DNA from: Natronobeatus ordinarius
Lineage (GTDB): Archaea > Halobacteriota > Halobacteria > Halobacteriales > Natrialbaceae
Reading direction: 5' to 3'
DNA length: 64,000 nucleotides
Assembly: GCF_024362485.1 (NCBI RefSeq)
Contig: NZ_CP101456.1
Coordinates: forward strand, 2,108,001-2,172,000
How positions within the stretch are numbered: the first letter of the stretch is position 1; each line of letters opens with the position of its first letter. The position numbers and the translations under genes are program-made. The notes under the pieces were generated by a model. That model was not told the origin of the DNA and did no database searches. It saw only the letters and a program-made list of their open reading frames with translations. Below are positions 1 through 64,000 of this stretch, one piece after another.

Positions 1-1
1 C

Positions 2-295
2 GCCGGGAAGTACGCCTTCGGCGCCCGAACCGCCGGCGCGAACGTCATCCTCGGCGTCGGCTACCTCGCGCTCGCGCTGGTCGCCACCGGCGCGCTCCTC
101 GCGGCGTTCCCCCTCGCGCTGCTCGGCGTCCTGCTCGTTCTCGTCGCGTTCGAACTCGGTCGGGCCGCGATCGCCCCGATCGACAGCCTCCCCGCGCTCG
201 CCGTCGTCGTCGTCGTCGGGCTCGTGGGCCTGCTCGGCAACGTCGGCCTCGCGTTCGTCCTGGGGACCGTCGCCTACTGGTTGATCGACCGGTGA
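2..295 (+). CDS. C-terminal part of a putative sulfate/molybdate-type membrane transporter (truncated by window edge)
   Basis: The window opens inside a reading frame of 97 visible codons ending in TGA. The protein is almost wholly hydrophobic with about three membrane spans. The pattern AGKYAFGARTAGANVILG followed by LLAAFPLALLGVLLVL resembles the C-terminal half of the MOT1/SulP-like putative sulfate/molybdate transporter family, in which a glycine-rich turn precedes the LAAFP helix. Substrate cannot be told from this fragment, and the N-terminus lies outside the window. Confidence 0.6.
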   Translation, partial: AGKYAFGARTAGANVILGVGYLALALVATGALLAAFPLALLGVLLVLVAFELGRAAIAPIDSLPALAVVVVVGLVGLLGNVGLAFVLGTVAYWLIDR

Positions 296-350
296 CGGCG
301 GGTCCGAAGAACGGACCGATTTTTCACCTCCACGGCCGAACCGTTCCTCG

Positions 351-527
351 ATGAGTACGTGGAAGGTGCTGTTCGATCGAGCCGAGACACACGACGTCTC
401 GCAGTCGGCGATCTGCGAGGCACTCGAGCGACGACGATCGGCCGACGACGCCGATGCTGGACGAGGGACCGACGGAGACGAACGAGGTGTCGACGATGAG
501 GCCAGAGGGGACGTCGACGATGCCTGA
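351..527 (+). CDS. Small acidic protein (58 aa) coupled to a PIN-like gene
   Basis: An ATG-initiated ORF, MSTWKVLFDRAETHDVSQSA..., whose stop codon overlaps the start of the next gene by 8 bases (ATGCCTGA), so the two are probably translationally coupled. The N-terminal half looks helical (SQSAICEALERRR); the C-terminal half is a low-complexity Asp/Gly/Glu tail. No family is recognised. Size and position before a PIN-like protein are reminiscent of an antitoxin, but nothing in the sequence proves that role. Confidence 0.6.
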   Translation: MSTWKVLFDRAETHDVSQSAICEALERRRSADDADAGRGTDGDERGVDDEARGDVDDA

Positions 528-993
528 GCGCCCCAACCCCGCCCGGGTGGTGGCCGACGCCGATGTCCTCGCCGCGGACCTGCTCGTCGACGGCGACGCC
601 CGCGAGGCGCTCGATCACGTCCGGCGCCACTCCTGGGTCGAACTCGTCGCCAGCGACCCCCTCCTCGAGGAAACCGAGGCGCTCGTCGCGGGCTTCGCCG
701 ATCCCGACCTCGCCGCCGACCACCGAGCGCGACTCGAGCGAGAGCGCGTCGCCGTCGACCACCCCGAGGCTGATCACCCCGCGCTCGCCTCCGCCTATCG
801 GGCCGGGGCGGCGCACCTGCTCTCGTACGACGATGGGCTTCGGTCTGCGGAGGCGGGGCTATCCCTCCAGCCGCGAATCTCGATCAGCGTCCGGACGCCC
901 GACGCGTTCGCCCGCCTGTTCGACGCTGAAAGCCTCTACGAGGCGCTCGAGGGAGGGACGTATCCGGGGCCGGACGTCGATCCCCGAAGCTGA
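520..993 (+). CDS. PIN-like domain protein (DUF7384-type)
   Basis: A 157-aa acidic protein. The opening ARVVADADVLAADLL, the internal LLEETE and the later HLLSYDDGL place acidic residues in the order expected for a PIN-type nuclease fold (Asp, Glu, Asp), a family of Mg2+-dependent RNases. An upstream in-frame ATG exists at 454, but the ATG at 520 overlaps the previous gene and gives the conserved-looking start MPERPNP. A small partner gene lies immediately before it, as in VapBC modules, but the protein also resembles an uncharacterised conserved haloarchaeal family, so a housekeeping role is equally possible. Confidence 0.65.
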   Translation: MPERPNPARVVADADVLAADLLVDGDAREALDHVRRHSWVELVASDPLLEETEALVAGFADPDLAADHRARLERERVAVDHPEADHPALASAYRAGAAHLLSYDDGLRSAEAGLSLQPRISISVRTPDAFARLFDAESLYEALEGGTYPGPDVDPRS

Positions 994-1108
994 TATCGGT
1001 CCAACGACGTGTGTCCGATTTTGGGGTCGTTCACGGCCGGAAGCCGTCCCAGGAGTGGTCCGTTTTATACCACTCGTTCGTGTAGTTGCTACCGGAGTCC
1101 GGCGTCCC

Positions 1109-1252
1109 ATGACGTGTACCAACTGTGGAGCGAACCTCCCAATCCGGCGGTATCACCTCCACCTGTCGACGGGCGAGGTCGTCGAACTGGCGCTCTGTGA
1201 GGGGTGTCGGTACAAGTTCGTCACCGCAGACTGGGTAAAGGCGGTCATCTAG
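1109..1252 (+). CDS. Small zinc-ribbon protein (47 aa)
   Basis: MTCTNCGANLPIRRYHLH... carries two CxxC knuckles, CTNC near residue 3 and CEGC near residue 34, spaced as in a single zinc-ribbon. Such micro-proteins are common in haloarchaea and probably bind nucleic acid or a protein partner. There is no obvious operon partner: the next gene starts 115 bases downstream with its own AT-rich promoter stretch. Confidence 0.75.
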   Translation: MTCTNCGANLPIRRYHLHLSTGEVVELALCEGCRYKFVTADWVKAVI

Positions 1253-1366
1253 CGCCTTCGCTCGCCGATCACCATCGCATGGGTAACGTCGACCGATCAG
1301 CCACGGCACTTCTCGATGTGATAAGTCTGCCGTCCTTTTATCTATTTATTATCCAACTGTCCAGTA

Positions 1367-2320
1367 ATGGCTGCAATCCAAACACGAAACCTCGATCGAC
1401 GCTTCGGCGACGTCACCGCCATCGACGGGCTCGACCTCGAGGTCCAACGGGGTGAGGTGTACGGCTTCCTCGGCCCGAACGGGGCCGGCAAGTCGACGAC
1501 GATCAACGTGCTTCTCGGCTTCGTGGCGCCCACGTCGGGGTCGGGAACCGTCCTCGGCCACGACGTCGAGACGGAGTCGCTCGCCGTACGGCAGTCGACC
1601 GGCGTCCTTCCCGAGGACTTCGACGTCTACGACCGACTGACCGCCCGCAAGCACGTCCAGTTCGCGATCGACACGAAAGGCGCCGACGATGACCCGAACG
1701 AGTTGCTCGAGCGCGTCGGACTCTCGGATGCCGCCGATCGCAAAGCCGGCGGCTTCTCGACCGGGATGGCCCAGCGCCTGGCGCTCGCGATGGCACTGGC
1801 TGGCGAGCCCGACCTGTTGATCCTCGACGAACCCTCGAGCGGTCTCGATCCGAACGGGGCTCGCGAGATGCGACGAATCGTCCTCGAGGAGGTCGACCGC
1901 GGCGCGACGGTCTTTTTCTCGAGTCACATCATGGAGCAGGTCGAGGCGGTGTGTGACCGCGTCGGGATCATGCGCGAGGGCCGACTCGTCGCCGAGGACA
2001 CGATCGAGGGGCTGAAAGCCCAGTTCGACGCCGACTCCAGACTCGTGGTCACCGTCGACGCCGTCGACGAGTCTGTGCTCTCGGCGGTCCGCAGTCTCGA
2101 GGGCATCTCGGAGGTGTTCGCGGACGGCTCCGACGTCGTCGCCGTCCTCGAGGATTCGAGACGCAAAGCCGCTGTGGTCACCGCCATCGAGGAGGCCGGG
2201 GCGGACATCCAGGACTTCACCTCGAAAGAGGCGTCGCTCGAGGACCTGTTCGCGGCGCTGACGACCGGCGATCGGAGCCGGTCGGAGCCGACCGACCCGC
2301 GGCCGGAGGTGGACGCATGA
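1367..2320 (+). CDS. ABC transporter ATP-binding protein
   Basis: 317 aa. The nucleotide-binding domain has Walker A GPNGAGKST (residues 36-44), signature STGMAQR (about 131-137), Walker B LLILDEP (150-156) and the H-loop histidine in SSHIMEQ (about 187). The 110-residue C-terminal extension after the ATPase core is typical of DrrA/CcmA-type exporters of the ABC-2 class. The ATGA overlap with the permease gene that follows marks a two-gene operon. AT-rich TTTTATCTATTTATTAT just upstream is the likely promoter. Substrate is unknown. Confidence 0.9.
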   Translation: MAAIQTRNLDRRFGDVTAIDGLDLEVQRGEVYGFLGPNGAGKSTTINVLLGFVAPTSGSGTVLGHDVETESLAVRQSTGVLPEDFDVYDRLTARKHVQFAIDTKGADDDPNELLERVGLSDAADRKAGGFSTGMAQRLALAMALAGEPDLLILDEPSSGLDPNGAREMRRIVLEEVDRGATVFFSSHIMEQVEAVCDRVGIMREGRLVAEDTIEGLKAQFDADSRLVVTVDAVDESVLSAVRSLEGISEVFADGSDVVAVLEDSRRKAAVVTAIEEAGADIQDFTSKEASLEDLFAALTTGDRSRSEPTDPRPEVDA

Positions 2321-3168
2321 GCTGGGTCCACGTCGCCCGCAAGGACTTCGAGGACGCCAGCCGCTCGCTGTTGCTGTGGGCGTTGACCGGGCTACTGATC
2401 CTGCTCGTCGCCGGGCTCTCGACGATTCCGTACCTGCTCGCCGAGAGCGGGACGACGCCAGCGTTCGAGGAGGGGCTGGCGTTTCTGTACTCGCCGATCG
2501 GCTTCCTGATCCCGATCATCGGGCTGGTCGTCGGCTACCGCTCGATCGTCGGCGAACGCGAGTCGGGAACGATTCGCTTCCTGCTCGGCCTGCCGAACAC
2601 CCGCCGGGACGTCCTCGTCGGCAAGGTACTCGGGCGGGCGGGCGTCGTCGCCGTGCCGACGGCGATCGGCTTCGTCGTCGGTGCACTCGTCATCGCCGTC
2701 CTGTACGAGGGCTTCGACGTGCTCGACTACGTCGGTCTCTTTCTCTTCTCGCTCGTCATGGGCCTGGTGTACGTCGCGATCGCCGTCGGCATCTCCGCCA
2801 GCGTGCGAACCCGTGCGAAGGCGCTCGGCCTCGTCATCACCGTCTATGCCGTCTTCGACATGCTCTGGGCCACCGTCCCGATGACACTCTACTGGGTGCT
2901 CGAGAACGAACTGCCCGGCTTCGACGGCCTCCCGGCCTGGTACCTCCTCCTCGAGCGACTCAGCCCGGGCGAGGCGCTCGGCGCAATCGCCCTCACGCTC
3001 GTCGACTTCGCCGGTGCGGGTGACTTCGACCTCACTGCAGCGGGCCGGGTCGCCGGGGAGGCCCCGTTCTACCTCGAGAACTGGTTCGCCTGGGTGATCG
3101 TCGGGCTCTGGATCGCCGTGCCGCTTGGAATCGGCTACCTCCGATTCAGGCGGGCGACCCTGAACTGA
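2317..3168 (+). CDS. ABC-2 type transporter permease
   Basis: 283 aa with about six membrane spans. After the first helix (LLLWALTGLLILLVAGLSTI) comes the soluble stretch YRSIVGERESGTIRFLLGLP, the conserved signature of ABC-2 permeases just before the second helix pair. The start codon overlaps the stop of the ATPase gene, so the products are expected to form one exporter (a homodimeric permease with two ATPases). Cargo cannot be inferred. Confidence 0.88.
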   Translation: MSWVHVARKDFEDASRSLLLWALTGLLILLVAGLSTIPYLLAESGTTPAFEEGLAFLYSPIGFLIPIIGLVVGYRSIVGERESGTIRFLLGLPNTRRDVLVGKVLGRAGVVAVPTAIGFVVGALVIAVLYEGFDVLDYVGLFLFSLVMGLVYVAIAVGISASVRTRAKALGLVITVYAVFDMLWATVPMTLYWVLENELPGFDGLPAWYLLLERLSPGEALGAIALTLVDFAGAGDFDLTAAGRVAGEAPFYLENWFAWVIVGLWIAVPLGIGYLRFRRATLN

Positions 3169-3217
3169 GCCGGAGCCGACGTCGTCCGTCGAACGGCGTT
3201 CGTCGCTGTCGGAAGAG

Positions 3218-3949
3218 TCAGAAGTGGTAGGCCATCATCACTTCGTCGACGTACTCGCCGTCGATCGTGTAGTGGTCCCGGCGGATGGCCTCGGTGTCCC
3301 AGCCGTGTTCGGTGAGGAACTCGAGCGCGCGGTCGTTGGTCATCGGGACGCTGTTGTACACCTTCCGGTAGCCGTTGGCCTCGGCCCACTCGAGACCGCG
3401 CTGGAGGAGCCGGCTACCGATGCCGTAGCCCCGGTAGGACTCGCGGACGCCCACGGTCTGCTGGGCAACTTCCTGGATTTGGTCGACCTGGGGCATGTCG
3501 AGGTGGGTCCAGCCGACCACCTCGCCGTCGACCGTCGCGACGAAGAACCGTCGAGAGTTGACAGTGTTGTGCCGGCTGACGGCGTTCTCGTAGAGGAGTT
3601 GCTCGGCGATGGTCTCGGCGACCACGTACGTCTCCTCTGCGGTGACGTCACGGATGGTGTCGATGAGGCCGTCGAAGTCCGCCTGGCGGCCCGGACGGAC
3701 GACGAACGAAAAGTCGTCAGTTTTGTGCTCCTCGACCGCGCCAAACTCGAGGGCGATCTGGAGCGTGCCGCCTTCCTCCTCGAGGTAGCCGGTCGTTTTC
3801 AGCTGCTCGAGTTCGGCCTGGAACTCCTCGGACGGCAGCGCAGTGACGTCCATGAGCACGTGGCGTTTCACCGTGCCGTGTCGCTCGACGTACTCGTAGA
3901 TGCGCCTGCTGGCTGCTGACTCGAACGTCGGACGCTCGATCGTCTCCAT
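3218..3949 (-). CDS. GNAT-family N-acetyltransferase with N-terminal winged-helix-like domain
   Basis: 243 aa. Residues 1-70 (RIYEYVERHGTVKRHVLMDV...LEQLKTTGYLEEEGGTLQI) read like a winged-helix DNA-binding unit ending in a beta wing. Residues about 95-243 form a GNAT fold with the acetyl-CoA signature RGYGIGSRLL and the conserved tail ALEFLTEHGWDTE. The start has the Shine-Dalgarno-like GGAGGGT directly before ATG. GNAT proteins acetylate amines of small molecules or proteins; the extra N-terminal part could target the enzyme or make it autoregulatory. Confidence 0.85.
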   Translation of the reverse strand: METIERPTFESAASRRIYEYVERHGTVKRHVLMDVTALPSEEFQAELEQLKTTGYLEEEGGTLQIALEFGAVEEHKTDDFSFVVRPGRQADFDGLIDTIRDVTAEETYVVAETIAEQLLYENAVSRHNTVNSRRFFVATVDGEVVGWTHLDMPQVDQIQEVAQQTVGVRESYRGYGIGSRLLQRGLEWAEANGYRKVYNSVPMTNDRALEFLTEHGWDTEAIRRDHYTIDGEYVDEVMMAYHF

Positions 3950-4102
3950 ACCCTCCGTACGAAGAGCGACGGTTTAGTAGTTGCTGTGCGTTAACATTGA
4001 TCACAGAATGTCGCGAATTCATCGATACCGGGGCCGATCTCGTGTCACCAGTGGCCGATCACCCACAATCCTGTCGTGATCGGTCGCTTCCACTCGAAGA
4101 CA

Positions 4103-4110
4103 TTTATTAG
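4103..4110 (+). promoter_or_regulatory. TATA box fixing a leaderless start
   Basis: TTTATTAG is centred about 26 bases before the ATG at 4133. An in-frame GTG 15 bases upstream of that ATG lies too close to this element to be on the transcript, so the ATG is chosen as the leaderless start of the amphi-Trp gene. Confidence 0.6.
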
Positions 4111-4132
4111 TACTAACGTGGCAGACAGACTC

Positions 4133-4435
4133 ATGGGAAACGACGTCAACCTCCCCGCAGATCGGGCGACCGAGCGCAAGGTGATCACCGACGGCTTCTT
4201 CGAACGGGAGGTCTACCTCTCCCGGGAGGAGACGGCGACGTTCCTCCGCGACCTCGCCGACTCGATCGACGACGGAACCACGCTGACGATCTCGAGTACG
4301 GAGTGGGAACTCCCCTTCGAGTACCGCGAGCCGATCGAGGTCGAGATCGAGTTCACGAATCACCGAGAGCGTGAACTCGAGGTCGAACTCGAGTTCACCG
4401 AACCGAACGGCGGGGGCGATCTGCACGTGAAGTGA
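4133..4435 (+). CDS. Amphi-Trp domain-containing protein
   Basis: 100 aa. The order REVYLSREETATFLRDLADSI, then a beta-rich segment with the Trp of EWELPF, then alternating acidic/hydrophobic strands EVEIEF and ELEVELEF, matches the amphi-Trp family, which is widespread in haloarchaea and of unknown function. It overlaps the following GTG-started methyltransferase gene by four bases, so the pair is co-transcribed and probably coupled. Confidence 0.75.
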   Translation: MGNDVNLPADRATERKVITDGFFEREVYLSREETATFLRDLADSIDDGTTLTISSTEWELPFEYREPIEVEIEFTNHRERELEVELEFTEPNGGGDLHVK

Positions 4436-5253
4436 CCGCCGAACGCAACCGGTGTGGACCGTCCACGCGGGATCGAGGCGGTCGTCGCCTCGTTCGGGCC
4501 GTCACCCCGCGGTACTACTTCGGGATCTACCACTGGCGGCGACGTGGGCGGCGACTGCTCGTTGCACTGGCAGTCGCGGCGAGCGGCGCGGTCGGCTGGC
4601 GACTGGGCACCAGCCGGTGGGACCGAACGGTCGCCGTCGTCGCAATCGGGCTCGGCCTCGCTCGAGTCGGTTCGACGCTCCGGACGCTGCTCTCGCCGCC
4701 GCCGTGGGCACTCGAACGGTACAAGTACGTCGCCCTCGCCGACGAACTCACCATCGAGGACGGCACCCGTTTGCTCGACGTGGGCTGCGGAACGGGACGC
4801 TCGCTCGTCGGGTTCGCTGACCAGCTTCCGGCGTCGGCCGCCGTCGTCTGCCTGGACGTCTTCGACGACCGGGTGATCCTCGGCAACGCGCCCGCCCTCG
4901 CGCGACGGAACGCCCGCCGGGCCGGCCTCGAGGCGATGCCCGTCCGGGGCGACGCGAGCCGGCTCCCCATCGCCGACGACTCCCAAGACGTCGTCACGGC
5001 CTGCCGAGTGCTTCACGACCTCCCCGCGACGGCGATCGAGCCGGCACTCGAGGAATTCGCCCGCGTCCTCGCCCCCGACGGGGTTCTCGGCGTACTCGAG
5101 TTGCCGCTCACGCCAGCAGGTATCGACGCGGATCCCGAGACGTACTGGCTCGAGCGCATCGAGGAGGCGGACTTTCGACTCGAGACGGTTCAAAGGCTCC
5201 CACGACGAAAATCGGACGAAGCGTACCTGCTCGTAACGGCGTCGCCGGCATAA
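4432..5253 (+). CDS. Class I SAM-dependent methyltransferase with N-terminal membrane segments
   Basis: 273 aa, GTG start overlapping the preceding stop. Two hydrophobic stretches (LLVALAVAASGAVGWRLG and TVAVVAIGLGLARVG, about residues 42-80) precede the methyltransferase core with motif I LLDVGCGTGRS (114-124), acidic motif II VVCLDVFD and motif III-like DSQDVVTACRVLHDLP. This is a small-molecule or lipid methyltransferase held at the membrane; the substrate is not evident. Partner of the upstream amphi-Trp protein by gene overlap. Confidence 0.85.
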   Translation: MTAERNRCGPSTRDRGGRRLVRAVTPRYYFGIYHWRRRGRRLLVALAVAASGAVGWRLGTSRWDRTVAVVAIGLGLARVGSTLRTLLSPPPWALERYKYVALADELTIEDGTRLLDVGCGTGRSLVGFADQLPASAAVVCLDVFDDRVILGNAPALARRNARRAGLEAMPVRGDASRLPIADDSQDVVTACRVLHDLPATAIEPALEEFARVLAPDGVLGVLELPLTPAGIDADPETYWLERIEEADFRLETVQRLPRRKSDEAYLLVTASPA

Positions 5254-5270
5254 AAATCGGGGTTGGTCGA

Positions 5271-6989
5271 TCAGGCTTCCATCGAGAAGACCGCGAGCCG
5301 CGTGTCGCGGCCGCCGGTTCCCCGACGGAGCCAGCCGCTGCCGCCGATCTGGATGGCGACGTGCTGCTTTTCGGTCTCGGGATCGTACCAGCTCATCGGG
5401 CTGCCGGCGATCGACACCTCGCCGACGTCGTACTCCCAGAGGCGCTCGCCGGTCTCGCCGTCGTAGGCGATGAACTCGCCGTTCTGGGTGCCGGTGAAGA
5501 CGACGCCGGTCTCGGTCGTCATCGTGCCGCCCCAGATGTAGGCGTCGCTGTCGATCCAGTCGCGCCAGACGCGCTTGCCCGTCTCGGGGTCGATCGCGAC
5601 GATGGCGCTGATGTGGTCGTTGTAGTCCTCCGGGACTGCCTCGGTCTCGTCCTCTAAGATGCCGCCCCAGTACTTCTTGCCCTCCTCGTACTCCTCGAAG
5701 CGCCACCAGGCCTCCTGGGGCGAGTTGTTCATCTTGAAGTACGCGAGGCCGAGTTCGGGGTTGTAACACGGCGGCTGCCAGTCGTTCCCGCCCATCGCGC
5801 CGGGCATGAAGGGCATGCGCCGACCTTCGTCGATGTGTGGGATCATCTTGTACATGTTTAGCTGCTGGACGCCGGGCTCGCTGCGCTCGAGTAACTCGCC
5901 CGTGTCGGTGTCCATCGTGTAGACCCACGCCGTCTTGCCCGCGGAGACGACCACGTCGGTGGTCAGGTCTCGGTGGTCGATCTCCATGTCGCGAATGAGG
6001 ATCCGCGGCGCGGCGGAGTCGTAATCCCAGACGTCGTGGGCGACCTCCTGGTGACACCAGAGGTGCTCGCCGGTCTCCATATCGAGCGCGAGCGTGCTCG
6101 CGCTGTTGCGGTTCGGCCCCGGCCGGACGGAGCCGTCGAAGTCCGGTCCGGGGTTGCCGATCGGCAGGTAGAGGCGGTTCTTTTCGGTGTCGATCGTCGC
6201 GTTCATCCAGTTGGTCGCACACGACTGCTCGATGCTGTCGCCGACCCACTCCTCCTCGGGGGAGGTCCAGACGTGCCAGACCTCCTCGCCGGTCTCGGCG
6301 TCGAGGGCCGTGTGGAAGCCGCGGACGCCGTACTCACCGCCGGCGCTGCCGGTGAACACCTTGCCGTCGTAGACGACGGGTGCCCACGTCGCGGAGTAGC
6401 CGGCCTCGTGGTCGGCCGTGCTCGTGTACCACACCTCCTCGCCGGTGTAGCGGTCGAGCGCGACGACGCCCGAGTCGAGCGTCGTCATGAACACCTTGTC
6501 GTCGAGGACGGCGACGCCGCGGTTGTTGTCGTCACAGCAGAGGACGACGTCCGAGGGGACGGCGTAGGTGTAACTCCAGAGCACCTCACCCTCCCGGGCG
6601 TCGATGGCCTTCACGTGGTTCGGCCCGTTCGACTGGTACATCACCGGCGGGTCGCCGGGGACGATCAGCGGCGTTCCCTCCATGCTCGAGCCCGCGCCGA
6701 CGTGCATCACGTACTCGAGTTCGAGGTCGGCGACGTTGTCGGGCGTGATGACGTCGGCGGTCGTACAGCGGTGCTGTTCGTAGTTGCCGCCGTAGGTCAG
6801 CCACGCCTCCGGATTCTCGCCGGACTCGAGGAGCATCTCCTCGGTGACGTCGAATCTCGGAATTCGGTCGACGTCGTGCTGGTGGGTGATCGACTCCTCC
6901 GGAGAGCCGAGCACCCGATAGCCCTGGTCAGTTTCTCGTACGATCGTGTCCTGTGCGGCCTGAACGGCCCTGTCTTCTTCGATTCCCAT
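5271..6989 (-). CDS. PQQ-dependent alcohol/methanol dehydrogenase-like protein, lanthanide-type active site, no signal peptide
   Basis: 572 aa eight-bladed quinoprotein fold with repeated W-motifs (for example DRYTGEEVWY, DAETGEEVWH, DGETGERLWE). The vicinal cysteine pair Cys151-Cys152, which forms the disulfide over PQQ in methanol and ethanol dehydrogenases, is present. Active-site positions are Glu219 (GGEYGVRG), Asn279 (IGNPGP) and Asp322 in WDYD. Asp324, two residues after the catalytic Asp, is the residue that distinguishes lanthanide enzymes (XoxF, PedH) from calcium enzymes (Ala or Ser there). Unlike the periplasmic family members it starts MGIEEDRAVQAAQ with no Sec or Tat signal, and no cytochrome c gene is nearby. 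It follows an unrecognised gene by 79 bases, likely the same transcript. Natural substrate and PQQ supply are unknown. Confidence 0.85.
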   Translation of the reverse strand: MGIEEDRAVQAAQDTIVRETDQGYRVLGSPEESITHQHDVDRIPRFDVTEEMLLESGENPEAWLTYGGNYEQHRCTTADVITPDNVADLELEYVMHVGAGSSMEGTPLIVPGDPPVMYQSNGPNHVKAIDAREGEVLWSYTYAVPSDVVLCCDDNNRGVAVLDDKVFMTTLDSGVVALDRYTGEEVWYTSTADHEAGYSATWAPVVYDGKVFTGSAGGEYGVRGFHTALDAETGEEVWHVWTSPEEEWVGDSIEQSCATNWMNATIDTEKNRLYLPIGNPGPDFDGSVRPGPNRNSASTLALDMETGEHLWCHQEVAHDVWDYDSAAPRILIRDMEIDHRDLTTDVVVSAGKTAWVYTMDTDTGELLERSEPGVQQLNMYKMIPHIDEGRRMPFMPGAMGGNDWQPPCYNPELGLAYFKMNNSPQEAWWRFEEYEEGKKYWGGILEDETEAVPEDYNDHISAIVAIDPETGKRVWRDWIDSDAYIWGGTMTTETGVVFTGTQNGEFIAYDGETGERLWEYDVGEVSIAGSPMSWYDPETEKQHVAIQIGGSGWLRRGTGGRDTRLAVFSMEA

Positions 6990-7068
6990 GGTTGGTGTCT
7001 CGTGGTCGGTTGGTAGTCGGTCGGTGGTCGATCCGCTGGTGTTCGAAGATCGGTTCGATGGCTGGACG

Positions 7069-7968
7069 TCACCGTGCGGGAGACGGCGCCCGCATCTCCT
7101 CGGTGATCCAGAAGGCGTCCTTACAGATCTCCTCCTGATTCACGATCGCGATCGCCGCCCCCGCGGTCAGCGCGGCGGTCAACTGCGCGTCAGAAAGCGG
7201 CCCGTCGTCGGCGACGTCGAGTGCCGCCCGGGACAGCAGATACACCCCGGCGAGCATCGCTTTGGCGTCCCGGTAGCCGTCGTCTAAGATCTCGTCGGTG
7301 AGCAAGTACTTCTTCTGCCAGTAGTGTACGTCGAGGGCGTTGATCCACAGCAAGACGCCGCCGGCAGCCCGCTGGTGTAACGGCGGGACGTGTTCGACGT
7401 CGAACTCGACGCCGTCGGGGATCTCTTTCGTCGGCACCCACCGTGCGAGCCGGTCGTTGTTGTTCACGACGTTCATCACGAGTGCGAGCCGCTCTCGCTC
7501 GTCGAACCCGAGGTCGGCGAGTTCGTCGGTGAGTTGCGCCGTCCGAATCAGTTCGTGAGCGGTGTGTTCGATGTGTTCCGGCGAGAATCGCGGCAGGTTC
7601 TCCTCTGCACTCTCGAAGAAGCCCACCTCGACGAGGTGATCGTAGATGCGCCAGCCCGGCTCGACGACCTCACGATACAGCCGCTCGGGTTCGTCCTCCC
7701 CCGCCGGAATGCCCGCTTCCCGGACCTCGGGTAACCGCTCGAGCTGGATCGCGAGGTTCTCGAGTTCCGCTTCGAGCAACGACGCGTCGAGCTTCCCCGA
7801 GAGGTCGTGCCGAATCGATTCGCCCATCGAAGCGAACGCCGGATCGGTCTCTTCCTCGATCGATTCGCGTACGTGTGCCAGCGTCAGCCGCTCACCGTCC
7901 CGAACGCGATCGATGCCGAGCGTTCGGGCCAGCTGACGCTGGGATTCGTCCGTGATCTGTGTGGTCAT
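7069..7968 (-). CDS. Uncharacterised alpha-helical protein co-transcribed with the PQQ-type dehydrogenase
   Basis: 299 aa from the ATG (MTTQITDES); a GTG seven codons earlier is an alternative. No known family recognised. It is acidic, soluble-looking and largely helical, with distinctive blocks ERLALVMNVVNNNDRLARW, INALDVHYWQKKYLLTDEIL and, near the C-terminus, IVNQEEICKDAFWITEEMR. There is no signal peptide or membrane span. Its position directly upstream of the dehydrogenase on the same strand suggests a partner, such as an electron acceptor adaptor, cofactor-handling protein or folding factor; this is inference from context only. Confidence 0.75.
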   Translation of the reverse strand: MTTQITDESQRQLARTLGIDRVRDGERLTLAHVRESIEEETDPAFASMGESIRHDLSGKLDASLLEAELENLAIQLERLPEVREAGIPAGEDEPERLYREVVEPGWRIYDHLVEVGFFESAEENLPRFSPEHIEHTAHELIRTAQLTDELADLGFDERERLALVMNVVNNNDRLARWVPTKEIPDGVEFDVEHVPPLHQRAAGGVLLWINALDVHYWQKKYLLTDEILDDGYRDAKAMLAGVYLLSRAALDVADDGPLSDAQLTAALTAGAAIAIVNQEEICKDAFWITEEMRAPSPAR

Positions 7969-8044
7969 GTGTGAGTTTTCGTGTGGCACGTGCTCTCACG
8001 AGCCATGCCGTGGTGTGGGGCCAACGTTGTAGTGTATAGCACTT

Positions 8045-8052
8045 TTTATAAA
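8045..8052 (-). promoter_or_regulatory. TATA box of the PQQ-dehydrogenase operon
   Basis: TTTATAAA, embedded in ACTTTTTATAAATATTC, is the only strongly AT-rich patch in this gap. It is about 80 bases upstream of the ATG of the helical protein, giving a leader of roughly 55 bases. The sequence is its own reverse complement, so it could also serve the plus strand, although the next plus-strand gene begins about 250 bases away. Confidence 0.55.
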
Positions 8053-8307
8053 TATTCAACCACATCTGGTTGGAACGATAAGTTGACAGGTTCGGCAAAC
8101 GTGTGAACACCGGGACGACGTGCAGAGCAGATGCAAAGCTGTCGGGAGTCAGTCGCAAGGCGGGTCGACGGAGTGACGTGGGGTCACGGCCGTGATTCGG
8201 CCGTCGGGGTGCTTAGAGCGAGGTGAGGCGAACGCCCGCGACGGACGGCGGTGGGAATCGACCCCCTGCGTTCATGTGGGTTGACGTGACACAGGTGCAT
8301 AGATAGC
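8053..8307. other. Intergenic region before the AAA ATPase, nothing else seen
   Basis: The rest of the 339-base gap between the operon start and the AAA gene shows no ORF with haloarchaeal codon bias, no tRNA-like fold and no clear repeat. The last 20 bases (CAGGTGCATAGATAGC) may hold a weak promoter element for the AAA gene. Confidence 0.5.
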
Positions 8308-10455
8308 ATGAATCTATCGGTGGCGGTGGCGCGACGACAGACGGCCGAGGGAGTAGTCGTGCTCGGTGCGGAGACGATGGCCGACCTCGGACTCGAGTCG
8401 GGTGACCACGTCAGCGTGGGAGCCGACGGACGGCGAGCGGTCGCGACCGTGGCTACCGGTGACGTCGACGACGGTGGCGTTCGGCTAACGGCTCGCCTCC
8501 GGCGTTCGCTGGCCGTGGCCGTCGGTGATCGGGTGGCCGTCGATCCCGTCGCCGTCGCCGACGCCGAGGGAGTTACGATCGCGCTGCCCGAGGAACTGAC
8601 GCTCGAGGCGGACGTCGGCTTGCACGTCCGGGACGCCCTCGTCGACCGAGCGGCCGTCGAGGGGCAGGTGCTCACGGTCACCCTCGGCTACGACTCACTC
8701 CCCGACCCCTCCCGTCGCCGCGTGCCGATCCAGGTGACGGAGACCGATCCGTCCGGCCCCGTCGTCGTGCGCGAGTGGACCGCGATCACGGTCGACGATG
8801 AGCCCGCCCCAGAGCTCGAGTCGTGGCACCGCTCGAGTCACTCCCGCTCTGCGGTCACCTACGACGACGTCGGCGGCCTCGAGGCGGAACTCGAGGCGGT
8901 GCGCGAACTGGTCGAGGTGCCGCTTTCCAATCCGGCGTTGTTCGACGACCTCGGCATCGAGCCACCCACCGGCGTCCTGCTCTACGGGCCGCCGGGAACC
9001 GGCAAGACCCTCATGGCGCGGGCGGTGGCGACCGAGGTCGACGCCCACCTCGAGACGATTTCGGGTCCCGAGGTCGTTTCGAAGTACTACGGCGAGTCCG
9101 AAGAACGCCTCCGCGAAGTCTTCGAGCGCGCTGAGACGAACGCGCCGGCGATCGTCTTCGTCGACGAGGTCGACTCCATCGCCCCGTCGCGCGAGGCGAC
9201 GGCCGGGGACGCCGAGTCCCGGATGGTCGCCCAGCTCCTCTCGCTGCTCGACGGCCTCGAGCGCCGGGCGGGGGTCGCCGTCGTCGGCACAACCAACCGC
9301 GAGCACGTCCTCGACCCCGCGTTGCGCCGCCCCGGCCGGTTCGATCGCGAGGTCGAGGTCGGCGTTCCCGACCGCGACGGCCGCGAGGAGATCCTGGAGA
9401 TTCACACCCGTGACGTCCCGCTGGCCGACGACGTCGACCTCGCCCGCTACGCCGACCGCACTCACGGCTTCGTCGGCGCCGACCTCGAGGGACTCGTCCG
9501 CGAGAGCGCGATGGAGGCTCTGCGGCGGGTTCGAACCGACGGCGACCGGCCGGCCGACGGACTCGAGATAACCGAGCGCGATTTCGGGCGCGCGCTGACG
9601 GGCATCGAACCCTCGGCGCTCCGTGAAGTGTTCGTCGAGGTGCCCGACGTCTCCTGGGACGACGTCGGCGGCCTCGAGAACGTCGAGAACCGCCTCCGAC
9701 AGACCGTCCAGTGGCCCCTCGAGCACCCCGAGGCCTACGAACGTGTCGACCTCACCCCGGCGAAGGGGCTGTTGCTCTACGGCCCACCGGGAACGGGCAA
9801 GACCTTGCTGGCGAAGGCGGTCGCCAACGAGTCACAGTCGAACTTCATCTCGATCAAGGGACCCGAACTCCTCGAGAAGTACGTCGGCGAATCCGAACGC
9901 GGCGTCCGGGAGATCTTCTCGAAGGCCCGCGAGAACGCCCCGGCGATCGTCTTCTTCGACGAGATCGACGCCCTCGCTGGCGAGCGCGGTCGGACGAGCG
10001 CCGATGCGGGCGTCGGCGAACGCGTCGTCTCCCAGCTGTTGACCGAACTCGACGGCCTGGAGTCGCTCGAGAACGTGGTCGTGATCGCCACCACCAACCG
10101 GCCCGACCTCCTCGACGACGCGTTACTTCGGCCCGGCCGGTTCGATCGCCACCTCCACGTGCCCGTCCCCGACGAGGACGCCCGGACGGCGATCCTCGAG
10201 GTCCACACCGCCGCAAAGCCGCTGGCCGACGACGTCGACCTCGAGCGACTCGCCCGGCGGACCGAGGGCTACGTCGGTGCGGATCTCGAGTCGATCTGTC
10301 GCGAGGCGGCGACGATGGCCGTCGAGGAGTACGTCGACGGCGACCGGACGCTCGAGGACCTCGCCCTCACGGCCGACCACTTCGAGCGGGCGCTCGCGGG
10401 ACTCGAGCCAACGACGGCGGGCGACGCGCGGTTCGAACTGGACGGAGCGGAGTAG
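8308..10455 (+). CDS. Cdc48/VAT-family AAA ATPase
   Basis: 715 aa with the full Cdc48 plan: an N-domain (residues 1-165, double-psi barrel type, [17 protein letters not shown]), then two AAA modules. D1 has Walker A GPPGTGKT and Walker [11 protein letters not shown]2 has Walker A GPPGTGKT and Walker [10 protein letters not shown]; each is followed by an SRH region ending in ALRRPGRFD or LLRPGRFD. The family forms hexamers that unfold proteins and feed the archaeal proteasome. Haloarchaea usually have several paralogs; this one is a little shorter than canonical Cdc48 and lacks the usual C-terminal extension beyond the D2 lid. Confidence 0.93.
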
Positions 10456-10457
10456 CC

Positions 10458-11249
10458 TCACCGGTGGCGGTTCAGCCGCGTCTTCAGCCGCTTTGCGGCC
10501 TGTCCGGCTGCCGCTGCGAACTGCTCACCGTCTCCGGCGAAGATGATCCCGCGCGAGGAGTTCACGAGGCCGACGCCGTTGGCGAGGCCGAACTCGACGG
10601 CGGCCTCGGCGTCGCCGCCCTGGGAGCCGACGCCGGGGACGAGGAAGGGGAGGTCGGGAACCTCCTCGCGAACCGCCTCGAGTTCCTCGGGCGTGGTCGC
10701 GCCGACGACGAGGCCGACGTTGTCGTTTTCGTTCCACAGGTCGGCGAGTGCCGCGACGCGTCTGTAGAGGGGTTCGCCCGTCTCGAGTTCGAGGTCCTGC
10801 AGGTCGGCCCCGCCGGGGTTCGAGGTCCGACAGAGGATAAACACGCCCGACTCCGCGTCGGCGAGAAACGGCTGCAGCGAGTCCCGACCCATGTAGGGGT
10901 TGACCGTGATCGCGTCGACTTTCTCGAGGATCTTCGCGTACTGGCGGGTCGTGTTGCCGATGTCGGCGCGCTTGGCGTCGAGCAGAACGGGGACGTCCTT
11001 GCCGTGGGCGTAGGCGACGGTCTCCTCGAGTGCGCGCCAACCGTCGGGGTCCTCGTAGAAGGCGGCGTTCGGCTTGAAGACGGCGGCGTGGTCGTGGGTG
11101 GCGTCGATGATCCGGCGGTTGAACGCGAAGCGCGGAAGGTCGTGGTCTGCGAGGTGGTCGGGAATGCGCGCGGGGTCGGGGTCGAGGCCGACGCTGACGA
11201 CGCTGTCGACCGCGACGATGCGGTCGTGGAGCCGGTCGAAGAAGTTCAT
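10458..11249 (-). CDS. pyrF: Orotidine 5'-phosphate decarboxylase
   Basis: 263 aa. Converts OMP to UMP in the last step of de novo pyrimidine synthesis. Hallmarks: SVGLDPDP near residue 20, FKPNAAFYE (substrate-contacting Lys), the catalytic DAKRADIGNT block, and the phosphate-binding LVPGVGSQGGD and LVNSSRGIIFA. This is the longer PyrF type 2 form. An in-frame upstream extension exists, but the ATG giving MNFFDRLHDRI matches the family start. It is convergent with the AAA gene, with only two bases between the stops. Confidence 0.95.
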   Translation of the reverse strand: MNFFDRLHDRIVAVDSVVSVGLDPDPARIPDHLADHDLPRFAFNRRIIDATHDHAAVFKPNAAFYEDPDGWRALEETVAYAHGKDVPVLLDAKRADIGNTTRQYAKILEKVDAITVNPYMGRDSLQPFLADAESGVFILCRTSNPGGADLQDLELETGEPLYRRVAALADLWNENDNVGLVVGATTPEELEAVREEVPDLPFLVPGVGSQGGDAEAAVEFGLANGVGLVNSSRGIIFAGDGEQFAAAAGQAAKRLKTRLNRHR

Positions 11250-11382
11250 GCTCGAGAGAGCGCGCGACCGTGCCAAGTAGGTTACGAAGGTGCGTTCTGC
11301 GTCCGAACCGAGGAGCGGTTTTTCGCAACGTATTTGCCCCTGTACGGAAAAGGAATTACAGAATGCGCTCGGAGGTGACGGC

Positions 11383-12717
11383 ATGTACGTAATCGTCGTC
11401 GGCGCCGGCGAAGTCGGGCGATCGATCGCGACCAACCTCGAGGACTCTCACGAGGTCGTCATCGTCGACCGCGACGGCGACCTCGTCGAGGAGCTGACCT
11501 ACACGCTCGACGTGCTCGCGATCGAGGGCGACGGAACCGAACTCGAGACGCTCCGGGAGGCGGGGCTCGGCCGGGCCGACCTGGTGATCGCCAGCACCGA
11601 CGACGACGAGGTCAACGCCGTCGTCTGCGGGACGGTCGAGACCGAGAGCGAGGCGTTCACGATCGCCCGGGTCAGGCGACGCACGTTGCTCGAGACCTGG
11701 CAGGGCTCCCAGGGCGCCTTCGGTGTGGACTTTATGGTCTGTACGGACCTGCTGACCGCCCAGACGATCTTTCGGATCTCGGGGCTGCCCGGCGCGACCG
11801 ACGTCAACATGTTCGCCGGCGGGCTCGTCCGGATGGCGGAGTTCGAGATCGATCCCGACAGCGCCGTCGCCGGTCGCACCGTCAGCGAGGCCGACTGCTA
11901 CGACTCGATGACGTTCGCGGCGGTCTTTCGGGACGACGAGATGTTCGTCGCCCAGGGTGATACCGAGATCTGTCCGTCCGATCGGGTGGTCGTCATCGGC
12001 AGCCCGGACTCCGTCGCGACGTTCGCCGACGAAGTCAGCGCCGACGACCACGACGGCACCGAGGAGATCGTCATCGTCGGCGGCAGCGAGATCGGCTACC
12101 AGACCGCCCGACTCTTCGAAGAACACGGCTTTCGACCACGGCTGATCGAACAAGACCGCGACCGTGCCCGCGAGCTGGCCGAGGCGCTGCCGAACACGCT
12201 GGTGATGGAGAGCGACGCCACCGACGTCGACTTCCTCGCCCGCGAACACGTCGACGAGGCCGACGTCGTGATCGCCGCCCTCGAGAGCGACGAGAAAAAT
12301 CTGTTAGTCTCGCTGCTCTCGCGACGCCTCGGCGTCGACCGGACCGTCGCCGTGATCGAGAACCTCGAGTTCGCCGACCTCTTCGAGACCGTCGGCGTCG
12401 ACGTCGCGATCAACCCGCGCGAGGAGACCGCCGAGGAGATCGTCCGCTTTACCCGGGCCGACTACACCGAGAAGATCGCGATGCTCGAGCACGACCGTGC
12501 CGAGGTCATCGAGATCGAAGTCGGGCCGAACAGTGTCCTCGCCGGCCGGGAGATCGTCGACGCGATGGCCGACCTCCCCGACGGCGTCGTCATCGGGGCG
12601 ATCTCGCGCGGGGGCGACCTCGTGACCCCGCGCGGGACGACGACCATCCGGTCGGGCGATCACCTCGTCGTCTTCGTCGATTCGGCCGTGCTCGAGGAGG
12701 TCTTCGAGCTGATCTAG
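11383..12717 (+). CDS. trkA: Trk potassium uptake system regulatory protein TrkA
   Basis: 444 aa made of two RCK units: Rossmann motif GAGEVG (about residue 6) with TrkA-N then TrkA-C, and a second Rossmann start IVIVGGSEIGYQTA followed by a second TrkA-C ending GDHLVVFVDS. It gates the TrkH K+ channel by NAD(H)/ATP binding on the cytosolic face, central to the high-potassium salt-in strategy. The start is decided by a strong Shine-Dalgarno GGAGGTGA a few bases before ATG; a longer upstream frame has no such site. No trkH lies in the window. Confidence 0.93.
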   Translation: MYVIVVGAGEVGRSIATNLEDSHEVVIVDRDGDLVEELTYTLDVLAIEGDGTELETLREAGLGRADLVIASTDDDEVNAVVCGTVETESEAFTIARVRRRTLLETWQGSQGAFGVDFMVCTDLLTAQTIFRISGLPGATDVNMFAGGLVRMAEFEIDPDSAVAGRTVSEADCYDSMTFAAVFRDDEMFVAQGDTEICPSDRVVVIGSPDSVATFADEVSADDHDGTEEIVIVGGSEIGYQTARLFEEHGFRPRLIEQDRDRARELAEALPNTLVMESDATDVDFLAREHVDEADVVIAALESDEKNLLVSLLSRRLGVDRTVAVIENLEFADLFETVGVDVAINPREETAEEIVRFTRADYTEKIAMLEHDRAEVIEIEVGPNSVLAGREIVDAMADLPDGVVIGAISRGGDLVTPRGTTTIRSGDHLVVFVDSAVLEEVFELI

Positions 12718-12760
12718 TACCGCCACCGGCGTCGGCTGGAAGACGTCCCGTCGGGATGGC

Positions 12761-12847
12761 TCACCGTCGCGTGCCGTCCGTCCGAACGTACCAGAACGAT
12801 GCGCCAGCGGCGAAAAACAGGAGCACGAGGACGAGCCAGTCTACCAT
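12761..12847 (-). CDS. Putative single-span membrane micro-protein (28 aa)
   Basis: MVDWLVLVLLFFAAGASFWYVRTDGTRR: one hydrophobic helix followed by a short basic tail, too short for routine gene callers. It lies alone between trkA and the antiporter gene. Similar very short one-span proteins are common in haloarchaea; support here is only the composition and a clean ATG-to-stop frame. Confidence 0.4.
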   Translation of the reverse strand: MVDWLVLVLLFFAAGASFWYVRTDGTRR

Positions 12848-13011
12848 AGCTCTCAGTCTCAGTTCCTCACGGTTAATTGTTCCTGATCGTCTCCTCAACT
12901 GAAGATCAAAAGTTGGGCCCGGGTGTCGCGAGACGACCCTGCAAATCACGTCGGAAAAGCCAACGTATAAACCTCGGATAACCAAAGCCGTATCAAGAGT
13001 CAGAACACCCG

Positions 13012-14757
13012 ATGAGCCAGATTGCTCTCGCCGCGGACTTCGCGATCATCGTCGTCGTAGCGACCGCCGTCGGGATCATCGCCCGACAGACCGGTCAGCC
13101 GACGATCATCGCCTACATTCTCACCGGAATCATCCTCGGCCCAGTCTTATTCGACGTCGTCACCGACGAGGGGCTCGTCGACCTCATGGCCGAACTCGGA
13201 CTCGGATTTCTCCTCTTTCTGCTCGGGATGAAGATGCGCTTTGACGACATTCGGGAGATCCTGCGTCCAATCACTAACGTCGCCATCGGCCAGACGGTCC
13301 TCCAGACCGCGCTGGCGTTTCTCGTGGCGTGGGCGCTGGGCTTCGGCACGACCGAAATCCTCGTCATCGCGCTCGCGACCGTCTTCGGCGCGACGCCGAT
13401 CATCGTCAAGATCCTCACCGACAAGGACGAGATCACGTCGCTCCCGGGGAAGATCGACGTCGGCGTCCTCATCGTCCAGGACATCTACCTCGTGATCGTC
13501 CTCGCGCTGTTCGCGGCCGATTCACTCGACAACGCCACCGAGATCGCCACGACCCTCGGCGTCATCTTCGTCATGATGACGTTCATCGGGATCTTCTCGA
13601 TCGCCTCCTCTCGCTACCTCCTTCCACGGCTGTTCCGGAGAATTGCGGACAACAAGGACGTCTTCCTGATCGTCGCCATCGCGTGGGCGTTTCTGTTCAT
13701 CGCCATCGCCGAGGGCTTCGACCTCTCTGTCGAGGTCGGCGCGTTCCTCGCTGGCATCAGCCTCGCACAGTTACCCTACAGCAAGGAACTCGAGGATCGT
13801 ATCACGCCGATCACCGACTTCTTCATCCTCGTGTTCTTCGCGAGCATCGGCCTCCAGATCGAGGGCGTAGAGGCGCTGCTTTTCTACTGGCAAGAGGCGA
13901 TCATCGCCTCGCTCGTGCTGATGATCGGGAACTTCTGGATCATGTTCTACCTCATCGATCGGGAAGGGTTCACCGTCGAGACGTCCTTCCTCGGGTCGAT
14001 CAACATGGTCCAGGTCAGCGAGTTCTCGCTGGTCGTCGGCGCGCTCGCGTTCGCCCAGGGATACATCGAATCCGAGATCCTCGGCTACCTGAGCCTGATG
14101 GCGCTGCTGACGATGAGCGTCTCGACGTACATCGTCATGTACAACCACGAGATCTACGAGCGCGTAGGACCGTGGTTCAGCCGATTCGAGTCGGAAGGGA
14201 AACAGGACACCGAACTCGGGGAGTACCGAGATCACGCGATCGCCATCGGCTACGACGAGGTCACAGAGCGCGCGCTCCCGCTGCTCGAGGAGGAGTACGG
14301 CCAGGTCGTCGTCATCGACCGAAAGACCGAACACGTCGAAGCGCTCGAGGCCGAAGGACGGTTCGACTACATCTTCGGGGACTTCCGACACAGCGAGGTC
14401 CGCAAAGCGGCGAACCTCAAAAACGCCCGGTTCGTGCTCAGTTCGAGCGTCCAGGTCGAGGTGAACCGGGCGTTGCTCGAGGAGGTGAGCGACGACGCGA
14501 TGGTGTTCGTCGAGGCCGAACGAATCAACGACGCACGCACCCTCTACGACCTAGGTGCAGCCTACGTCGTCATGAGCACGTACCTGACCGCCGAGAAGCT
14601 GAGCGACTACCTCGAGCGGTACTTCACGGACGAGGAGACGTTCAGCGAGGCGATCGAGGCGGACATCGAACGGATCCGCCGGAAGGGACGCCAGCGGATG
14701 GACCTCGAGCGCGATGGGCTCGAGGCAGCCGACACGCGAGGTGAGATCGATGGCTGA
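13012..14757 (+). CDS. CPA2-family cation/proton antiporter with degenerate RCK domain
   Basis: 581 aa. About 12 membrane spans (residues 1-385) of the Kef/monovalent cation:H+ antiporter-2 type with signatures GQPTIIAYILTGIILGP and LLFLLGMKMRFDDI, then a cytosolic TrkA-N/RCK region (about 400-545). The nucleotide-binding loop is AIGYDEVTERA instead of GYGRVG, so NAD binding may be lost. The TATA-like CGTATAAAC stands about 45 bases upstream. Coupled to a second antiporter gene by overlap; the two may form a heterodimer exporting Na+/K+ in exchange for protons. Confidence 0.9.
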   Translation: MSQIALAADFAIIVVVATAVGIIARQTGQPTIIAYILTGIILGPVLFDVVTDEGLVDLMAELGLGFLLFLLGMKMRFDDIREILRPITNVAIGQTVLQTALAFLVAWALGFGTTEILVIALATVFGATPIIVKILTDKDEITSLPGKIDVGVLIVQDIYLVIVLALFAADSLDNATEIATTLGVIFVMMTFIGIFSIASSRYLLPRLFRRIADNKDVFLIVAIAWAFLFIAIAEGFDLSVEVGAFLAGISLAQLPYSKELEDRITPITDFFILVFFASIGLQIEGVEALLFYWQEAIIASLVLMIGNFWIMFYLIDREGFTVETSFLGSINMVQVSEFSLVVGALAFAQGYIESEILGYLSLMALLTMSVSTYIVMYNHEIYERVGPWFSRFESEGKQDTELGEYRDHAIAIGYDEVTERALPLLEEEYGQVVVIDRKTEHVEALEAEGRFDYIFGDFRHSEVRKAANLKNARFVLSSSVQVEVNRALLEEVSDDAMVFVEAERINDARTLYDLGAAYVVMSTYLTAEKLSDYLERYFTDEETFSEAIEADIERIRRKGRQRMDLERDGLEAADTRGEIDG

Positions 14758-16447
14758 CCTCGTCATCGCGCTCGCGGCCATCTTCGTCTCGGCGGGAGTC
14801 CTGTTGCTCGTCGCGAACCACTTCGGGCTCTCGCCGGTGCCGTTTTACATCATCGCCGGGCTGATCACCGGGACGCTCGGCTTCGCGCAGGCGGACATCG
14901 TCGAACTCGCCCAGTGGGGGATCGCCTTCCTCGTGTTCGTCTTCGGCATCCAGGTCAACTTCGGCGACCTCCAGTCGGTCCTCAGAGACGGTGAAACCGC
15001 CGCGGTTACGCAACTGGTCGTCGTCGCGCCGATCGCCTTCGGCGTCGGTTTCCTGTTCGGCGAGCTGTACGGGTTCGACGCACCCGTCCGCAACGCCATC
15101 TACTTCGCCGCGGCCGCGACGCTGAGCTCGACGATCGTCGGCGCGGGCCTCCTCAAAGAGGAGATCCGCGACAATCTCGTCCACGGCCGGCTGGCGTCGT
15201 CGATCCACTTCTTCGACGACCTCGTCGCGATCGCGCTCGTGTTGATCCTCTCGGTCGAGGTGTTCACCGCCGAGGCCGTCACCTCGAGTATCGGCTACGG
15301 CGTCCTCTTTCTCGCCGCCGCGCTGTTGATCTACCGACACGGCTACCCCCTGCTGATCAGGCTCGCCGAGGGGTTCGAGGAGCTCATCCTGATGGGGAGC
15401 ATCTCGATCCTGATCGCGTTCATCGCGGCGGCGGAGCTGGTCGGCATCTCGATCGTCGTCGGCGCGTTCGCCGCCGGCATCGCCGTCCGGAGCGAGGGTG
15501 CAGAGGCGCTGGGTGTCAGAAACGGGATCGAGTCGATCAAGGACTTCTTCGTCGCCATCTTCTTCGTCACGATCGGGGCGCTCGTCTCGATCCCCACCGT
15601 GGAGACGTTCGTCGTCGCCGCTGTACTGATCGGACTCGTGCTCTTCGTCAACCCGTTCGTCCTCCTCCTGGCGTTCACCTACGAGGGATACGACTCACGG
15701 ACCGCGTTCCTCGCGAGCTCCAACCTCAACCAGGTGAGTGAGTTCGCACTCGTCATCGCCATCCAGGCGTGGCTCCTCGGGACGATCACGGACACCGTCT
15801 TCGAGGCGATCATCCTCGCCGCCGCGGTGACGATGATCCTCACGTCGTTCGCCCGGGAGTTCAAGGAGGTGATCTACGAGTCGGTGGTCCAGCGACTCGT
15901 CGGCGAGCGACAGACCAGAAAGATCGACGAACGCAGTTACGTTCCCGAAGGGCTCGACGATCACGTCGTCGTCCTCGGCTACGGTCGCCAGGGACGGCGG
16001 ATCGTCGAGACGCTCGAGCGACTCGACCAGCCGTACGTCGTCATGGACAACGACCCGGTCCTCTGGGACGACATGCGAGCGGAGTGTCGACACTACGTCT
16101 TCGGCGACGCGATGTCGCAGTATCCGTGGGAGAACGCCCGCGCCGATTCGGCGAGGCTGATCATTTCGACGGTCGATCACCGACCGGTTTCGGAGACGGT
16201 GCTCGACCTCGAGACGGACGCCGACGTGATCCTCCGGTGTCGGTCCTCGCGTGAAGCTAGCGAGCTGCTCGATGCGGGTGCAACGTACGTCAACGTCCCG
16301 AACGTCCTGGCGAGCGATCAGCTGGTCGATACCATCGAGGCGGTGTTCGACGACGAGACGTCGAAAGCCCAGATCAAGCGCGATCACCTCGACAGGCTGG
16401 TTACGCTCGAGCGATACGGATTCACGACGCGATTCGACCGGCAGTGA
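14750..16447 (+). CDS. CPA2-family cation/proton antiporter with intact RCK domain
   Basis: 565 aa. The ATG lies inside the end of the previous gene, with GAGGTGA a few bases upstream as ribosome binding site. Roughly 12 membrane spans with FGLSPVPFYIIAGLITG and FLVFVFGIQVNFGDLQ, then a TrkA-N domain with complete nucleotide motif VVVLGYGRQGRRIVE and acidic VVMDNDP. A paralog of its upstream neighbour; the intact RCK of this subunit could do the sensing for both. Confidence 0.9.
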   Translation: MADLVIALAAIFVSAGVLLLVANHFGLSPVPFYIIAGLITGTLGFAQADIVELAQWGIAFLVFVFGIQVNFGDLQSVLRDGETAAVTQLVVVAPIAFGVGFLFGELYGFDAPVRNAIYFAAAATLSSTIVGAGLLKEEIRDNLVHGRLASSIHFFDDLVAIALVLILSVEVFTAEAVTSSIGYGVLFLAAALLIYRHGYPLLIRLAEGFEELILMGSISILIAFIAAAELVGISIVVGAFAAGIAVRSEGAEALGVRNGIESIKDFFVAIFFVTIGALVSIPTVETFVVAAVLIGLVLFVNPFVLLLAFTYEGYDSRTAFLASSNLNQVSEFALVIAIQAWLLGTITDTVFEAIILAAAVTMILTSFAREFKEVIYESVVQRLVGERQTRKIDERSYVPEGLDDHVVVLGYGRQGRRIVETLERLDQPYVVMDNDPVLWDDMRAECRHYVFGDAMSQYPWENARADSARLIISTVDHRPVSETVLDLETDADVILRCRSSREASELLDAGATYVNVPNVLASDQLVDTIEAVFDDETSKAQIKRDHLDRLVTLERYGFTTRFDRQ

Positions 16448-16473
16448 GCCGGTGTGTCCGTTCGAGTCCCGGG

Positions 16474-16668
16474 TTAAATGGGCCCACCGAGGTACTCGTG
16501 AACGGAGACGACGAGCGCGAGTCCGCCGACGAACGCGAGCGCCGCGAGCACGATCGACAGCTCGATCGCCTCCGAGATTCCCAGCGCACCGAGGACGGCC
16601 AGTCCGACGCCCACGGCGTAAATCACCAGGTTTCGGATGCGACTCGAGGCGGCTTCCGTTTCGAACAT
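16474..16668 (-). CDS. Small two-span membrane protein (64 aa)
   Basis: MFETEAASSRIRNLVIYAVGVG... with two hydrophobic helices (residues 13-32 and 36-56) and short charged ends. Family not recognised. It lies convergent to the antiporter pair and may be co-transcribed with the next small membrane gene on the minus strand. Confidence 0.6.
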   Translation of the reverse strand: MFETEAASSRIRNLVIYAVGVGLAVLGALGISEAIELSIVLAALAFVGGLALVVSVHEYLGGPI

Positions 16669-16761
16669 GGAGAGGAATACGACACCCGTTCGGTAAACGT
16701 CACCGATACCGGTTCGGCTTCCTCGAGCCGATGTCCGTGAGCCGCCTACCGTCGAATTCGG

Positions 16762-16974
16762 TCAGGGAATCGTCTGTGGCGGTGTGATGACGTACGTCAG
16801 GATCACGAAGATGAGAAGCAAGACCCCGAGGACGACGTGCCCCCACCGGTTTACCTCACGGATCGTCCCTCTCGGTCCGTAGCCGTAGCGGTTCGCCATG
16901 ATGATGAACCCCGTGATCGTGACGATGACCGAGAGGATCAGCGTGATCAGGCCGAGTTCGTAGTGGCCGAGCAT
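16762..16974 (-). CDS. Small two-span membrane protein (70 aa)
   Basis: MLGHYELGLITLILSVIVTI... contains two predicted membrane helices separated by a basic loop (MANRYGYGPRGTIREVNRWG). The ATG is preceded by GGTGAG; an in-frame TTG nine codons upstream is a less likely start. No family recognised. Together with its downstream neighbour it sits between the antiporters and the USP-ferredoxin gene. Confidence 0.6.
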   Translation of the reverse strand: MLGHYELGLITLILSVIVTITGFIIMANRYGYGPRGTIREVNRWGHVVLGVLLLIFVILTYVITPPQTIP

Positions 16975-17082
16975 ACCCTCACCTGTCCACAGATCGTCCA
17001 ATAAGCGTTGTTCAGGAACTCGTGGCCGTCTCTCGTGTCGACGTCCGATTCACCCGTCGACGAGACGATCCAGAGCAGTGAC

Positions 17083-18315
17083 TCACATCACCCGGTCTTC
17101 CAGTGACTCGAGTTCCTTGGCGTTGACCACGAGCCGAAGCGTGTCGCCCGTCGGGGTTCCGACGCAGGTCAGCCGAAGCCCCTCCTCGAGTTCCTCCTCG
17201 GAGAGACTCCGGTTGACGTCCATCTCGACCTCGCCCTCCAGGCAGACGGCTGCGCAGTTCACGCAGCCCCCGGATCGACAGTAGAAGGGCCAGTCGAGTC
17301 CCGCCGACTCGGCGGCGTCGAGCAGGTACTCCCCCTGCTCGACCTCGAGCGTCCCGTACGCTGCCTCGTCCAGTCCGGCCGTCTCCGCAGCCCGCTCGAA
17401 GAGGTCGCCGTCCTCGAGCGACCACTCGCGTTCCTCGATCACCGCGTAGTCCAGGTACTCGACGGTCGTCGTCGGCCCCGGTTCGGGCTTCACGGCGAAG
17501 ACGGGCACCCCGGCGAAGCGGACGACACGTTCGGTGACGCTCCCGAGCAGGTACCGCCGGACTCCCGTTCGACCGTGCGTGCCCAGTACGATGGCGTCGG
17601 CGTCGCGTTTGGCGGCGTGGGCGAGGATCGCCTGGTCGGCCCGCCCGGGGAGGACCGTGGCGTGAACCGGCTCGAGGCCGGCCTCGAGTGCCCGTTCGAC
17701 GGCCTCGTCCACGGCGTCGACGCCCGTTTTCTCGTCCGCGCCGGGGAACTCGTACCGGTCGGGGTCGCGCTGGAGCCGGCGCCCGTCGACGTGGACGACC
17801 TCGAGCGTCGCGTCGGTCGCCGTCGCGAGGTCGATCGCGTGGGAGACGGCGGCGGCCGCAGAGTCGCTGCCGTCGGTCGGGACCAGCAGTCGGTCGATCG
17901 TCGGCTCGACGTCGGTCCCCTCGTGGACCGTCACGACGGGAATCGGCGACTCCCGGAGCGTCTGCTCGGCGACGCTTCCGAGGACGAATCGGCTCAGGCC
18001 CGTCCGACCGTGGGTGCCCATCACGATACAGCTCACGTCGTGCTCCTCGGCGTAATCGATTATTTCCCGGTGAACGTCCCCGTCGGTCTCTCGCACGCTC
18101 GTCGTGGGTTCGAGGCCGGCGTCGTCGGCGAGGGCCGACGTGGCGCCCACCGCCTGTTCAGCCGGCAACTCCTCGTCTTCGGCGCGGTCTCGCGGCTCCT
18201 CCACGGAGAGCACGTGCAGGTCGGCGTCGAACGCGCCCGCCAGCGAGGCCGCGTACTCGCCTGCGGACGCCGCGACGTCGCTACCGTCGGTCGGAATCAG
18301 GATCGTGTCGTACAT
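17083..18315 (-). CDS. Fusion protein: two universal stress protein domains plus haloarchaeal-type [2Fe-2S] ferredoxin
   Basis: 410 aa from the ATG giving MYDTILIPTDGSD. Domain 1 (1-131) and domain 2 (139-276) are UspA folds, each with the ATP-binding signature (MGTHGRTGLSRFVLGS near 99 and LGTHGRTGVRRYLLGS near 244). Residues about 285-410 match a complete haloarchaeal plant-type ferredoxin, including the acidic lead-in DYAVIEEREWSLEDGDLFERA, the cluster motif with Cys346, Cys351, Cys354, then Cys384, and the family ending NAKELESLEDRVM. Free ferredoxins of this type carry electrons for 2-oxoacid oxidoreductases. Fusing one to an ATP-binding stress dimer suggests a redox- and energy-responsive regulator or electron donor; that role is inference. 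An upstream in-frame TTG is judged unlikely. Confidence 0.9.
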   Translation of the reverse strand: MYDTILIPTDGSDVAASAGEYAASLAGAFDADLHVLSVEEPRDRAEDEELPAEQAVGATSALADDAGLEPTTSVRETDGDVHREIIDYAEEHDVSCIVMGTHGRTGLSRFVLGSVAEQTLRESPIPVVTVHEGTDVEPTIDRLLVPTDGSDSAAAAVSHAIDLATATDATLEVVHVDGRRLQRDPDRYEFPGADEKTGVDAVDEAVERALEAGLEPVHATVLPGRADQAILAHAAKRDADAIVLGTHGRTGVRRYLLGSVTERVVRFAGVPVFAVKPEPGPTTTVEYLDYAVIEEREWSLEDGDLFERAAETAGLDEAAYGTLEVEQGEYLLDAAESAGLDWPFYCRSGGCVNCAAVCLEGEVEMDVNRSLSEEELEEGLRLTCVGTPTGDTLRLVVNAKELESLEDRVM

Positions 18316-18468
18316 GGGTGCCCGTTCACCGACCACGGTTGTCAAGATGGGTGGCCCCGGAACCGTCCTGCGAGGCCCTCACCGACGGCTCTCGCCTGCG
18401 ATGTTGATCCGCGGCGCTGGCGGCGGAAGATACGAGACGTTTTGACCCGTCACCACCGAATCGGGGCA

Positions 18469-19482
18469 ATGACCGACTCGGATGGCGAAGCCTCGCTTCG
18501 GAAGAGCGTCGAACAGTCGAAACACGGCGCACCCGCGGTTGGTGCCGTCGTCAGGGACCGCTTCGAGAGCGACGAGGTGTTCCAGCGGATCATCGCCGCC
18601 GCGGACGACGAGATCGACACCGGCCTCCGAGAGCTGTTTTTCAGCGGTCTCGCGGCCGGCTTCGCGATCACGCTCACGTTCCTCGTCTACGCCTCGATGA
18701 CCGCATCGACCGGCGGAGACCCGATCCTCAGTGGCCTTCTGTACCCCATCGGGTTCGTCTACATCATCCTCGGCGGCTACCAGCTGTACACCGAGAACAC
18801 GCTCCCGCCGGTCGCGCTGGTTCTCGAGCGCCTCGCGAGCTTCCCGGCCCTGCTTCGGGTCTGGATCGTCGTTCTGATCGGAAACTTCGTCGGCGGGACG
18901 TTCGGCGCGGTCGTGCTGGCGTACACCGGCGTTTTCTCGGACCCGGCCGCCATCGCTGCCACCGATATCGCGATGAAAGGCATGGAAACCCCCTTCTGGG
19001 ACCTCTTCTTCAAGGCCGCGTTCGCCGGGCTGATCGTCGCCGGCGTCGTCTGGCTCGACTTCGCCGCCCGCGACACGATCACCCGGTTTTTCCTCGTCTA
19101 CATGGCCTTTCTCGCGATTCCCTACGCCGACCTCTTCCACGTCGTCGTCTCCTTCACCGAGGTGATGTACCTCGTCCTCAACGGGCAGATCGCCATCCTG
19201 GCCGGCCTGACGGGATTCGTCCTGCCCGTCCTGCTCGGGAACACGGTAGGGGGCGTGTTGCTCGTGACCGTCGTCAACTACTTCCAGACGACCGAGCGCC
19301 GCCTCGAGGCCGCCCGCAAGGACGGGGTCGAGCGCCAGCTGTCGATTCGCGAGTGGGTCTTCGGCGGCTCCGCCGGTCGATCCTACGTCCCGGCCCGGGC
19401 TACCGGTGACGCGGGGCCAGCCACGCAGGGAGACTCCGATGACGAGCCCGAAGGAGTCAGCTATACAGAACGAGGGCGGTAG
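18469..19482 (+). CDS. Formate/nitrite transporter (FNT) family channel
   Basis: 337 aa. Six membrane spans with the FNT signatures FFSGLAAGFAITLTF in the first helix and NFVGGTFGAVVLAYTG in the third, and a closing GNTVGGVLLVTVVNY. FNT proteins form pentamers moving small anions (formate, nitrite, hydrosulfide, lactate, acetate). The 40-residue N-terminal and 60-residue acidic C-terminal extensions are longer than usual. It is divergent from the USP-ferredoxin gene with about 150 bases between, so it may share regulation with it. Confidence 0.88.
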   Translation: MTDSDGEASLRKSVEQSKHGAPAVGAVVRDRFESDEVFQRIIAAADDEIDTGLRELFFSGLAAGFAITLTFLVYASMTASTGGDPILSGLLYPIGFVYIILGGYQLYTENTLPPVALVLERLASFPALLRVWIVVLIGNFVGGTFGAVVLAYTGVFSDPAAIAATDIAMKGMETPFWDLFFKAAFAGLIVAGVVWLDFAARDTITRFFLVYMAFLAIPYADLFHVVVSFTEVMYLVLNGQIAILAGLTGFVLPVLLGNTVGGVLLVTVVNYFQTTERRLEAARKDGVERQLSIREWVFGGSAGRSYVPARATGDAGPATQGDSDDEPEGVSYTERGR

Positions 19483-19550
19483 TGCGTTGCCAAGCCCGAT
19501 CTGCAGGGTCGAATCCGTCGCCGAAGGCCGGTTCGACCCTTGGCGGAGTA

Positions 19551-19952
19551 CTAGCGGACGACGACGACCGGACAGTCCGCCCGGCGAACGATCGTCTCGG
19601 CGACGCTTCCGAGGAGGAGTCGTTTCGCGCCGCTTCGGCCACGGCTGCCGACGACGATGTGGTCGGCGTCGTGGTCGTTCGCGTAGGAGACGAGCGCCTT
19701 CGCCGCGTGGCCGTAGGTCGTCTCGGTCTCGATCTCCCGGCCGTGTTCTGCGGCGATCGCTTCCGCTTCCTCGAGGATTTCGGCGACCCGTTCGGTAACG
19801 ATCTCGTCCGTCGTCTCCGTACCGGTCGGAAACTCCGAAACTTCGGGGACGTGGACGGCACGAATCGTCCGGTCGGGGAACCGCTCGAGTGCGTACTCGA
19901 GTGCCTTGCGCGCGTGTGGGGAGTCGTCCATCGCGACGACGATGAGGTCCAT
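19551..19952 (-). CDS. Universal stress protein (UspA family)
   Basis: 133 aa single USP domain with MDLIVVAMDDSPHARKAL at the start and the complete ATP-binding loop VGSRGRSGAKRLLLGSVAE. Last gene of a minus-strand run of USP genes, 34 bases after the preceding one. USPs are cytosolic ATP- or AMP-binding dimers that modulate survival under stress; no specific target can be named. Confidence 0.88.
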   Translation of the reverse strand: MDLIVVAMDDSPHARKALEYALERFPDRTIRAVHVPEVSEFPTGTETTDEIVTERVAEILEEAEAIAAEHGREIETETTYGHAAKALVSYANDHDADHIVVGSRGRSGAKRLLLGSVAETIVRRADCPVVVVR

Positions 19953-19986
19953 ACCCGTCCGTTGTGCACACGGTGATAAAACCGTT

Positions 19987-20463
19987 TCAACTCTGTGAGT
20001 CGTCCCCCTCGTCGATCCCCTGGCGGACGAACACGACCGGGCAGGACTCGCTGAGCAGGATCTTCTGGGCCGTGCTCCCGACGATCACCTTTCCAACCGG
20101 CGAGCGTTTTCGGCCGCCGATGAACAACAGGTCGGCGTCGGCGTCGGCCGTCGCCCGGAGGATCGCGTCTTTCGGCGAGCCGATCGCGCTTCGGATCTCG
20201 TAGTCGATCCCTTCGTCCTCGAGCGCCCGGGAGATCGCGTCGATGCTCTCGAGCCGCGCGGCCACCGCCGCCGGCTCCGGCGGGTCCTCGAGGTCGAAGC
20301 CGGTCTCTTTGACGCCCTCCTCGAAGGCTGTCCGAGAGAACGCGTGGAACAACACGACCGTCGCCTCTGCCGGTGTGGCGACGTCGAGAACCGTGCTCGT
20401 CAGTTCGCTGACTCGTCGTTCTTCCGTCGGTCCGACGGCGACGACGAGCGTCTCCAGTGGCAT
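19987..20463 (-). CDS. Universal stress protein (UspA family)
   Basis: 158 aa single USP domain. The nucleotide loop is IGGRKRSPVGKVIVGSTAQ, with Arg-Lys inserted but the final glycines kept. Starts MPLETLVVAVGPTEE, a slightly degenerate first strand. Part of the same minus-strand series as the neighbouring USPs. Confidence 0.85.
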   Translation of the reverse strand: MPLETLVVAVGPTEERRVSELTSTVLDVATPAEATVVLFHAFSRTAFEEGVKETGFDLEDPPEPAAVAARLESIDAISRALEDEGIDYEIRSAIGSPKDAILRATADADADLLFIGGRKRSPVGKVIVGSTAQKILLSESCPVVFVRQGIDEGDDSQS

Positions 20464-20573
20464 ACCCGGTCATCGTCCCACCGGCCACATAAGCGTGCGT
20501 ATCCCGACGGGAAGGGCGGTGCCGGGCCCGAGTACCACGTCGGCGTGGACGTCGTCGGGCCCGGCGACTTCGA

Positions 20574-21296
20574 CTATCCTCGATCGCCGCCGACCACGAA
20601 CACCGGCCCCACCGAGCGATTCGCGATTCGCTCGGAGAGTGGTCCGAACGCGAACGACCGGAGCGATCGGCCGCTCTCGCCGACGATCAGCGCGTCGTGC
20701 GCCTCGGCTTCCGCCAGAATTTTCGCGAGCGGCGAGGGGTCGACGACGACCGACTCGTGGACGGCCGCCGGGTCGAGGCCCGACTCGACGAGCGCCGACG
20801 CGACCGCTCCGGTCAGCCGCGTCCCGTCGTCGCGTCCACCGTCGCTCCGGGCCACGTGGAGGATGGTGATCTCGAGGTCTCCGTTCGCGGCTACCGTCGC
20901 GACGAAGTCGGCCAGCCGGTCGGCGTTCACCTCGCCTCTGACCGCGACGAGGAGCCGTTCGACGTCGTCGACCGGCTTCGGAAGCAAGAGGACGTTGCAA
21001 TCGGCCTCGGTGGTCATGCGATCGATCGTTTTCCGCTCGCTCGGTGTGAACACGAGACGGGACTCGACGGTTCCGCCCGCTTCGATCGCCGCCGCCACCA
21101 TCTCGTCGACCGCTGGTCGTGCGCGGGCCTCGAACTGTGATCTGGCCTGTTCGGGCGACGTCTGCTCGGGCGAGACGTGGTAGCCGACCACGACGGCGGG
21201 AATCGGTGCGAGCAACTCGAGTAAGCCGGGCGTCAGTGGTTCGGACTCGAGGGCACGAACCGGGAGCAACACCTTCCACGGCGGTGGGTCGGACAT
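20574..21296 (-). CDS. Divergent UspA-like protein (240 aa)
   Basis: Opens PPPWKVLLPVRALESEPLT with an atypical N-terminal half, then a recognisable but degenerate USP C-terminal half: ALIVGESGRSLRSFAFGPLSER replaces the usual GxxG-9x-G(S/T) loop. Probably two USP repeats, the first strongly eroded, so ATP binding is doubtful. It lies between the APC permease-USP gene and two simple USP genes on the same strand and is likely part of that transcription unit. Confidence 0.75.
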   Translation of the reverse strand: MSDPPPWKVLLPVRALESEPLTPGLLELLAPIPAVVVGYHVSPEQTSPEQARSQFEARARPAVDEMVAAAIEAGGTVESRLVFTPSERKTIDRMTTEADCNVLLLPKPVDDVERLLVAVRGEVNADRLADFVATVAANGDLEITILHVARSDGGRDDGTRLTGAVASALVESGLDPAAVHESVVVDPSPLAKILAEAEAHDALIVGESGRSLRSFAFGPLSERIANRSVGPVFVVGGDRG

Positions 21297-21350
21297 TCGT
21301 GGCGAACGATGGGGTCAGAGCGTAAAAAGAATCGGTGACGGCGGGGTTCG

Positions 21351-23621
21351 CTATCCGCGTCCGAACAGGCGCTCGAGGAGCCCGCGCTCGCTCTCGCGTT
21401 CGGTGAGCAACACCGAGCACTCCACGTCGTCGAGCACGTCGAGTACGAGCGAGCCGCGAACGAGCCGCGAGAGGACACCCTCCTCGGTGGCGCCGATGAG
21501 GACCATCGTGTGGTCTCGTGCGGCCTCAGCAATTGCCGCCTGGACGTCGCCCGTCTCGACCCGGAGCTCCACCTCGACGAGTTCGTTGTCGGCGGCCCAC
21601 GACCGGAGGTACGCCCGCCCTTCTTCGAGGTCGTCGGCGACGTGCAGGAGGGTGACGTCCGAGTCGAACTCCTCCTGGAAGACCCGCGCGGCTGCGGCGG
21701 ACAGTTCGGAGTGAGGGCCACCGGCCGTCGGAAGCAAGATTCTGGAGGGATCGAAGCCGCGGTCGTTGAACACGAGGAAGTCACACGGTAGCGAGTGAGC
21801 CAGTTCGTCGATCGCGGACTCGGCGCGACCGCCCGGGCCCAGCGCGTCGGGGCCCCAACCCATCACGCAGACGTCCGCGCCGTACCGGCGGGCGCCGTCG
21901 AAGATCTGCTCGATGGGGCGGTGGGAGAGGACGGTGTGGGTTTCGACGGGAGCGCCGAACTTCTCTGCGTCCCGGCGAGCAGTCTCGAGGAGCCGTTCTG
22001 ACTCCTCGAAGTCCTGTTGTTCGCGGGCGGCCTCGAGGGAGGTCTGGTCGGGCACGTCGACGACGTTGACCGCGACGACGCGGCCGTCGCGCTGGTTTGC
22101 GACCGCGGAGCCAATCTCGAGCAGGTGCGACTGGGTTTCGGGGTTCGACAGTGGGACGAGGACGGTGAACTCGCCGCCGTCGGGCGAGACGGCGTCGGCG
22201 GCAGCCACCGCAGGCTCGGGCATCTCGTCGGCCCGATCGAGGACGTACTGGCCGAGGTGGCCCTGGACGTCGGTTCGCGAGCGGGCGTAGAGGAAGTACC
22301 AGAGTACGGCACCGACGACGAACAGCGCCGAGAGTGCGATCTCCCGCGGCGCAACGAACCTGATCAGTCCCAGCGAGAGCGTGATTCCGAGGATCGGAGT
22401 GATCGGGTACAGCGGCACCGTAAAGTCGGGGTCGTACTCGGCAACGTCGGTCTCGCGGAAGACGATCAGCGCCGCGTTCATCAGCGCGTAGACGATGAGG
22501 TGGAGCACCGACGCCGCCGACGCCAGCGCCGCGACGTCCCCACCGAGGACGAGGATGAACGCGACGATCAGCCCGCCGGTCAGCAGGATCGATCGGTACG
22601 GCGTCGCAAAGCGCGGGTGGATCTCGTTGAGCTTCGGCGTAACGATCTTGTCACGTCCCATCGCGAAGTTGATTCGCGCCGACGAGAGGATCGACGCGTT
22701 CGCCGACGACGCGGTGGCGAGCAGGGCGCCGACGACCATCAGGGTCGCGACGCCGCCAGCGACGAGCTCCGGGGCCCCGATCTCGAGGAAGGCGACGTTG
22801 GCCGCGTCCTCGACCGGCCGGTCGAGATCCAGCTCGGGCCACGGGACGATGCCGACCATGAACGTCACGAGGATGCCGTAGATCACCGTCACGATGGCGA
22901 CGCTGCCGACGATCGCGATCGGGAGGTTCCGGCCCGGATTCTTCATTTCCTCGGCGACGGTCGCGATCTTCGCGTAGCCGAGAAAGGAGACGAACACGAG
23001 CGCAGTGGCGGGCAGGACCGCTCCGGTGCCGAACGGCGCCCAGCCACCCTCGGAGACGAGCGTGCCGTAGTCGAAGGCGAGCCCGCCACCGGCGGCGAAC
23101 AGCCCGAGGATGCCGAGCAAGATCAGGACGATGACCGTCTGGATGCCGCCGGTCTCCTTCGCGCCGATGTAGTTGACGCCGACGAAGACGATCCCGGCCA
23201 GCAGCGCCCCGATCTGGACGCCCGTAAGCAAGACGAATCCCGTCCCGGGCAGGACCAGGTTGGGGATCTCGACGAAGAAGGCGAGGTAGCGACCGAAGCC
23301 GACCGCGTAGAAGGCCGAGGCGAACGCCAGCCCCATCCAGTCGCCCAGCCCGGCGATCGAGCCGAATACCGGTCCGAGCGCGCGATTGACGTAGTAGTAG
23401 CCCCCGCCGGCTTTCGGCATCGCCGTCCCGAGTTCGCTCACCGAGAGGGCGTTTATCATCGCAATTAGCCCGCCGATGAGAAAGGAGACGACGACGATCG
23501 GGCCGGCCTCCTGGGCGACCTCACCCGGGAGCACGAAGATGCCCGCGCCGATCATCGTCCCGATGCCGATCGTCATCGCCGACAGCAGGCCGAGGTCCTT
23601 CGCGAGCTCTTCCTCGGTCAT
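21351..23621 (-). CDS. APC-family amino acid permease fused to C-terminal USP domains
   Basis: 756 aa. Residues 1-430 form a 12-span APC transporter (MTIGIGTMIGAGIFVLPGEV, then GGGYYYVNRALGP). Residues about 475-756 carry two USP-like domains (FTVLVPLSNPETQSHLLEIG..., and SRILLPTAGGPHSELS... ending MVLIGATEEGVLSRLVRGSLV). This permease-USP plan is known in haloarchaea and links transport to nucleotide sensing. The start MTEEELAKDLGLLS is a typical cytosolic N-terminus. Flanked on both sides by free USP genes. Confidence 0.9.
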   Translation of the reverse strand: MTEEELAKDLGLLSAMTIGIGTMIGAGIFVLPGEVAQEAGPIVVVSFLIGGLIAMINALSVSELGTAMPKAGGGYYYVNRALGPVFGSIAGLGDWMGLAFASAFYAVGFGRYLAFFVEIPNLVLPGTGFVLLTGVQIGALLAGIVFVGVNYIGAKETGGIQTVIVLILLGILGLFAAGGGLAFDYGTLVSEGGWAPFGTGAVLPATALVFVSFLGYAKIATVAEEMKNPGRNLPIAIVGSVAIVTVIYGILVTFMVGIVPWPELDLDRPVEDAANVAFLEIGAPELVAGGVATLMVVGALLATASSANASILSSARINFAMGRDKIVTPKLNEIHPRFATPYRSILLTGGLIVAFILVLGGDVAALASAASVLHLIVYALMNAALIVFRETDVAEYDPDFTVPLYPITPILGITLSLGLIRFVAPREIALSALFVVGAVLWYFLYARSRTDVQGHLGQYVLDRADEMPEPAVAAADAVSPDGGEFTVLVPLSNPETQSHLLEIGSAVANQRDGRVVAVNVVDVPDQTSLEAAREQQDFEESERLLETARRDAEKFGAPVETHTVLSHRPIEQIFDGARRYGADVCVMGWGPDALGPGGRAESAIDELAHSLPCDFLVFNDRGFDPSRILLPTAGGPHSELSAAAARVFQEEFDSDVTLLHVADDLEEGRAYLRSWAADNELVEVELRVETGDVQAAIAEAARDHTMVLIGATEEGVLSRLVRGSLVLDVLDDVECSVLLTERESERGLLERLFGRG

Positions 23622-23665
23622 CGATTACCACCCCCACGCGTGGACTCGAGTGCGTTCATCGCGGA

Positions 23666-24091
23666 TCAGCCCCCCGGAAGGACGACGACCGGTCGGTCAC
23701 TCTCGGTCACGAGCGAGGAGCGGACGCCGCCCGAAAGCGCGTCCAGCCAGCGGCCACCGCCCCGGGAGGAGAAGACGATCGCCGTGGCGTCTTCCTCGTC
23801 GGCGACGTCGACGACCGTCTCGGCGACGTCCGTCCCGTAGCACAGCCGCGTCTCGACGTCGATGCCGTCCGTCGCGGCTCGGTTCCGGAACGCGGCGAAC
23901 GCGTCCTCGGCGTACTCCTCGCGCTGTGTGAGCCCCGCCTTGTCCGGCGCGCCGCCTGCCTTCTCGATCACGTGGACGACGAGCACGTCGGCTGGGCTCT
24001 CGAGCAGGTACGGCCGGACCCCCTCGTAGGTCTCGGCTGCGTCGTCGGGACCGGCGATTGGCACGAGCGGCCGGTCCAGCAGATCGGTCAC
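23666..24091 (-). CDS. UspA-like protein with degenerate nucleotide loop
   Basis: 141 aa. Overall USP fold (DLLDRPLVPIAGPDDAAETYEG..., VLVVHVIEKAG) but the loop reads FSSRGGGRWLDALSGGVRSS, keeping the small residues and not the exact motif. First gene of the minus-strand block, 44 bases before the APC-USP gene, so probably the promoter-proximal member. Confidence 0.78.
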   Translation of the reverse strand: MTDLLDRPLVPIAGPDDAAETYEGVRPYLLESPADVLVVHVIEKAGGAPDKAGLTQREEYAEDAFAAFRNRAATDGIDVETRLCYGTDVAETVVDVADEEDATAIVFSSRGGGRWLDALSGGVRSSLVTESDRPVVVLPGG

Positions 24092-24323
24092 TGGCGATCA
24101 CCGCCAGCGAAACGGAGTTTGGCTATCGTTTCCGACGAACCGTTCATGACTGGCCACTTTTGCCCCGACCATTTATATTCCACGTTTGTCCCCCGGGTGA
24201 GCCGCTACCCGGCCGTTCACGTCGGTGAGACGAGCGGGCGCGACGCCTCGAATCCGCCTGACGACCGCTGCCAGCTGAGAACGACGGATAGCTTCAAGCC
24301 CGTTCGGTCCCCAACCCACACCC

Positions 24324-24983
24324 ATGCCTCGGGCCGTGGTCTTCGACCTCGATTACACCCTGGCGGTCCCCGAACGCGACCGTGCGACGATCCTCTCAGA
24401 GGCCGCCCAGGCGGCCGGCGCCCCACCGCTCTCCCGCGAGGCCTACCTCGAGGCTCACCGGCGCAACCTCACCCGCGAGACGCGCGAACCAATCTTCGCG
24501 GACTTACTCGCCGAGTACGACACCGACGCCGAACCCGCCGCGGTCGCCGCGGCCTACCGGCAGACGATCGCCGAGGCGCTGACCCCGCTGCCGGGCGTCG
24601 AGTCGATGGTCGACGCGCTCCGCCAGGAGTACCGCGTCGGTCTCCTGACGAACGGCCCCGTGCTCGCCCAGCGGGACAAACTCGCCACCCTCGGCTGGGA
24701 GCGCGCCTTCGACGCCGCGCTCGTCACCGGCGAACTCGAGGCCGGCAAACCCGATCGCCGGGCGTTCGACGCGATCGTCGACGAACTCGATGTCGCCCCC
24801 GAGGAGGCGGTATACGTCGGCGACGAGGTCGACGCCGACGTCTTCGGCGCGACGAACGCCGGACTCGAGGCGATCCAGGTGCTGCTCGAAGACGGCCCCG
24901 ACCCCGATCCGCGGGCGGTCGCCCACGTCGAGCAGGACGCCGTCGCCGCGGCGGTTCCGCAGGTGGTGGCGGGCCTCGAGTGA
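24324..24983 (+). CDS. HAD-superfamily hydrolase
   Basis: 219 aa. The four HAD motifs are present: nucleophile DLDYTL (residues 8-13), LLTNGP (motif II), the Lys of GKPDRRAF (motif III) and VYVGDEVDADV (motif IV). With the helical cap between motifs I and II this is a subfamily I phosphatase, likely acting on a phosphorylated small metabolite (phosphoglycolate-like or nucleotide). Stands alone on the plus strand. Confidence 0.87.
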   Translation: MPRAVVFDLDYTLAVPERDRATILSEAAQAAGAPPLSREAYLEAHRRNLTRETREPIFADLLAEYDTDAEPAAVAAAYRQTIAEALTPLPGVESMVDALRQEYRVGLLTNGPVLAQRDKLATLGWERAFDAALVTGELEAGKPDRRAFDAIVDELDVAPEEAVYVGDEVDADVFGATNAGLEAIQVLLEDGPDPDPRAVAHVEQDAVAAAVPQVVAGLE

Positions 24984-25077
24984 CGGGGCACGGGTAGTCG
25001 CGTTCGCTCGCATCCCGATCGGATTCGATTCGCCTCTCCGCGTCTCACTTTCTCGCTACTGGTGGGTCTCGACGGGA

Positions 25078-25551
25078 TCAGTCGTCCCCGGCTCGAGTCC
25101 CCACCACCCGCGGCTCGTCGCTCGCAGAGCGGACGTAGCCCTGGGCGTACGCGCCGATGAACATCCCGGCGATGCCCCAGAGGATGGGGAGGTTGCCGAT
25201 GCCGAGGCTGGCGTAGGCCGCGCCGGGACAGATGCCCGACAGCCCCCAGCCGACGCCGAAGATGGCGCCGCCGAAGAGCACGTTTCGGTCGAGGGCCTTC
25301 AGCCGACGGCCGTAGCCGTCGCCGGTGAGCGGCGCGTCGCCGAGAAAGCGCGTGGCGAGGAAGAACGTGAGGCCGGTGACGATGGCTGCACCGAACATCA
25401 CGAACAGCAGGCCGAGGTCCCGAAGCTGGAGAAAGGAGAGGACGACCTCCGGCTGGGCCATGTGGCTGAACCCGAGCCCGAAGCCAAAGAGCAGGCCGCC
25501 GGCGAACACGAGCGGCAGGAACAGCGGGTGAGCCTCGTGTTCGGCGCTCAT
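25078..25551 (-). CDS. YeeE/YedE-family (DUF6691-type) membrane protein
   Basis: 157 aa with about four membrane spans. The signature GVGWGLSGICPGAAYASLG, with a conserved cysteine in the membrane, and FGFGLGFSHMAQPEVVLSF are typical of the second half of the YeeE/YedE sulfur-compound transporter when split into two genes. The ATG overlaps the stop of the repeat-built ORF upstream (ATGA), so translation is coupled. Probably imports thiosulfate or a related sulfane-sulfur compound, by family. Confidence 0.85.
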   Translation of the reverse strand: MSAEHEAHPLFLPLVFAGGLLFGFGLGFSHMAQPEVVLSFLQLRDLGLLFVMFGAAIVTGLTFFLATRFLGDAPLTGDGYGRRLKALDRNVLFGGAIFGVGWGLSGICPGAAYASLGIGNLPILWGIAGMFIGAYAQGYVRSASDEPRVVGTRAGDD

Positions 25552-25739
25552 CGGTAGTCACCTCTCCGTCCGCCGTTCCGAGATCCTCGCCTCGCTCGGA
25601 CCTCGCCGCTCGCGGGTCGCCCAACTCCCCGCTCGCCAGTCCGAGGTCCTCGCACCGCTCGGACCTCGCCGCTCGCGGGTCGCACAACTCCCCGCTCGCC
25701 AGTCCGAGGTCCTCGCCTCGCTCGGACCTCGCCGCTCAC
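25548..25739 (-). CDS. Repeat-built ORF coupled to both YeeE halves (63 aa, doubtful protein)
   Basis: A GTG-started ORF whose first codon overlaps the stop of the upstream YeeE gene (GTGA) and whose stop overlaps the start of the downstream one (ATGA). The product consists of three copies of a 21-residue unit of the type GEVRARRGPRTGERGVVRPAS, very rich in Arg and Gly, with no resemblance to a folded domain. It may simply be the translated spacer that keeps ribosomes moving between the two transporter genes. Confidence 0.35.
   Translation of the reverse strand: MSGEVRARRGPRTGERGVVRPASGEVRAVRGPRTGERGVGRPASGEVRARRGSRNGGRRGDYR
25571..25738. repeat. 63-bp direct tandem repeat, about 2.7 copies
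   Basis: The block beginning CGGACCTCGCCGCTCGCGGG recurs at 25597, 25660 and 25723, exactly 63 bases apart, with two or three mismatches between copies. The unit contains short inverted segments (TCCGAG...CTCGGA and CGAGGTC...GACCTCG), so it can also fold as RNA hairpins. The period is a multiple of three, which preserves the reading frame described in the coupled ORF. Confidence 0.9.
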
Positions 25740-26227
25740 GGAACCACCCCCAGCGCCATCACCAGCTGCGCCGTCCCGATGGCGACCAGCAGGAAGGTTG
25801 CGACGCCGACGAACGACGTTCCCGAGACGGAGCCGACGCCACAGACGCCGTGGCCCGACGTACAGCCCTTCCCGACTCGAGTACCGATCCCGATGAGGAT
25901 GCCGCCGAGCAACAGCCGCCAGGCCTGCACCTCGGTCGTCCAGACGCCGTCACCAACGGTCACCGCGTAGACGGCTGCCCCGGCGACGATCCCCAGCGTG
26001 AACACGACCCGCCAGTCGCGCGAGGGACGATACTGCTGGAACCGCGACAGGCTCGAGCCGTACGAAAGCGTCGACTCGAGGAAGGTGCTCGCGCCGGCGA
26101 TCCGGCCCGTGCCGAGGTAGATCACGGCGACGCCGAGCCCGACGAACAGGCCCCCGACGGCGTAGTGACTGATCCCCTCGGGGAAGGGGTCCGCGAGTAT
26201 CGATGCGAGTAACTCGAGTGCAATCAT
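25736..26227 (-). CDS. YeeE/YedE-family membrane protein (first half)
   Basis: 163 aa with four to five membrane spans. The hallmark is RVGKGCTSGHGVCGVGSVS, with conserved cysteines in the re-entrant region of YeeE/YedE thiosulfate transporters. The stop overlaps the GTG of the repeat ORF. Together with the downstream DUF6691-type gene it is expected to make one transporter from two half-size proteins. Confidence 0.87.
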   Translation of the reverse strand: MIALELLASILADPFPEGISHYAVGGLFVGLGVAVIYLGTGRIAGASTFLESTLSYGSSLSRFQQYRPSRDWRVVFTLGIVAGAAVYAVTVGDGVWTTEVQAWRLLLGGILIGIGTRVGKGCTSGHGVCGVGSVSGTSFVGVATFLLVAIGTAQLVMALGVVP

Positions 26228-26310
26228 CGCCGATTTGGAGGGACGCGAGGCGTATCAACCCTCCAGACGCGGGGAAAATTGTGGCTATCTCTGACGCCGT
26301 CGAGAGCGGG

Positions 26311-27102
26311 TCAGCCGGTCGTCGGCGAGAGTTCGTCGACCTTTTTCGCGGCGTAGCCGAAGACGTCCCGGTAGCCGTAGGAGGACATGAGTACCGGATA
26401 GAAGGGCTCGTCGGCGACCTGGCGGGCGCCGTCGGCGGCGGCGTACGGCTCGCCGGGGTCGACGCGCTCGAAGTTCTCGACGAACACCTCGTAGCTGTCG
26501 GCGCGCGTCTTCGGAATCCGGTCGACGAGCCGGAAGACGGGCAACGTTCGACCGACGGTGTCACCCGGCAGCGCGCCCACGGCGGTCAGGAACGCCCGCG
26601 TCAGCCGGTCGGCGTTCTCCGCGGCCTTCCGTGAGCCCTGGAGCCCACACTCGACCTCGATCGTCTCGACGGCGGTGAACGGCCGTCCCTCGACGAAGTC
26701 GCCGGTCTCGACGAGGGAGGTGACGGGAAGCTGTGCGCAGACGGTCCGCGCGACGTCGGTCACGTCGTCGACGACCGCGAAGGGGTCGGCGTGGCTCTGC
26801 GTCGAGTGCATCGAGAAGGTGAGACAGCCCTCGAGCTCTCGCGTGAGGTCGAACGCCAGCCGACCCTCGTGGCTGTCGGCGTCGAGGTCGCCGGGGAACG
26901 CGCGATTTAAGTCCTCGTCGACGTAGCGCACCCCGCGCTCGAGCGCGCGCTCGTTCGCGACGACGAGCTTGACGGGGCGGGTGACCGGCGGCCGGTCCTC
27001 GAGCAGTCGCTCGACGGCCCGGACGCCACAGGGCTCGTCGCCGTGGACGCCGGCGAGAACCGCGAGTTCGGGCGTGCCCGATCCCAGCTGTTCGACTCTC
27101 AT
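26311..27102 (-). CDS. Succinylglutamate desuccinylase/aspartoacylase family protein
   Basis: 263 aa. Zinc carboxypeptidase-like fold with metal ligands in GVHGDEPCG (His and Glu) and FSMHSTQSH (His), and the catalytic Glu in TIEVECGLQGS; NRAFPGD is the family's substrate-loop motif. Members hydrolyse N-acylated amino acids. The ATG giving MRVEQLGSGTPELAVLAG is chosen over a longer in-frame start because the first strand begins right there. Confidence 0.85.
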   Translation of the reverse strand: MRVEQLGSGTPELAVLAGVHGDEPCGVRAVERLLEDRPPVTRPVKLVVANERALERGVRYVDEDLNRAFPGDLDADSHEGRLAFDLTRELEGCLTFSMHSTQSHADPFAVVDDVTDVARTVCAQLPVTSLVETGDFVEGRPFTAVETIEVECGLQGSRKAAENADRLTRAFLTAVGALPGDTVGRTLPVFRLVDRIPKTRADSYEVFVENFERVDPGEPYAAADGARQVADEPFYPVLMSSYGYRDVFGYAAKKVDELSPTTG

Positions 27103-27168
27103 TGGTGGGTGTGAGTTTGGAACGATCAAAGGCCGTTCGATCGAGCCCGGTGCGTGCAGGGGCGTCGG

Positions 27169-28251
27169 CTACTTGCGGACGGCCCGTCGGTACTGGATCG
27201 GCCACTCGCGGTCGCCGTCCAGTTCGTCGGCCGCGCGAAGGCCGAAGTACGGGTCGCGGAGGAACTCCCGGCCGACGAGGACGAGGTCGGCCCGCTCGTT
27301 CCGAACGATCGCGTCGGCCTGGGCGGGCTCGGTGATTCCACCGACGGCCCCGACGGCGACGTCGGCACGCTCGCGGATTTCCTCGGCCAGCGGCACCAGG
27401 TAGTTCGGCCCCGTCGGCACCCGCTGGTCGGGGTGGAGCCCGCCGCCGCTCACGTCGATCAGGTTCGCCCCGAGCTCGGCGAGGTCGGCCGACAGCCGGA
27501 CCGAGTCCTCGAGCGTCCAGGACTCGCGGTCGGGGAGCCAGTCGGTCGCCGAGATGCGGACGAACACCGGCCTGTCGTCGGGCCACACGTCTCGAACGGC
27601 CGCGGTGACCTCGCGGACGATCCGCGTTCGGTTCTCGAAGCTCCCGCCGTACTCGTCCTCGCGGCGGTTCGTGACTGGCGAGAGGAACTCGTGGAGTAAG
27701 TAGCCGTGGGCGGCGTGAACCTCCGCGATCTCGAATCCGGCCTCGAGCGACCGTTCGGCGGCCGCCCGGAACGCCGTCACGACCTCGGCGACGTCGTCGC
27801 GACTCATCCGCTCCATCGCCGGCAGCGGGCCGTCGAACGGGTACGCCTCGGGCGACGGCGAGCGCACCTCCCAGCCGCCGGCGTCGGGCTCGATCGGCTC
27901 GTTGCCCTCCCACGGCCGGCTCTTGCTCGCCTTGTGACCAGCGTGGGCGAGCTGGATCCCCGGCACCGAGCCCTGCTCGCGGACGAACGCAGCGATTGGC
28001 GCGAGCGCCGCGGCGTGCTCGTCGCTCCAGATACTGAGGTCGTGGCCCGAGATGCGGCCGCGCGGCTCGACGGCGGTCGCCTCGGTGAGCACGATCCCAG
28101 CGCCGCCGACGGCGCGGCTCCCGAGGTGGACGCGGTGCCACTCGGTCGCCAGCCCGTCCGGTTCACAGGAGTACTGACACATCGGCGAGACGGCGAGTCG
28201 GTTTGGGAGTTTGTGGTCGCGCAGGGTGAGCGGCGAGAACAGGTCGGTCAT
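27169..28251 (-). CDS. Old yellow enzyme family NADH:flavin oxidoreductase (YqjM/NamA-like)
   Basis: 360 aa FMN TIM-barrel. Diagnostic blocks: LPNRLAVSPMCQYSCEPDG (the Cys that tunes FMN in YqjM-type enzymes), GIQLAHAGHKAS, EVHAAHGYLLHEFLSP, the FMN-phosphate site VGAVGGIT, and LVLVGREFLRDPYF. Reduces activated C=C bonds with NAD(P)H in the cytosol. The ATG giving MTDLFSPLTLRDH matches the family start; the longer frame upstream is not conserved-looking. Confidence 0.92.
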   Translation of the reverse strand: MTDLFSPLTLRDHKLPNRLAVSPMCQYSCEPDGLATEWHRVHLGSRAVGGAGIVLTEATAVEPRGRISGHDLSIWSDEHAAALAPIAAFVREQGSVPGIQLAHAGHKASKSRPWEGNEPIEPDAGGWEVRSPSPEAYPFDGPLPAMERMSRDDVAEVVTAFRAAAERSLEAGFEIAEVHAAHGYLLHEFLSPVTNRREDEYGGSFENRTRIVREVTAAVRDVWPDDRPVFVRISATDWLPDRESWTLEDSVRLSADLAELGANLIDVSGGGLHPDQRVPTGPNYLVPLAEEIRERADVAVGAVGGITEPAQADAIVRNERADLVLVGREFLRDPYFGLRAADELDGDREWPIQYRRAVRK

Positions 28252-28460
28252 CACTCGAGGATGGACTCGGCCGAAGAAAACCGCCTCGAAGGACGACGAC
28301 CTTGCCGGAGAGTTCATGACTGGCGTGGTCGACCATAGGGTTCAGGGGCGTTCGACCGGCGAGTGTTCGACCGACTGGACGACCCCGACGGTTGATTGGT
28401 TGCAGTTGCAAGGCGCGGGCCAAAGTAGTGTGTCGATGTAGCTAGGTGGAGACTCGCACG

Positions 28461-29810
28461 ATGAGTACGAAATCACCCACCGTCGACGACATTCTTCGGC
28501 CGATTCAACACACCTCGAAGCGGTACTTCGTGTTGCTGGCCGTCGCCGCCCTCGCGTTCGGGACCTTTCTCGTGATGTGGGGTGTACAGCTCGCCGAAGG
28601 GCTGGTCATCACCGGCCTCGGAGACTGGGGCAGCGGTGGCGGTGTGACGTGGGGAGTGTACATCGGCGCGTTCATCTGGTGGGTCGGCATCGCCCACGGA
28701 GGGATCATCCTCTCGGCGGCGGTTCGCTTGCTCGGAATGGACCGGTACATGCCGGTCGCCCGACTGGCGGAACTGCTGACGATCGCCGGCCTGTCGGCGG
28801 CGGGCTTTTACATCATCATCCACCTGGGTCGACCGGACCGGATGGTCACGTCCATCCTCGGCTACTACCACGTGACGATCAACAACTCGCCGCTGGTCTG
28901 GGACGTGACCGTCATCACGCTCTACTTCGTGTTGACCGCGACGTACCTGCTGTTGACGCTTCGGTACGACGTCAGCCGGCTGCGTGACGAGCTCCCGAAC
29001 CACTTCGAGCCGATCTACAAGCTCCTGACGATCGGCTACTCCGAAGACGAGGATCCGGTCGTCGAGCGGATGATCTGGTGGCTCGCGCTGGCGATCATCA
29101 TCCTCGCACCGCTGTTGCTCCACGGTGGCGTGATCCCGTGGCTGTTCGCGCTGATTCCGACGATGCCCGGCTGGTTCGGCGCCGTCCAGGGACCGCAGTT
29201 CCTCACTATCGCACTCACGTCGGCCATCTCCGGCGTGATCCTCATCGCGTTCGCGTTCCGCCGGGCCTACGGCTGGGAGCACATCATCACCGACGACGTC
29301 TTCCGCGGCCTGACGCTCTGGCTCGGCTTTTTCACCCTGCTGTTTCTCTGGCTACAACTCCAGCAGATCATCAGCGGCGTCTTCGCCGCGCCGCTCGATC
29401 AGCGGACCGTCATGGGTGCCACCATCGCCCACCCGGTCTACGCCATCGCCATCGGGCTCGCCTTCGGTGTGCTCGCCTACACCTTCGCACAGGCAATCCG
29501 GCCGTCGCTGTTCACCAAACTGCGCTCGGCCGTCGCGGGGGTGGCGATCCTCACCGCGACCCTCCTCGAGAAGATCCTCTTCGTCGTCGAGGGGATGCAG
29601 TACCCGACGTTCGACCTCTACTACGCCGTCCCCGGCACCTACTTCCCGAGCATCATCGAGATCTTCTCCGTCATCGGCACCATCGCCATGGTCGGACTGT
29701 TCTTCCTCGTCGTGGCCAAGATCATCCCCGTGGTCGAACTCCACGCCATCGAACACCTCCGGGAGAAACGCGGGCTCGAGGAGGAACAGCCGGCCGAACC
29801 GGCCGAGTGA
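28461..29810 (+). CDS. NrfD/PsrC-family quinol-interacting membrane subunit, without Fe-S or catalytic partner genes
   Basis: 449 aa with about ten membrane spans and the NrfD features GVYIGAFIWWVGIAHGG in the second helix, HLGRPDRM after the third (usual HLGRP motif) and SPLVWDV. Subunits of this family exchange electrons and protons with the quinone pool for a partnered Fe-S protein and molybdoenzyme or cytochrome. None is adjacent: upstream is a divergent flavin enzyme and downstream is btpA. GGTGGAG about ten bases before ATG is the likely ribosome binding site. Confidence 0.88.
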   Translation: MSTKSPTVDDILRPIQHTSKRYFVLLAVAALAFGTFLVMWGVQLAEGLVITGLGDWGSGGGVTWGVYIGAFIWWVGIAHGGIILSAAVRLLGMDRYMPVARLAELLTIAGLSAAGFYIIIHLGRPDRMVTSILGYYHVTINNSPLVWDVTVITLYFVLTATYLLLTLRYDVSRLRDELPNHFEPIYKLLTIGYSEDEDPVVERMIWWLALAIIILAPLLLHGGVIPWLFALIPTMPGWFGAVQGPQFLTIALTSAISGVILIAFAFRRAYGWEHIITDDVFRGLTLWLGFFTLLFLWLQLQQIISGVFAAPLDQRTVMGATIAHPVYAIAIGLAFGVLAYTFAQAIRPSLFTKLRSAVAGVAILTATLLEKILFVVEGMQYPTFDLYYAVPGTYFPSIIEIFSVIGTIAMVGLFFLVVAKIIPVVELHAIEHLREKRGLEEEQPAEPAE

Positions 29811-29843
29811 GGACTTAACAGCTCGTGGGCACGAGTACGCCCC

Positions 29844-30665
29844 ATGCCCACGACACTCGATCGGTTTTCAACCAGCGCGCCGGTCGTCGGGATGGTCCAT
29901 CTGCCGGCGCTGCCCGGCTCACCGGGATTCGACGGCGACAGGGACGCGATCCGTGACCGGGCGCTCGCGGACGCAACGACGCTCCTCGAGGGCGGCGTCG
30001 ACGGCCTCCTCGTCGAGAACTTCGGCGACGCTCCCTTCTACCCCGACTCGGTTCCCGCACACGTCGTCGCCGACCTCACTGCCGTCGTGACCGAACTCAC
30101 TGACGCGGTCGACGTCCCCGTCGGGGTCAACGTCCTGCGAAACGACGCGACGGCGGCGCTCTCGGTTGCCGCCGCGACAGGCGCCTCGTTCGTCCGCGTG
30201 AACGTCCACGTCGGCGCGGCGGCCACCGACCAGGGGCTCCTCGAGGGACGGGCCCACGAAACCCTCCGGCTCCGCGAACGCCTCGAGGCCGACGTCGCCG
30301 TCCTCGCCGACGTCCACGTCAAGCACGCGTCGCCCCTCGACGGGAGCGACCTCGAGCGAGCGACCTGCGAGACGGTTGAACGCGGTCTGGCCGACGGCGT
30401 GGTCGTCTCGGGTGCCGGCACCGGCGCCGAGACGGCGCTCGAGGACGTCTCCCGCGTCGCCAGCGCGGTCGCCGACCTCGAGCGGTCGGTGCCCGTTTTC
30501 GTCGGCAGCGGCGTGACGGTCGACACCGTCGGCGACCTTCTCGAGGCGGGTGCAGACGGTGCGATTGTCGGGACCGCGCTCAAGGAAGGCGGAGAGACGA
30601 CGAATCCGGTGTCGCTCGAGCGCGTTCGCGACCTCCTCGAGGCGGCCGACGATCGGCGAGCGTGA
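29844..30665 (+). CDS. BtpA/SgcQ family protein
   Basis: 273 aa TIM-barrel protein with family blocks VVGMVHLPALPGSPG at the N-terminus, DGLLVENFGDAPFYP, VGVNVLRND and SGVTVDTVGDLLEAGADGAIVGTALK. BtpA is needed for photosystem I stability in cyanobacteria, but archaeal members have no proven role and probably act on a sugar or nucleotide phosphate. It starts 34 bases after the NrfD gene, possibly on the same transcript. Confidence 0.9.
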   Translation: MPTTLDRFSTSAPVVGMVHLPALPGSPGFDGDRDAIRDRALADATTLLEGGVDGLLVENFGDAPFYPDSVPAHVVADLTAVVTELTDAVDVPVGVNVLRNDATAALSVAAATGASFVRVNVHVGAAATDQGLLEGRAHETLRLRERLEADVAVLADVHVKHASPLDGSDLERATCETVERGLADGVVVSGAGTGAETALEDVSRVASAVADLERSVPVFVGSGVTVDTVGDLLEAGADGAIVGTALKEGGETTNPVSLERVRDLLEAADDRRA

Positions 30666-30758
30666 CGGCCACTGTCGTCGTTCGTCGATGGCTGTGTTGG
30701 GAGCAGGCCGCTCGATTGAATCCGTCGCTTTCATAGCCTGGAAGCCGAACCTCCGTCT

Positions 30759-30953
30759 ATGGAGTTTCGCCAGCGGGTGGTCGTCGGGTCGATCTGGATC
30801 GCCGTCGCCTTGCTCCTCGCGAGCACGCTCGACCCGGCGGTTCCGTCCTCCGCGGGGGACGTCGCTCGGCTGTTCGTCGTCGTGCTGGCGCTCTTCCTGG
30901 CCGGCGTCTACCTGCTGAATCCGCGTGACGTGGTCAGCCGAAAGCCGTTCTAG
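30759..30953 (+). CDS. Small two-span membrane protein (64 aa)
   Basis: [20 protein letters not shown]..., two hydrophobic helices (about residues 8-22 and 37-54) and a basic end [22 protein letters not shown] about 25 bases before the ATG could be a TATA-like element for a leaderless transcript. No family recognised. Confidence 0.6.
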
Positions 30954-30996
30954 GTACTCGAACGCAGTTCGTTCTCCGCTGTTGAATTGATGGACG

Positions 30997-31215
30997 GCGC
31001 CGGGATAGACTGTAAAATTGGTGGAGGTCAACTGCCTCGGGATCAAGTGGTTCGAGACGCCACCAGACGTTCCGAGCGGCGTTGTAATCGCTGTGTAACT
31101 CCTTTCCGCACTTCTGACGCTCAAACTCATCACCATCACGGTCGTCCTCGTGAGTCAACCCACACTCGCCGTGACTACACCGCTGAGACGTGTATGCTGG
31201 ATTCACGTCGTCCAC
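30997..31215 (-). pseudogene. Remnant of an IS200/IS605-type TnpB (C-terminal RuvC/zinc-ribbon part)
   Basis: The frame reads [20 protein letters not shown], then RDGDEF, then [20 protein letters not shown], which matches the C-terminal block of TnpB proteins (YTSQxCS, zinc-ribbon CxxC pairs, DxNAAxNI). A stop precedes it, the first CxxC is disturbed (CSHGEC), and the usual ending is replaced by unrelated sequence. No TnpA or left end is visible, so this is a decayed fragment. Confidence 0.8.
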
Positions 31216-31367
31216 GTCGATTCACTATCTTCGAGGACGAGAGTGACGATGTCATTGAGTTGGTGGTGTGTCGAATTTGAGACCCCGAAGTTGTGACTAC
31301 GGGTGAGATGATGTATGGAATTTCCCTATGCAAAAAACATTTTGCGCTCGAGCGGCATTATCGAGGT

Positions 31368-32540
31368 ATGCCCTCCAGACGGAACGTTCTCCAGAGAGCC
31401 ACGACGGTAGCACTTATCGGTCTTGCCGGCTGTTTAGAGGACGTAAGACGCAGGGACGACGCGGAGCCGTCGTTCCCATCACGGTGGGAGTACCCGATCG
31501 CCGGTGCCAGATTCGGGCACCAATCCGGGAGTGGCCTCCTGCTCGCCGCGTCGGATACCGATGTGTTCGACCGTACACTCGTTGCACTCAACCCCGACAC
31601 TGGAGACTCCGAGTGGACGGTTCCCGGAGAGAGCGACGACCGACACGCCATCCAGGAGTTTACCTCGAGCAATCCGTCGATCGCACCGCCGACCGTCAGT
31701 GACGGAACCGCCTACGTCGTCACCGACAGAAACCACTGTGTGGCACTTGAGGTATCCACCGGCGCGCTGGAGTGGGAGACGGCAGTGTCGGGAGAAGCAA
31801 GCACATCGTGTACTGGCTCCGTGTCCGGACAGCCGATCACAGTCGGGGACCTCGTGTGCGTCGTCGTGTCGGCCGAAAACGACGAGTGGAACATCGTCGC
31901 ACTGGAGGCCGACAGCGGAGACGACCGGTTCACGTACAAGCTCGAGGGTGAACCGACGTGTTTGCCGAGAGGCGACGACGACTCGCTCGTTATCGCGGTG
32001 GACGACGGAACGATCGAATCGATCACCACTCACGGTGACCGACAGTGGAGGACCTCGAACGCCGGTCGAATCGTCGGCTTCGCTGTCGGTGACGAGACCA
32101 TATACGCGGGCGGAGTCGACAGGACGGTACGGGCGTTAGATCGGAGCGACGGGACAGAACGGTGGTCACTCGACCGCGAGACGACGACAGCGGAACCGGT
32201 CGTCGTCGATCGGACGGTCTTTCTCGGAACTACCGAGGAACTCCTCGCGGTGTCACCTGATGGCCAACTGCGCTGGCAGGAGTCGCTCGACACCGCACCG
32301 ACAGCTGTCGCAGCGTCGGACGACCACGTCCTTGCCGTCCGCGGGACCGAGCAGTGCCACACGCCCGCAGCCGTCTCGGCGTATCCACACATGGTTACGA
32401 TCCACGACAGAGAGACCGGAAACCGACTGCACGAATACGAGTACGACGGAGACGAGTCGCGACCGGTTGCGGCGGTCGAACTCGAGGGGGAACTCTACCT
32501 CTCGAACGGGTCGTTCGTTTTGTCGTTTAACCCGGAATAA
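31368..32540 (+). CDS. Tat-exported PQQ-repeat beta-propeller lipoprotein
   Basis: 390 aa. Starts MPSRRNVLQRATTVALIGLAGC: a Tat twin-arginine signal ending in a lipobox (GLAGC), so the mature protein is lipid-anchored outside the cell. The remainder is built from propeller repeats of the type ALNPDTGDSEWTVPG, ALEVSTGALEWETA, ALDRSDGTERWSLD, resembling BamB-like PQQ-repeat proteins that act as scaffolds and usually bind no cofactor. Stands alone just after the TnpB remnant; codon usage is a little less GC-rich than neighbours. Confidence 0.87.
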   Translation: MPSRRNVLQRATTVALIGLAGCLEDVRRRDDAEPSFPSRWEYPIAGARFGHQSGSGLLLAASDTDVFDRTLVALNPDTGDSEWTVPGESDDRHAIQEFTSSNPSIAPPTVSDGTAYVVTDRNHCVALEVSTGALEWETAVSGEASTSCTGSVSGQPITVGDLVCVVVSAENDEWNIVALEADSGDDRFTYKLEGEPTCLPRGDDDSLVIAVDDGTIESITTHGDRQWRTSNAGRIVGFAVGDETIYAGGVDRTVRALDRSDGTERWSLDRETTTAEPVVVDRTVFLGTTEELLAVSPDGQLRWQESLDTAPTAVAASDDHVLAVRGTEQCHTPAAVSAYPHMVTIHDRETGNRLHEYEYDGDESRPVAAVELEGELYLSNGSFVLSFNPE

Positions 32541-32613
32541 GCGTCTCACGCCGAATTCCGCCACCGCTACAGACCTATTTAGAGATCTTCTTTACCACAA
32601 ATATTTCAGATAG

Positions 32614-33015
32614 GTGTTGTACTATTCTAATAAATGGCTATTTAAACAATACTCTGTATTTTCATTTCTGGTCGATGATTCGCGTCAAGGACCAGATCGG
32701 AGGACTGTTTTGAAGGGCGTCGGTTGTGCCGTAATCGGCGGAGGGATGGTTGGAACCAGTCAGGCACACCGTGACGACGTGACCGAATACGAATTTGCCG
32801 GAACAGCTCGCGGATCGTTCAAGGAACCAGTTACACGAACCGAGATTGGCGACGCACGAACGAAGGTGATCGAGCGATTTGCCGACTCTGACGCCGAAAC
32901 GAGACAGGACGTTCTCACCAAGTGGGGTCAGCCAAGTGGGTACCGTATTCTCGGATATAGTATCGTTCTCGGTTGGGATATAAGACAACCTCGTTGTTCA
33001 AATTGGCAATCTTAA
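32614..33015 (+). pseudogene. Probable broken gene for a Tat-secreted protein in an AT-rich patch
   Basis: The frame contains a good twin-arginine signal, DRRTVLKGVGCAVIGGGMVG followed by TSQAH, and then an acidic mature-looking segment (VTEYEFAGTARGSFKEPVTR). There is no ATG or GTG in frame before the twin arginine, only a TTG far upstream in AT-rich DNA, and the C-terminal end (GWDIRQPRCSNWQS) is unlike a haloarchaeal protein. Loss of the start and a late frameshift are the simplest explanation. Confidence 0.5.
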
Positions 33016-33026
33016 TGCGCGAATAG

Positions 33027-35228
<2,202 letters not shown>

Positions 35229-35440
35229 GCGGCGCTGAGACCAGCTCGGAGCTGGATGCGACGTTGGGGGGTGTGTTCCCGCGGCCCTCGTTTTGAACCG
35301 GTGTCGTGAACCGAGCACGGTGAGGGCCTGCTGAGGCTCCTTCCAGACACCAGCCGAAGCCGAGGCGTGCCGTCGGACGAGCGCCGTTGCTAACCCGTTG
35401 CCGAACTGGACCGAACGCGAGAGATTTTAGACCGCGATCG

Positions 35441-35989
35441 TTACTCTTCCTCGAGCGACTCCACCTGTTTGCCCGTCTCCTGCGGGATGACGCGTCGGTC
35501 AGCGTCCTCCCACTCGCGCTCGAGCTCGCGTCCGTCGAACAGGCGGTCGAGGAAGACGGCCAGGCCGGCCACCTCGGAGTGGGGCTGGTTCGTGACGGCG
35601 ACGTTCCAGTCGGCGGCCTCGTAGACGTCGAAGGGGACCTTCTCGGCGCCGACGACGACGAGCAACGGTTCGCCGTCGTCCTGGAGCGTCGTCCGGATCT
35701 CGGACTCGACGTCCTGGACGGGCTCGCCGTACATCGTGAGGTGGGCGACGCGCCCCTCCCAGTTTCGGACGACCGCTCGCGGGGAGTCGGTGAGTTCGGC
35801 CGCGAACGGCCCGCCGAAGCGATCGGTGATGTCGGCGACCGTCTCGAGCGAGCTGCCGGCGTTGTCGGGAAAGAGCACCCGGTCTGCGCCGAGTGCCCGG
35901 GCCGTGAGGCCGACGTGTGTGGTCATCCGTTCGTCTCGACCTGGCCGGTGACCGAGGCGGAGGACGGCGACCTCGGGCGTCTCGTTCAT
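35441..35989 (-). CDS. tRNA (cytidine(56)-2'-O)-methyltransferase
   Basis: 182 aa archaeal Trm56 of the SPOUT class. Key blocks: LRLGHRPGRDERMTTHVGLTARALGAD at the N-terminus (positions about 10-36), LTMYGEPVQDV and the knot-forming LLVVVGAEKVPFDVYEAADW with NQPHSEVAGLAVFLDRL. Methylates the ribose of C56 in the T-loop of tRNAs. The ATG giving MNETPEVAVLRLG is the family-consistent start. Confidence 0.93.
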   Translation of the reverse strand: MNETPEVAVLRLGHRPGRDERMTTHVGLTARALGADRVLFPDNAGSSLETVADITDRFGGPFAAELTDSPRAVVRNWEGRVAHLTMYGEPVQDVESEIRTTLQDDGEPLLVVVGAEKVPFDVYEAADWNVAVTNQPHSEVAGLAVFLDRLFDGRELEREWEDADRRVIPQETGKQVESLEEE

Positions 35990-36180
35990 GGGGAGTGCTT
36001 GCCCCGTGGCGCATATGTGGGTTCGGGTTCGACAGTCACGAGCTCGTCGGTGGCGTCGTGTTCTCGAGCGATCGTCGCCGGCCACTCGACGGTGAACGGT
36101 CACGACAGCAGGCTTTTTGGGTGTCCTGCCGAACGCTTCGGTATGGTTTGCGAGGACGTCTCGAGACGGGTGATCGACCG

Positions 36181-36405
36181 GTGACGACCGTTCGCGAGTG
36201 GATCGCGACCGCCCGGGAGGAAAAGTGGGGAATGTTCGTCGACCTCGTGTTCGCAATCGTCTGGGTGACGATGGTCGAGCTGATCTTTCGGGTCGTCGAC
36301 GGTCCGACGTGGGCGTACTACCTGCTGATGGTCTCCGGAATCGTTGCGTACTTCGGGCTGGTCTGGAACCTCGAGCTCGCGAAGGCCGGCCGCGAGTCGG
36401 GGTGA
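36181..36405 (+). CDS. Small two-span membrane protein (74 aa)
   Basis: GTG-started VTTVREWIATAREEKWGMFV... with an amphipathic start and two hydrophobic helices (LVFAIVWVTMVELIF and YYLLMVSGIVAYFGLVW). An adjacent 13-codon frame beginning ATGGTTTGCGAG ends in a TGA that overlaps this GTG, which could couple initiation. Family not recognised, but similar small proteins are frequent in haloarchaea. Confidence 0.6.
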   Translation: MTTVREWIATAREEKWGMFVDLVFAIVWVTMVELIFRVVDGPTWAYYLLMVSGIVAYFGLVWNLELAKAGRESG

Positions 36406-36490
36406 GCGACTCGAGTCGGCTACTCGCGTCGGAGGCGGTGGGCCGTCCGATCGCACGTCGACGACGAAAAAACGGTTACAACCGTCGGTA

Positions 36491-36952
36491 TCAGTCTTCT
36501 TCGCGGATGTCGACGACGAGCACCGGAATCGTCGCAGTTCGGAGGGTTCGCTCGGCGACGCTGCCGAGCAGTGCCCGACGGACGCCGCCGCGACCGGCAG
36601 AGCCCATCACGATCATGTCGACGTCGTGCTCTTCGGCGTAGCGGGCGATCTCCGCGTGCGGTCGGCCGGCGACGATCGACTCGACGACCTCGAGGCCGAG
36701 TTCCTCGCCCTGCTCGGCGACGGCTTCGGTTGCCTCACGCGCTCGCGCCTGGAGTTCGGGCATCTCGTCGAAGTGGCCGTCTTTGATCCGCTGGACCTGC
36801 TCGGTGCCGAGGCTGACGTCGATCGCGCTGATGTCGACGACGTACAGCGCGTGGAGTTCGGCGTCGTAGCGGTCGGCGAGGTCGACGGCGTGGGAAACGG
36901 CGTTCTGTGCGACTGTGCTTCCGTCGGTGGGGATGAGTATTTTCTCGTACAT
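36491..36952 (-). CDS. Universal stress protein of the acetate-transport cluster
   Basis: 153 aa single USP domain with canonical MYEKILIPTDGSTVAQNAV and intact ATP loop MGSAGRGGVRRALLGSVAE. It starts three bases after the end of the sodium:solute symporter gene, so it is co-transcribed with it; a USP trailing an SSS symporter is a recurrent haloarchaeal arrangement and probably modulates the transporter. Confidence 0.92.
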   Translation of the reverse strand: MYEKILIPTDGSTVAQNAVSHAVDLADRYDAELHALYVVDISAIDVSLGTEQVQRIKDGHFDEMPELQARAREATEAVAEQGEELGLEVVESIVAGRPHAEIARYAEEHDVDMIVMGSAGRGGVRRALLGSVAERTLRTATIPVLVVDIREED

Positions 36953-36954
36953 GG

Positions 36955-38655
36955 TTAGTCGTCAGCGGGGGAGCCACCGTCGGCGGCGGCGTCTTCGGCG
37001 GACTCCATTCGCTGCATCGGTTTGGGGCTGTGACATTGGCGCACGAGCCGTTTGACGTCTTCGGGTGGATCGTTCGTCACCAGCGAGACGACGATGATCG
37101 CGATGAACGCGAGCGGGACGCCGACGAGCGCCGAGGCGAGCCCCGGCACGATCGTGGCGAGCTCCGCCGAGACGGCTCCCTCGACGCCGGTGTACATCGG
37201 AATGGCCGTATCGTTCAGGATCGCACCGAAGGAGACGACGATACCGGTGAGCATGCCGGCGAGTGCGCCTTCACGGGTGGCGTTCTCCCACCAGAGACCG
37301 AGGAAGAACACCGGGAAGAACACACAGGCGGCGATCGCGAACGACATCGCGACGAGTTCACCGATCAGCGCCGGCGGGTCGAGCGCGACGATCGTGACGA
37401 GGACGCCGATCACGAGAATCGTCGTCCGGCCGACGATCATCTGCTCGCGCTGGGTCGCGTTCTGCTTGTAGAGGTTGGTGTAGATGTCGTGTGCAGCCGC
37501 GGAAGACGCGGAGATGAACAGCCCCGCGGTTGTCGCGAGTGCGGCGGCGACCGCCCCGGCGGCGACGATGCCGACGAGCCACTCCGGCAGGTCGGCGAGC
37601 TGGGCGGCCAGTGCAACGAGTGCGTCGCTGTCGCCGGGAGGCATCTCCATGAAGGAATCCACTCCCTCGACACCCAGCGTCATGGCGGTTTCGGCACCCG
37701 GCTGTGCGGGCTCTTCGTACAGCAGGCCGCCGAAGACGGCGTAGGTGGCGGTCCCCCAGTACAGCAGACAGATGAAAAAGAGGCCCCAGACGGTCGACCA
37801 GCGGGCGGTCCGTTCGTTGTCGACCGTGTAGAAACGCACGAGGACGTGCGGGAGGCCACAGGTACCGAGGATCAGGCTGACGACCAGCGCGATCCACATG
37901 TAGAAGCTGTTGACGGCGAACGGTTCGGCGAACTCGTCGTTGAACGCGTCGATGAGTTCTGCGGTCTGCGGACCGGCCTCGAGGTACGGCAGGACCGTCG
38001 ACCAGCCCTGCGTCCAGCCGATGGCGTAGAGGCCGATGGTGAACGCGAGGATGAGGATGACGTACTGGATCGCCATGTTCTTCGTCGCACCAAGCATTCC
38101 GGAGAGGGCGACGTAGGCGATCGTGACGCCCATAAAGAGGATCACGCCGGCTTCGTAGGACAGTCCCAGGATGTACTGGGCCATCAGCCCCATCCCGCTG
38201 CCCTGACCGATCGCGTAGACGAACGCGATGACGAGCGTCGTGAACGCGGCGATCCCGCGTGCGCGGTCGGAGTAGAAGCGGTCACCGACGAAGTCGGGTG
38301 CGGTGTACTTCCCGAAGCGACGGAACTGTGCGGCCATGAAGATGAGCAGGATGAAGTAGCCCGTCGTCCAGCCGACGACGAACCCCAGTCCGTAGAACCC
38401 TGCTGTCGCGACCAGTGCGGCGACGCCGAGGTACGACGCGGCGCTCATCCAGTTCGCGCCGATCGCCATCCCATTTTCGATCGGGCCGATCGAGCGGCCG
38501 GCGACCCAGAGGTCGTCGACTGCCGCGACGCGGAAGAACCAGCCGACACCCAGGAACAGCACCATCATCGCGACGATCGTCAGCGCCGGAATGAGCTTAA
38601 AACCGGGATCGAGTGCAGTCTCGTAGCCGTTCTGTAAGAGGATCGGCTCGATCAT
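36955..38655 (-). CDS. Sodium:solute symporter, large subunit (ActP/VC_2705 type, probable acetate or small monocarboxylate)
   Basis: 566 aa with about 13 membrane spans. SSS signatures include GGWFFRVAAVDDLWVAGRSI-type N-terminus (residues about 37-56), AIGANWMSAASYLG and the Na+-site helix AAALATTAGLFISASSAAAHD. The start codon overlaps the end of the small DUF4212 subunit gene by four bases, and acs lies just upstream, which supports acetate as cargo. Confidence 0.92.
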   Translation of the reverse strand: MIEPILLQNGYETALDPGFKLIPALTIVAMMVLFLGVGWFFRVAAVDDLWVAGRSIGPIENGMAIGANWMSAASYLGVAALVATAGFYGLGFVVGWTTGYFILLIFMAAQFRRFGKYTAPDFVGDRFYSDRARGIAAFTTLVIAFVYAIGQGSGMGLMAQYILGLSYEAGVILFMGVTIAYVALSGMLGATKNMAIQYVILILAFTIGLYAIGWTQGWSTVLPYLEAGPQTAELIDAFNDEFAEPFAVNSFYMWIALVVSLILGTCGLPHVLVRFYTVDNERTARWSTVWGLFFICLLYWGTATYAVFGGLLYEEPAQPGAETAMTLGVEGVDSFMEMPPGDSDALVALAAQLADLPEWLVGIVAAGAVAAALATTAGLFISASSAAAHDIYTNLYKQNATQREQMIVGRTTILVIGVLVTIVALDPPALIGELVAMSFAIAACVFFPVFFLGLWWENATREGALAGMLTGIVVSFGAILNDTAIPMYTGVEGAVSAELATIVPGLASALVGVPLAFIAIIVVSLVTNDPPEDVKRLVRQCHSPKPMQRMESAEDAAADGGSPADD

Positions 38656-39059
38656 TGGTTACCACCGTCGGTCGCGGCTGTGGCCGTACCGGCGTCCCCT
38701 TCGGATTCGTGTGAGACGCCGTACTTGTCGTCGAGCTTGTCACGGTACCAGGCGTAGACCGCCGACAGCGCCAGCGCGGCGGCCGGTGCGACGATGGCGG
38801 TCAGGAAGAAACTGAGCGGGTAGCCACCGAGGATCCGCGTTTCGAACATATACTCCGGGGCGAAGTAACTCGCCGTCGCCGGGCCGAAGATGAACACCAG
38901 CCAGACGGTGAACAACCCGAAGATCATCTTCAGGTTGTCCCGCATGAACGGGGTCGCTGGCTTGAAAATGTTGATCTCCTCGTCCAGGTAGTCGACGGAC
39001 TGTCCGGCGTCTCCCACCGTGGCGGTTCCGCCATCGGTCTCTGCACGTTCATCTGTCAT
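38652..39059 (-). CDS. DUF4212 small subunit of sodium:solute symporter
   Basis: 135 aa. Acidic N-terminus, then NIFKPATPFMRDNLKMIFG and two membrane helices (LFTVWLVFIFGPATASYF; LSFFLTAIVAPAAALALSAV) joined by the conserved MFETRILGGYPLSF loop. Always paired with the large subunit that it overlaps here. GGAGGTG lies about ten bases before the ATG. A 17-codon frame, MSDTNSIDERGGGQDDR, begins at 39102 and ends just inside this gene and may act as a translated leader. Confidence 0.9.
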   Translation of the reverse strand: MTDERAETDGGTATVGDAGQSVDYLDEEINIFKPATPFMRDNLKMIFGLFTVWLVFIFGPATASYFAPEYMFETRILGGYPLSFFLTAIVAPAAALALSAVYAWYRDKLDDKYGVSHESEGDAGTATAATDGGNQ

Positions 39060-39127
39060 CCTGTCCACCTCCGCGTTCGTCGATCGAGTTGGTGTCACTC
39101 ATGTGTCTGTAATGATTCGTTTTTCGT

Positions 39128-41113
<1,986 letters not shown>

Positions 41114-41138
41114 GGTATGCAACTCCAAGTGGCATGTG

Positions 41139-41148
41139 CATAGTAAAC
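41139..41148 (-). promoter_or_regulatory. Probable TATA element of acs
   Basis: On the minus strand GTTTACTATG stands about 30 bases before the acs ATG, in a locally AT-rich stretch, fitting a near-leaderless transcript for the acetate cluster. Confidence 0.45.
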
Positions 41149-41446
41149 ACCGAATCTAGGTGTGCAAAACGAGCGCAAATTTTGACGGAGAACGCGTAAA
41201 TTCCAGTCTCTGGCCTGCAGATATATGGTCTCGATCGGTACAGTTCGCCGTAGCTCTAGAGGCGGACCGCACCGGACGGCTGAAACTCACGGGGTAGCCG
41301 GGGGGGTGGACCGGCGGACGAGTTACCCACTCTAGATGATTAGTATCGGCGATCGTCGGCGGCTAGCCGGTCGATTCGGGCTCGAGTCCGTGACGTCGAT
41401 CGTGACGGACCGTGGTCGTCCCCTCGAAACCGGTACCGGTGGACCG
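41149..41446. other. Intergenic region between acs and the Bat-like regulator gene, four CTAG sites
   Basis: No ORF with good codon bias. The region holds an imperfect palindrome at 41396-41420 (GTCCGT, ACG, loop TCGAT, CGT, ACGGAC) just downstream of the regulator's stop, possibly a terminator hairpin, and the 12-base palindrome ACCGGTACCGGT nearby. Four CTAG tetranucleotides occur here although this motif is rare in the window. Confidence 0.45.
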
Positions 41447-43645
41447 TCACTCGCCGCCGCGTGCTGCGTCGTCGACCGACGACTCGTCGAAGAACGTTCG
41501 GAGCAGCTCGTGCTGGGCCTTTCGCAGGTGGTTGTGAAGTGTCGGCGAGGAGATGTCCATCGCGTCCGCGATCTCCTCGGCCGTACTCTCCCGGGGCCAG
41601 TCGTAGTAGCCGCCGAAGTACGCAGCCCGGAGGGCCGCCTCCTGGCGGTCCGTGAGCCGCTCTTCGAGCCCCGCACGGAACTCCCGTGCGGTCTGGACGG
41701 AGCGCTCGACCTCGCGCTTGCCAACGAGCTCCGAGCCCGGAAACTGCGAACGGAGGCCGTCGACAATCGTTCGGAGGTCGGCGTCGGCCGCACACTCGGC
41801 GACGATCGTCGCCTCGCCCCCCTCGACGATGGTCTCGAGGACGGTCGCCCCGTACTCTGTGAGCGTGAGCGTCGGCGAGGAGCCGTCGACGACGAACTCG
41901 ACACGATAGCCCGCTTCGTAGCTCTCGATCAGCCGGGCGTCTTCGATTCCCGGATCGTCCTCGGCGAGTTCGAAGACGTCGCCGGGCGAGGCGCCGCCGA
42001 GACGGACGTAGTAGAGGTGTTTCGACTCCGAGATCGGAACGAGTGAATCGAGTTCGAACCGGCAGGCGAGCCGGTCGGTGGCGTCGACGAAAAACGACCG
42101 GTCGTCGGTACAGACGAACTCGAGTTCGACCACCGTATCCGACAGCAACAGGTTGCGCCGTCTGACGGCAGCGATGGCGTGACCGACCTGTCGACCGATC
42201 GTCTCGAGCCACTCGCGTTCGACGTCGTCGAACGCGTCGGGACGCGTGGATCCGATCCGGAGCGTCCCGTACACCGTCTCCCCGGAGACAATGGGAACCG
42301 TCGCGACCGCGCCAGCGAACCGACCGCCGTTCGGGAGGTCGACGGACACGTCGCGGTCGACCGAACTCGCCGTCGCCGGCTCGTCGCTCGACTCGTCGTG
42401 CTCGGCAGTGTCCAGTGACGAGGCGAGCGCGTCGACGTCGTCGGGCTCGAGCCCGCCCACCGCCCGCCACTCGAGGTGGCGACTCGAGAGCGTCCGTCGG
42501 TCGATCCAGGCGAACGAGTAGGCGTCTCCTTCGGCGAGCGTCGTACTGACGTCGGTCTCGATCTCTTCGTGGGTCGACGCCTCGAGCAGCGCGTTCGTGA
42601 CGTCCCGGTGGAGATCAACGAGCGAGACGCCCGCGGATTCGTCGCTCGTCGGCTGGGTCGACTCGAGGTGCTCGTAGAACTCGGTGACGTCGAAGACGAG
42701 GACGGCGAATCCGCGGTGACGACCGTCCTCGTCGCGGACGGGCGCGATGTGCTCGCTCGCGAAAAAGGTCGAGCCGTCGTTTCTGACGCGCCAGCCGTCG
42801 TCCTCGACGCCGGACCCCGCAGCCGCCGCCCGCAGGGTTCGTTCCGGGACGCCGCGTTCGACGTCTTCGTCGGTGTAAAACGTCGAGACGTGCGTGCCGA
42901 GAATTTCGCCGGCCCGGTAGCCGAACGTCGCCGCAGCGCCGCGGTTCCACCGGTCGACGTATCCCTCCTCGTCGAGGCGAACCAGCGCACACCGCTCGGT
43001 CGCGGTCAACAGCGATCTGATCACGGTGTCGTCGTCGACCTCGGTCGGTTCGGCCGGTGCTGTCTCGGGTCGTTCGACCGGCTCGAACGCGTCGACGATC
43101 GTCCCTTCGGTCGGCGCCGGCAGGTACGGCTCGAGTCCTTCGAAGCTGTGCCAGCCGCCGACGGCTTTCACCACCCGTGGGTTGACGTCGTGTTCGACGA
43201 GGGCCGTGTACGCGAAAAATCGCCGGAGGTCACTGCTCGAGACCGCCGCGAGCGACGGGTCGGTTCGCAGGTCGGCAGCCCGGTCGGCGACTTCCGAGAC
43301 GAGCATCTGGAGGCGACGTGGCGTAACGGGGAAGATCCGGTCGTCGTCGCCGATGGCGTTGCTCCGGACGTACCGGCGGAGTTCGCGTTCGACTCGGGTC
43401 GGCAGGTACGCCGTTCGGTCGATCGCGTCGGTCTCGTCGGCCGGAACGGTGAGCAGGTAGCGAAGCGGATCGACCTGTACCCGCCTCACGTCACCTGGAC
43501 GAAGTCGGGACAGTTCCGCCGGTCGAAGGCCGACCTCGCCGGCGAGTCGAACGACGAGCGCCTCCCGGTACGTCGCCGCCGCGTCGAGGAGCGCCTCGTA
43601 CTGGGTTCGTGAGAGGATGTCTGGCGTTGTTTCCTCGACGCTCAT
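41447..43645 (-). CDS. Bat-like transcription regulator: integrase-like, PAS, GAF, HTH-10
   Basis: 732 aa. Residues 5-178 resemble the catalytic domain of tyrosine recombinases (VGLRPAELSRL with Arg41; SSSDLRRFFAYTAL with Arg141; GGWHSFEGLEPYL with His166 and Tyr174) but Ser138 replaces the HxxR histidine. Next come a PAS domain (about 205-325, CALVRLDEEGYVDRWNRG), a GAF-like sensor (about 345-510), a Bat-type domain and a C-terminal HTH-10 (LTDRQEAALRAAYFGGYYDW...LHNHLRKAQHELL). Proteins of this class, such as bacterio-opsin activator, sense redox or light and activate genes. Lying between two acs genes on the same strand, it may control acetate metabolism (inference). Confidence 0.88.
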   Translation of the reverse strand: MSVEETTPDILSRTQYEALLDAAATYREALVVRLAGEVGLRPAELSRLRPGDVRRVQVDPLRYLLTVPADETDAIDRTAYLPTRVERELRRYVRSNAIGDDDRIFPVTPRRLQMLVSEVADRAADLRTDPSLAAVSSSDLRRFFAYTALVEHDVNPRVVKAVGGWHSFEGLEPYLPAPTEGTIVDAFEPVERPETAPAEPTEVDDDTVIRSLLTATERCALVRLDEEGYVDRWNRGAAATFGYRAGEILGTHVSTFYTDEDVERGVPERTLRAAAAGSGVEDDGWRVRNDGSTFFASEHIAPVRDEDGRHRGFAVLVFDVTEFYEHLESTQPTSDESAGVSLVDLHRDVTNALLEASTHEEIETDVSTTLAEGDAYSFAWIDRRTLSSRHLEWRAVGGLEPDDVDALASSLDTAEHDESSDEPATASSVDRDVSVDLPNGGRFAGAVATVPIVSGETVYGTLRIGSTRPDAFDDVEREWLETIGRQVGHAIAAVRRRNLLLSDTVVELEFVCTDDRSFFVDATDRLACRFELDSLVPISESKHLYYVRLGGASPGDVFELAEDDPGIEDARLIESYEAGYRVEFVVDGSSPTLTLTEYGATVLETIVEGGEATIVAECAADADLRTIVDGLRSQFPGSELVGKREVERSVQTAREFRAGLEERLTDRQEAALRAAYFGGYYDWPRESTAEEIADAMDISSPTLHNHLRKAQHELLRTFFDESSVDDAARGGE

Positions 43646-43811
43646 ACTTCGCGCTTTCCGACGGCGCGAATGAAAGTATCTCTTACGGTCGACTCCATAT
43701 TCCCCGTCGGCCCGCTTCGGCGAAAGCAGGCGCAGGCGGTTCACTTTGGGGAAACAGGGAGCCCTGGTTTCGCATCAGTTGTAAGCGCGAAACCCGGCGC
43801 AGGCGGTCCGG

Positions 43812-45782
<1,971 letters not shown>

Positions 45783-46039
45783 ACTCTCGTATGGGGGCAA
45801 GGTACTGAGACGAATAAACGTTCCTCACGCGGGGTCGTCGAGACGGGTGGCGACGAGGATCGCCCGGAGTTCGTCGGCAATAAATTCGTCAATCGTCGAG
45901 CCATCCGCCGGTCGAATTATCGCGTCGCTCGCGAAGCGTCACCATCCGCAGGCGAGTCCGTGGCCGTACGCCATGAAACTCGGATCGACCAGTCGGTGGC
46001 TCGTACACAGGTCCGAACGAGAACGGAGCGGACTCGACG

Positions 46040-46288
46040 CTAGATGTGGTCCTGTTCTTTCAGTTCCTCGATGACCTCGTCGACGAACTCGTCGACGCTC
46101 TCGTACGGGAAGTCCCCGGAGAGCTTGGTGTTCAGCTCCATCGCCGTCATCGAGAAGTCGCCCGACTCGAACGTCGTTCCCGGCCCGTTCGGCAAGGCGG
46201 GAACGAGGTCCATCGGACTCGAGATTGGGTAGTCTGCGCCTTCGAACGCCTCGGTGAACTGCTCGCGGAGTTCCGCTTCATCTGCCAT
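46040..46288 (-). CDS. MTH865 family protein
   Basis: 82 aa. The block GADYPISSPMDLVPALPNGP, then SGDFSMTAMELNTKL and the ending DFPYESVDEFVDEVIEELKE, match the MTH865 family of small all-helical proteins (EF-hand-like fold, unknown function) found across archaea. Minus-strand TTTATTATTTA about 25 bases upstream of the ATG is a clear TATA region, so the transcript is nearly leaderless. Confidence 0.88.
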   Translation of the reverse strand: MADEAELREQFTEAFEGADYPISSPMDLVPALPNGPGTTFESGDFSMTAMELNTKLSGDFPYESVDEFVDEVIEELKEQDHI

Positions 46289-46482
46289 AGCGACTACCCC
46301 TTCAGGCGGGTAAATAATAAATTTTGAGGTAGTTGATGCCGGTCGTCAACCGACGACCACCGTCGTCGACGTCCGCTCCGGCGCCCACGAGTCACCCCGG
46401 CAGTCGTCCGCGCCCGTTGAACGATCACTCCCGTGACCAGTATCCGTAACAGTCATTGTTCAGGAGCGACGTGTTCGAGGAC

Positions 46483-46881
46483 ATGGCAAAGGATACCGTC
46501 AGGTACCCGGACGACGTCGTCGACGCGATCGACGCGCTCGTCGAAGACGGTATGTTCGAGAGCAAGTCGGAGTTCTACCGCTTCTCCGCCGAGTACGTCC
46601 TCACGCTCATCAACACGGACCACGAACCGGAGACGTTCAACTTCGACGAGATCAAAGCCGAGCTGAACATCGACGAGAACGCGTACGGAGAACTGGGTGC
46701 CGACGGCGGGACCTTCTTCCTCGACGCCGTCATCACCGTCCGCAAACACGGGCTCCGTGGCAACTACGAGGCCGCAGAACGGTTCATCGACACGCACTAC
46801 GAACCGAGCGACCAGGAGTGTCTCATCCTCGAGGAACTGCTCGGAACCTACCGCCACGCCACCGACGGCAGTTCGGCGTGA
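46483..46881 (+). CDS. Ribbon-helix-helix regulator with C-terminal extension
   Basis: 132 aa. Residues 1-45, MAKDTVRYPDDVVDAIDALV then GMFESKSEFYRFSAEYVL, form an RHH/CopG-type DNA-binding unit. The longer C-terminal part (GTFFLDAVITVRKHGLRGNY, ERFIDTHY, LEELLGTYRH) looks helical and may be an effector or oligomer domain. Standalone on the plus strand. A longer in-frame start exists, but the ATG giving MAKDTVRYP begins right at the ribbon. Confidence 0.82.
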   Translation: MAKDTVRYPDDVVDAIDALVEDGMFESKSEFYRFSAEYVLTLINTDHEPETFNFDEIKAELNIDENAYGELGADGGTFFLDAVITVRKHGLRGNYEAAERFIDTHYEPSDQECLILEELLGTYRHATDGSSA

Positions 46882-47049
46882 CGTGGCCGACGGCAGTGCG
46901 GGAATATTCGATGGCTGAGGGACACGGATCCCGGATGACGGCACGCGCGAGGAACGTACTTCACCGTGGCGGGAAAACGGCACAACCGATGAGCCGAACG
47001 TATACGGGTCCAGACTCCCACGCATTCAGACCGAACGTGGAGGGAAGAC

Positions 47050-48084
47050 ATGGACAGTGATCCCATCGACCTCGAGTGGGAGCCGCCCGAAGCGTGGCCC
47101 CGAATTCGAACGATCGACGCCCACACCGGCGGCGAGCCGTTCCGGATCGTGACCGACGGTTTCCCGCCGATCGAGGGGGAGACGATCCTCGAGAAGCGAC
47201 GCTACGCCCGCGAGTACCTGGATCACCTGCGGACGGGGCTGCTGTGGGAACCCCGCGGCCACGCGGACATGTACGGCGCGTTGCTCGTCGAGCCGAGCCA
47301 CCCCGACGCCGACGTCGGCGTGTTGTTCACCCACAACGAGGGCTACAGCACGATGTGTGGCCACGGCATCATCGCCCTCGGTACCGTGCTTCCCGAAGCC
47401 GGGGTCGTCGATCCGGACGCCGAATCGCTGACGATCGAGACCCCTGCGGGGCTGGTGACCGCCCGGCCGGAGTGGGAAGCGGGCCGCGTCGCCCGCGTCG
47501 CGTTCGAGAACGTCCCGTCGTTCGTCTACGCGCGCGAGCAGACGGTCTCGGTCCCCGACGTCGGCGAGGTGACCGTCGACGTCGCCTTCGGCGGCGCGTT
47601 CTACGCCTTCTGTAACGCCGAGTCGGTCGATCTCTCCCTCGACGCGTCGGGCTACCGGCGAGCGATCGACCTCGGCCGACAGATCAAACGCGCCGTCGCC
47701 GACGCGCTCGAGATCACCCACCCCGCCGAGGACGACCTGAGCTTCCTCTACGGGACGATCTTCACCGGCCCGCCCGAGGGCGACGCCGACAGCCGGAACG
47801 TCTGCGTGTTCGCCGACGGCGAGGTCGACCGCTGTCCCACGGGAACGGGCGTGAGCGCTCGCCTCGCGCGCCGGCGGATGAACGGCTCGCTCGAGCCCGG
47901 CGAGCCGTTCGTCGTCGAGAGCATCGTCGGCTCGACGTTCACGGGACGGGTCGTCGACGACGCGACGTTCGAGGGCCACGACGCCGTGATTCCCGAGGTG
48001 ATCGGCAGCGCCCACGTCGTCGGACGGAACGAGTTGCTGCTCGATCCGGACGATCCGTTCGCCGAGGGCTTTTTCCTCCGGTGA
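47050..48084 (+). CDS. Proline racemase family protein (proline racemase or hydroxyproline epimerase)
   Basis: 344 aa. Both catalytic cysteines are retained: the first in YSTMCGHGIIALG, the second in VDRCPTGTGVSAR. Having both favours a racemase/epimerase over trans-3-hydroxyproline dehydratase, in which the second position is not Cys. IDAHTGGEPFRIV and RGHADMYGALL are other family blocks. A GGAGGG ribosome binding site is seven bases before ATG. 65 bases before the Trm5 gene. Confidence 0.9.
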   Translation: MDSDPIDLEWEPPEAWPRIRTIDAHTGGEPFRIVTDGFPPIEGETILEKRRYAREYLDHLRTGLLWEPRGHADMYGALLVEPSHPDADVGVLFTHNEGYSTMCGHGIIALGTVLPEAGVVDPDAESLTIETPAGLVTARPEWEAGRVARVAFENVPSFVYAREQTVSVPDVGEVTVDVAFGGAFYAFCNAESVDLSLDASGYRRAIDLGRQIKRAVADALEITHPAEDDLSFLYGTIFTGPPEGDADSRNVCVFADGEVDRCPTGTGVSARLARRRMNGSLEPGEPFVVESIVGSTFTGRVVDDATFEGHDAVIPEVIGSAHVVGRNELLLDPDDPFAEGFFLR

Positions 48085-48149
48085 CAGCCGCCGGGCACCG
48101 GGGCCCGGAAAAACGTCAGCGTTACGGCCACCCCGCGAGGAGTGCCCGT

Positions 48150-49130
48150 ATGGACGTCCCGTGCGTTCGCGTGCCGCGCGAGGAAGGCGAGACGACGCGT
48201 CGCGAACTCGCCGACGCGGACCTGATCGCCGACGAGTTCGAGATCACCGTCGCCGAGGGCTGGCTCTACATCCCCGTCACCGACCCCGGCGCGGTTCCAG
48301 GCCACCTCGAAGTCGTCTCCTACGAGGTCCCCGAACGCGAGACCCTGACGACGCCCGCCGACGTGCTCGGCGAGGAGCTCTCCTACGAGCGGCTGGGCGA
48401 CGTCGTTCTCCTCGACGAGGACGCCGACGAGCGCGCACTCGAACTCGCCGAGGCCATCCTCGAGTCGGACCTTCCCGTCGAGGCCGTCCTCAACAAGGCA
48501 TCGAAGATCAAAGGCGAAACGCGCGTGCGAGACTGGGAGGTGCTCGCGGGCGACGGCACCGAGACCGTCCACCGCGAGTACGGCTGTGAGTTTCTCCTCG
48601 ACCTCGCCGAAGTCTACTTCTCGCCGCGGCTCGCGACCGAACGTCACCGCGTGGCCGAGCAAGTCGAGGCCGACGAGCGGGCGTTCGACATGTTCGCCGG
48701 CGTCGGGCCGTTCGTGATCCCGTTCGCGAACCGCGGCGCCGAGTGCGTCGGCGTCGACGTCAACGAGCGTGCGATCGCGTACCTCGAGGAAAATGCCCGC
48801 CGCAACGGCGTCACCGACCGGATCACCGCCATCTGCGACGACGTCCGCGCCGTTGCCCCCGACTACGAAGGCTGGGCCGACCGCATCGTGATGAACCTCC
48901 CCCACAGCGCCGATGCCTTCCTCGAGTCGGCCGTCACGGTCGCCGGCGACGACTGCGTACTCCACTACTACGACATCCAGCACGAGGACGACCCCTACGG
49001 CCCCGGGGAGCGCGCGATCCGCGAGGCTGCCGGATCGGCGTACGAGGTATCCGTCGAAACCCGCCGAACCGTCCGCTCGTACGCCCCCCACGAACTGAAC
49101 GTCTGTCTCGACGTCCGACTCGAGCGGTGA
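48150..49130 (+). CDS. tRNA (guanine(37)-N1)-methyltransferase, Trm5 family
   Basis: 326 aa. Residues 1-95 form a D1-like part, then ETVHREYGCEFLLDLAEVYF, SPRLATERHRVAE, SAM-binding DMFAGVGPFVIPFANRG, and the catalytic NLPHSADAFLE, all Trm5 hallmarks. Methylates N1 of G37 next to the anticodon (and in some archaea works in wybutosine-type modification), preventing frameshifts. The GC-rich leader has no clear promoter, so it may be read from the racemase gene. Confidence 0.92.
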   Translation: MDVPCVRVPREEGETTRRELADADLIADEFEITVAEGWLYIPVTDPGAVPGHLEVVSYEVPERETLTTPADVLGEELSYERLGDVVLLDEDADERALELAEAILESDLPVEAVLNKASKIKGETRVRDWEVLAGDGTETVHREYGCEFLLDLAEVYFSPRLATERHRVAEQVEADERAFDMFAGVGPFVIPFANRGAECVGVDVNERAIAYLEENARRNGVTDRITAICDDVRAVAPDYEGWADRIVMNLPHSADAFLESAVTVAGDDCVLHYYDIQHEDDPYGPGERAIREAAGSAYEVSVETRRTVRSYAPHELNVCLDVRLER

Positions 49131-49386
49131 CTCGACGGGGTGATTCTCCCGTGTTCGTTCTGTGATTCGAGAGGGCGGTTGCTGTCGTTGCTCGCGCAGC
49201 CCCGGTTTCGAACGCGCTGTTAGAAATTCGACACGCAGCCGTAACGACGACCGTGAACACGTACGGTCCGGGGCCACCGCTCGAGACAGCAATGTCGGTC
49301 GAGAGACATCGAAACGGCCACTGCGAATCGGTTTCCTGGACGGAACCACAGGGCGCGTTCGCAACCGGCCTGGTGTGGCCACGTGG

Positions 49387-49454
49387 GTTACCATATGGTA
49401 ACTTCGCAGTTACTATTTAGTAATCTGGGGAAAAGTAGGTAATTTTATAATTAC
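49387..49454 (+). promoter_or_regulatory. Three stacked palindromes over the promoter of the propeller gene
   Basis: GTTACCATATGGTAAC (49387-49402) is a perfect 16-base palindrome. TTACTATTTAGTAA (49410-49423) is a perfect inverted repeat matching the first at 12 of 16 positions when aligned as GTTACTATTTAGTAAT; their centres are 22 bases apart, about two helical turns. GTAATTTTATAATTAC (49439-49454) is a third inverted repeat containing the TATA box (TTTATAAT), centred 26 bases before the ATG, so the gene is leaderless. The layout fits a dimeric repressor or activator binding upstream of and over the promoter. Confidence 0.7.
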
Positions 49455-49472
49455 GGGTTGGAATCGGAACGC

Positions 49473-50870
49473 ATGCAAGAGAACGCTTCAGGAACGCCAC
49501 GTCGACTTGGTTCGACGGTCGACAGACGACGATTTCTCGGAACGACGGCGGCGATCGGCGCTGCGTCGGTTATCGGACTGTCGGGTATCGGGACCGCACG
49601 AGCAAGCGGAAACGAACTGTGGTCGTTCGAAACCGGTGATCTCGTCACCTCCTCACCAACGGTCGTCGACGGAACAGTGTACCTCAGCAGCAGCGACCAC
49701 CACGTATACGCGATCGACGCAACCAGTGGCAAAGAAGTCTGGTCGTTCGAAACCGGCGACACCGCCTGGTCGTCACCGAACGTCGTCGACGAAACGGTGT
49801 ACGTTGGCAGTGGGGACAACAACGTATACGCGCTGGAAGCAGCCACTGGAGAGGAAGTCTGGTCGTTCGAAACCGGTAACAGTGTGGGGTCGTCGCCGAC
49901 GGTGCTCGACGGAGTGGTCTACGTCACCAGCCAGGATGGAAACGTGTACGCCCTGGATGCGGCAGCCGGCGGGGAGCGGTGGTCGTTCGAAACCGAGAGT
50001 TGGTTTTCCAATGCACTGGTAGCCGTAGACGAGACGGTGTTCGTCGCCTCTAACGATCATACGCTGTACGCCTTAGATGCAACCACCGGCGACGAACGCT
50101 GGTCGTTCGAACTCGAGGAGGGAATACCCAGTTCACCAACAGTAGTCGGCGAAACGGTCTTTTTTGGCTTCTACGACCACGTGTATGCAGTTGACGTAAC
50201 TTCGGGTGAAGAGCAATGGTCGTTCCAGATCGATGGCCCCATAGATTCGTCGCCGACGGTGGCAGACGGGACGGTCTACGTCGGGAGCACAGACGCCAAC
50301 GTGTACGCACTGGACGCCAGTGACGGAGGCGAGATCTGGTCGTTCGAAACCGGCCGCTGGATTTATTCGTCGCCAACAGTGGCAGACGAGACGGTCTTCA
50401 TCGGCAGCCACGACCGCCACGTGTACGCCCTGGATGCAACAGACGGCGACGAGGTCTGGTCGTTCGAAACCGGCGGCCAGGTCGATTCGTCGCCGACGGT
50501 AGTCGACGGGGTACTCTACGTCGGGAGTCGCGACGGCAACGTGTACGCACTGGACGCGGGCGTCTCGGGCTCGAGCGAGTGCTCCCGTGTGACGCAGGGC
50601 GCGCTCGGCCACCACGACGACTGGGCCGCTGTTGCTGCAGCTGCAGCCGCCAGCACGAGTGCCGACGGGGCAGCCGATGCCGACTCGAGCGACGGTGGAT
50701 CAGACGATGGCGGATCGACTGACAGCGGTTCTGATGGCGACAGCTCGAGTGACGATGGTGGGTCGGAGGACGGGCTTCCCGGTTTCGGGATCGGTGGCGC
50801 ACTCGCCGGACTCGGCGGCGGTGCCTACCTGGTGAATCGACGGCTCACAGACGACTCCGAGCACCGGTAA
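49473..50870 (+). CDS. Secreted eight-repeat PQQ-type beta-propeller protein with PGF-CTERM-like tail
   Basis: 465 aa. Tat signal VDRRRFLGTTAAIGAASVIG (residues 16-35). Then eight near-identical propeller units, each containing WSFETG, SSPTVVDGTVY, VGS and NVYALDA, repeating every 40 residues. A Ser/Asp/Gly linker follows, then DGLPGFGIGGALAGLGGG, hydrophobic residues and RRL, which is the pattern of PGF-CTERM proteins processed by archaeosortase and lipid-anchored at the surface. No cofactor-binding motif or catalytic residues were seen, so a structural or ligand-binding role is likely. Confidence 0.88.
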   Translation: MQENASGTPRRLGSTVDRRRFLGTTAAIGAASVIGLSGIGTARASGNELWSFETGDLVTSSPTVVDGTVYLSSSDHHVYAIDATSGKEVWSFETGDTAWSSPNVVDETVYVGSGDNNVYALEAATGEEVWSFETGNSVGSSPTVLDGVVYVTSQDGNVYALDAAAGGERWSFETESWFSNALVAVDETVFVASNDHTLYALDATTGDERWSFELEEGIPSSPTVVGETVFFGFYDHVYAVDVTSGEEQWSFQIDGPIDSSPTVADGTVYVGSTDANVYALDASDGGEIWSFETGRWIYSSPTVADETVFIGSHDRHVYALDATDGDEVWSFETGGQVDSSPTVVDGVLYVGSRDGNVYALDAGVSGSSECSRVTQGALGHHDDWAAVAAAAAASTSADGAADADSSDGGSDDGGSTDSGSDGDSSSDDGGSEDGLPGFGIGGALAGLGGGAYLVNRRLTDDSEHR

Positions 50871-51100
50871 CGCTTCGATAGGGGTGGTCTCGTACCGGGC
50901 GCAACGACTGGGTTGGGCGGACACACTCCTCACCGGGAAACAGCCAGCACTGGGGGAGTCGTGATTCGACGGGGAGATTCTCAGCCTTCGGGTCCCATTC
51001 GAGAACTGCGCTTTACCGTGGCACGCTCGACACGATTCGCAATCCTTATGGACGGGTTCGAACCTACGTAGAAGTGTACGCCGACGACGGCGCAACGCGC

Positions 51101-51173
51101 GCCGGTGTAGCTCAGCTGGCAGAGCGAATCCTTCGTAAGGATTAGGTCGAGGGTTCAAATCCCTCCACCGGCT
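51101..51173 (+). tRNA. tRNA-Thr (anticodon CGT)
   Basis: A complete cloverleaf: acceptor GCCGGTG pairs with CACCGGC, D-stem GCTC/GAGC, anticodon stem AATCC/GGATT around loop TTCGTAA (anticodon CGT, reads ACG), T-stem GAGGG/CCCTC with TTCAAAT loop, discriminator T. No intron and no encoded CCA. CCTTATGG about 55 bases upstream may be the TATA element, and TTATTTT follows the 3' end as terminator. Confidence 0.95.
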
Positions 51174-51221
51174 TATTTTGCTGCGAGCAACTTCGTGAGC
51201 AGCAGAGACACCACCAGGATT

Positions 51222-51257
51222 TGAATCAGCGAGCAGCCCTGCTGCGACCCTGATTCA
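51222..51257. other. Hairpin-forming inverted repeat downstream of tRNA-Thr
   Basis: TGAATCAG (51222-51229) and CTGATTCA (51250-51257) are perfect reverse complements with an inner GCAG/CTGC pair in between, giving a two-part stem with a short loop. It lies between the tRNA and a degenerate copy of its 3' end. Confidence 0.55.
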
Positions 51258-51259
51258 CA

Positions 51260-51272
51260 CCTCCGCCGGCTT
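51260..51272 (+). other. Degenerate copy of the tRNA-Thr 3' end (possible relic attachment site)
   Basis: CCTCCGCCGGCTT repeats the last bases of the tRNA and its flank (CCTCCACCGGCTT at 51162-51174) with one mismatch, 98 bases downstream in the same orientation. The preceding TTCA also aligns with the T-loop. Such duplications arise when elements integrate at tRNA 3' ends; only a short scar would remain here. Confidence 0.45.
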
Positions 51273-51716
51273 CTTGCGGTGTGACTCGAGAACAGCAGCG
51301 GTGCCGTGAGGCGCTTGCACGACTGGTGGAGGGGTGGAAGGAACCGATGGTCAGGGTTACCAACGGTTCGGAACGCAAGGTGTTCGTCGGGCGAAAAACA
51401 TACCGTTTATCGCGTCGCCTGCTTGGGCGATCCACCCCGATTCGGTAGCACGCAGTCGATGCCGTCGACTGGCCGCCGATTCGGTTGCGCAGTCGACAGC
51501 TGGAACACGCCCTTCTCGAGCTATTTCCTCGCCGCTAACAGCACGTTTCCGTACGAACGACGGGCCGTCGACGACGCTCTCCGAGTATCCAGCGTGTGTG
51601 AATGTGTTACGGCCAGTACTAATCACGTATTGCTCTACGCCGTCGCCGGAAATTCTTCCGCAAACGGCTGTAACGGTCGACGCCTACTTTACCAGTCATT
51701 TTCAACACTGCTGGCT
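51273..51716. other. Intergenic stretch without a convincing gene
   Basis: A frame open upstream of the TctC start covers this region, but its composition (many Ser, Cys and Arg, low Asp/Glu) is unlike haloarchaeal proteins and it has no good start. GC content is lower than average. No repeat, RNA gene or clear promoter other than weak AT-rich TACTTTACC-type sequence near the end was found; it may be decayed DNA left by an old integration. Confidence 0.5.
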
Positions 51717-52742
51717 ATGCACCGACGTGCATTCATCAAGACGGCGGGGGTCGCGACAGGAATCGGACTGCTGGGAGTTCCAGGTGCCGCCCAGGAAGAC
51801 TTCCCGACGGAGTCGCTCACCTGGATGGTCCCGTGGGCAGAAGGTGGTGGGACCGACCAGTACGCCCGGCAGCTCGCCCCACTCATGGAGGAGCCACTCG
51901 GCCAGTCGGTCGCCATCGATAATCGCGAAGGCGCCGGCAGCATGGTCGGTTCCGAGTGGCTCTCCGTCCAGGAGCCCGACGGCTACACGTTCGGCACGAT
52001 CAACTCCGTCGGCGCACACTTCACCTGGCGGGCACAGGAGGTCGACACCTTCCACATCGAGGAGGATTTCGACCCGGTCGCCTACTCGGGGATCTTCGGC
52101 TACACGCTCATCGTCAACGACGACGCAGCCGACGCCGCCGGCGTCGACGACTTCGGGTCACTTCGCGACGCGTACGCCGACGGTGAGATCTCCGGGTTCG
52201 GCTACCAGGGCGCCGGCAGCGACAGTCACCTCACGACGCTGTTGCTCAGAGATGAGTACGACCTCGAGTACGACACCGCCGTGCCCTACGATGGCGGTGG
52301 CCCAACCATGGAAGCGGTGATCGGCGGTGAGGTCGCCGCGGGCTTCGCGACGAACACCTCGGCCGTCGCCGCCGAGGACTCCGGCGAGGCGACCGCGATC
52401 GTCAACCTGACCGACATGGACCTCTCCGACGCCTTCCCCGACATCGATCCGATCACCGATTACGGGGACAGTCTGTCCTGGATCACGGAGTTCACGCTGA
52501 CCCAACTTGCGCCGGCTGGGACGCCCGAGGACGTCCGACAGACGCTCTCCGAGGCGATCGAGGTGGCGGTCGAGGACGAGGACACCCAGCAGTGGAGCGA
52601 GGACACGGGCAATCTCGTCGAGTACGGCGACATGGAAGAAGCCGAAGAGCTCTGGGTCGGGATCGTCGACGAGCAGGAAGCGGAAGTCGAGGACGCCATC
52701 GGTGGCTTCGACGAATTCAGGCGGCTCGCCGAAGAAGAGTAA
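51717..52742 (+). CDS. TctC-type (Bug family) extracytoplasmic solute-binding protein
   Basis: 341 aa. Tat signal MHRRAFIKTAGVATGIGLLG followed by cleavage-like VPGAAQ. The mature part has the Bug/TctC pattern: LTWMVPWAEGGGTDQYARQL, NREGAGSMVGSEWL, then GYQGAGSDSHLTTLLL and VPYDGGGPTMEAVIGGEVAAG. Binds carboxylates (citrate-like) for tripartite tricarboxylate transporters. No tctA or tctB membrane genes flank it, so it is an orphan here. No lipobox cysteine at the signal end. Confidence 0.9.
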   Translation: MHRRAFIKTAGVATGIGLLGVPGAAQEDFPTESLTWMVPWAEGGGTDQYARQLAPLMEEPLGQSVAIDNREGAGSMVGSEWLSVQEPDGYTFGTINSVGAHFTWRAQEVDTFHIEEDFDPVAYSGIFGYTLIVNDDAADAAGVDDFGSLRDAYADGEISGFGYQGAGSDSHLTTLLLRDEYDLEYDTAVPYDGGGPTMEAVIGGEVAAGFATNTSAVAAEDSGEATAIVNLTDMDLSDAFPDIDPITDYGDSLSWITEFTLTQLAPAGTPEDVRQTLSEAIEVAVEDEDTQQWSEDTGNLVEYGDMEEAEELWVGIVDEQEAEVEDAIGGFDEFRRLAEEE

Positions 52743-52760
52743 ACACACCAACCGATAATC

Positions 52761-53873
52761 TCAGCCGTCCTCGTGCGGCGCGTCCTGATAGAAGTAGTTC
52801 GGCGTCCTGATCTCGTTGTCGTACTTCTTGTGGAAGACGTGCGTCGTCGCCGGCGACACCGGCGGGATGAGCCACGTCCAGTCGCCCGTCACTTCGCGGT
52901 CGGCCTCGGCTTCCCGCTTCTCGAACTCCTCGAACTGCCGCGCCGCCGTGTGGTGGTCCACGATCGTGACACCCTCGCGGTCGTAGGAGTGGACGACCGC
53001 CTTGTTCAGCTCCACGAGCGCCTCGTCTTTCCACAGCGAGCGGTCCCTCGAGGTGTCGAGCCCCATCCGGTCGCCGACCTCTGGGAGGACGTCGTAGCGA
53101 TACTCGTCGGCGAAGTTCCGTGCGCCGATCTCCGTGGCGACGTACCAGCCGTTGAAGGGCGCGGCCGTGTACTGGAGGCCGCCGATCTCGAGGCGCATGT
53201 TCGAGACGACGGGGACGCCGTACCACTTGAGCTCGAGCTCGTCGAACCACTCGTAGTCGGGGTGACGGATCGGCACCTCCGCGACGAGTTCGTCGGGGAT
53301 CTCGAACAGCTTCGGTTCCCGGTCACGGAGCTGGATAACAAGCGGGAGGACGTCGTAGTCGGTCCCCTCGCCCGCCCAGCCGCGGGACTGGCAGTACTCG
53401 GTGAACGCGAGCGAGTCCGGATCGCCGACGATCCCGTCGTCGGTCTCGTAGCCCGCGTAGCGGACGAGCTGGTAGTTCCAGAGCCGGACCTGCTGTTCGC
53501 CACGGACCATCGGTTTGAAGATCGTGATCGTCGGCCGGATCGCCCCGTCGTTCGTGGCGTACTCGAGGTGCCGGTACAGCCCGTCGGCGACGGCCTCGGC
53601 GTCGTCGGCGTCCCGTTCGTCGAGCACGTGGAGTCGCTGCCAGAACAGCCGGCCGATACAGCGGTTGCTGTTGCGCCAGGCCATCCGCGCGCCGTGGGCG
53701 AGTTCGTCGAACGTGTGCTCGTAGTGGCCCGTTTCGGCGATCGAAGCCTCGATTGCCGCCAGTCGGTCCTCGATCTCCGCTTCCCGGTCGAGTTCGGCGT
53801 AACACTGCCGGACGAACGCCGCCGCCTCCTCGTAGAGAGCGTCGGGATCGTACGCCGGCACGGGCGCGTGCAT
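52761..53873 (-). CDS. nos: Nitric oxide synthase oxygenase
   Basis: 370 aa, oxygenase domain only, as in bacterial NOS. Heme-thiolate ligand Cys72 in [15 protein letters not shown]; substrate Arg-binding Glu248 in [14 protein letters not shown]; the pterin/dimer region [20 protein letters not shown] is near the C-terminus. Oxidises L-arginine to citrulline and NO using electrons from a separate reductase, which is not encoded in the window. The ATG giving [13 protein letters not shown] is used; a longer upstream frame is unlikely. Rare in archaea but known in some haloarchaea. Confidence 0.94.
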
Positions 53874-53965
53874 GTCTGGAACGGAGGGCTGAGTCGATTT
53901 ATGGACACCGGTCGTTCCCGGCCTCGAGGAACGACTCTGTCGCCGGTCGAAAACGCTGGGAACGA

Positions 53966-54232
53966 TCAGCCCGTTCCAGTCTCGTCGGATCCGGAGCTCA
54001 CCACCCGCCCGGCGATCCGGTCGTCGACGATCCGGCCGACGATCTCGACCGCGACTGGTCCGTCGGGTGGCGTCTCCTCGAGCCGATCGAGCCCCTCGAC
54101 GACGGCGACGTCCATCGGGCTGGCGTTGTACGGGTGGTCGGCGACCAGCGTCCCGTCGCGTTCTTCGAGCTCGAGCGTGAACGTCTCCCCGACGGCGAGC
54201 GATTCGGCCAGGAGGTCGCGGATCGACGTCAT
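53966..54232 (-). CDS. Small conserved-looking beta-rich protein (88 aa)
   Basis: [20 protein letters not shown]..., an acidic protein alternating short strands ([37 protein letters not shown]); no family recognised. Its ATG overlaps the stop of the zf-HIT gene (ATGA), so the two form an operon and may work together. Confidence 0.6.
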
Positions 54233-54411
54233 CAGAATCGGTGGGTGTCGGTCTCCTCTGCGCCTCGGTCCGGCCGTGCCTGTGCGGCACAGTCGGCGCA
54301 CAGCCCGAGGCGTCGCTCGTAGTGCACCTCACAGGCGAGGGTGCCGCAGTTCTCACAGCGGTCCTGGGCGGGGCGCGACTCACAGATCTGGCACAGCCCG
54401 GTGACGCTCAT
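54232..54411 (-). CDS. zf-HIT-type small zinc-finger protein (59 aa)
   Basis: [20 protein letters not shown]... carries a HIT-type finger: CQIC, CENC, CxxxH (CEVHY) and CADC in order, two interleaved zinc sites, then an acidic tail. HIT fingers mediate protein assembly contacts, in eukaryotes in chromatin and snoRNP complexes. Overlaps the next gene by four bases. Confidence 0.75.
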
Positions 54412-54591
54412 GCGTGGTACTACGGGCTCGAGTTGCTTGAAACCGGCCCCGGTCACCCGTGCCGGGGACGAGGACGGAACCGTAACTCGAGGAACGAATC
54501 GCTCGATATCCGGATCGTGACGTCTCTCTCCCGTGGCAAACGGTGTCAGTCGACGAGAAGCCTTTTGCTGTGTGGGCCTCTAGCGGGGCAC

Positions 54592-56247
54592 ATGAGCCGT
54601 GACCGGGTCTTACTCGAGCGGGCCCTGGAACGTGGCGAACAGGACGGTGGCAGCGTGGAGTTCAAAGAGCGACTCTCCCGAGAGGTCCACCTGGTGGACG
54701 GACGGCGGGAGAGTCTGGCCGCCCAGCTCCGACACCGCGTCCTCTCCGGCGACGGGGAGGCGACGTACGTCGTCGGAGTGACTGACGACGGCGGTCTCGC
54801 CGGGATCGATCCGGACACCTTCTCGGAGTCGATGGACGTCCTCTCCTTGCTCGCTGAGGAGGCCGACGCCCACATCGACGACGTCCAGACGTGGGGTGTA
54901 CACGGGGGTTCGGAGTCGCTCGACTCCGAAGCAGGCCAGGCGACGGGATCGTCTGGGCGTGGGTTGGTCGGCCTCGCGAATATCCGCGACGGGGCCGTCC
55001 TCGAGACGGATGACGAGCACGTTGTCATCGGGACGGCGGGCCACGTCGATCACGGAAAGAGCACGCTCGTGGGCTCGCTCGTCACGGGCAACGCCGACGA
55101 CGGCGACGGCGGGACGCGGGCGTTCCTCGACGTCCAGCCCCACGAGGTCGAACGCGGGCTCTCAGCGGACCTCTCCTACGCCGTCTACGGCTTCGACGAC
55201 GACGGGCCGGTCCGGGTCCGAAATCCCGACCGGAAGGCCGACCGGGCGAAGGTCGTCGAGGAAGCCGACCGGCTCGTCTCGTTCGTCGATACCGTCGGCC
55301 ACGAGCCCTGGCTGCGGACCACCATCCGCGGACTCGTCGGGCAGAAACTCGACTACGGGCTGCTCGTCGTGGCGGCCGACGACGGCCCCACGCGCACCAC
55401 GCGCGAACACCTCGGCGTCCTGCTCGCCACCGAACTCCCGACGATCGTCGCGATCACGAAGATCGACGCCGTAAGCGACGAACGCGTCGAGACGGTCGAA
55501 CGCGAGGTCGAACGCCTCCTGCGGGACGTCGGTAAGTCACCCCTGCGGGTCGAACGCCACGGCGTCGACGCCGCCCTCGAGGAGATCGGTGAGACCGTCG
55601 TCCCCATCGTCGAGACCAGCGCCGTTACGACGGACGGCCTGGACGTCCTCGACGAGCTGTTCGACCGCCTTCCGAAGACCTCGAGCGACGAGGGAGAGTT
55701 CCGGATGTACATCGACCGCAGCTACGCCGTGACGGGCGTCGGCGCGGTCGCCTCCGGCACCGTGATGTCCGGCGAGGTCGAGGCGGGCGACGAACTCTTA
55801 CTCGGGCCGATGCCCGACGGTCGCTTCCAGGCGGTCGAGGTTCGCTCGATCGAGATGCACTACCACCGCGTCGACCGGGCTCGAGCGGGTCGCATCGTCG
55901 GCATCGCCCTCAAGGGCGTCAAGGAGTCTGCCTTAGAGCGTGGAATGGTGTTGTTGCCCGCCGACGCCGACCCCGAACCCGTCCGGGAGTTCGAGGCCGA
56001 GGTGATGGTGCTCAACCACCCGACGCGGATCGGGGACGGCTACGAACCCGTGGTCCACCTCGAGACGATCGGCGAGGCGGCGGCCTTCTACCCCGAGCAG
56101 GGGCGGCTCCTGCCCGGTGACACGGGCAAAACGAGGGTTCGATTCAAGTTCCGCCCGTACCTCGTCGAGGAAGGACAGAAGTTCGTCTTCCGCGAGGGGC
56201 GCAGCAAGGGCGTCGGGACGGTCACAGACGTCTCTCCTGGGCGGTGA
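54592..56247 (+). CDS. GTPBP1-like translational GTPase
   Basis: 551 aa. N-terminal extension (1-140, acidic, with VEFKERLSREVHLVDGRRES), then a GTPase core with G1 GTAGHVDHGKS (147-157), G3 DTVGHE and G4 TKID, and two EF-Tu-like beta domains (YAVTGVGAVASGTVMSGEVE, VRFKFRPYLVEEGQKFVFRE). Matches the archaeal group related to eukaryotic GTPBP1/GTPBP2, linked to ribosome rescue and mRNA surveillance. A longer frame upstream is rejected because the ATG giving MSRDRVLLERALE is family-like. Confidence 0.9.
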   Translation: MSRDRVLLERALERGEQDGGSVEFKERLSREVHLVDGRRESLAAQLRHRVLSGDGEATYVVGVTDDGGLAGIDPDTFSESMDVLSLLAEEADAHIDDVQTWGVHGGSESLDSEAGQATGSSGRGLVGLANIRDGAVLETDDEHVVIGTAGHVDHGKSTLVGSLVTGNADDGDGGTRAFLDVQPHEVERGLSADLSYAVYGFDDDGPVRVRNPDRKADRAKVVEEADRLVSFVDTVGHEPWLRTTIRGLVGQKLDYGLLVVAADDGPTRTTREHLGVLLATELPTIVAITKIDAVSDERVETVEREVERLLRDVGKSPLRVERHGVDAALEEIGETVVPIVETSAVTTDGLDVLDELFDRLPKTSSDEGEFRMYIDRSYAVTGVGAVASGTVMSGEVEAGDELLLGPMPDGRFQAVEVRSIEMHYHRVDRARAGRIVGIALKGVKESALERGMVLLPADADPEPVREFEAEVMVLNHPTRIGDGYEPVVHLETIGEAAAFYPEQGRLLPGDTGKTRVRFKFRPYLVEEGQKFVFREGRSKGVGTVTDVSPGR

Positions 56248-56281
56248 GGACCGGTCGAGTCATCATGGCGGGTGTAACTGG

Positions 56282-56321
56282 TTACCGGTGATCGCCCCAC
56301 CGAGACGGCGATCACCGGTAA
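56282..56321. terminator. Perfect 15-bp stem hairpin between convergent genes
   Basis: TTACCGGTGATCGCC and its exact reverse complement GGCGATCACCGGTAA flank a ten-base loop. It lies 34 bases after the GTPase stop and about 60 bases before the stop of the convergent lipoprotein gene. There is no T-run, so termination by the hairpin alone is unproven; protein binding is also possible. Confidence 0.45.
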
Positions 56322-56382
56322 GAGACGACAACCATCGTTCCCAGCCGCGAACGGACTCCGTTCGCGCGTCTTTCGTTACGGC

Positions 56383-56736
56383 TCACGCCGGAACCGTAGC
56401 GCCTGCGATAGATCCACTTTCAGTGACCCGCAACTTGACGGATTCCGTCGCGTCCACGGTCTCCTGGCGGGCCGACTCACCGTCGACGCGGAGGTCGTAC
56501 GAACAGTCTTCGTCGTCGTACTCCCGCTCGATCCGCAGCTCGTCACCGGGCTCGAGTTGGCTCGCTTCGTCCCGACAATCGGCCTCGAGGACGATGGTTC
56601 CCGAGAATTCTTCCTCGACTGTGACTGCGATCATCGCGTCCACGTCAGACGCGTCTATCGTCTCGCGACCGCCGTCCAGGCAGCCCGAAAGAGCCACGGC
56701 GAGGGGGAGGGCTGTCAAGAAGCTCCTGTGTTTCAC
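56383..56736 (-). CDS. Small lipoprotein (117 aa)
   Basis: GTG-started MKHRSFLTALPLAVALSGC: basic start, hydrophobic stretch and lipobox (LSGC), so it is probably lipid-anchored outside the cell. The mature part is acidic and beta-rich with two cysteines (EADCRDEAS, YDDEDCSYDL) that could form a disulfide. No family recognised. Confidence 0.75.
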   Translation of the reverse strand: MKHRSFLTALPLAVALSGCLDGGRETIDASDVDAMIAVTVEEEFSGTIVLEADCRDEASQLEPGDELRIEREYDDEDCSYDLRVDGESARQETVDATESVKLRVTESGSIAGATVPA

Positions 56737-56795
56737 GCGTCGTCGTCAGGAACGGCGAATGATAAGCTCTCCGACCAGTTTCGGGTCGTCGGACC

Positions 56796-57731
56796 TCACC
56801 GGAGATCGAACGACTCCACGAGCAACGCCTCGTCCGTCTCGCCGTAGACGTACGTCCCCCCGCCGAGGACGTCGATCGTGACTTTCGCCGGAGCGAAGAG
56901 CTCCGCGGGCACCTCGTCGAAGGCCCACTCGAGGTCGTCGAACACCTCGACGAACGGCCGGCCGTATTCGTCGCCCGCGCTCGAGGCTACCTCGTCGAAC
57001 CGGTCGAACTCCTCGCGGACGACGAGGTGGGCCGTCCCACCGTAGGCGACGGCGTCGTTCGTCCGGCCGATGGCCTCCCCCTCGTCGTCGGCGACGGGGG
57101 CGACCGGGGCCCGTCCCATCGCGGAGACGATCTCGAGCGGGTCGTAGCCGAGTTCGGCCAGCCGGAAGGTGGCGAGTTCGGCCGCCCGGGCGGCGTTGCT
57201 CACGCTTCCGACGAGACTCGCCGTGGGAAAGGCGAGCAGGAAGACGCCGTTCGGGTCGACCTCGGCGAGGTCGGCGACCTGTTCGGCGGCGGCCGCCGTG
57301 GGAAGCGCGTCGCTCTCGACGGCCAGTGCCGTCAGGTCGAACGCGTCGGCTACACCGACGCGGTGGAACTCCGCTTCTTCGGCGACGAGCGCCCGGGCCG
57401 GGCCGCTGCCGAGTCCCTCGAAGTCCTCGGTCGTGAGTTCCCAGCTCGCCTTCTGTGAACACAACAGCGAGAGCGCCGGCTGATCGGTCGAGAGTTCGAC
57501 GTGTGGGAGCGGAACGCCACCGACTTCCGTGAGGTCGCGTCCGGGCGTCGCCAGCCCCGCCGTCTGGATCTCGGTCAACAGCAGGCCGGCCTCGATCCCG
57601 CCGTCGAACTCGACGCCGAAGTCGAGGACGGTCGCCTCGTTCTCGAGTTCGTACGCGCCGACGGAAAGTTCCTCGGCGAACTCGAGGGCCTCGTCGACGA
57701 GTTCGATCGCCATCCGGTTGAGACTGTCCAT
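56796..57731 (-). CDS. mch: Methenyltetrahydromethanopterin cyclohydrolase
   Basis: 311 aa. Family blocks MDSLNRMAIELVDEALEFAE, FGVEFDGGIEAGLLLTEI, ELSTDQPALSLLCSQKASWE, GLGSGPARAL and LGGGTYVYGETDEA are all present. Hydrolyses methenyl-H4MPT (or, in haloarchaea, probably methenyl-folate) to the formyl form in C1 metabolism. Haloarchaea keep mch although they lack methanogenesis, so its cofactor here is uncertain. Confidence 0.92.
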   Translation of the reverse strand: MDSLNRMAIELVDEALEFAEELSVGAYELENEATVLDFGVEFDGGIEAGLLLTEIQTAGLATPGRDLTEVGGVPLPHVELSTDQPALSLLCSQKASWELTTEDFEGLGSGPARALVAEEAEFHRVGVADAFDLTALAVESDALPTAAAAEQVADLAEVDPNGVFLLAFPTASLVGSVSNAARAAELATFRLAELGYDPLEIVSAMGRAPVAPVADDEGEAIGRTNDAVAYGGTAHLVVREEFDRFDEVASSAGDEYGRPFVEVFDDLEWAFDEVPAELFAPAKVTIDVLGGGTYVYGETDEALLVESFDLR

Positions 57732-57791
57732 ACTCGAACCTCGTCCTCCCCACTGAAACCGTTTATTAGTCGTTTCACGATTCCGACGGGG

Positions 57792-58001
57792 TCAGGCCGC
57801 GACCTCGTAGCCGGCGTCCTCGATCACGTCGGCGATCGATGTCTCGTCGACGATCGACCGATCGTGTTCGACGCGGACCTCGCCCGCTTCGTGGTTCGCC
57901 GTGGCCGACGAGACGCCTTCGAGTGCCTCGAGTGCGTCACGGACGGTCGATTCACAGCCACCACACGCCATTCCACTCACTTCGAGCGTCGTCTGTTCCA
58001 T
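57792..58001 (-). CDS. Heavy-metal-associated (HMA) copper chaperone
   Basis: 69 aa. MEQTTLEVSGMACGGCESTV carries the MxCxxC copper site (MACGGC) of CopZ-like chaperones, then ATANHEAGEVRVEHDRS and the ending DVIEDAGYEVAA. Hands Cu(I) to P-type ATPases in the cytosol. Several close in-frame ATGs exist; the one adjoining EQTTLEVSG gives a normal-length domain. Divergent from a USP gene with overlapping promoters. Confidence 0.9.
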   Translation of the reverse strand: MEQTTLEVSGMACGGCESTVRDALEALEGVSSATANHEAGEVRVEHDRSIVDETSIADVIEDAGYEVAA

Positions 58002-58054
58002 CATTGTATCCGTTCGCATCACGCTGATTGAGGGTTTCGGCTTCACTCGACGGG

Positions 58055-58065
58055 CAGGTGACCTG
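58055..58065. promoter_or_regulatory. Palindrome at the start site of the copper-chaperone transcript
   Basis: CAGGTGACCTG is a perfect odd-length palindrome (CAGGT, G, ACCTG). It lies about 25 bases from the minus-strand TATA (ACTATATCAA, 58082-58091), where the chaperone transcript should begin, so it could be the operator of a metal-responsive regulator. Regulator unknown. Confidence 0.4.
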
Positions 58066-58081
58066 TCTGCGTACCAGGATT

Positions 58082-58091
58082 GATATAGTAT
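58082..58091. promoter_or_regulatory. Overlapping divergent TATA elements
   Basis: TGATATAGT read on the plus strand is centred about 25 bases before the USP ATG at 58110, giving a leaderless transcript; read on the minus strand the same AT-rich core (ACTATATCA) serves the copper chaperone. The two genes therefore compete for or share one promoter region. Confidence 0.5.
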
Positions 58092-58109
58092 GTCTCTGTG
58101 GTGGTTCAC

Positions 58110-58550
58110 ATGTATCGCATACTGATCCCAATCGACATAGGCGAGGACCGGGTGCGGTCCCAGGCCGAGGCAGTCGTCGATCTGCCACAGTCGGTCGACG
58201 AGGTTCGAGCGGACGTGCTGTACGTCTACGAGGAGATCGATTCGCCGGCTGACGAGGCCGGCTCGACGTACATCGAGGAGATCAACCGAAACATCAAGGA
58301 TCTCCAGGGGCTGCCCGACACGGCCGACCTCCTCGTCGAGTTACTCGAGGACGCTGGTATCGAGACGGCAGTGCACGACGTCGCCGGTGACCCCGCCACC
58401 GCCATCCTCGAGGTAGCGGACGAACTCGAGGTGAACGCGATCGTCCTCGGTGCGCGTCGTCGGTCGCCTGTGGGTAAAGTACTGTTCGGAAGCGTCACAC
58501 AGGCCGTGATCCTCGACAGCGAATGCCCAGTGATCGTTGCACCGACGTGA
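58110..58550 (+). CDS. Universal stress protein (UspA family)
   Basis: 146 aa single USP domain. MYRILIPIDIGEDRVRSQAE at the start, ATP-binding loop LGARRRSPVGKVLFGSVTQ near the C-terminus. Similar in loop type (RRSPVGK) to the 158-aa USP in the 20-kb region, suggesting these two form a subgroup. Divergent from the copper chaperone. Confidence 0.9.
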   Translation: MYRILIPIDIGEDRVRSQAEAVVDLPQSVDEVRADVLYVYEEIDSPADEAGSTYIEEINRNIKDLQGLPDTADLLVELLEDAGIETAVHDVAGDPATAILEVADELEVNAIVLGARRRSPVGKVLFGSVTQAVILDSECPVIVAPT

Positions 58551-58769
58551 GGCGAGTCGTCGATCGTGTCGAATTCGGAAAGGGTTCGGGACGTCGATCG
58601 CGAGCGCCGGCGCAAAGACGGATGCACGGGCTGTCGAATCCGGCCTGTGTGGTGGCTCGAACCTCGGAGAACGGTGTGATCGAACCGAAGGCGGAGGCGA
58701 GACTGGGAAACGTCAGGCAACGGTGACGAACCTCCGAACGAAAACCAGGGCTGCGGTGATGGGCGGACG

Positions 58770-59966
58770 ATGAGCGGCGCGTTCGAAACCGGATTCGGGG
58801 TCCGGGGATGGAAGCAGTACACGGCGCTCATCCTGCTCTGGCAGGTAACTGCCAGTATCTGTTTTTACGCGGTGTACGCCGTGACGCCGTTCGTTCGCGA
58901 CGAGTTCGGCGTCTCGGCGACCCTCGTGGGCGTGATGTTGACGACGTTGACGCTCGGGTACACGTTGTTTCTGGTTCCGGTCGGCTCGTTCACCGACGAG
59001 TACGGGGAGGGTCTGGTCTTAGTGGTCGGCCTGCTCGGCCTCGCCGTCGGCGTCACTGCGATCACCATCGCGCCGACGTACCTGGCGTTGCTCGTGGGCG
59101 TGTTCGTTCTCGGCGCGTTCTACGCGACGGCGATGCCGGGGACGAACAAGGCCGTGTTCAACGCGATTCCCGACGAGCGGCTCAACACGTCGATGGGGAT
59201 CAAGCAGGTTGGGGTCACGGCGGGGAGCGGAATCAGCGCCGTGCTCGTCCCCTGGTTCGGTTCGACACACTTCGGCTGGGAGGTCGCGTTCTTGCTTTCG
59301 GCGGGGTTCGCGGTCGTGATCAGCGTCGTCTTCTGGGTCGTGTACGACGCTGATGACGGCAGGACCGACGGTGACGGGCTCGGAATCCGCGCTCACTTCA
59401 CGACTCCCGAATACACGTTGCTCACGGCGGCGGGATTTTTCCTCGGCGCCGGACTGTTCACGACGATCGGGTACACGATCCTCTACGTCGAAGAGGACGT
59501 CGGCGCGACCGTCGTCTTCGCGGGTATCACGCTCGCAGCCGCCCAGGTCTTCGGTAGTACCGGACGCGTCGTCTTCGGCTGGCTCGCCGATCGACTCTCC
59601 GCTCCTCTCACGACCTCGACCCTGTACATCCTGATCCTGCAGGCTGGCGCGTCGTTCGTGCTGTTTCTCGCCGTCACCGTCGTCGGATCACCGTACGTGG
59701 CGCTCGTCACGTTCTCACTGCTTGGCTTCTTCGTCCTCGGTTTTACCGGGGTCTACTACTCGTGTATCGGCTCACTCGTTTCACCGGATGAGATGGGGAG
59801 TGCGACCGCTGGCGGACAGATCGCGCTCAACTCGGGTGCGCTGCTCGCGCCCCCGGTTTTCGGCCTGCTCGTCGACAGCGTGAGCTACGCGGCAGCGTGG
59901 ACAATGCTGGCCGTTGCCGCCGGTATCGCGTTCATCCTCCTCGTCGGAATCGCACGACGAGAGTGA
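58770..59966 (+). CDS. Major facilitator superfamily transporter
   Basis: 398 aa with 12 membrane spans. The segment MLTTLTLGYTLFLVPVGSFTDEYG (about 49-72) corresponds to the MFS loop 2-3 signature, and MPGTNKAVFNAIPDERLNTS is near the middle of the N-half; FGWLADRL repeats the motif in the C-half. Oxalate/nitrate-type or drug-type cargo cannot be distinguished. The stop is immediately followed by a palindromic repeat. Confidence 0.88.
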   Translation: MSGAFETGFGVRGWKQYTALILLWQVTASICFYAVYAVTPFVRDEFGVSATLVGVMLTTLTLGYTLFLVPVGSFTDEYGEGLVLVVGLLGLAVGVTAITIAPTYLALLVGVFVLGAFYATAMPGTNKAVFNAIPDERLNTSMGIKQVGVTAGSGISAVLVPWFGSTHFGWEVAFLLSAGFAVVISVVFWVVYDADDGRTDGDGLGIRAHFTTPEYTLLTAAGFFLGAGLFTTIGYTILYVEEDVGATVVFAGITLAAAQVFGSTGRVVFGWLADRLSAPLTTSTLYILILQAGASFVLFLAVTVVGSPYVALVTFSLLGFFVLGFTGVYYSCIGSLVSPDEMGSATAGGQIALNSGALLAPPVFGLLVDSVSYAAAWTMLAVAAGIAFILLVGIARRE

Positions 59967-60089
59967 TATAGTACCCGTTGAAAGTCATTGCACACCCGGT
60001 CACGAACGTCGGCGGCCAGCCTTGACGACGAGGCTAAGGCTGGCCGCTCGGCTGTGACCGGGTGTAAATCGTTTCAACGAGTACTATAG
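59966..60089. repeat. Long imperfect palindrome (MITE-like), complete copy
   Basis: Left end ATATAGTACCCGTTGAAAG and right end TTTCAACGAGTACTATAG are inverted copies. Inner arms also pair: CACACCCGGTCAC with GTGACCGGGTGT, and GCGGCCAGCCTT with AAGGCTGGCCGC, around a small loop. About 122 bases, no ORF. The structure resembles non-autonomous palindromic repeats scattered in Natrialbales genomes. Confidence 0.85.
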
Positions 60090-60180
60090 TAGCCACTGAA
60101 CGTCAGTACACACCTGCTTGCGATTCAGCGGCCAGCCCTGGCGGAATCTCGCCAGTTGGCCGCTCCGCTGCGAACAGTGA
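60083..60180. repeat. Second palindromic repeat, truncated copy adjoining the first
   Basis: Begins ACTATAGTAGCCACTGAACG, sharing the ACTATAG end with the first copy, continues CAGTACACACCTG and a central stem CAGCGGCCAGCCCTGGCG/CGCCAGTTGGCCGCTCCGCTG. The right outer arm is missing. Same family as the first copy (shared CACAC and GCGGCCAGCC blocks) but clearly diverged. Confidence 0.7.
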
Positions 60181-60204
60181 ACCGGAGCGCGGGAGAGAAA
60201 CGGT

Positions 60205-60369
60205 TCAGGGATCGAGGTCGACGGTGAGATCGGTCGCGATCCAGCCGTTGGAGTTGTCTCGTTCGGTGAACACGACCTTGCCGGGTCGGGTCTCGTGGCT
60301 GGTCACGATCGACTCTGGAACCTCGGGTTCGTCCGCGACTCCCTCCTGCTTTCGGGCGGGAACGTCCAT
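60205..60369 (-). CDS. Small conserved-looking protein (54 aa) under a DtxR-type operator
   Basis: Reads MDVPARKQEGVADEPEVPES, then IVTSHETRPGKVVFTERDNS and NGWIATDLTVDLDP. Clean ATG-to-stop frame with typical codon bias. The compact composition and the ending NGWIATDLTVDL resemble small haloarchaeal proteins seen in many genomes; function unknown. A minus-strand TATA-like CTTTTAGA about 28 bases upstream makes it leaderless, and the operator lies between TATA and start. Confidence 0.75.
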   Translation of the reverse strand: MDVPARKQEGVADEPEVPESIVTSHETRPGKVVFTERDNSNGWIATDLTVDLDP

Positions 60370-60378
60370 CACCACGAA

Positions 60379-60392
60379 TTAGGTGAGCCTAA
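60379..60392. promoter_or_regulatory. Putative DtxR/Idr-type metal-dependent repressor operator
   Basis: TTAGGTGAGCCTAA has perfect inverted arms TTAGG/CCTAA spaced by four bases, the core of DtxR-family iron boxes. It lies downstream of the TATA and just before the start of the 54-aa gene, a placement that would block transcription when iron or manganese is abundant. Confidence 0.6.
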
Positions 60393-60483
60393 ATCTAAAA
60401 GGGTTTTGGTCGGCCCAAGACGATGTGGGCTGACACGTCGTCTACGACCAACGCTGATTTGGCCGGGACGAGTAGTGGGTCGT

Positions 60484-60990
60484 ATGGAGTTCGACGTCGT
60501 CCAGGGAGACGTTGCCGAACAGTCCGCCGACGCCCTCGTCAACGCCGCCGGGACGAGCCTGCGGATGGGCTCTGGCGTCGCCGGCGCGCTCCGTCGCGGT
60601 GCTGGTGAGGAGCTCAACGAGGAAGCGATCGAGAACGGACCCGTCAATCTCGGCGCGGTCGCCGTCACCGATGCTTACGACCTCGACGCCGAGTACGTGA
60701 TCCACGCCGCCGCGATGCCTCACTACGGTGACGGACAGGCCACGGCCGAGAGTATCCGAGACGCGACCCGGAATACGCTCGAGCGCGCCGACGACCTCGG
60801 CTGTGCGTCGGTCGTCATCCCTGCGCTGGGCTGTGGCGTCGCCGGCTTCGACCTCGAGGAGGGCGCCCAACTCATCTGCGAGGAACTCGCCGACTACGAG
60901 CCGGAAACGCTCGAGGAGGTCCGGTTCATCGCCTACAGCGACGAGGAGTACGACTTGATCCGGTCGGTCGTCGACGGCTTCGAGGGATGA
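60484..60990 (+). CDS. Macro domain protein
   Basis: 168 aa single macro domain. MEFDVVQGDVAEQSADALVN-type start, NAAGTSLRMGSGVAGALRRGAG (ADP-ribose pocket, about residues 20-41), and VVIPALGCGVAGFDLEEGAQ (phosphate loop). Hydrolyses or binds ADP-ribose derivatives, e.g. O-acetyl-ADP-ribose. The usual GGG of the loop is GSG here, a variant seen in active members. Confidence 0.88.
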   Translation: MEFDVVQGDVAEQSADALVNAAGTSLRMGSGVAGALRRGAGEELNEEAIENGPVNLGAVAVTDAYDLDAEYVIHAAAMPHYGDGQATAESIRDATRNTLERADDLGCASVVIPALGCGVAGFDLEEGAQLICEELADYEPETLEEVRFIAYSDEEYDLIRSVVDGFEG

Positions 60991-61101
60991 CGGCGGCCTT
61001 GAACCCGCGGCCTGCGGCGGCCTACTCGCAGGCGCCGGGCAGGACGTGACCGATGCGGTCGCAAGCCGTCCGGCTATTTCGATCCGGACTCTCGTCCGAC
61101 C

Positions 61102-62232
61102 ATGGCCGCGTCGCTGCGCGAACCGGTCTCGTTCGTCAAGACCGTCATTCAAGGGATCAGTGAAGAGAACGTTACGTTCATGGCCGCGGGCATCGCCTAC
61201 CAGGCGTTCATTTCACTGATTCCGCTGCTCGTGCTCGTCTTCTTTCTCGTCTCGGCCGTCGGCGACGAGGGGCTCGCAGCTACTGTCACCGAGACGACCG
61301 AGGGGCTCCTCCCCGAAGCCGGAAACGAGTTGCTCGAGGACGCCATCGCCGGCTCGGTCGCCACCACTGGCGCGTCGGTCATCGGGCTCGTGACGTTACT
61401 GTGGGGCTCGCTGAAGATCTTCCGCGGGATCGACACGGCGTTCTCCGAAATCTACGAGTCGACGGGTGAGCAGTCGTTCGTCGGCCAGCTCACGGACGCC
61501 CTCGTCGTCTTCGTCGCCATCGTACTCGCGCTCGTCGCCGCGGCGGTCGCGACGGCGGTCTTCGCGTTCGTCCCCGACAGCCCGCTCGTCGGCGTTCTCA
61601 ACCCGCTCGTGCTCGTCGTCGGGCTCACGGTCGCCTTCTTCCCGATGTACTATACATTTCCCGACGTGAACCTGCGCGCTCGCGAGGTACTCCCTGGCGT
61701 CGTCGTCGCCGCGGTCGGCTGGGCCGCCCTCCAGGCGCTCTTTCAGGTCTACGTCGCGTTCTCGGCGGAGTCCGACGCCGCCGGCGCGATGGGTGCGATC
61801 CTCCTTCTGTTGACCTGGCTCTACTTCGGCGGGCTCGTCCTGCTGCTGGGCGGCGTCGTGAACGCGGCCTCGAGCGGCCACCTCCCCGCTGTCCGCGACG
61901 ACGAGGGTTCCGACCACGAGTCGAGCGACGAGCACGATCGGGCGGTCGGCGAACGAGCCGAGTGGGAGCGACTCGAGCGGGCCCACGAGCGGCTCGAGCG
62001 CGAACACGCCCTGTTACGAAACGACCTCCGCGCCCAGCGATCGCGTCGCTACCGGCTCGAGGATCGAACCGACGAACTCGAGACCGAACTCCGTCGGCTC
62101 GAGCGCGAGAACGAGTGGCTCAGCCGTCGACTCGAGCGACGGACTGAACCGTCGTGGAAACGCGTCGGGCGCCGGCTGCTCGAGCGCACCTCGGTGCTCT
62201 CGATCGGTACGTGGCGGGAACGGCAATCGTAA
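61102..62232 (+). CDS. YihY/UPF0761 family membrane protein with C-terminal coiled coil
   Basis: 376 aa. Six membrane spans in the first 270 residues with family features MAAGIAYQAFISLIPLLVLV and RGIDTAFSEIYES and YYTFPDVNLRAREVLPG. The last 100 residues are a highly charged heptad-like helix (WERLERAHERLEREHALLRN, LEDRTDELETELRRLERENE), an extension not found in most YihY proteins. Function of the family is uncertain (proposed in cell-envelope lipid or ion handling). Confidence 0.88.
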   Translation: MAASLREPVSFVKTVIQGISEENVTFMAAGIAYQAFISLIPLLVLVFFLVSAVGDEGLAATVTETTEGLLPEAGNELLEDAIAGSVATTGASVIGLVTLLWGSLKIFRGIDTAFSEIYESTGEQSFVGQLTDALVVFVAIVLALVAAAVATAVFAFVPDSPLVGVLNPLVLVVGLTVAFFPMYYTFPDVNLRAREVLPGVVVAAVGWAALQALFQVYVAFSAESDAAGAMGAILLLLTWLYFGGLVLLLGGVVNAASSGHLPAVRDDEGSDHESSDEHDRAVGERAEWERLERAHERLEREHALLRNDLRAQRSRRYRLEDRTDELETELRRLERENEWLSRRLERRTEPSWKRVGRRLLERTSVLSIGTWRERQS

Positions 62233-62278
62233 CCCGTCGGTCACCAACCGTTATCCCGCCTCCGGGTGGAGCCGACGT

Positions 62279-63088
62279 ATGAACGAGTCGCTCGATTCGA
62301 CCCAGTGCGATCGGTACTCGAGGAGCCTCCTGGTGAAGTCGTTCGAGGAAGCCGACCAGCACCGGTTGTTGACGAGCCGGGTGCTCGTCGTTGGTGCCGG
62401 CGGACTCGGCTCGGCGATCATCCAGTATCTGGCGGCGGCCGGCGTCGGCACGATCGGCATCGTCGACGACGGGACGGTCAAACCGTCGAACCTCCAGCGC
62501 CAAACGATCCACGGCGTCGACGATGTCGGGGAGCCGAAAGTCGACAGCGCGGCCCGGTTCGTCGGGGCGCTCAACCCCGACGTGACGGTCGAGACCCACT
62601 CCGTCCGGGTCGAACCCGACACCGCCGAGGCACTCGTCGAGGGCTCCGACGTGGTCGTCGACGGCCTGGACAACTTTCCCGCACGCTTTCTCCTCAACGA
62701 CGTCTGTCGCCTCGAGGGCGTGCCGTTCGTCCACGGCGCCGTCTACGGACTCGAGGGACAGACGACGGTCTTTCGTCCCGGCGGCCCCTGCTACCGCTGT
62801 CTGCTCCCCGAGGCGCCGGACCCCGACGTGGCTCCCTCCGGCGAGCCGATGGGGATCTTCCCCACCCTCCCCGGCACGATCGGCTGTCTCCAGGCGACCG
62901 AGACGCTCAAACTTCTCCTCGAGCGCGACGGGATCCTCGAGGACCACCTGCTTCGGTACGACGCCACGGACGCGACAGTCGTCCGGACGCCGCTCGAGCG
63001 CGACCCCGACTGTCCGGTCTGCGGACCGGACGGGATCGACTCGATCGAGGACGTCGACTACGGTGGCCGGTGTCGGATCGAACGGTGA
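62279..63088 (+). CDS. ubaA: ThiF/MoeB-family E1-like activating enzyme (UbaA-like)
   Basis: 269 aa. Adenylation site VVGAGGLGSAIIQYLAAAGV with GIVDDGTVKPSNLQRQ, the catalytic Cys203 in LPGTIGCLQATE, and two zinc pairs (CYRC at 171-174, CPVC at 245-248). In Haloferax the homologous UbaA activates the ubiquitin-like SAMP proteins and serves MoCo and tRNA thiolation. The N-terminus (RYSRSLLVKSFEEADQHRLL) departs from the usual RYSRH, so a paralog is possible. Confidence 0.8.
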   Translation: MNESLDSTQCDRYSRSLLVKSFEEADQHRLLTSRVLVVGAGGLGSAIIQYLAAAGVGTIGIVDDGTVKPSNLQRQTIHGVDDVGEPKVDSAARFVGALNPDVTVETHSVRVEPDTAEALVEGSDVVVDGLDNFPARFLLNDVCRLEGVPFVHGAVYGLEGQTTVFRPGGPCYRCLLPEAPDPDVAPSGEPMGIFPTLPGTIGCLQATETLKLLLERDGILEDHLLRYDATDATVVRTPLERDPDCPVCGPDGIDSIEDVDYGGRCRIER

Positions 63089-63124
63089 GCCGGAAGTGAA
63101 ACGCATTTCGTCTCCGGAACGAGA

Positions 63125-63544
63125 GTGACGGGCGTGTCACGAGCCGCCGAGTACGCCCGACGACGGATCGCCGACGAGCATCAGGACGTGATCGCCGGCA
63201 TCGACGCCTGTGCCGACGCCGTCGCCCACCGGTGGGAGGAGGACTCGACGGGCGATCGCGCTGCCGTCGTCGAGCCCCTTCGAACCTGCCTCGACGCTCG
63301 CGGCCTGCTCGCTCGCCTTCCGTCGGTCCTCGCGGCCGCCGTCGAGGCGACGGGACACGACCTGGCCGCGCCGCCGGTCGCCGCACCGCCGTACGTCGTC
63401 GTGACGAGCCAGGGACCGGTCCTCCGGGCGACGATCGACCCCGGCCGGCTCGTGATCCGGCTCGAGGCCTTCACGGTCGTCCGCGAGTCAGAATCCAGCT
63501 ATCGGCGCCTCGAGGGGACGCAACTTGCGGTCTCGCTCGAGTGA
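63125..63544 (+). CDS. Uncharacterised acidic protein (139 aa)
   Basis: GTG-started MTGVSRAAEYARRRIADEHQ... with a helical N-terminal half containing two cysteines (DACADAVAHRW, LRTCLDARGLL) and a beta-rich C-terminal half (YVVVTSQGPVLRATIDPGRL, VIRLEAFTVVRES). Not recognised as a known family. Follows the E1-like gene by 36 bases and may be co-transcribed. Confidence 0.65.
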   Translation: MTGVSRAAEYARRRIADEHQDVIAGIDACADAVAHRWEEDSTGDRAAVVEPLRTCLDARGLLARLPSVLAAAVEATGHDLAAPPVAAPPYVVVTSQGPVLRATIDPGRLVIRLEAFTVVRESESSYRRLEGTQLAVSLE

Positions 63545-63548
63545 GGAC

Positions 63549-64000
63549 TCACTCCTCGTCGAGGACTGCGACCGCCCGGACCGGAGCGCCGTCGGCGTCG
63601 CCGAGGTTCAGCGGGTAGGCGTGGAGTTCGAACGTCTCCGGAACCGCCGCGAGTCCGCACAGGTTCTCGAGGAGCAGCCGACCGTCGCCGAGGAGGGCGT
63701 GATGGACCGGATAGCCGTCGGGTTCGTCGGCTCGAGCGGCCGGCGTCGGCGTGGGATCGACGTTCGGCGCGTCGACCCCGAGATGACAGCGTCGCTCGAG
63801 CAGGTAGTCGGCCGCGTCGGCCGTCAGGTACGGGTGGTCGAAGTAGCGATCTGTCCCCCAGTGAGTTTCCCAGCCGGTCCGGACGAGGAGCAAGTCGGCG
63901 TCGCGTGGATCGTCGTCGGTGTCTGCGGCGTCGTACGCGTCACGGAGTGCGTCGGTGTCTGCGGCGTCGTACGCGTCACGGAGTGCGTCGGTGTCTGCGG
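63549..64000 (-). CDS. Cyclase family (kynurenine-formamidase-like) protein, truncated at window edge
   Basis: The visible C-terminal 150 residues contain LLLVRTGWETHWGTDRYF, the conserved LVRTGW block of PF04199 cyclases/formamidases, then YFDHPYLTADAADYLLERRC, LGVDAPNVDP and a normal C-terminus. The reading frame stays open to the edge and, just before LVRTGW, contains 12-residue repeats (DALRDAYDAADT). The metal-binding N-terminal half lies outside. The family hydrolyses amide or lactam bonds using zinc or manganese. Confidence 0.85.
   Translation of the reverse strand, partial: ADTDALRDAYDAADTDALRDAYDAADTDDDPRDADLLLVRTGWETHWGTDRYFDHPYLTADAADYLLERRCHLGVDAPNVDPTPTPAARADEPDGYPVHHALLGDGRLLLENLCGLAAVPETFELHAYPLNLGDADGAPVRAVAVLDEE
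63915..64000 (-). repeat. 36-bp in-frame tandem repeat inside the cyclase gene
   Basis: The unit starting GTCGGTGTCTGCGGCGTCGT is repeated exactly at 63915, 63951 and 63987, the last cut by the window edge. It encodes DALRDAYDAADT in the cyclase frame. Copies are identical, so the expansion is recent or maintained by recombination. Confidence 0.95.

Follow-up and report, generated by a model that had tools for sequence, protein, structure and literature searches.

Described quinoproteins and Tat hitchhikers

Lanthanide-type PQQ alcohol dehydrogenases such as PedH/ExaF (PDB entries 6zcv and 6zcw) and XoxF (4mae, 6dam and 6oc5) are enzymes of the periplasm; PedH has a signal peptide and hands its electrons to cytochrome c, and XoxF works with the partner proteins XoxG and XoxJ. 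To our knowledge, every lanthanide enzyme or PQQ alcohol dehydrogenase characterised so far works outside the cytoplasmic membrane. Gluconate 2-dehydrogenase is a Tat hitchhiker, i.e., an enzyme whose small subunit bears the Tat signal. PQQ alcohol dehydrogenases are described as the sole known lanthanide-dependent enzymes (PMC11996626). Archaeal DYD-type PQQ dehydrogenases are already known from marine heterotrophic Thaumarchaea, where some of the proteins carry the DYD motif and all lack the Cys-Cys pair, with signal peptides in 15 of 21 families and transmembrane domains in 19 (PMC7300363).

The window analysed here, a stretch of 64,000 nucleotides from the haloarchaeon Natronobeatus ordinarius, encodes a dehydrogenase of this kind next to an all-helical partner protein, P0002 (Table 1). 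The dehydrogenase has its fold, vicinal cysteines, metal ligands and extra Asp in common with PedH/ExaF, but it shares only 27% identity with PedH, which has no helical partner. With XoxF it shares the WDYD motif, the Cys-Cys pair and the Glu and Asn ligands, whereas it differs in having no signal, another partner and other neighbouring genes. Unlike for the haloarchaeal enzyme, no helical partner of the P0002 kind is described for the Thaumarchaea in the passages of PMC7300363 that were consulted. Gluconate 2-dehydrogenase resembles deep haloarchaeal relatives of our pair in placing a small helical subunit with an RRxFLK signal beside a signal-less catalytic subunit; in contrast to it, P0002 has no Pfam or NCBIfam match to the small subunit, the catalytic subunit of the window is a predicted quinoprotein, and the signal has been lost. 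A search of the openly accessible literature found no description of the haloarchaeal dehydrogenase/partner pair.

Table 1. Coordinates of the features of the window that are discussed in the text.
Feature	Position	Strand	Remarks
Amphi-Trp domain protein	4076..4435	(+)	overlaps methyltransferase start by 4 nt; recurrent A1 neighbour
SAM methyltransferase	4432..5253	(+)	convergent with dehydrogenase; recurs beside A1 pairs
PQQ alcohol dehydrogenase catalytic subunit	5271..6989	(-)	572 aa plus stop; lanthanide-type metal motif; no signal peptide
HDVWDYD motif	6018..6038	(-)	D322, putative catalytic base; D324, extra Asp of lanthanide enzymes
Vicinal Cys151-Cys152	6534..6539	(-)	kept in 49 of 69 homologues; lost in deep Tat clades
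Partner gene P0002	7069..7968	(-)	299 aa from ATG at 7968; GTG at 7989 possible; all-helical
CDC48-type AAA ATPase	8308..10455	(+)	divergent from the pair; near the pair in most A1 loci
BamB-like PQQ-repeat protein	31293..32540	(+)	RR export signal
BamB-like PQQ-repeat protein	49458..50870	(+)	RR export signal and PGF-CTERM anchor

A divergent PQQ alcohol dehydrogenase with a lanthanide-type metal site

The 572-aa protein matches TIGR03075 (PQQ-dependent methanol/ethanol dehydrogenase) with E = 1.7e-113 and 380 bits, below the curated cut-off of 480, and the Pfam PQQ family with E = 2.2e-58. Its top sequence match in the PDB is PedH (6zcv/6zcw; E = 1e-69), and PedH 6zcv is also the best match of its predicted fold (E = 6.9e-39), with XoxF and MxaF matched as well. 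By sequence and by its predicted eight-bladed propeller, the protein is a divergent member of TIGR03075, and at the level of these profile and fold matches, which exclude chance, it is confirmed as a genuine member of the PQQ alcohol dehydrogenase family. The genome of N. ordinarius holds a single copy whose closest relatives are proteins of Natribaculum and Natronococcus, and a homologue is present in 74 of the 392 genomes of the order (E <= 1e-40). The comparisons below refer to a set of 69 distinct haloarchaeal loci.

A preliminary description of the locus had listed C151-C152, E219, N279, D322 and D324, and we found all of these residues exactly as claimed. It had also taken D324 for the additional Asp of lanthanide enzymes, and this assignment stands: the WDYD of the dehydrogenase falls on the WDYD of XoxF 4mae (and on the WDFD of PedH), which puts D324 at the position of that Asp and not away from the metal site. 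More broadly, E219, N279, D322 and D324 align to ligands of 4mae and 6zcv. D322 and D324 are invariant among the homologues (69/69), as are R157 and K352 (69/69), and all four metal ligands are kept in 64 of the 69. As controls, the position of D324 is occupied by Lys in the Paraburkholderia outgroup sequence L075 (WDFK) and by Thr in ADH-IIG and the Comamonas enzymes. In L083, the most divergent dehydrogenase of the set, WDRD replaces WDYD. The window protein and clade A (see below) have the PQQ-contact set E104, C151-C152, R157, T201, S215, T259, W261 and K352. Because the AlphaFold model of the dehydrogenase is weak at residues 282-294 and 318-320, beside the metal loop, the metal geometry rests on the alignment and not on the model.

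No export signal on the dehydrogenase

The dehydrogenase had further been described as having neither a Sec nor a Tat signal, which agrees with its hydrophilic N-terminus (best 13-residue Kyte-Doolittle mean of -0.12). Among orthologues, its conservation begins at residue 1, and in most close orthologues the ATG is preceded by just 1-4 in-frame codons. In the window, the open frame runs around 50 codons further upstream, where it overlaps the neighbouring gene at its 3' end; this extension contains no ATG, GTG or TTG. The upstream frame and the orthologue N-termini thus rule out a missed start with a hidden signal peptide, both in the window and in its orthologues, and no evident signal was found on the dehydrogenase itself in any of the homologues. 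The signal that goes with the periplasmic or extracellular location of the lanthanide group is absent from dehydrogenase and partner alike in the window's clade. Two BamB-like PQQ-repeat proteins of the window with RR export signals (Table 1) provide an internal contrast to the signal-less dehydrogenase. As a separate observation, the PQQ alcohol dehydrogenase of a Streptomyces plasmid (L126:1303-3099, (+) strand) has the motif WDYDS and no evident signal, so that signal-less members may not be restricted to archaea.

A conserved partner protein and the decay of its Tat signal

P0002 is encoded directly upstream of the dehydrogenase on the same strand, and the two genes are adjacent in 67 of the 69 homologous loci, forming a conserved two-gene unit. 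The two loci without an adjacent partner are L020, which stems from a MAG, and the very divergent L083, where a distant partner homologue (L083:5635-6444, (-) strand; 85 bits) faces away from the dehydrogenase. The model of P0002 is all-helical (pLDDT 88, pTM 0.89), and it found no PDB fold match better than E = 0.33; neither Pfam nor NCBIfam contained a family for the protein. With no match in any of these three collections, we rejected a known subunit or a PqqC-like protein as its identity, and the TenA-like structure 2gm8 (E = 2.9) was dismissed as noise. A plasmid-wide translated search for P0002 gave matches in haloarchaea only.

The partners of deep clades start with a Tat motif, e.g., DRREFLKALGVIAGAGVAGAT in L086. 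This trait of Tat hitchhikers was found in the deep relatives L086 and L082, whose partners pass the TIGR01409 cut-off of 16.7 bits (21.1 and 19.4 bits, respectively), and not in L028 or the window, whose own partner has no TIGR01409 match; the partners of the intermediate loci L092, L093, L094 and L104 score 12.6-16.0 bits, i.e., 0.7-4.1 under the cut-off. At the position of the Tat motif, the window partner reads QRQLARTLGIDRVRDGERLT, without a twin arginine or a hydrophobic core, and its N-terminal QRQLARTLGI aligns with the motif of the deep relatives. The best N-terminal hydropathy is -0.23 for the window partner compared to at least 1.24 (mean 1.65) for the rows with a Tat signal.

A maximum-likelihood tree with outgroups from bacteria places clade A (43 rows without a Tat signal; SH-aLRT 97) within a set of lineages that bear one, and the Tat state changes 3 times, as opposed to 16.6 times for shuffled labels. 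Clade C represents a second, partial loss of the partner's Tat signal. Judged by alignment and tree, the signal of the partner has decayed in the window's clade, and the ancestral dehydrogenase/partner complex was probably a Tat hitchhiker; the Tat signal of the partner's relatives explains how the family is exported elsewhere.

Neighbouring genes and possible electron acceptors

In 27 of the 37 loci of the Tat clades and sister clade A2 taken together, a blue-copper gene is close to the dehydrogenase gene, follows it directly or is fused with it, compared to 0 of the 30 loci of clade A1, to which the window belongs. Conversely, 23 of the 30 A1 loci and 0 of the 37 others have a [2Fe-2S] ferredoxin gene (Pfam Fer2) at a distance of no more than 3 kb. 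Both counts were tallied by hand, and the Fisher p values for these contrasts (4e-12 and 1e-10) ignore common descent, with few events on the tree. Where present, the ferredoxin gene is usually on the strand opposite to the dehydrogenase; none is found within several kb of the window's own dehydrogenase. The blue-copper genes of clade A2 have Tat signals of their own and lie 0-19 nt downstream of the dehydrogenase, so the A2 complex may still be exported through its copper protein, while no candidate for a copper protein with a Tat signal was found near the A1 loci. In L085, a related dehydrogenase begins with a fused halocyanin domain (L085:6548-8845, (+) strand; Pfam Copper-bind, 25 bits), a hint at what probably accepts the electrons in the exported clade.

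Besides the recurrent neighbours listed in Table 1, several A1 relatives encode an aldehyde:ferredoxin oxidoreductase near the dehydrogenase, and some have a cupin, a VOC protein or sodium/calcium antiporters. L133 encodes a tandem of three NMT1/THI5-type proteins that are annotated as substrate-binding proteins of ABC transporters (L133:5063-7922, (-) strand), with equivalents in L108, L012, L099, L088, L026, L029, L030 and L135; a cupin, frequently together with a VOC protein, is encoded next to them. The three copies of L133 and two of L077 have no signal peptide and may thus be enzymes. The sodium/calcium antiporter genes recur near the dehydrogenases of L132-L134, L105, L116, L033, L025, L113, L087 and L101 and are possibly linked to metal supply.

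A probable cytosolic enzyme and the alternatives

The sequence claims of the preliminary description all hold, and its interpretation is borne out in part; the partner protein, the change of neighbours and the missing PQQ synthesis genes alter the picture. From the sequence evidence, we consider it rather probable that the dehydrogenase and P0002 form a cytosolic lanthanide-type quinoprotein alcohol dehydrogenase of two subunits that was relocated when the partner lost its export signal. The ancestral complex would have been folded and loaded with metal and cofactor in the cytosol, exported as a Tat hitchhiker and used to reduce blue-copper proteins outside the cell. Once the partner had lost its Tat signal in the lineage of the window, the complex would have remained in the cytosol and switched its acceptor, most likely to a [2Fe-2S] ferredoxin. 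Catalysis would proceed by hydride transfer from the alcohol, with D322 as base and with a quinone and a lanthanide-type metal at the active site, and the electrons would pass singly to ferredoxin. A role in assembly is possible for the CDC48-type ATPase. The quinone would come from import or from a synthesis route that escaped recognition, and the cell would consume the product aldehyde internally, in some relatives perhaps via the nearby aldehyde:ferredoxin oxidoreductase. The most elaborate version, which combines a cytosolic rare-earth quinoprotein, loading by the helical partner and the CDC48-type ATPase, ferredoxin as acceptor, an import or synthesis route for the quinone that is new to archaea and an origin from an exported enzyme by loss of the partner's Tat signal, is doubtful as a whole.

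It seems unlikely to us that the complex still leaves the cytosol as a hitchhiker on a Tat-signal protein from another locus and, like its relatives, acts outside the cell. The sister clade A2 illustrates how this could come about, since its partner is without a Tat signal and yet a blue-copper gene with such a signal follows the dehydrogenase, so that a different subunit may have taken over the export signal; the retained vicinal cysteines, which usually form a disulfide, would also fit an exported enzyme. However, blue-copper genes are absent near the A1 loci, no Tat signal was seen among the recurrent neighbours that we examined, and the neighbouring redox protein is a ferredoxin of cytosolic type.

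The other alternatives accept a cytosolic enzyme or concern its cofactors. A search for pqq genes, as the preliminary description had proposed, recognised no genes of PQQ synthesis in the organism's own genome or in the class: PqqC was found in 0 of the 28 carrier genomes in a search that matched the positive-control replicon at 352 bits, none of 391 Halobacteria genomes had a PqqC above the cut-off, PqqB and PqqE gave only sub-threshold matches in haloarchaeal genomes, and PqqD was not found in the genome of N. ordinarius. One PqqB-like protein (L130; G559:C3:228020-228796) reaches 114 bits, well above the other haloarchaeal matches and below the curated cut-off. The carriers would thus either import PQQ, make it by an unrecognised route or use another quinone. 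These null results, together with the existence of empty quinoproteins (TIGR04528), speak for a cytosolic enzyme without PQQ that carries some other quinone or whose fold now serves another role. We nevertheless regard this as quite unlikely: R157, D322, D324 and K352 are retained in all 69 homologues and E104, T201, S215, T259 and W261 throughout the window's clade, which argues for PQQ or a very similar cofactor, and numerous bacteria that have PQQ enzymes take the cofactor up instead of making it. A somewhat unlikely variant is that the metal in vivo is Ca2+ despite the lanthanide-type motif. It would suit the sodium/calcium antiporter genes that recur near the dehydrogenases of clades A1, A2 and C and the scarcity of lanthanides in alkaline brines, but it sits poorly with a D324 that never varies among the homologues, compared to the Lys and Thr of the controls.

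Implications

The dehydrogenase/P0002 pair brings with it a protein family without a known fold match. If the enzyme is truly cytosolic, both a lanthanide and PQQ would need to enter the cell, a new electron acceptor would be required, and a route to PQQ would have to exist in a class without recognisable PqqC. The pair would then offer a testable case of an enzyme that switches compartment through the loss of its partner's export tag.
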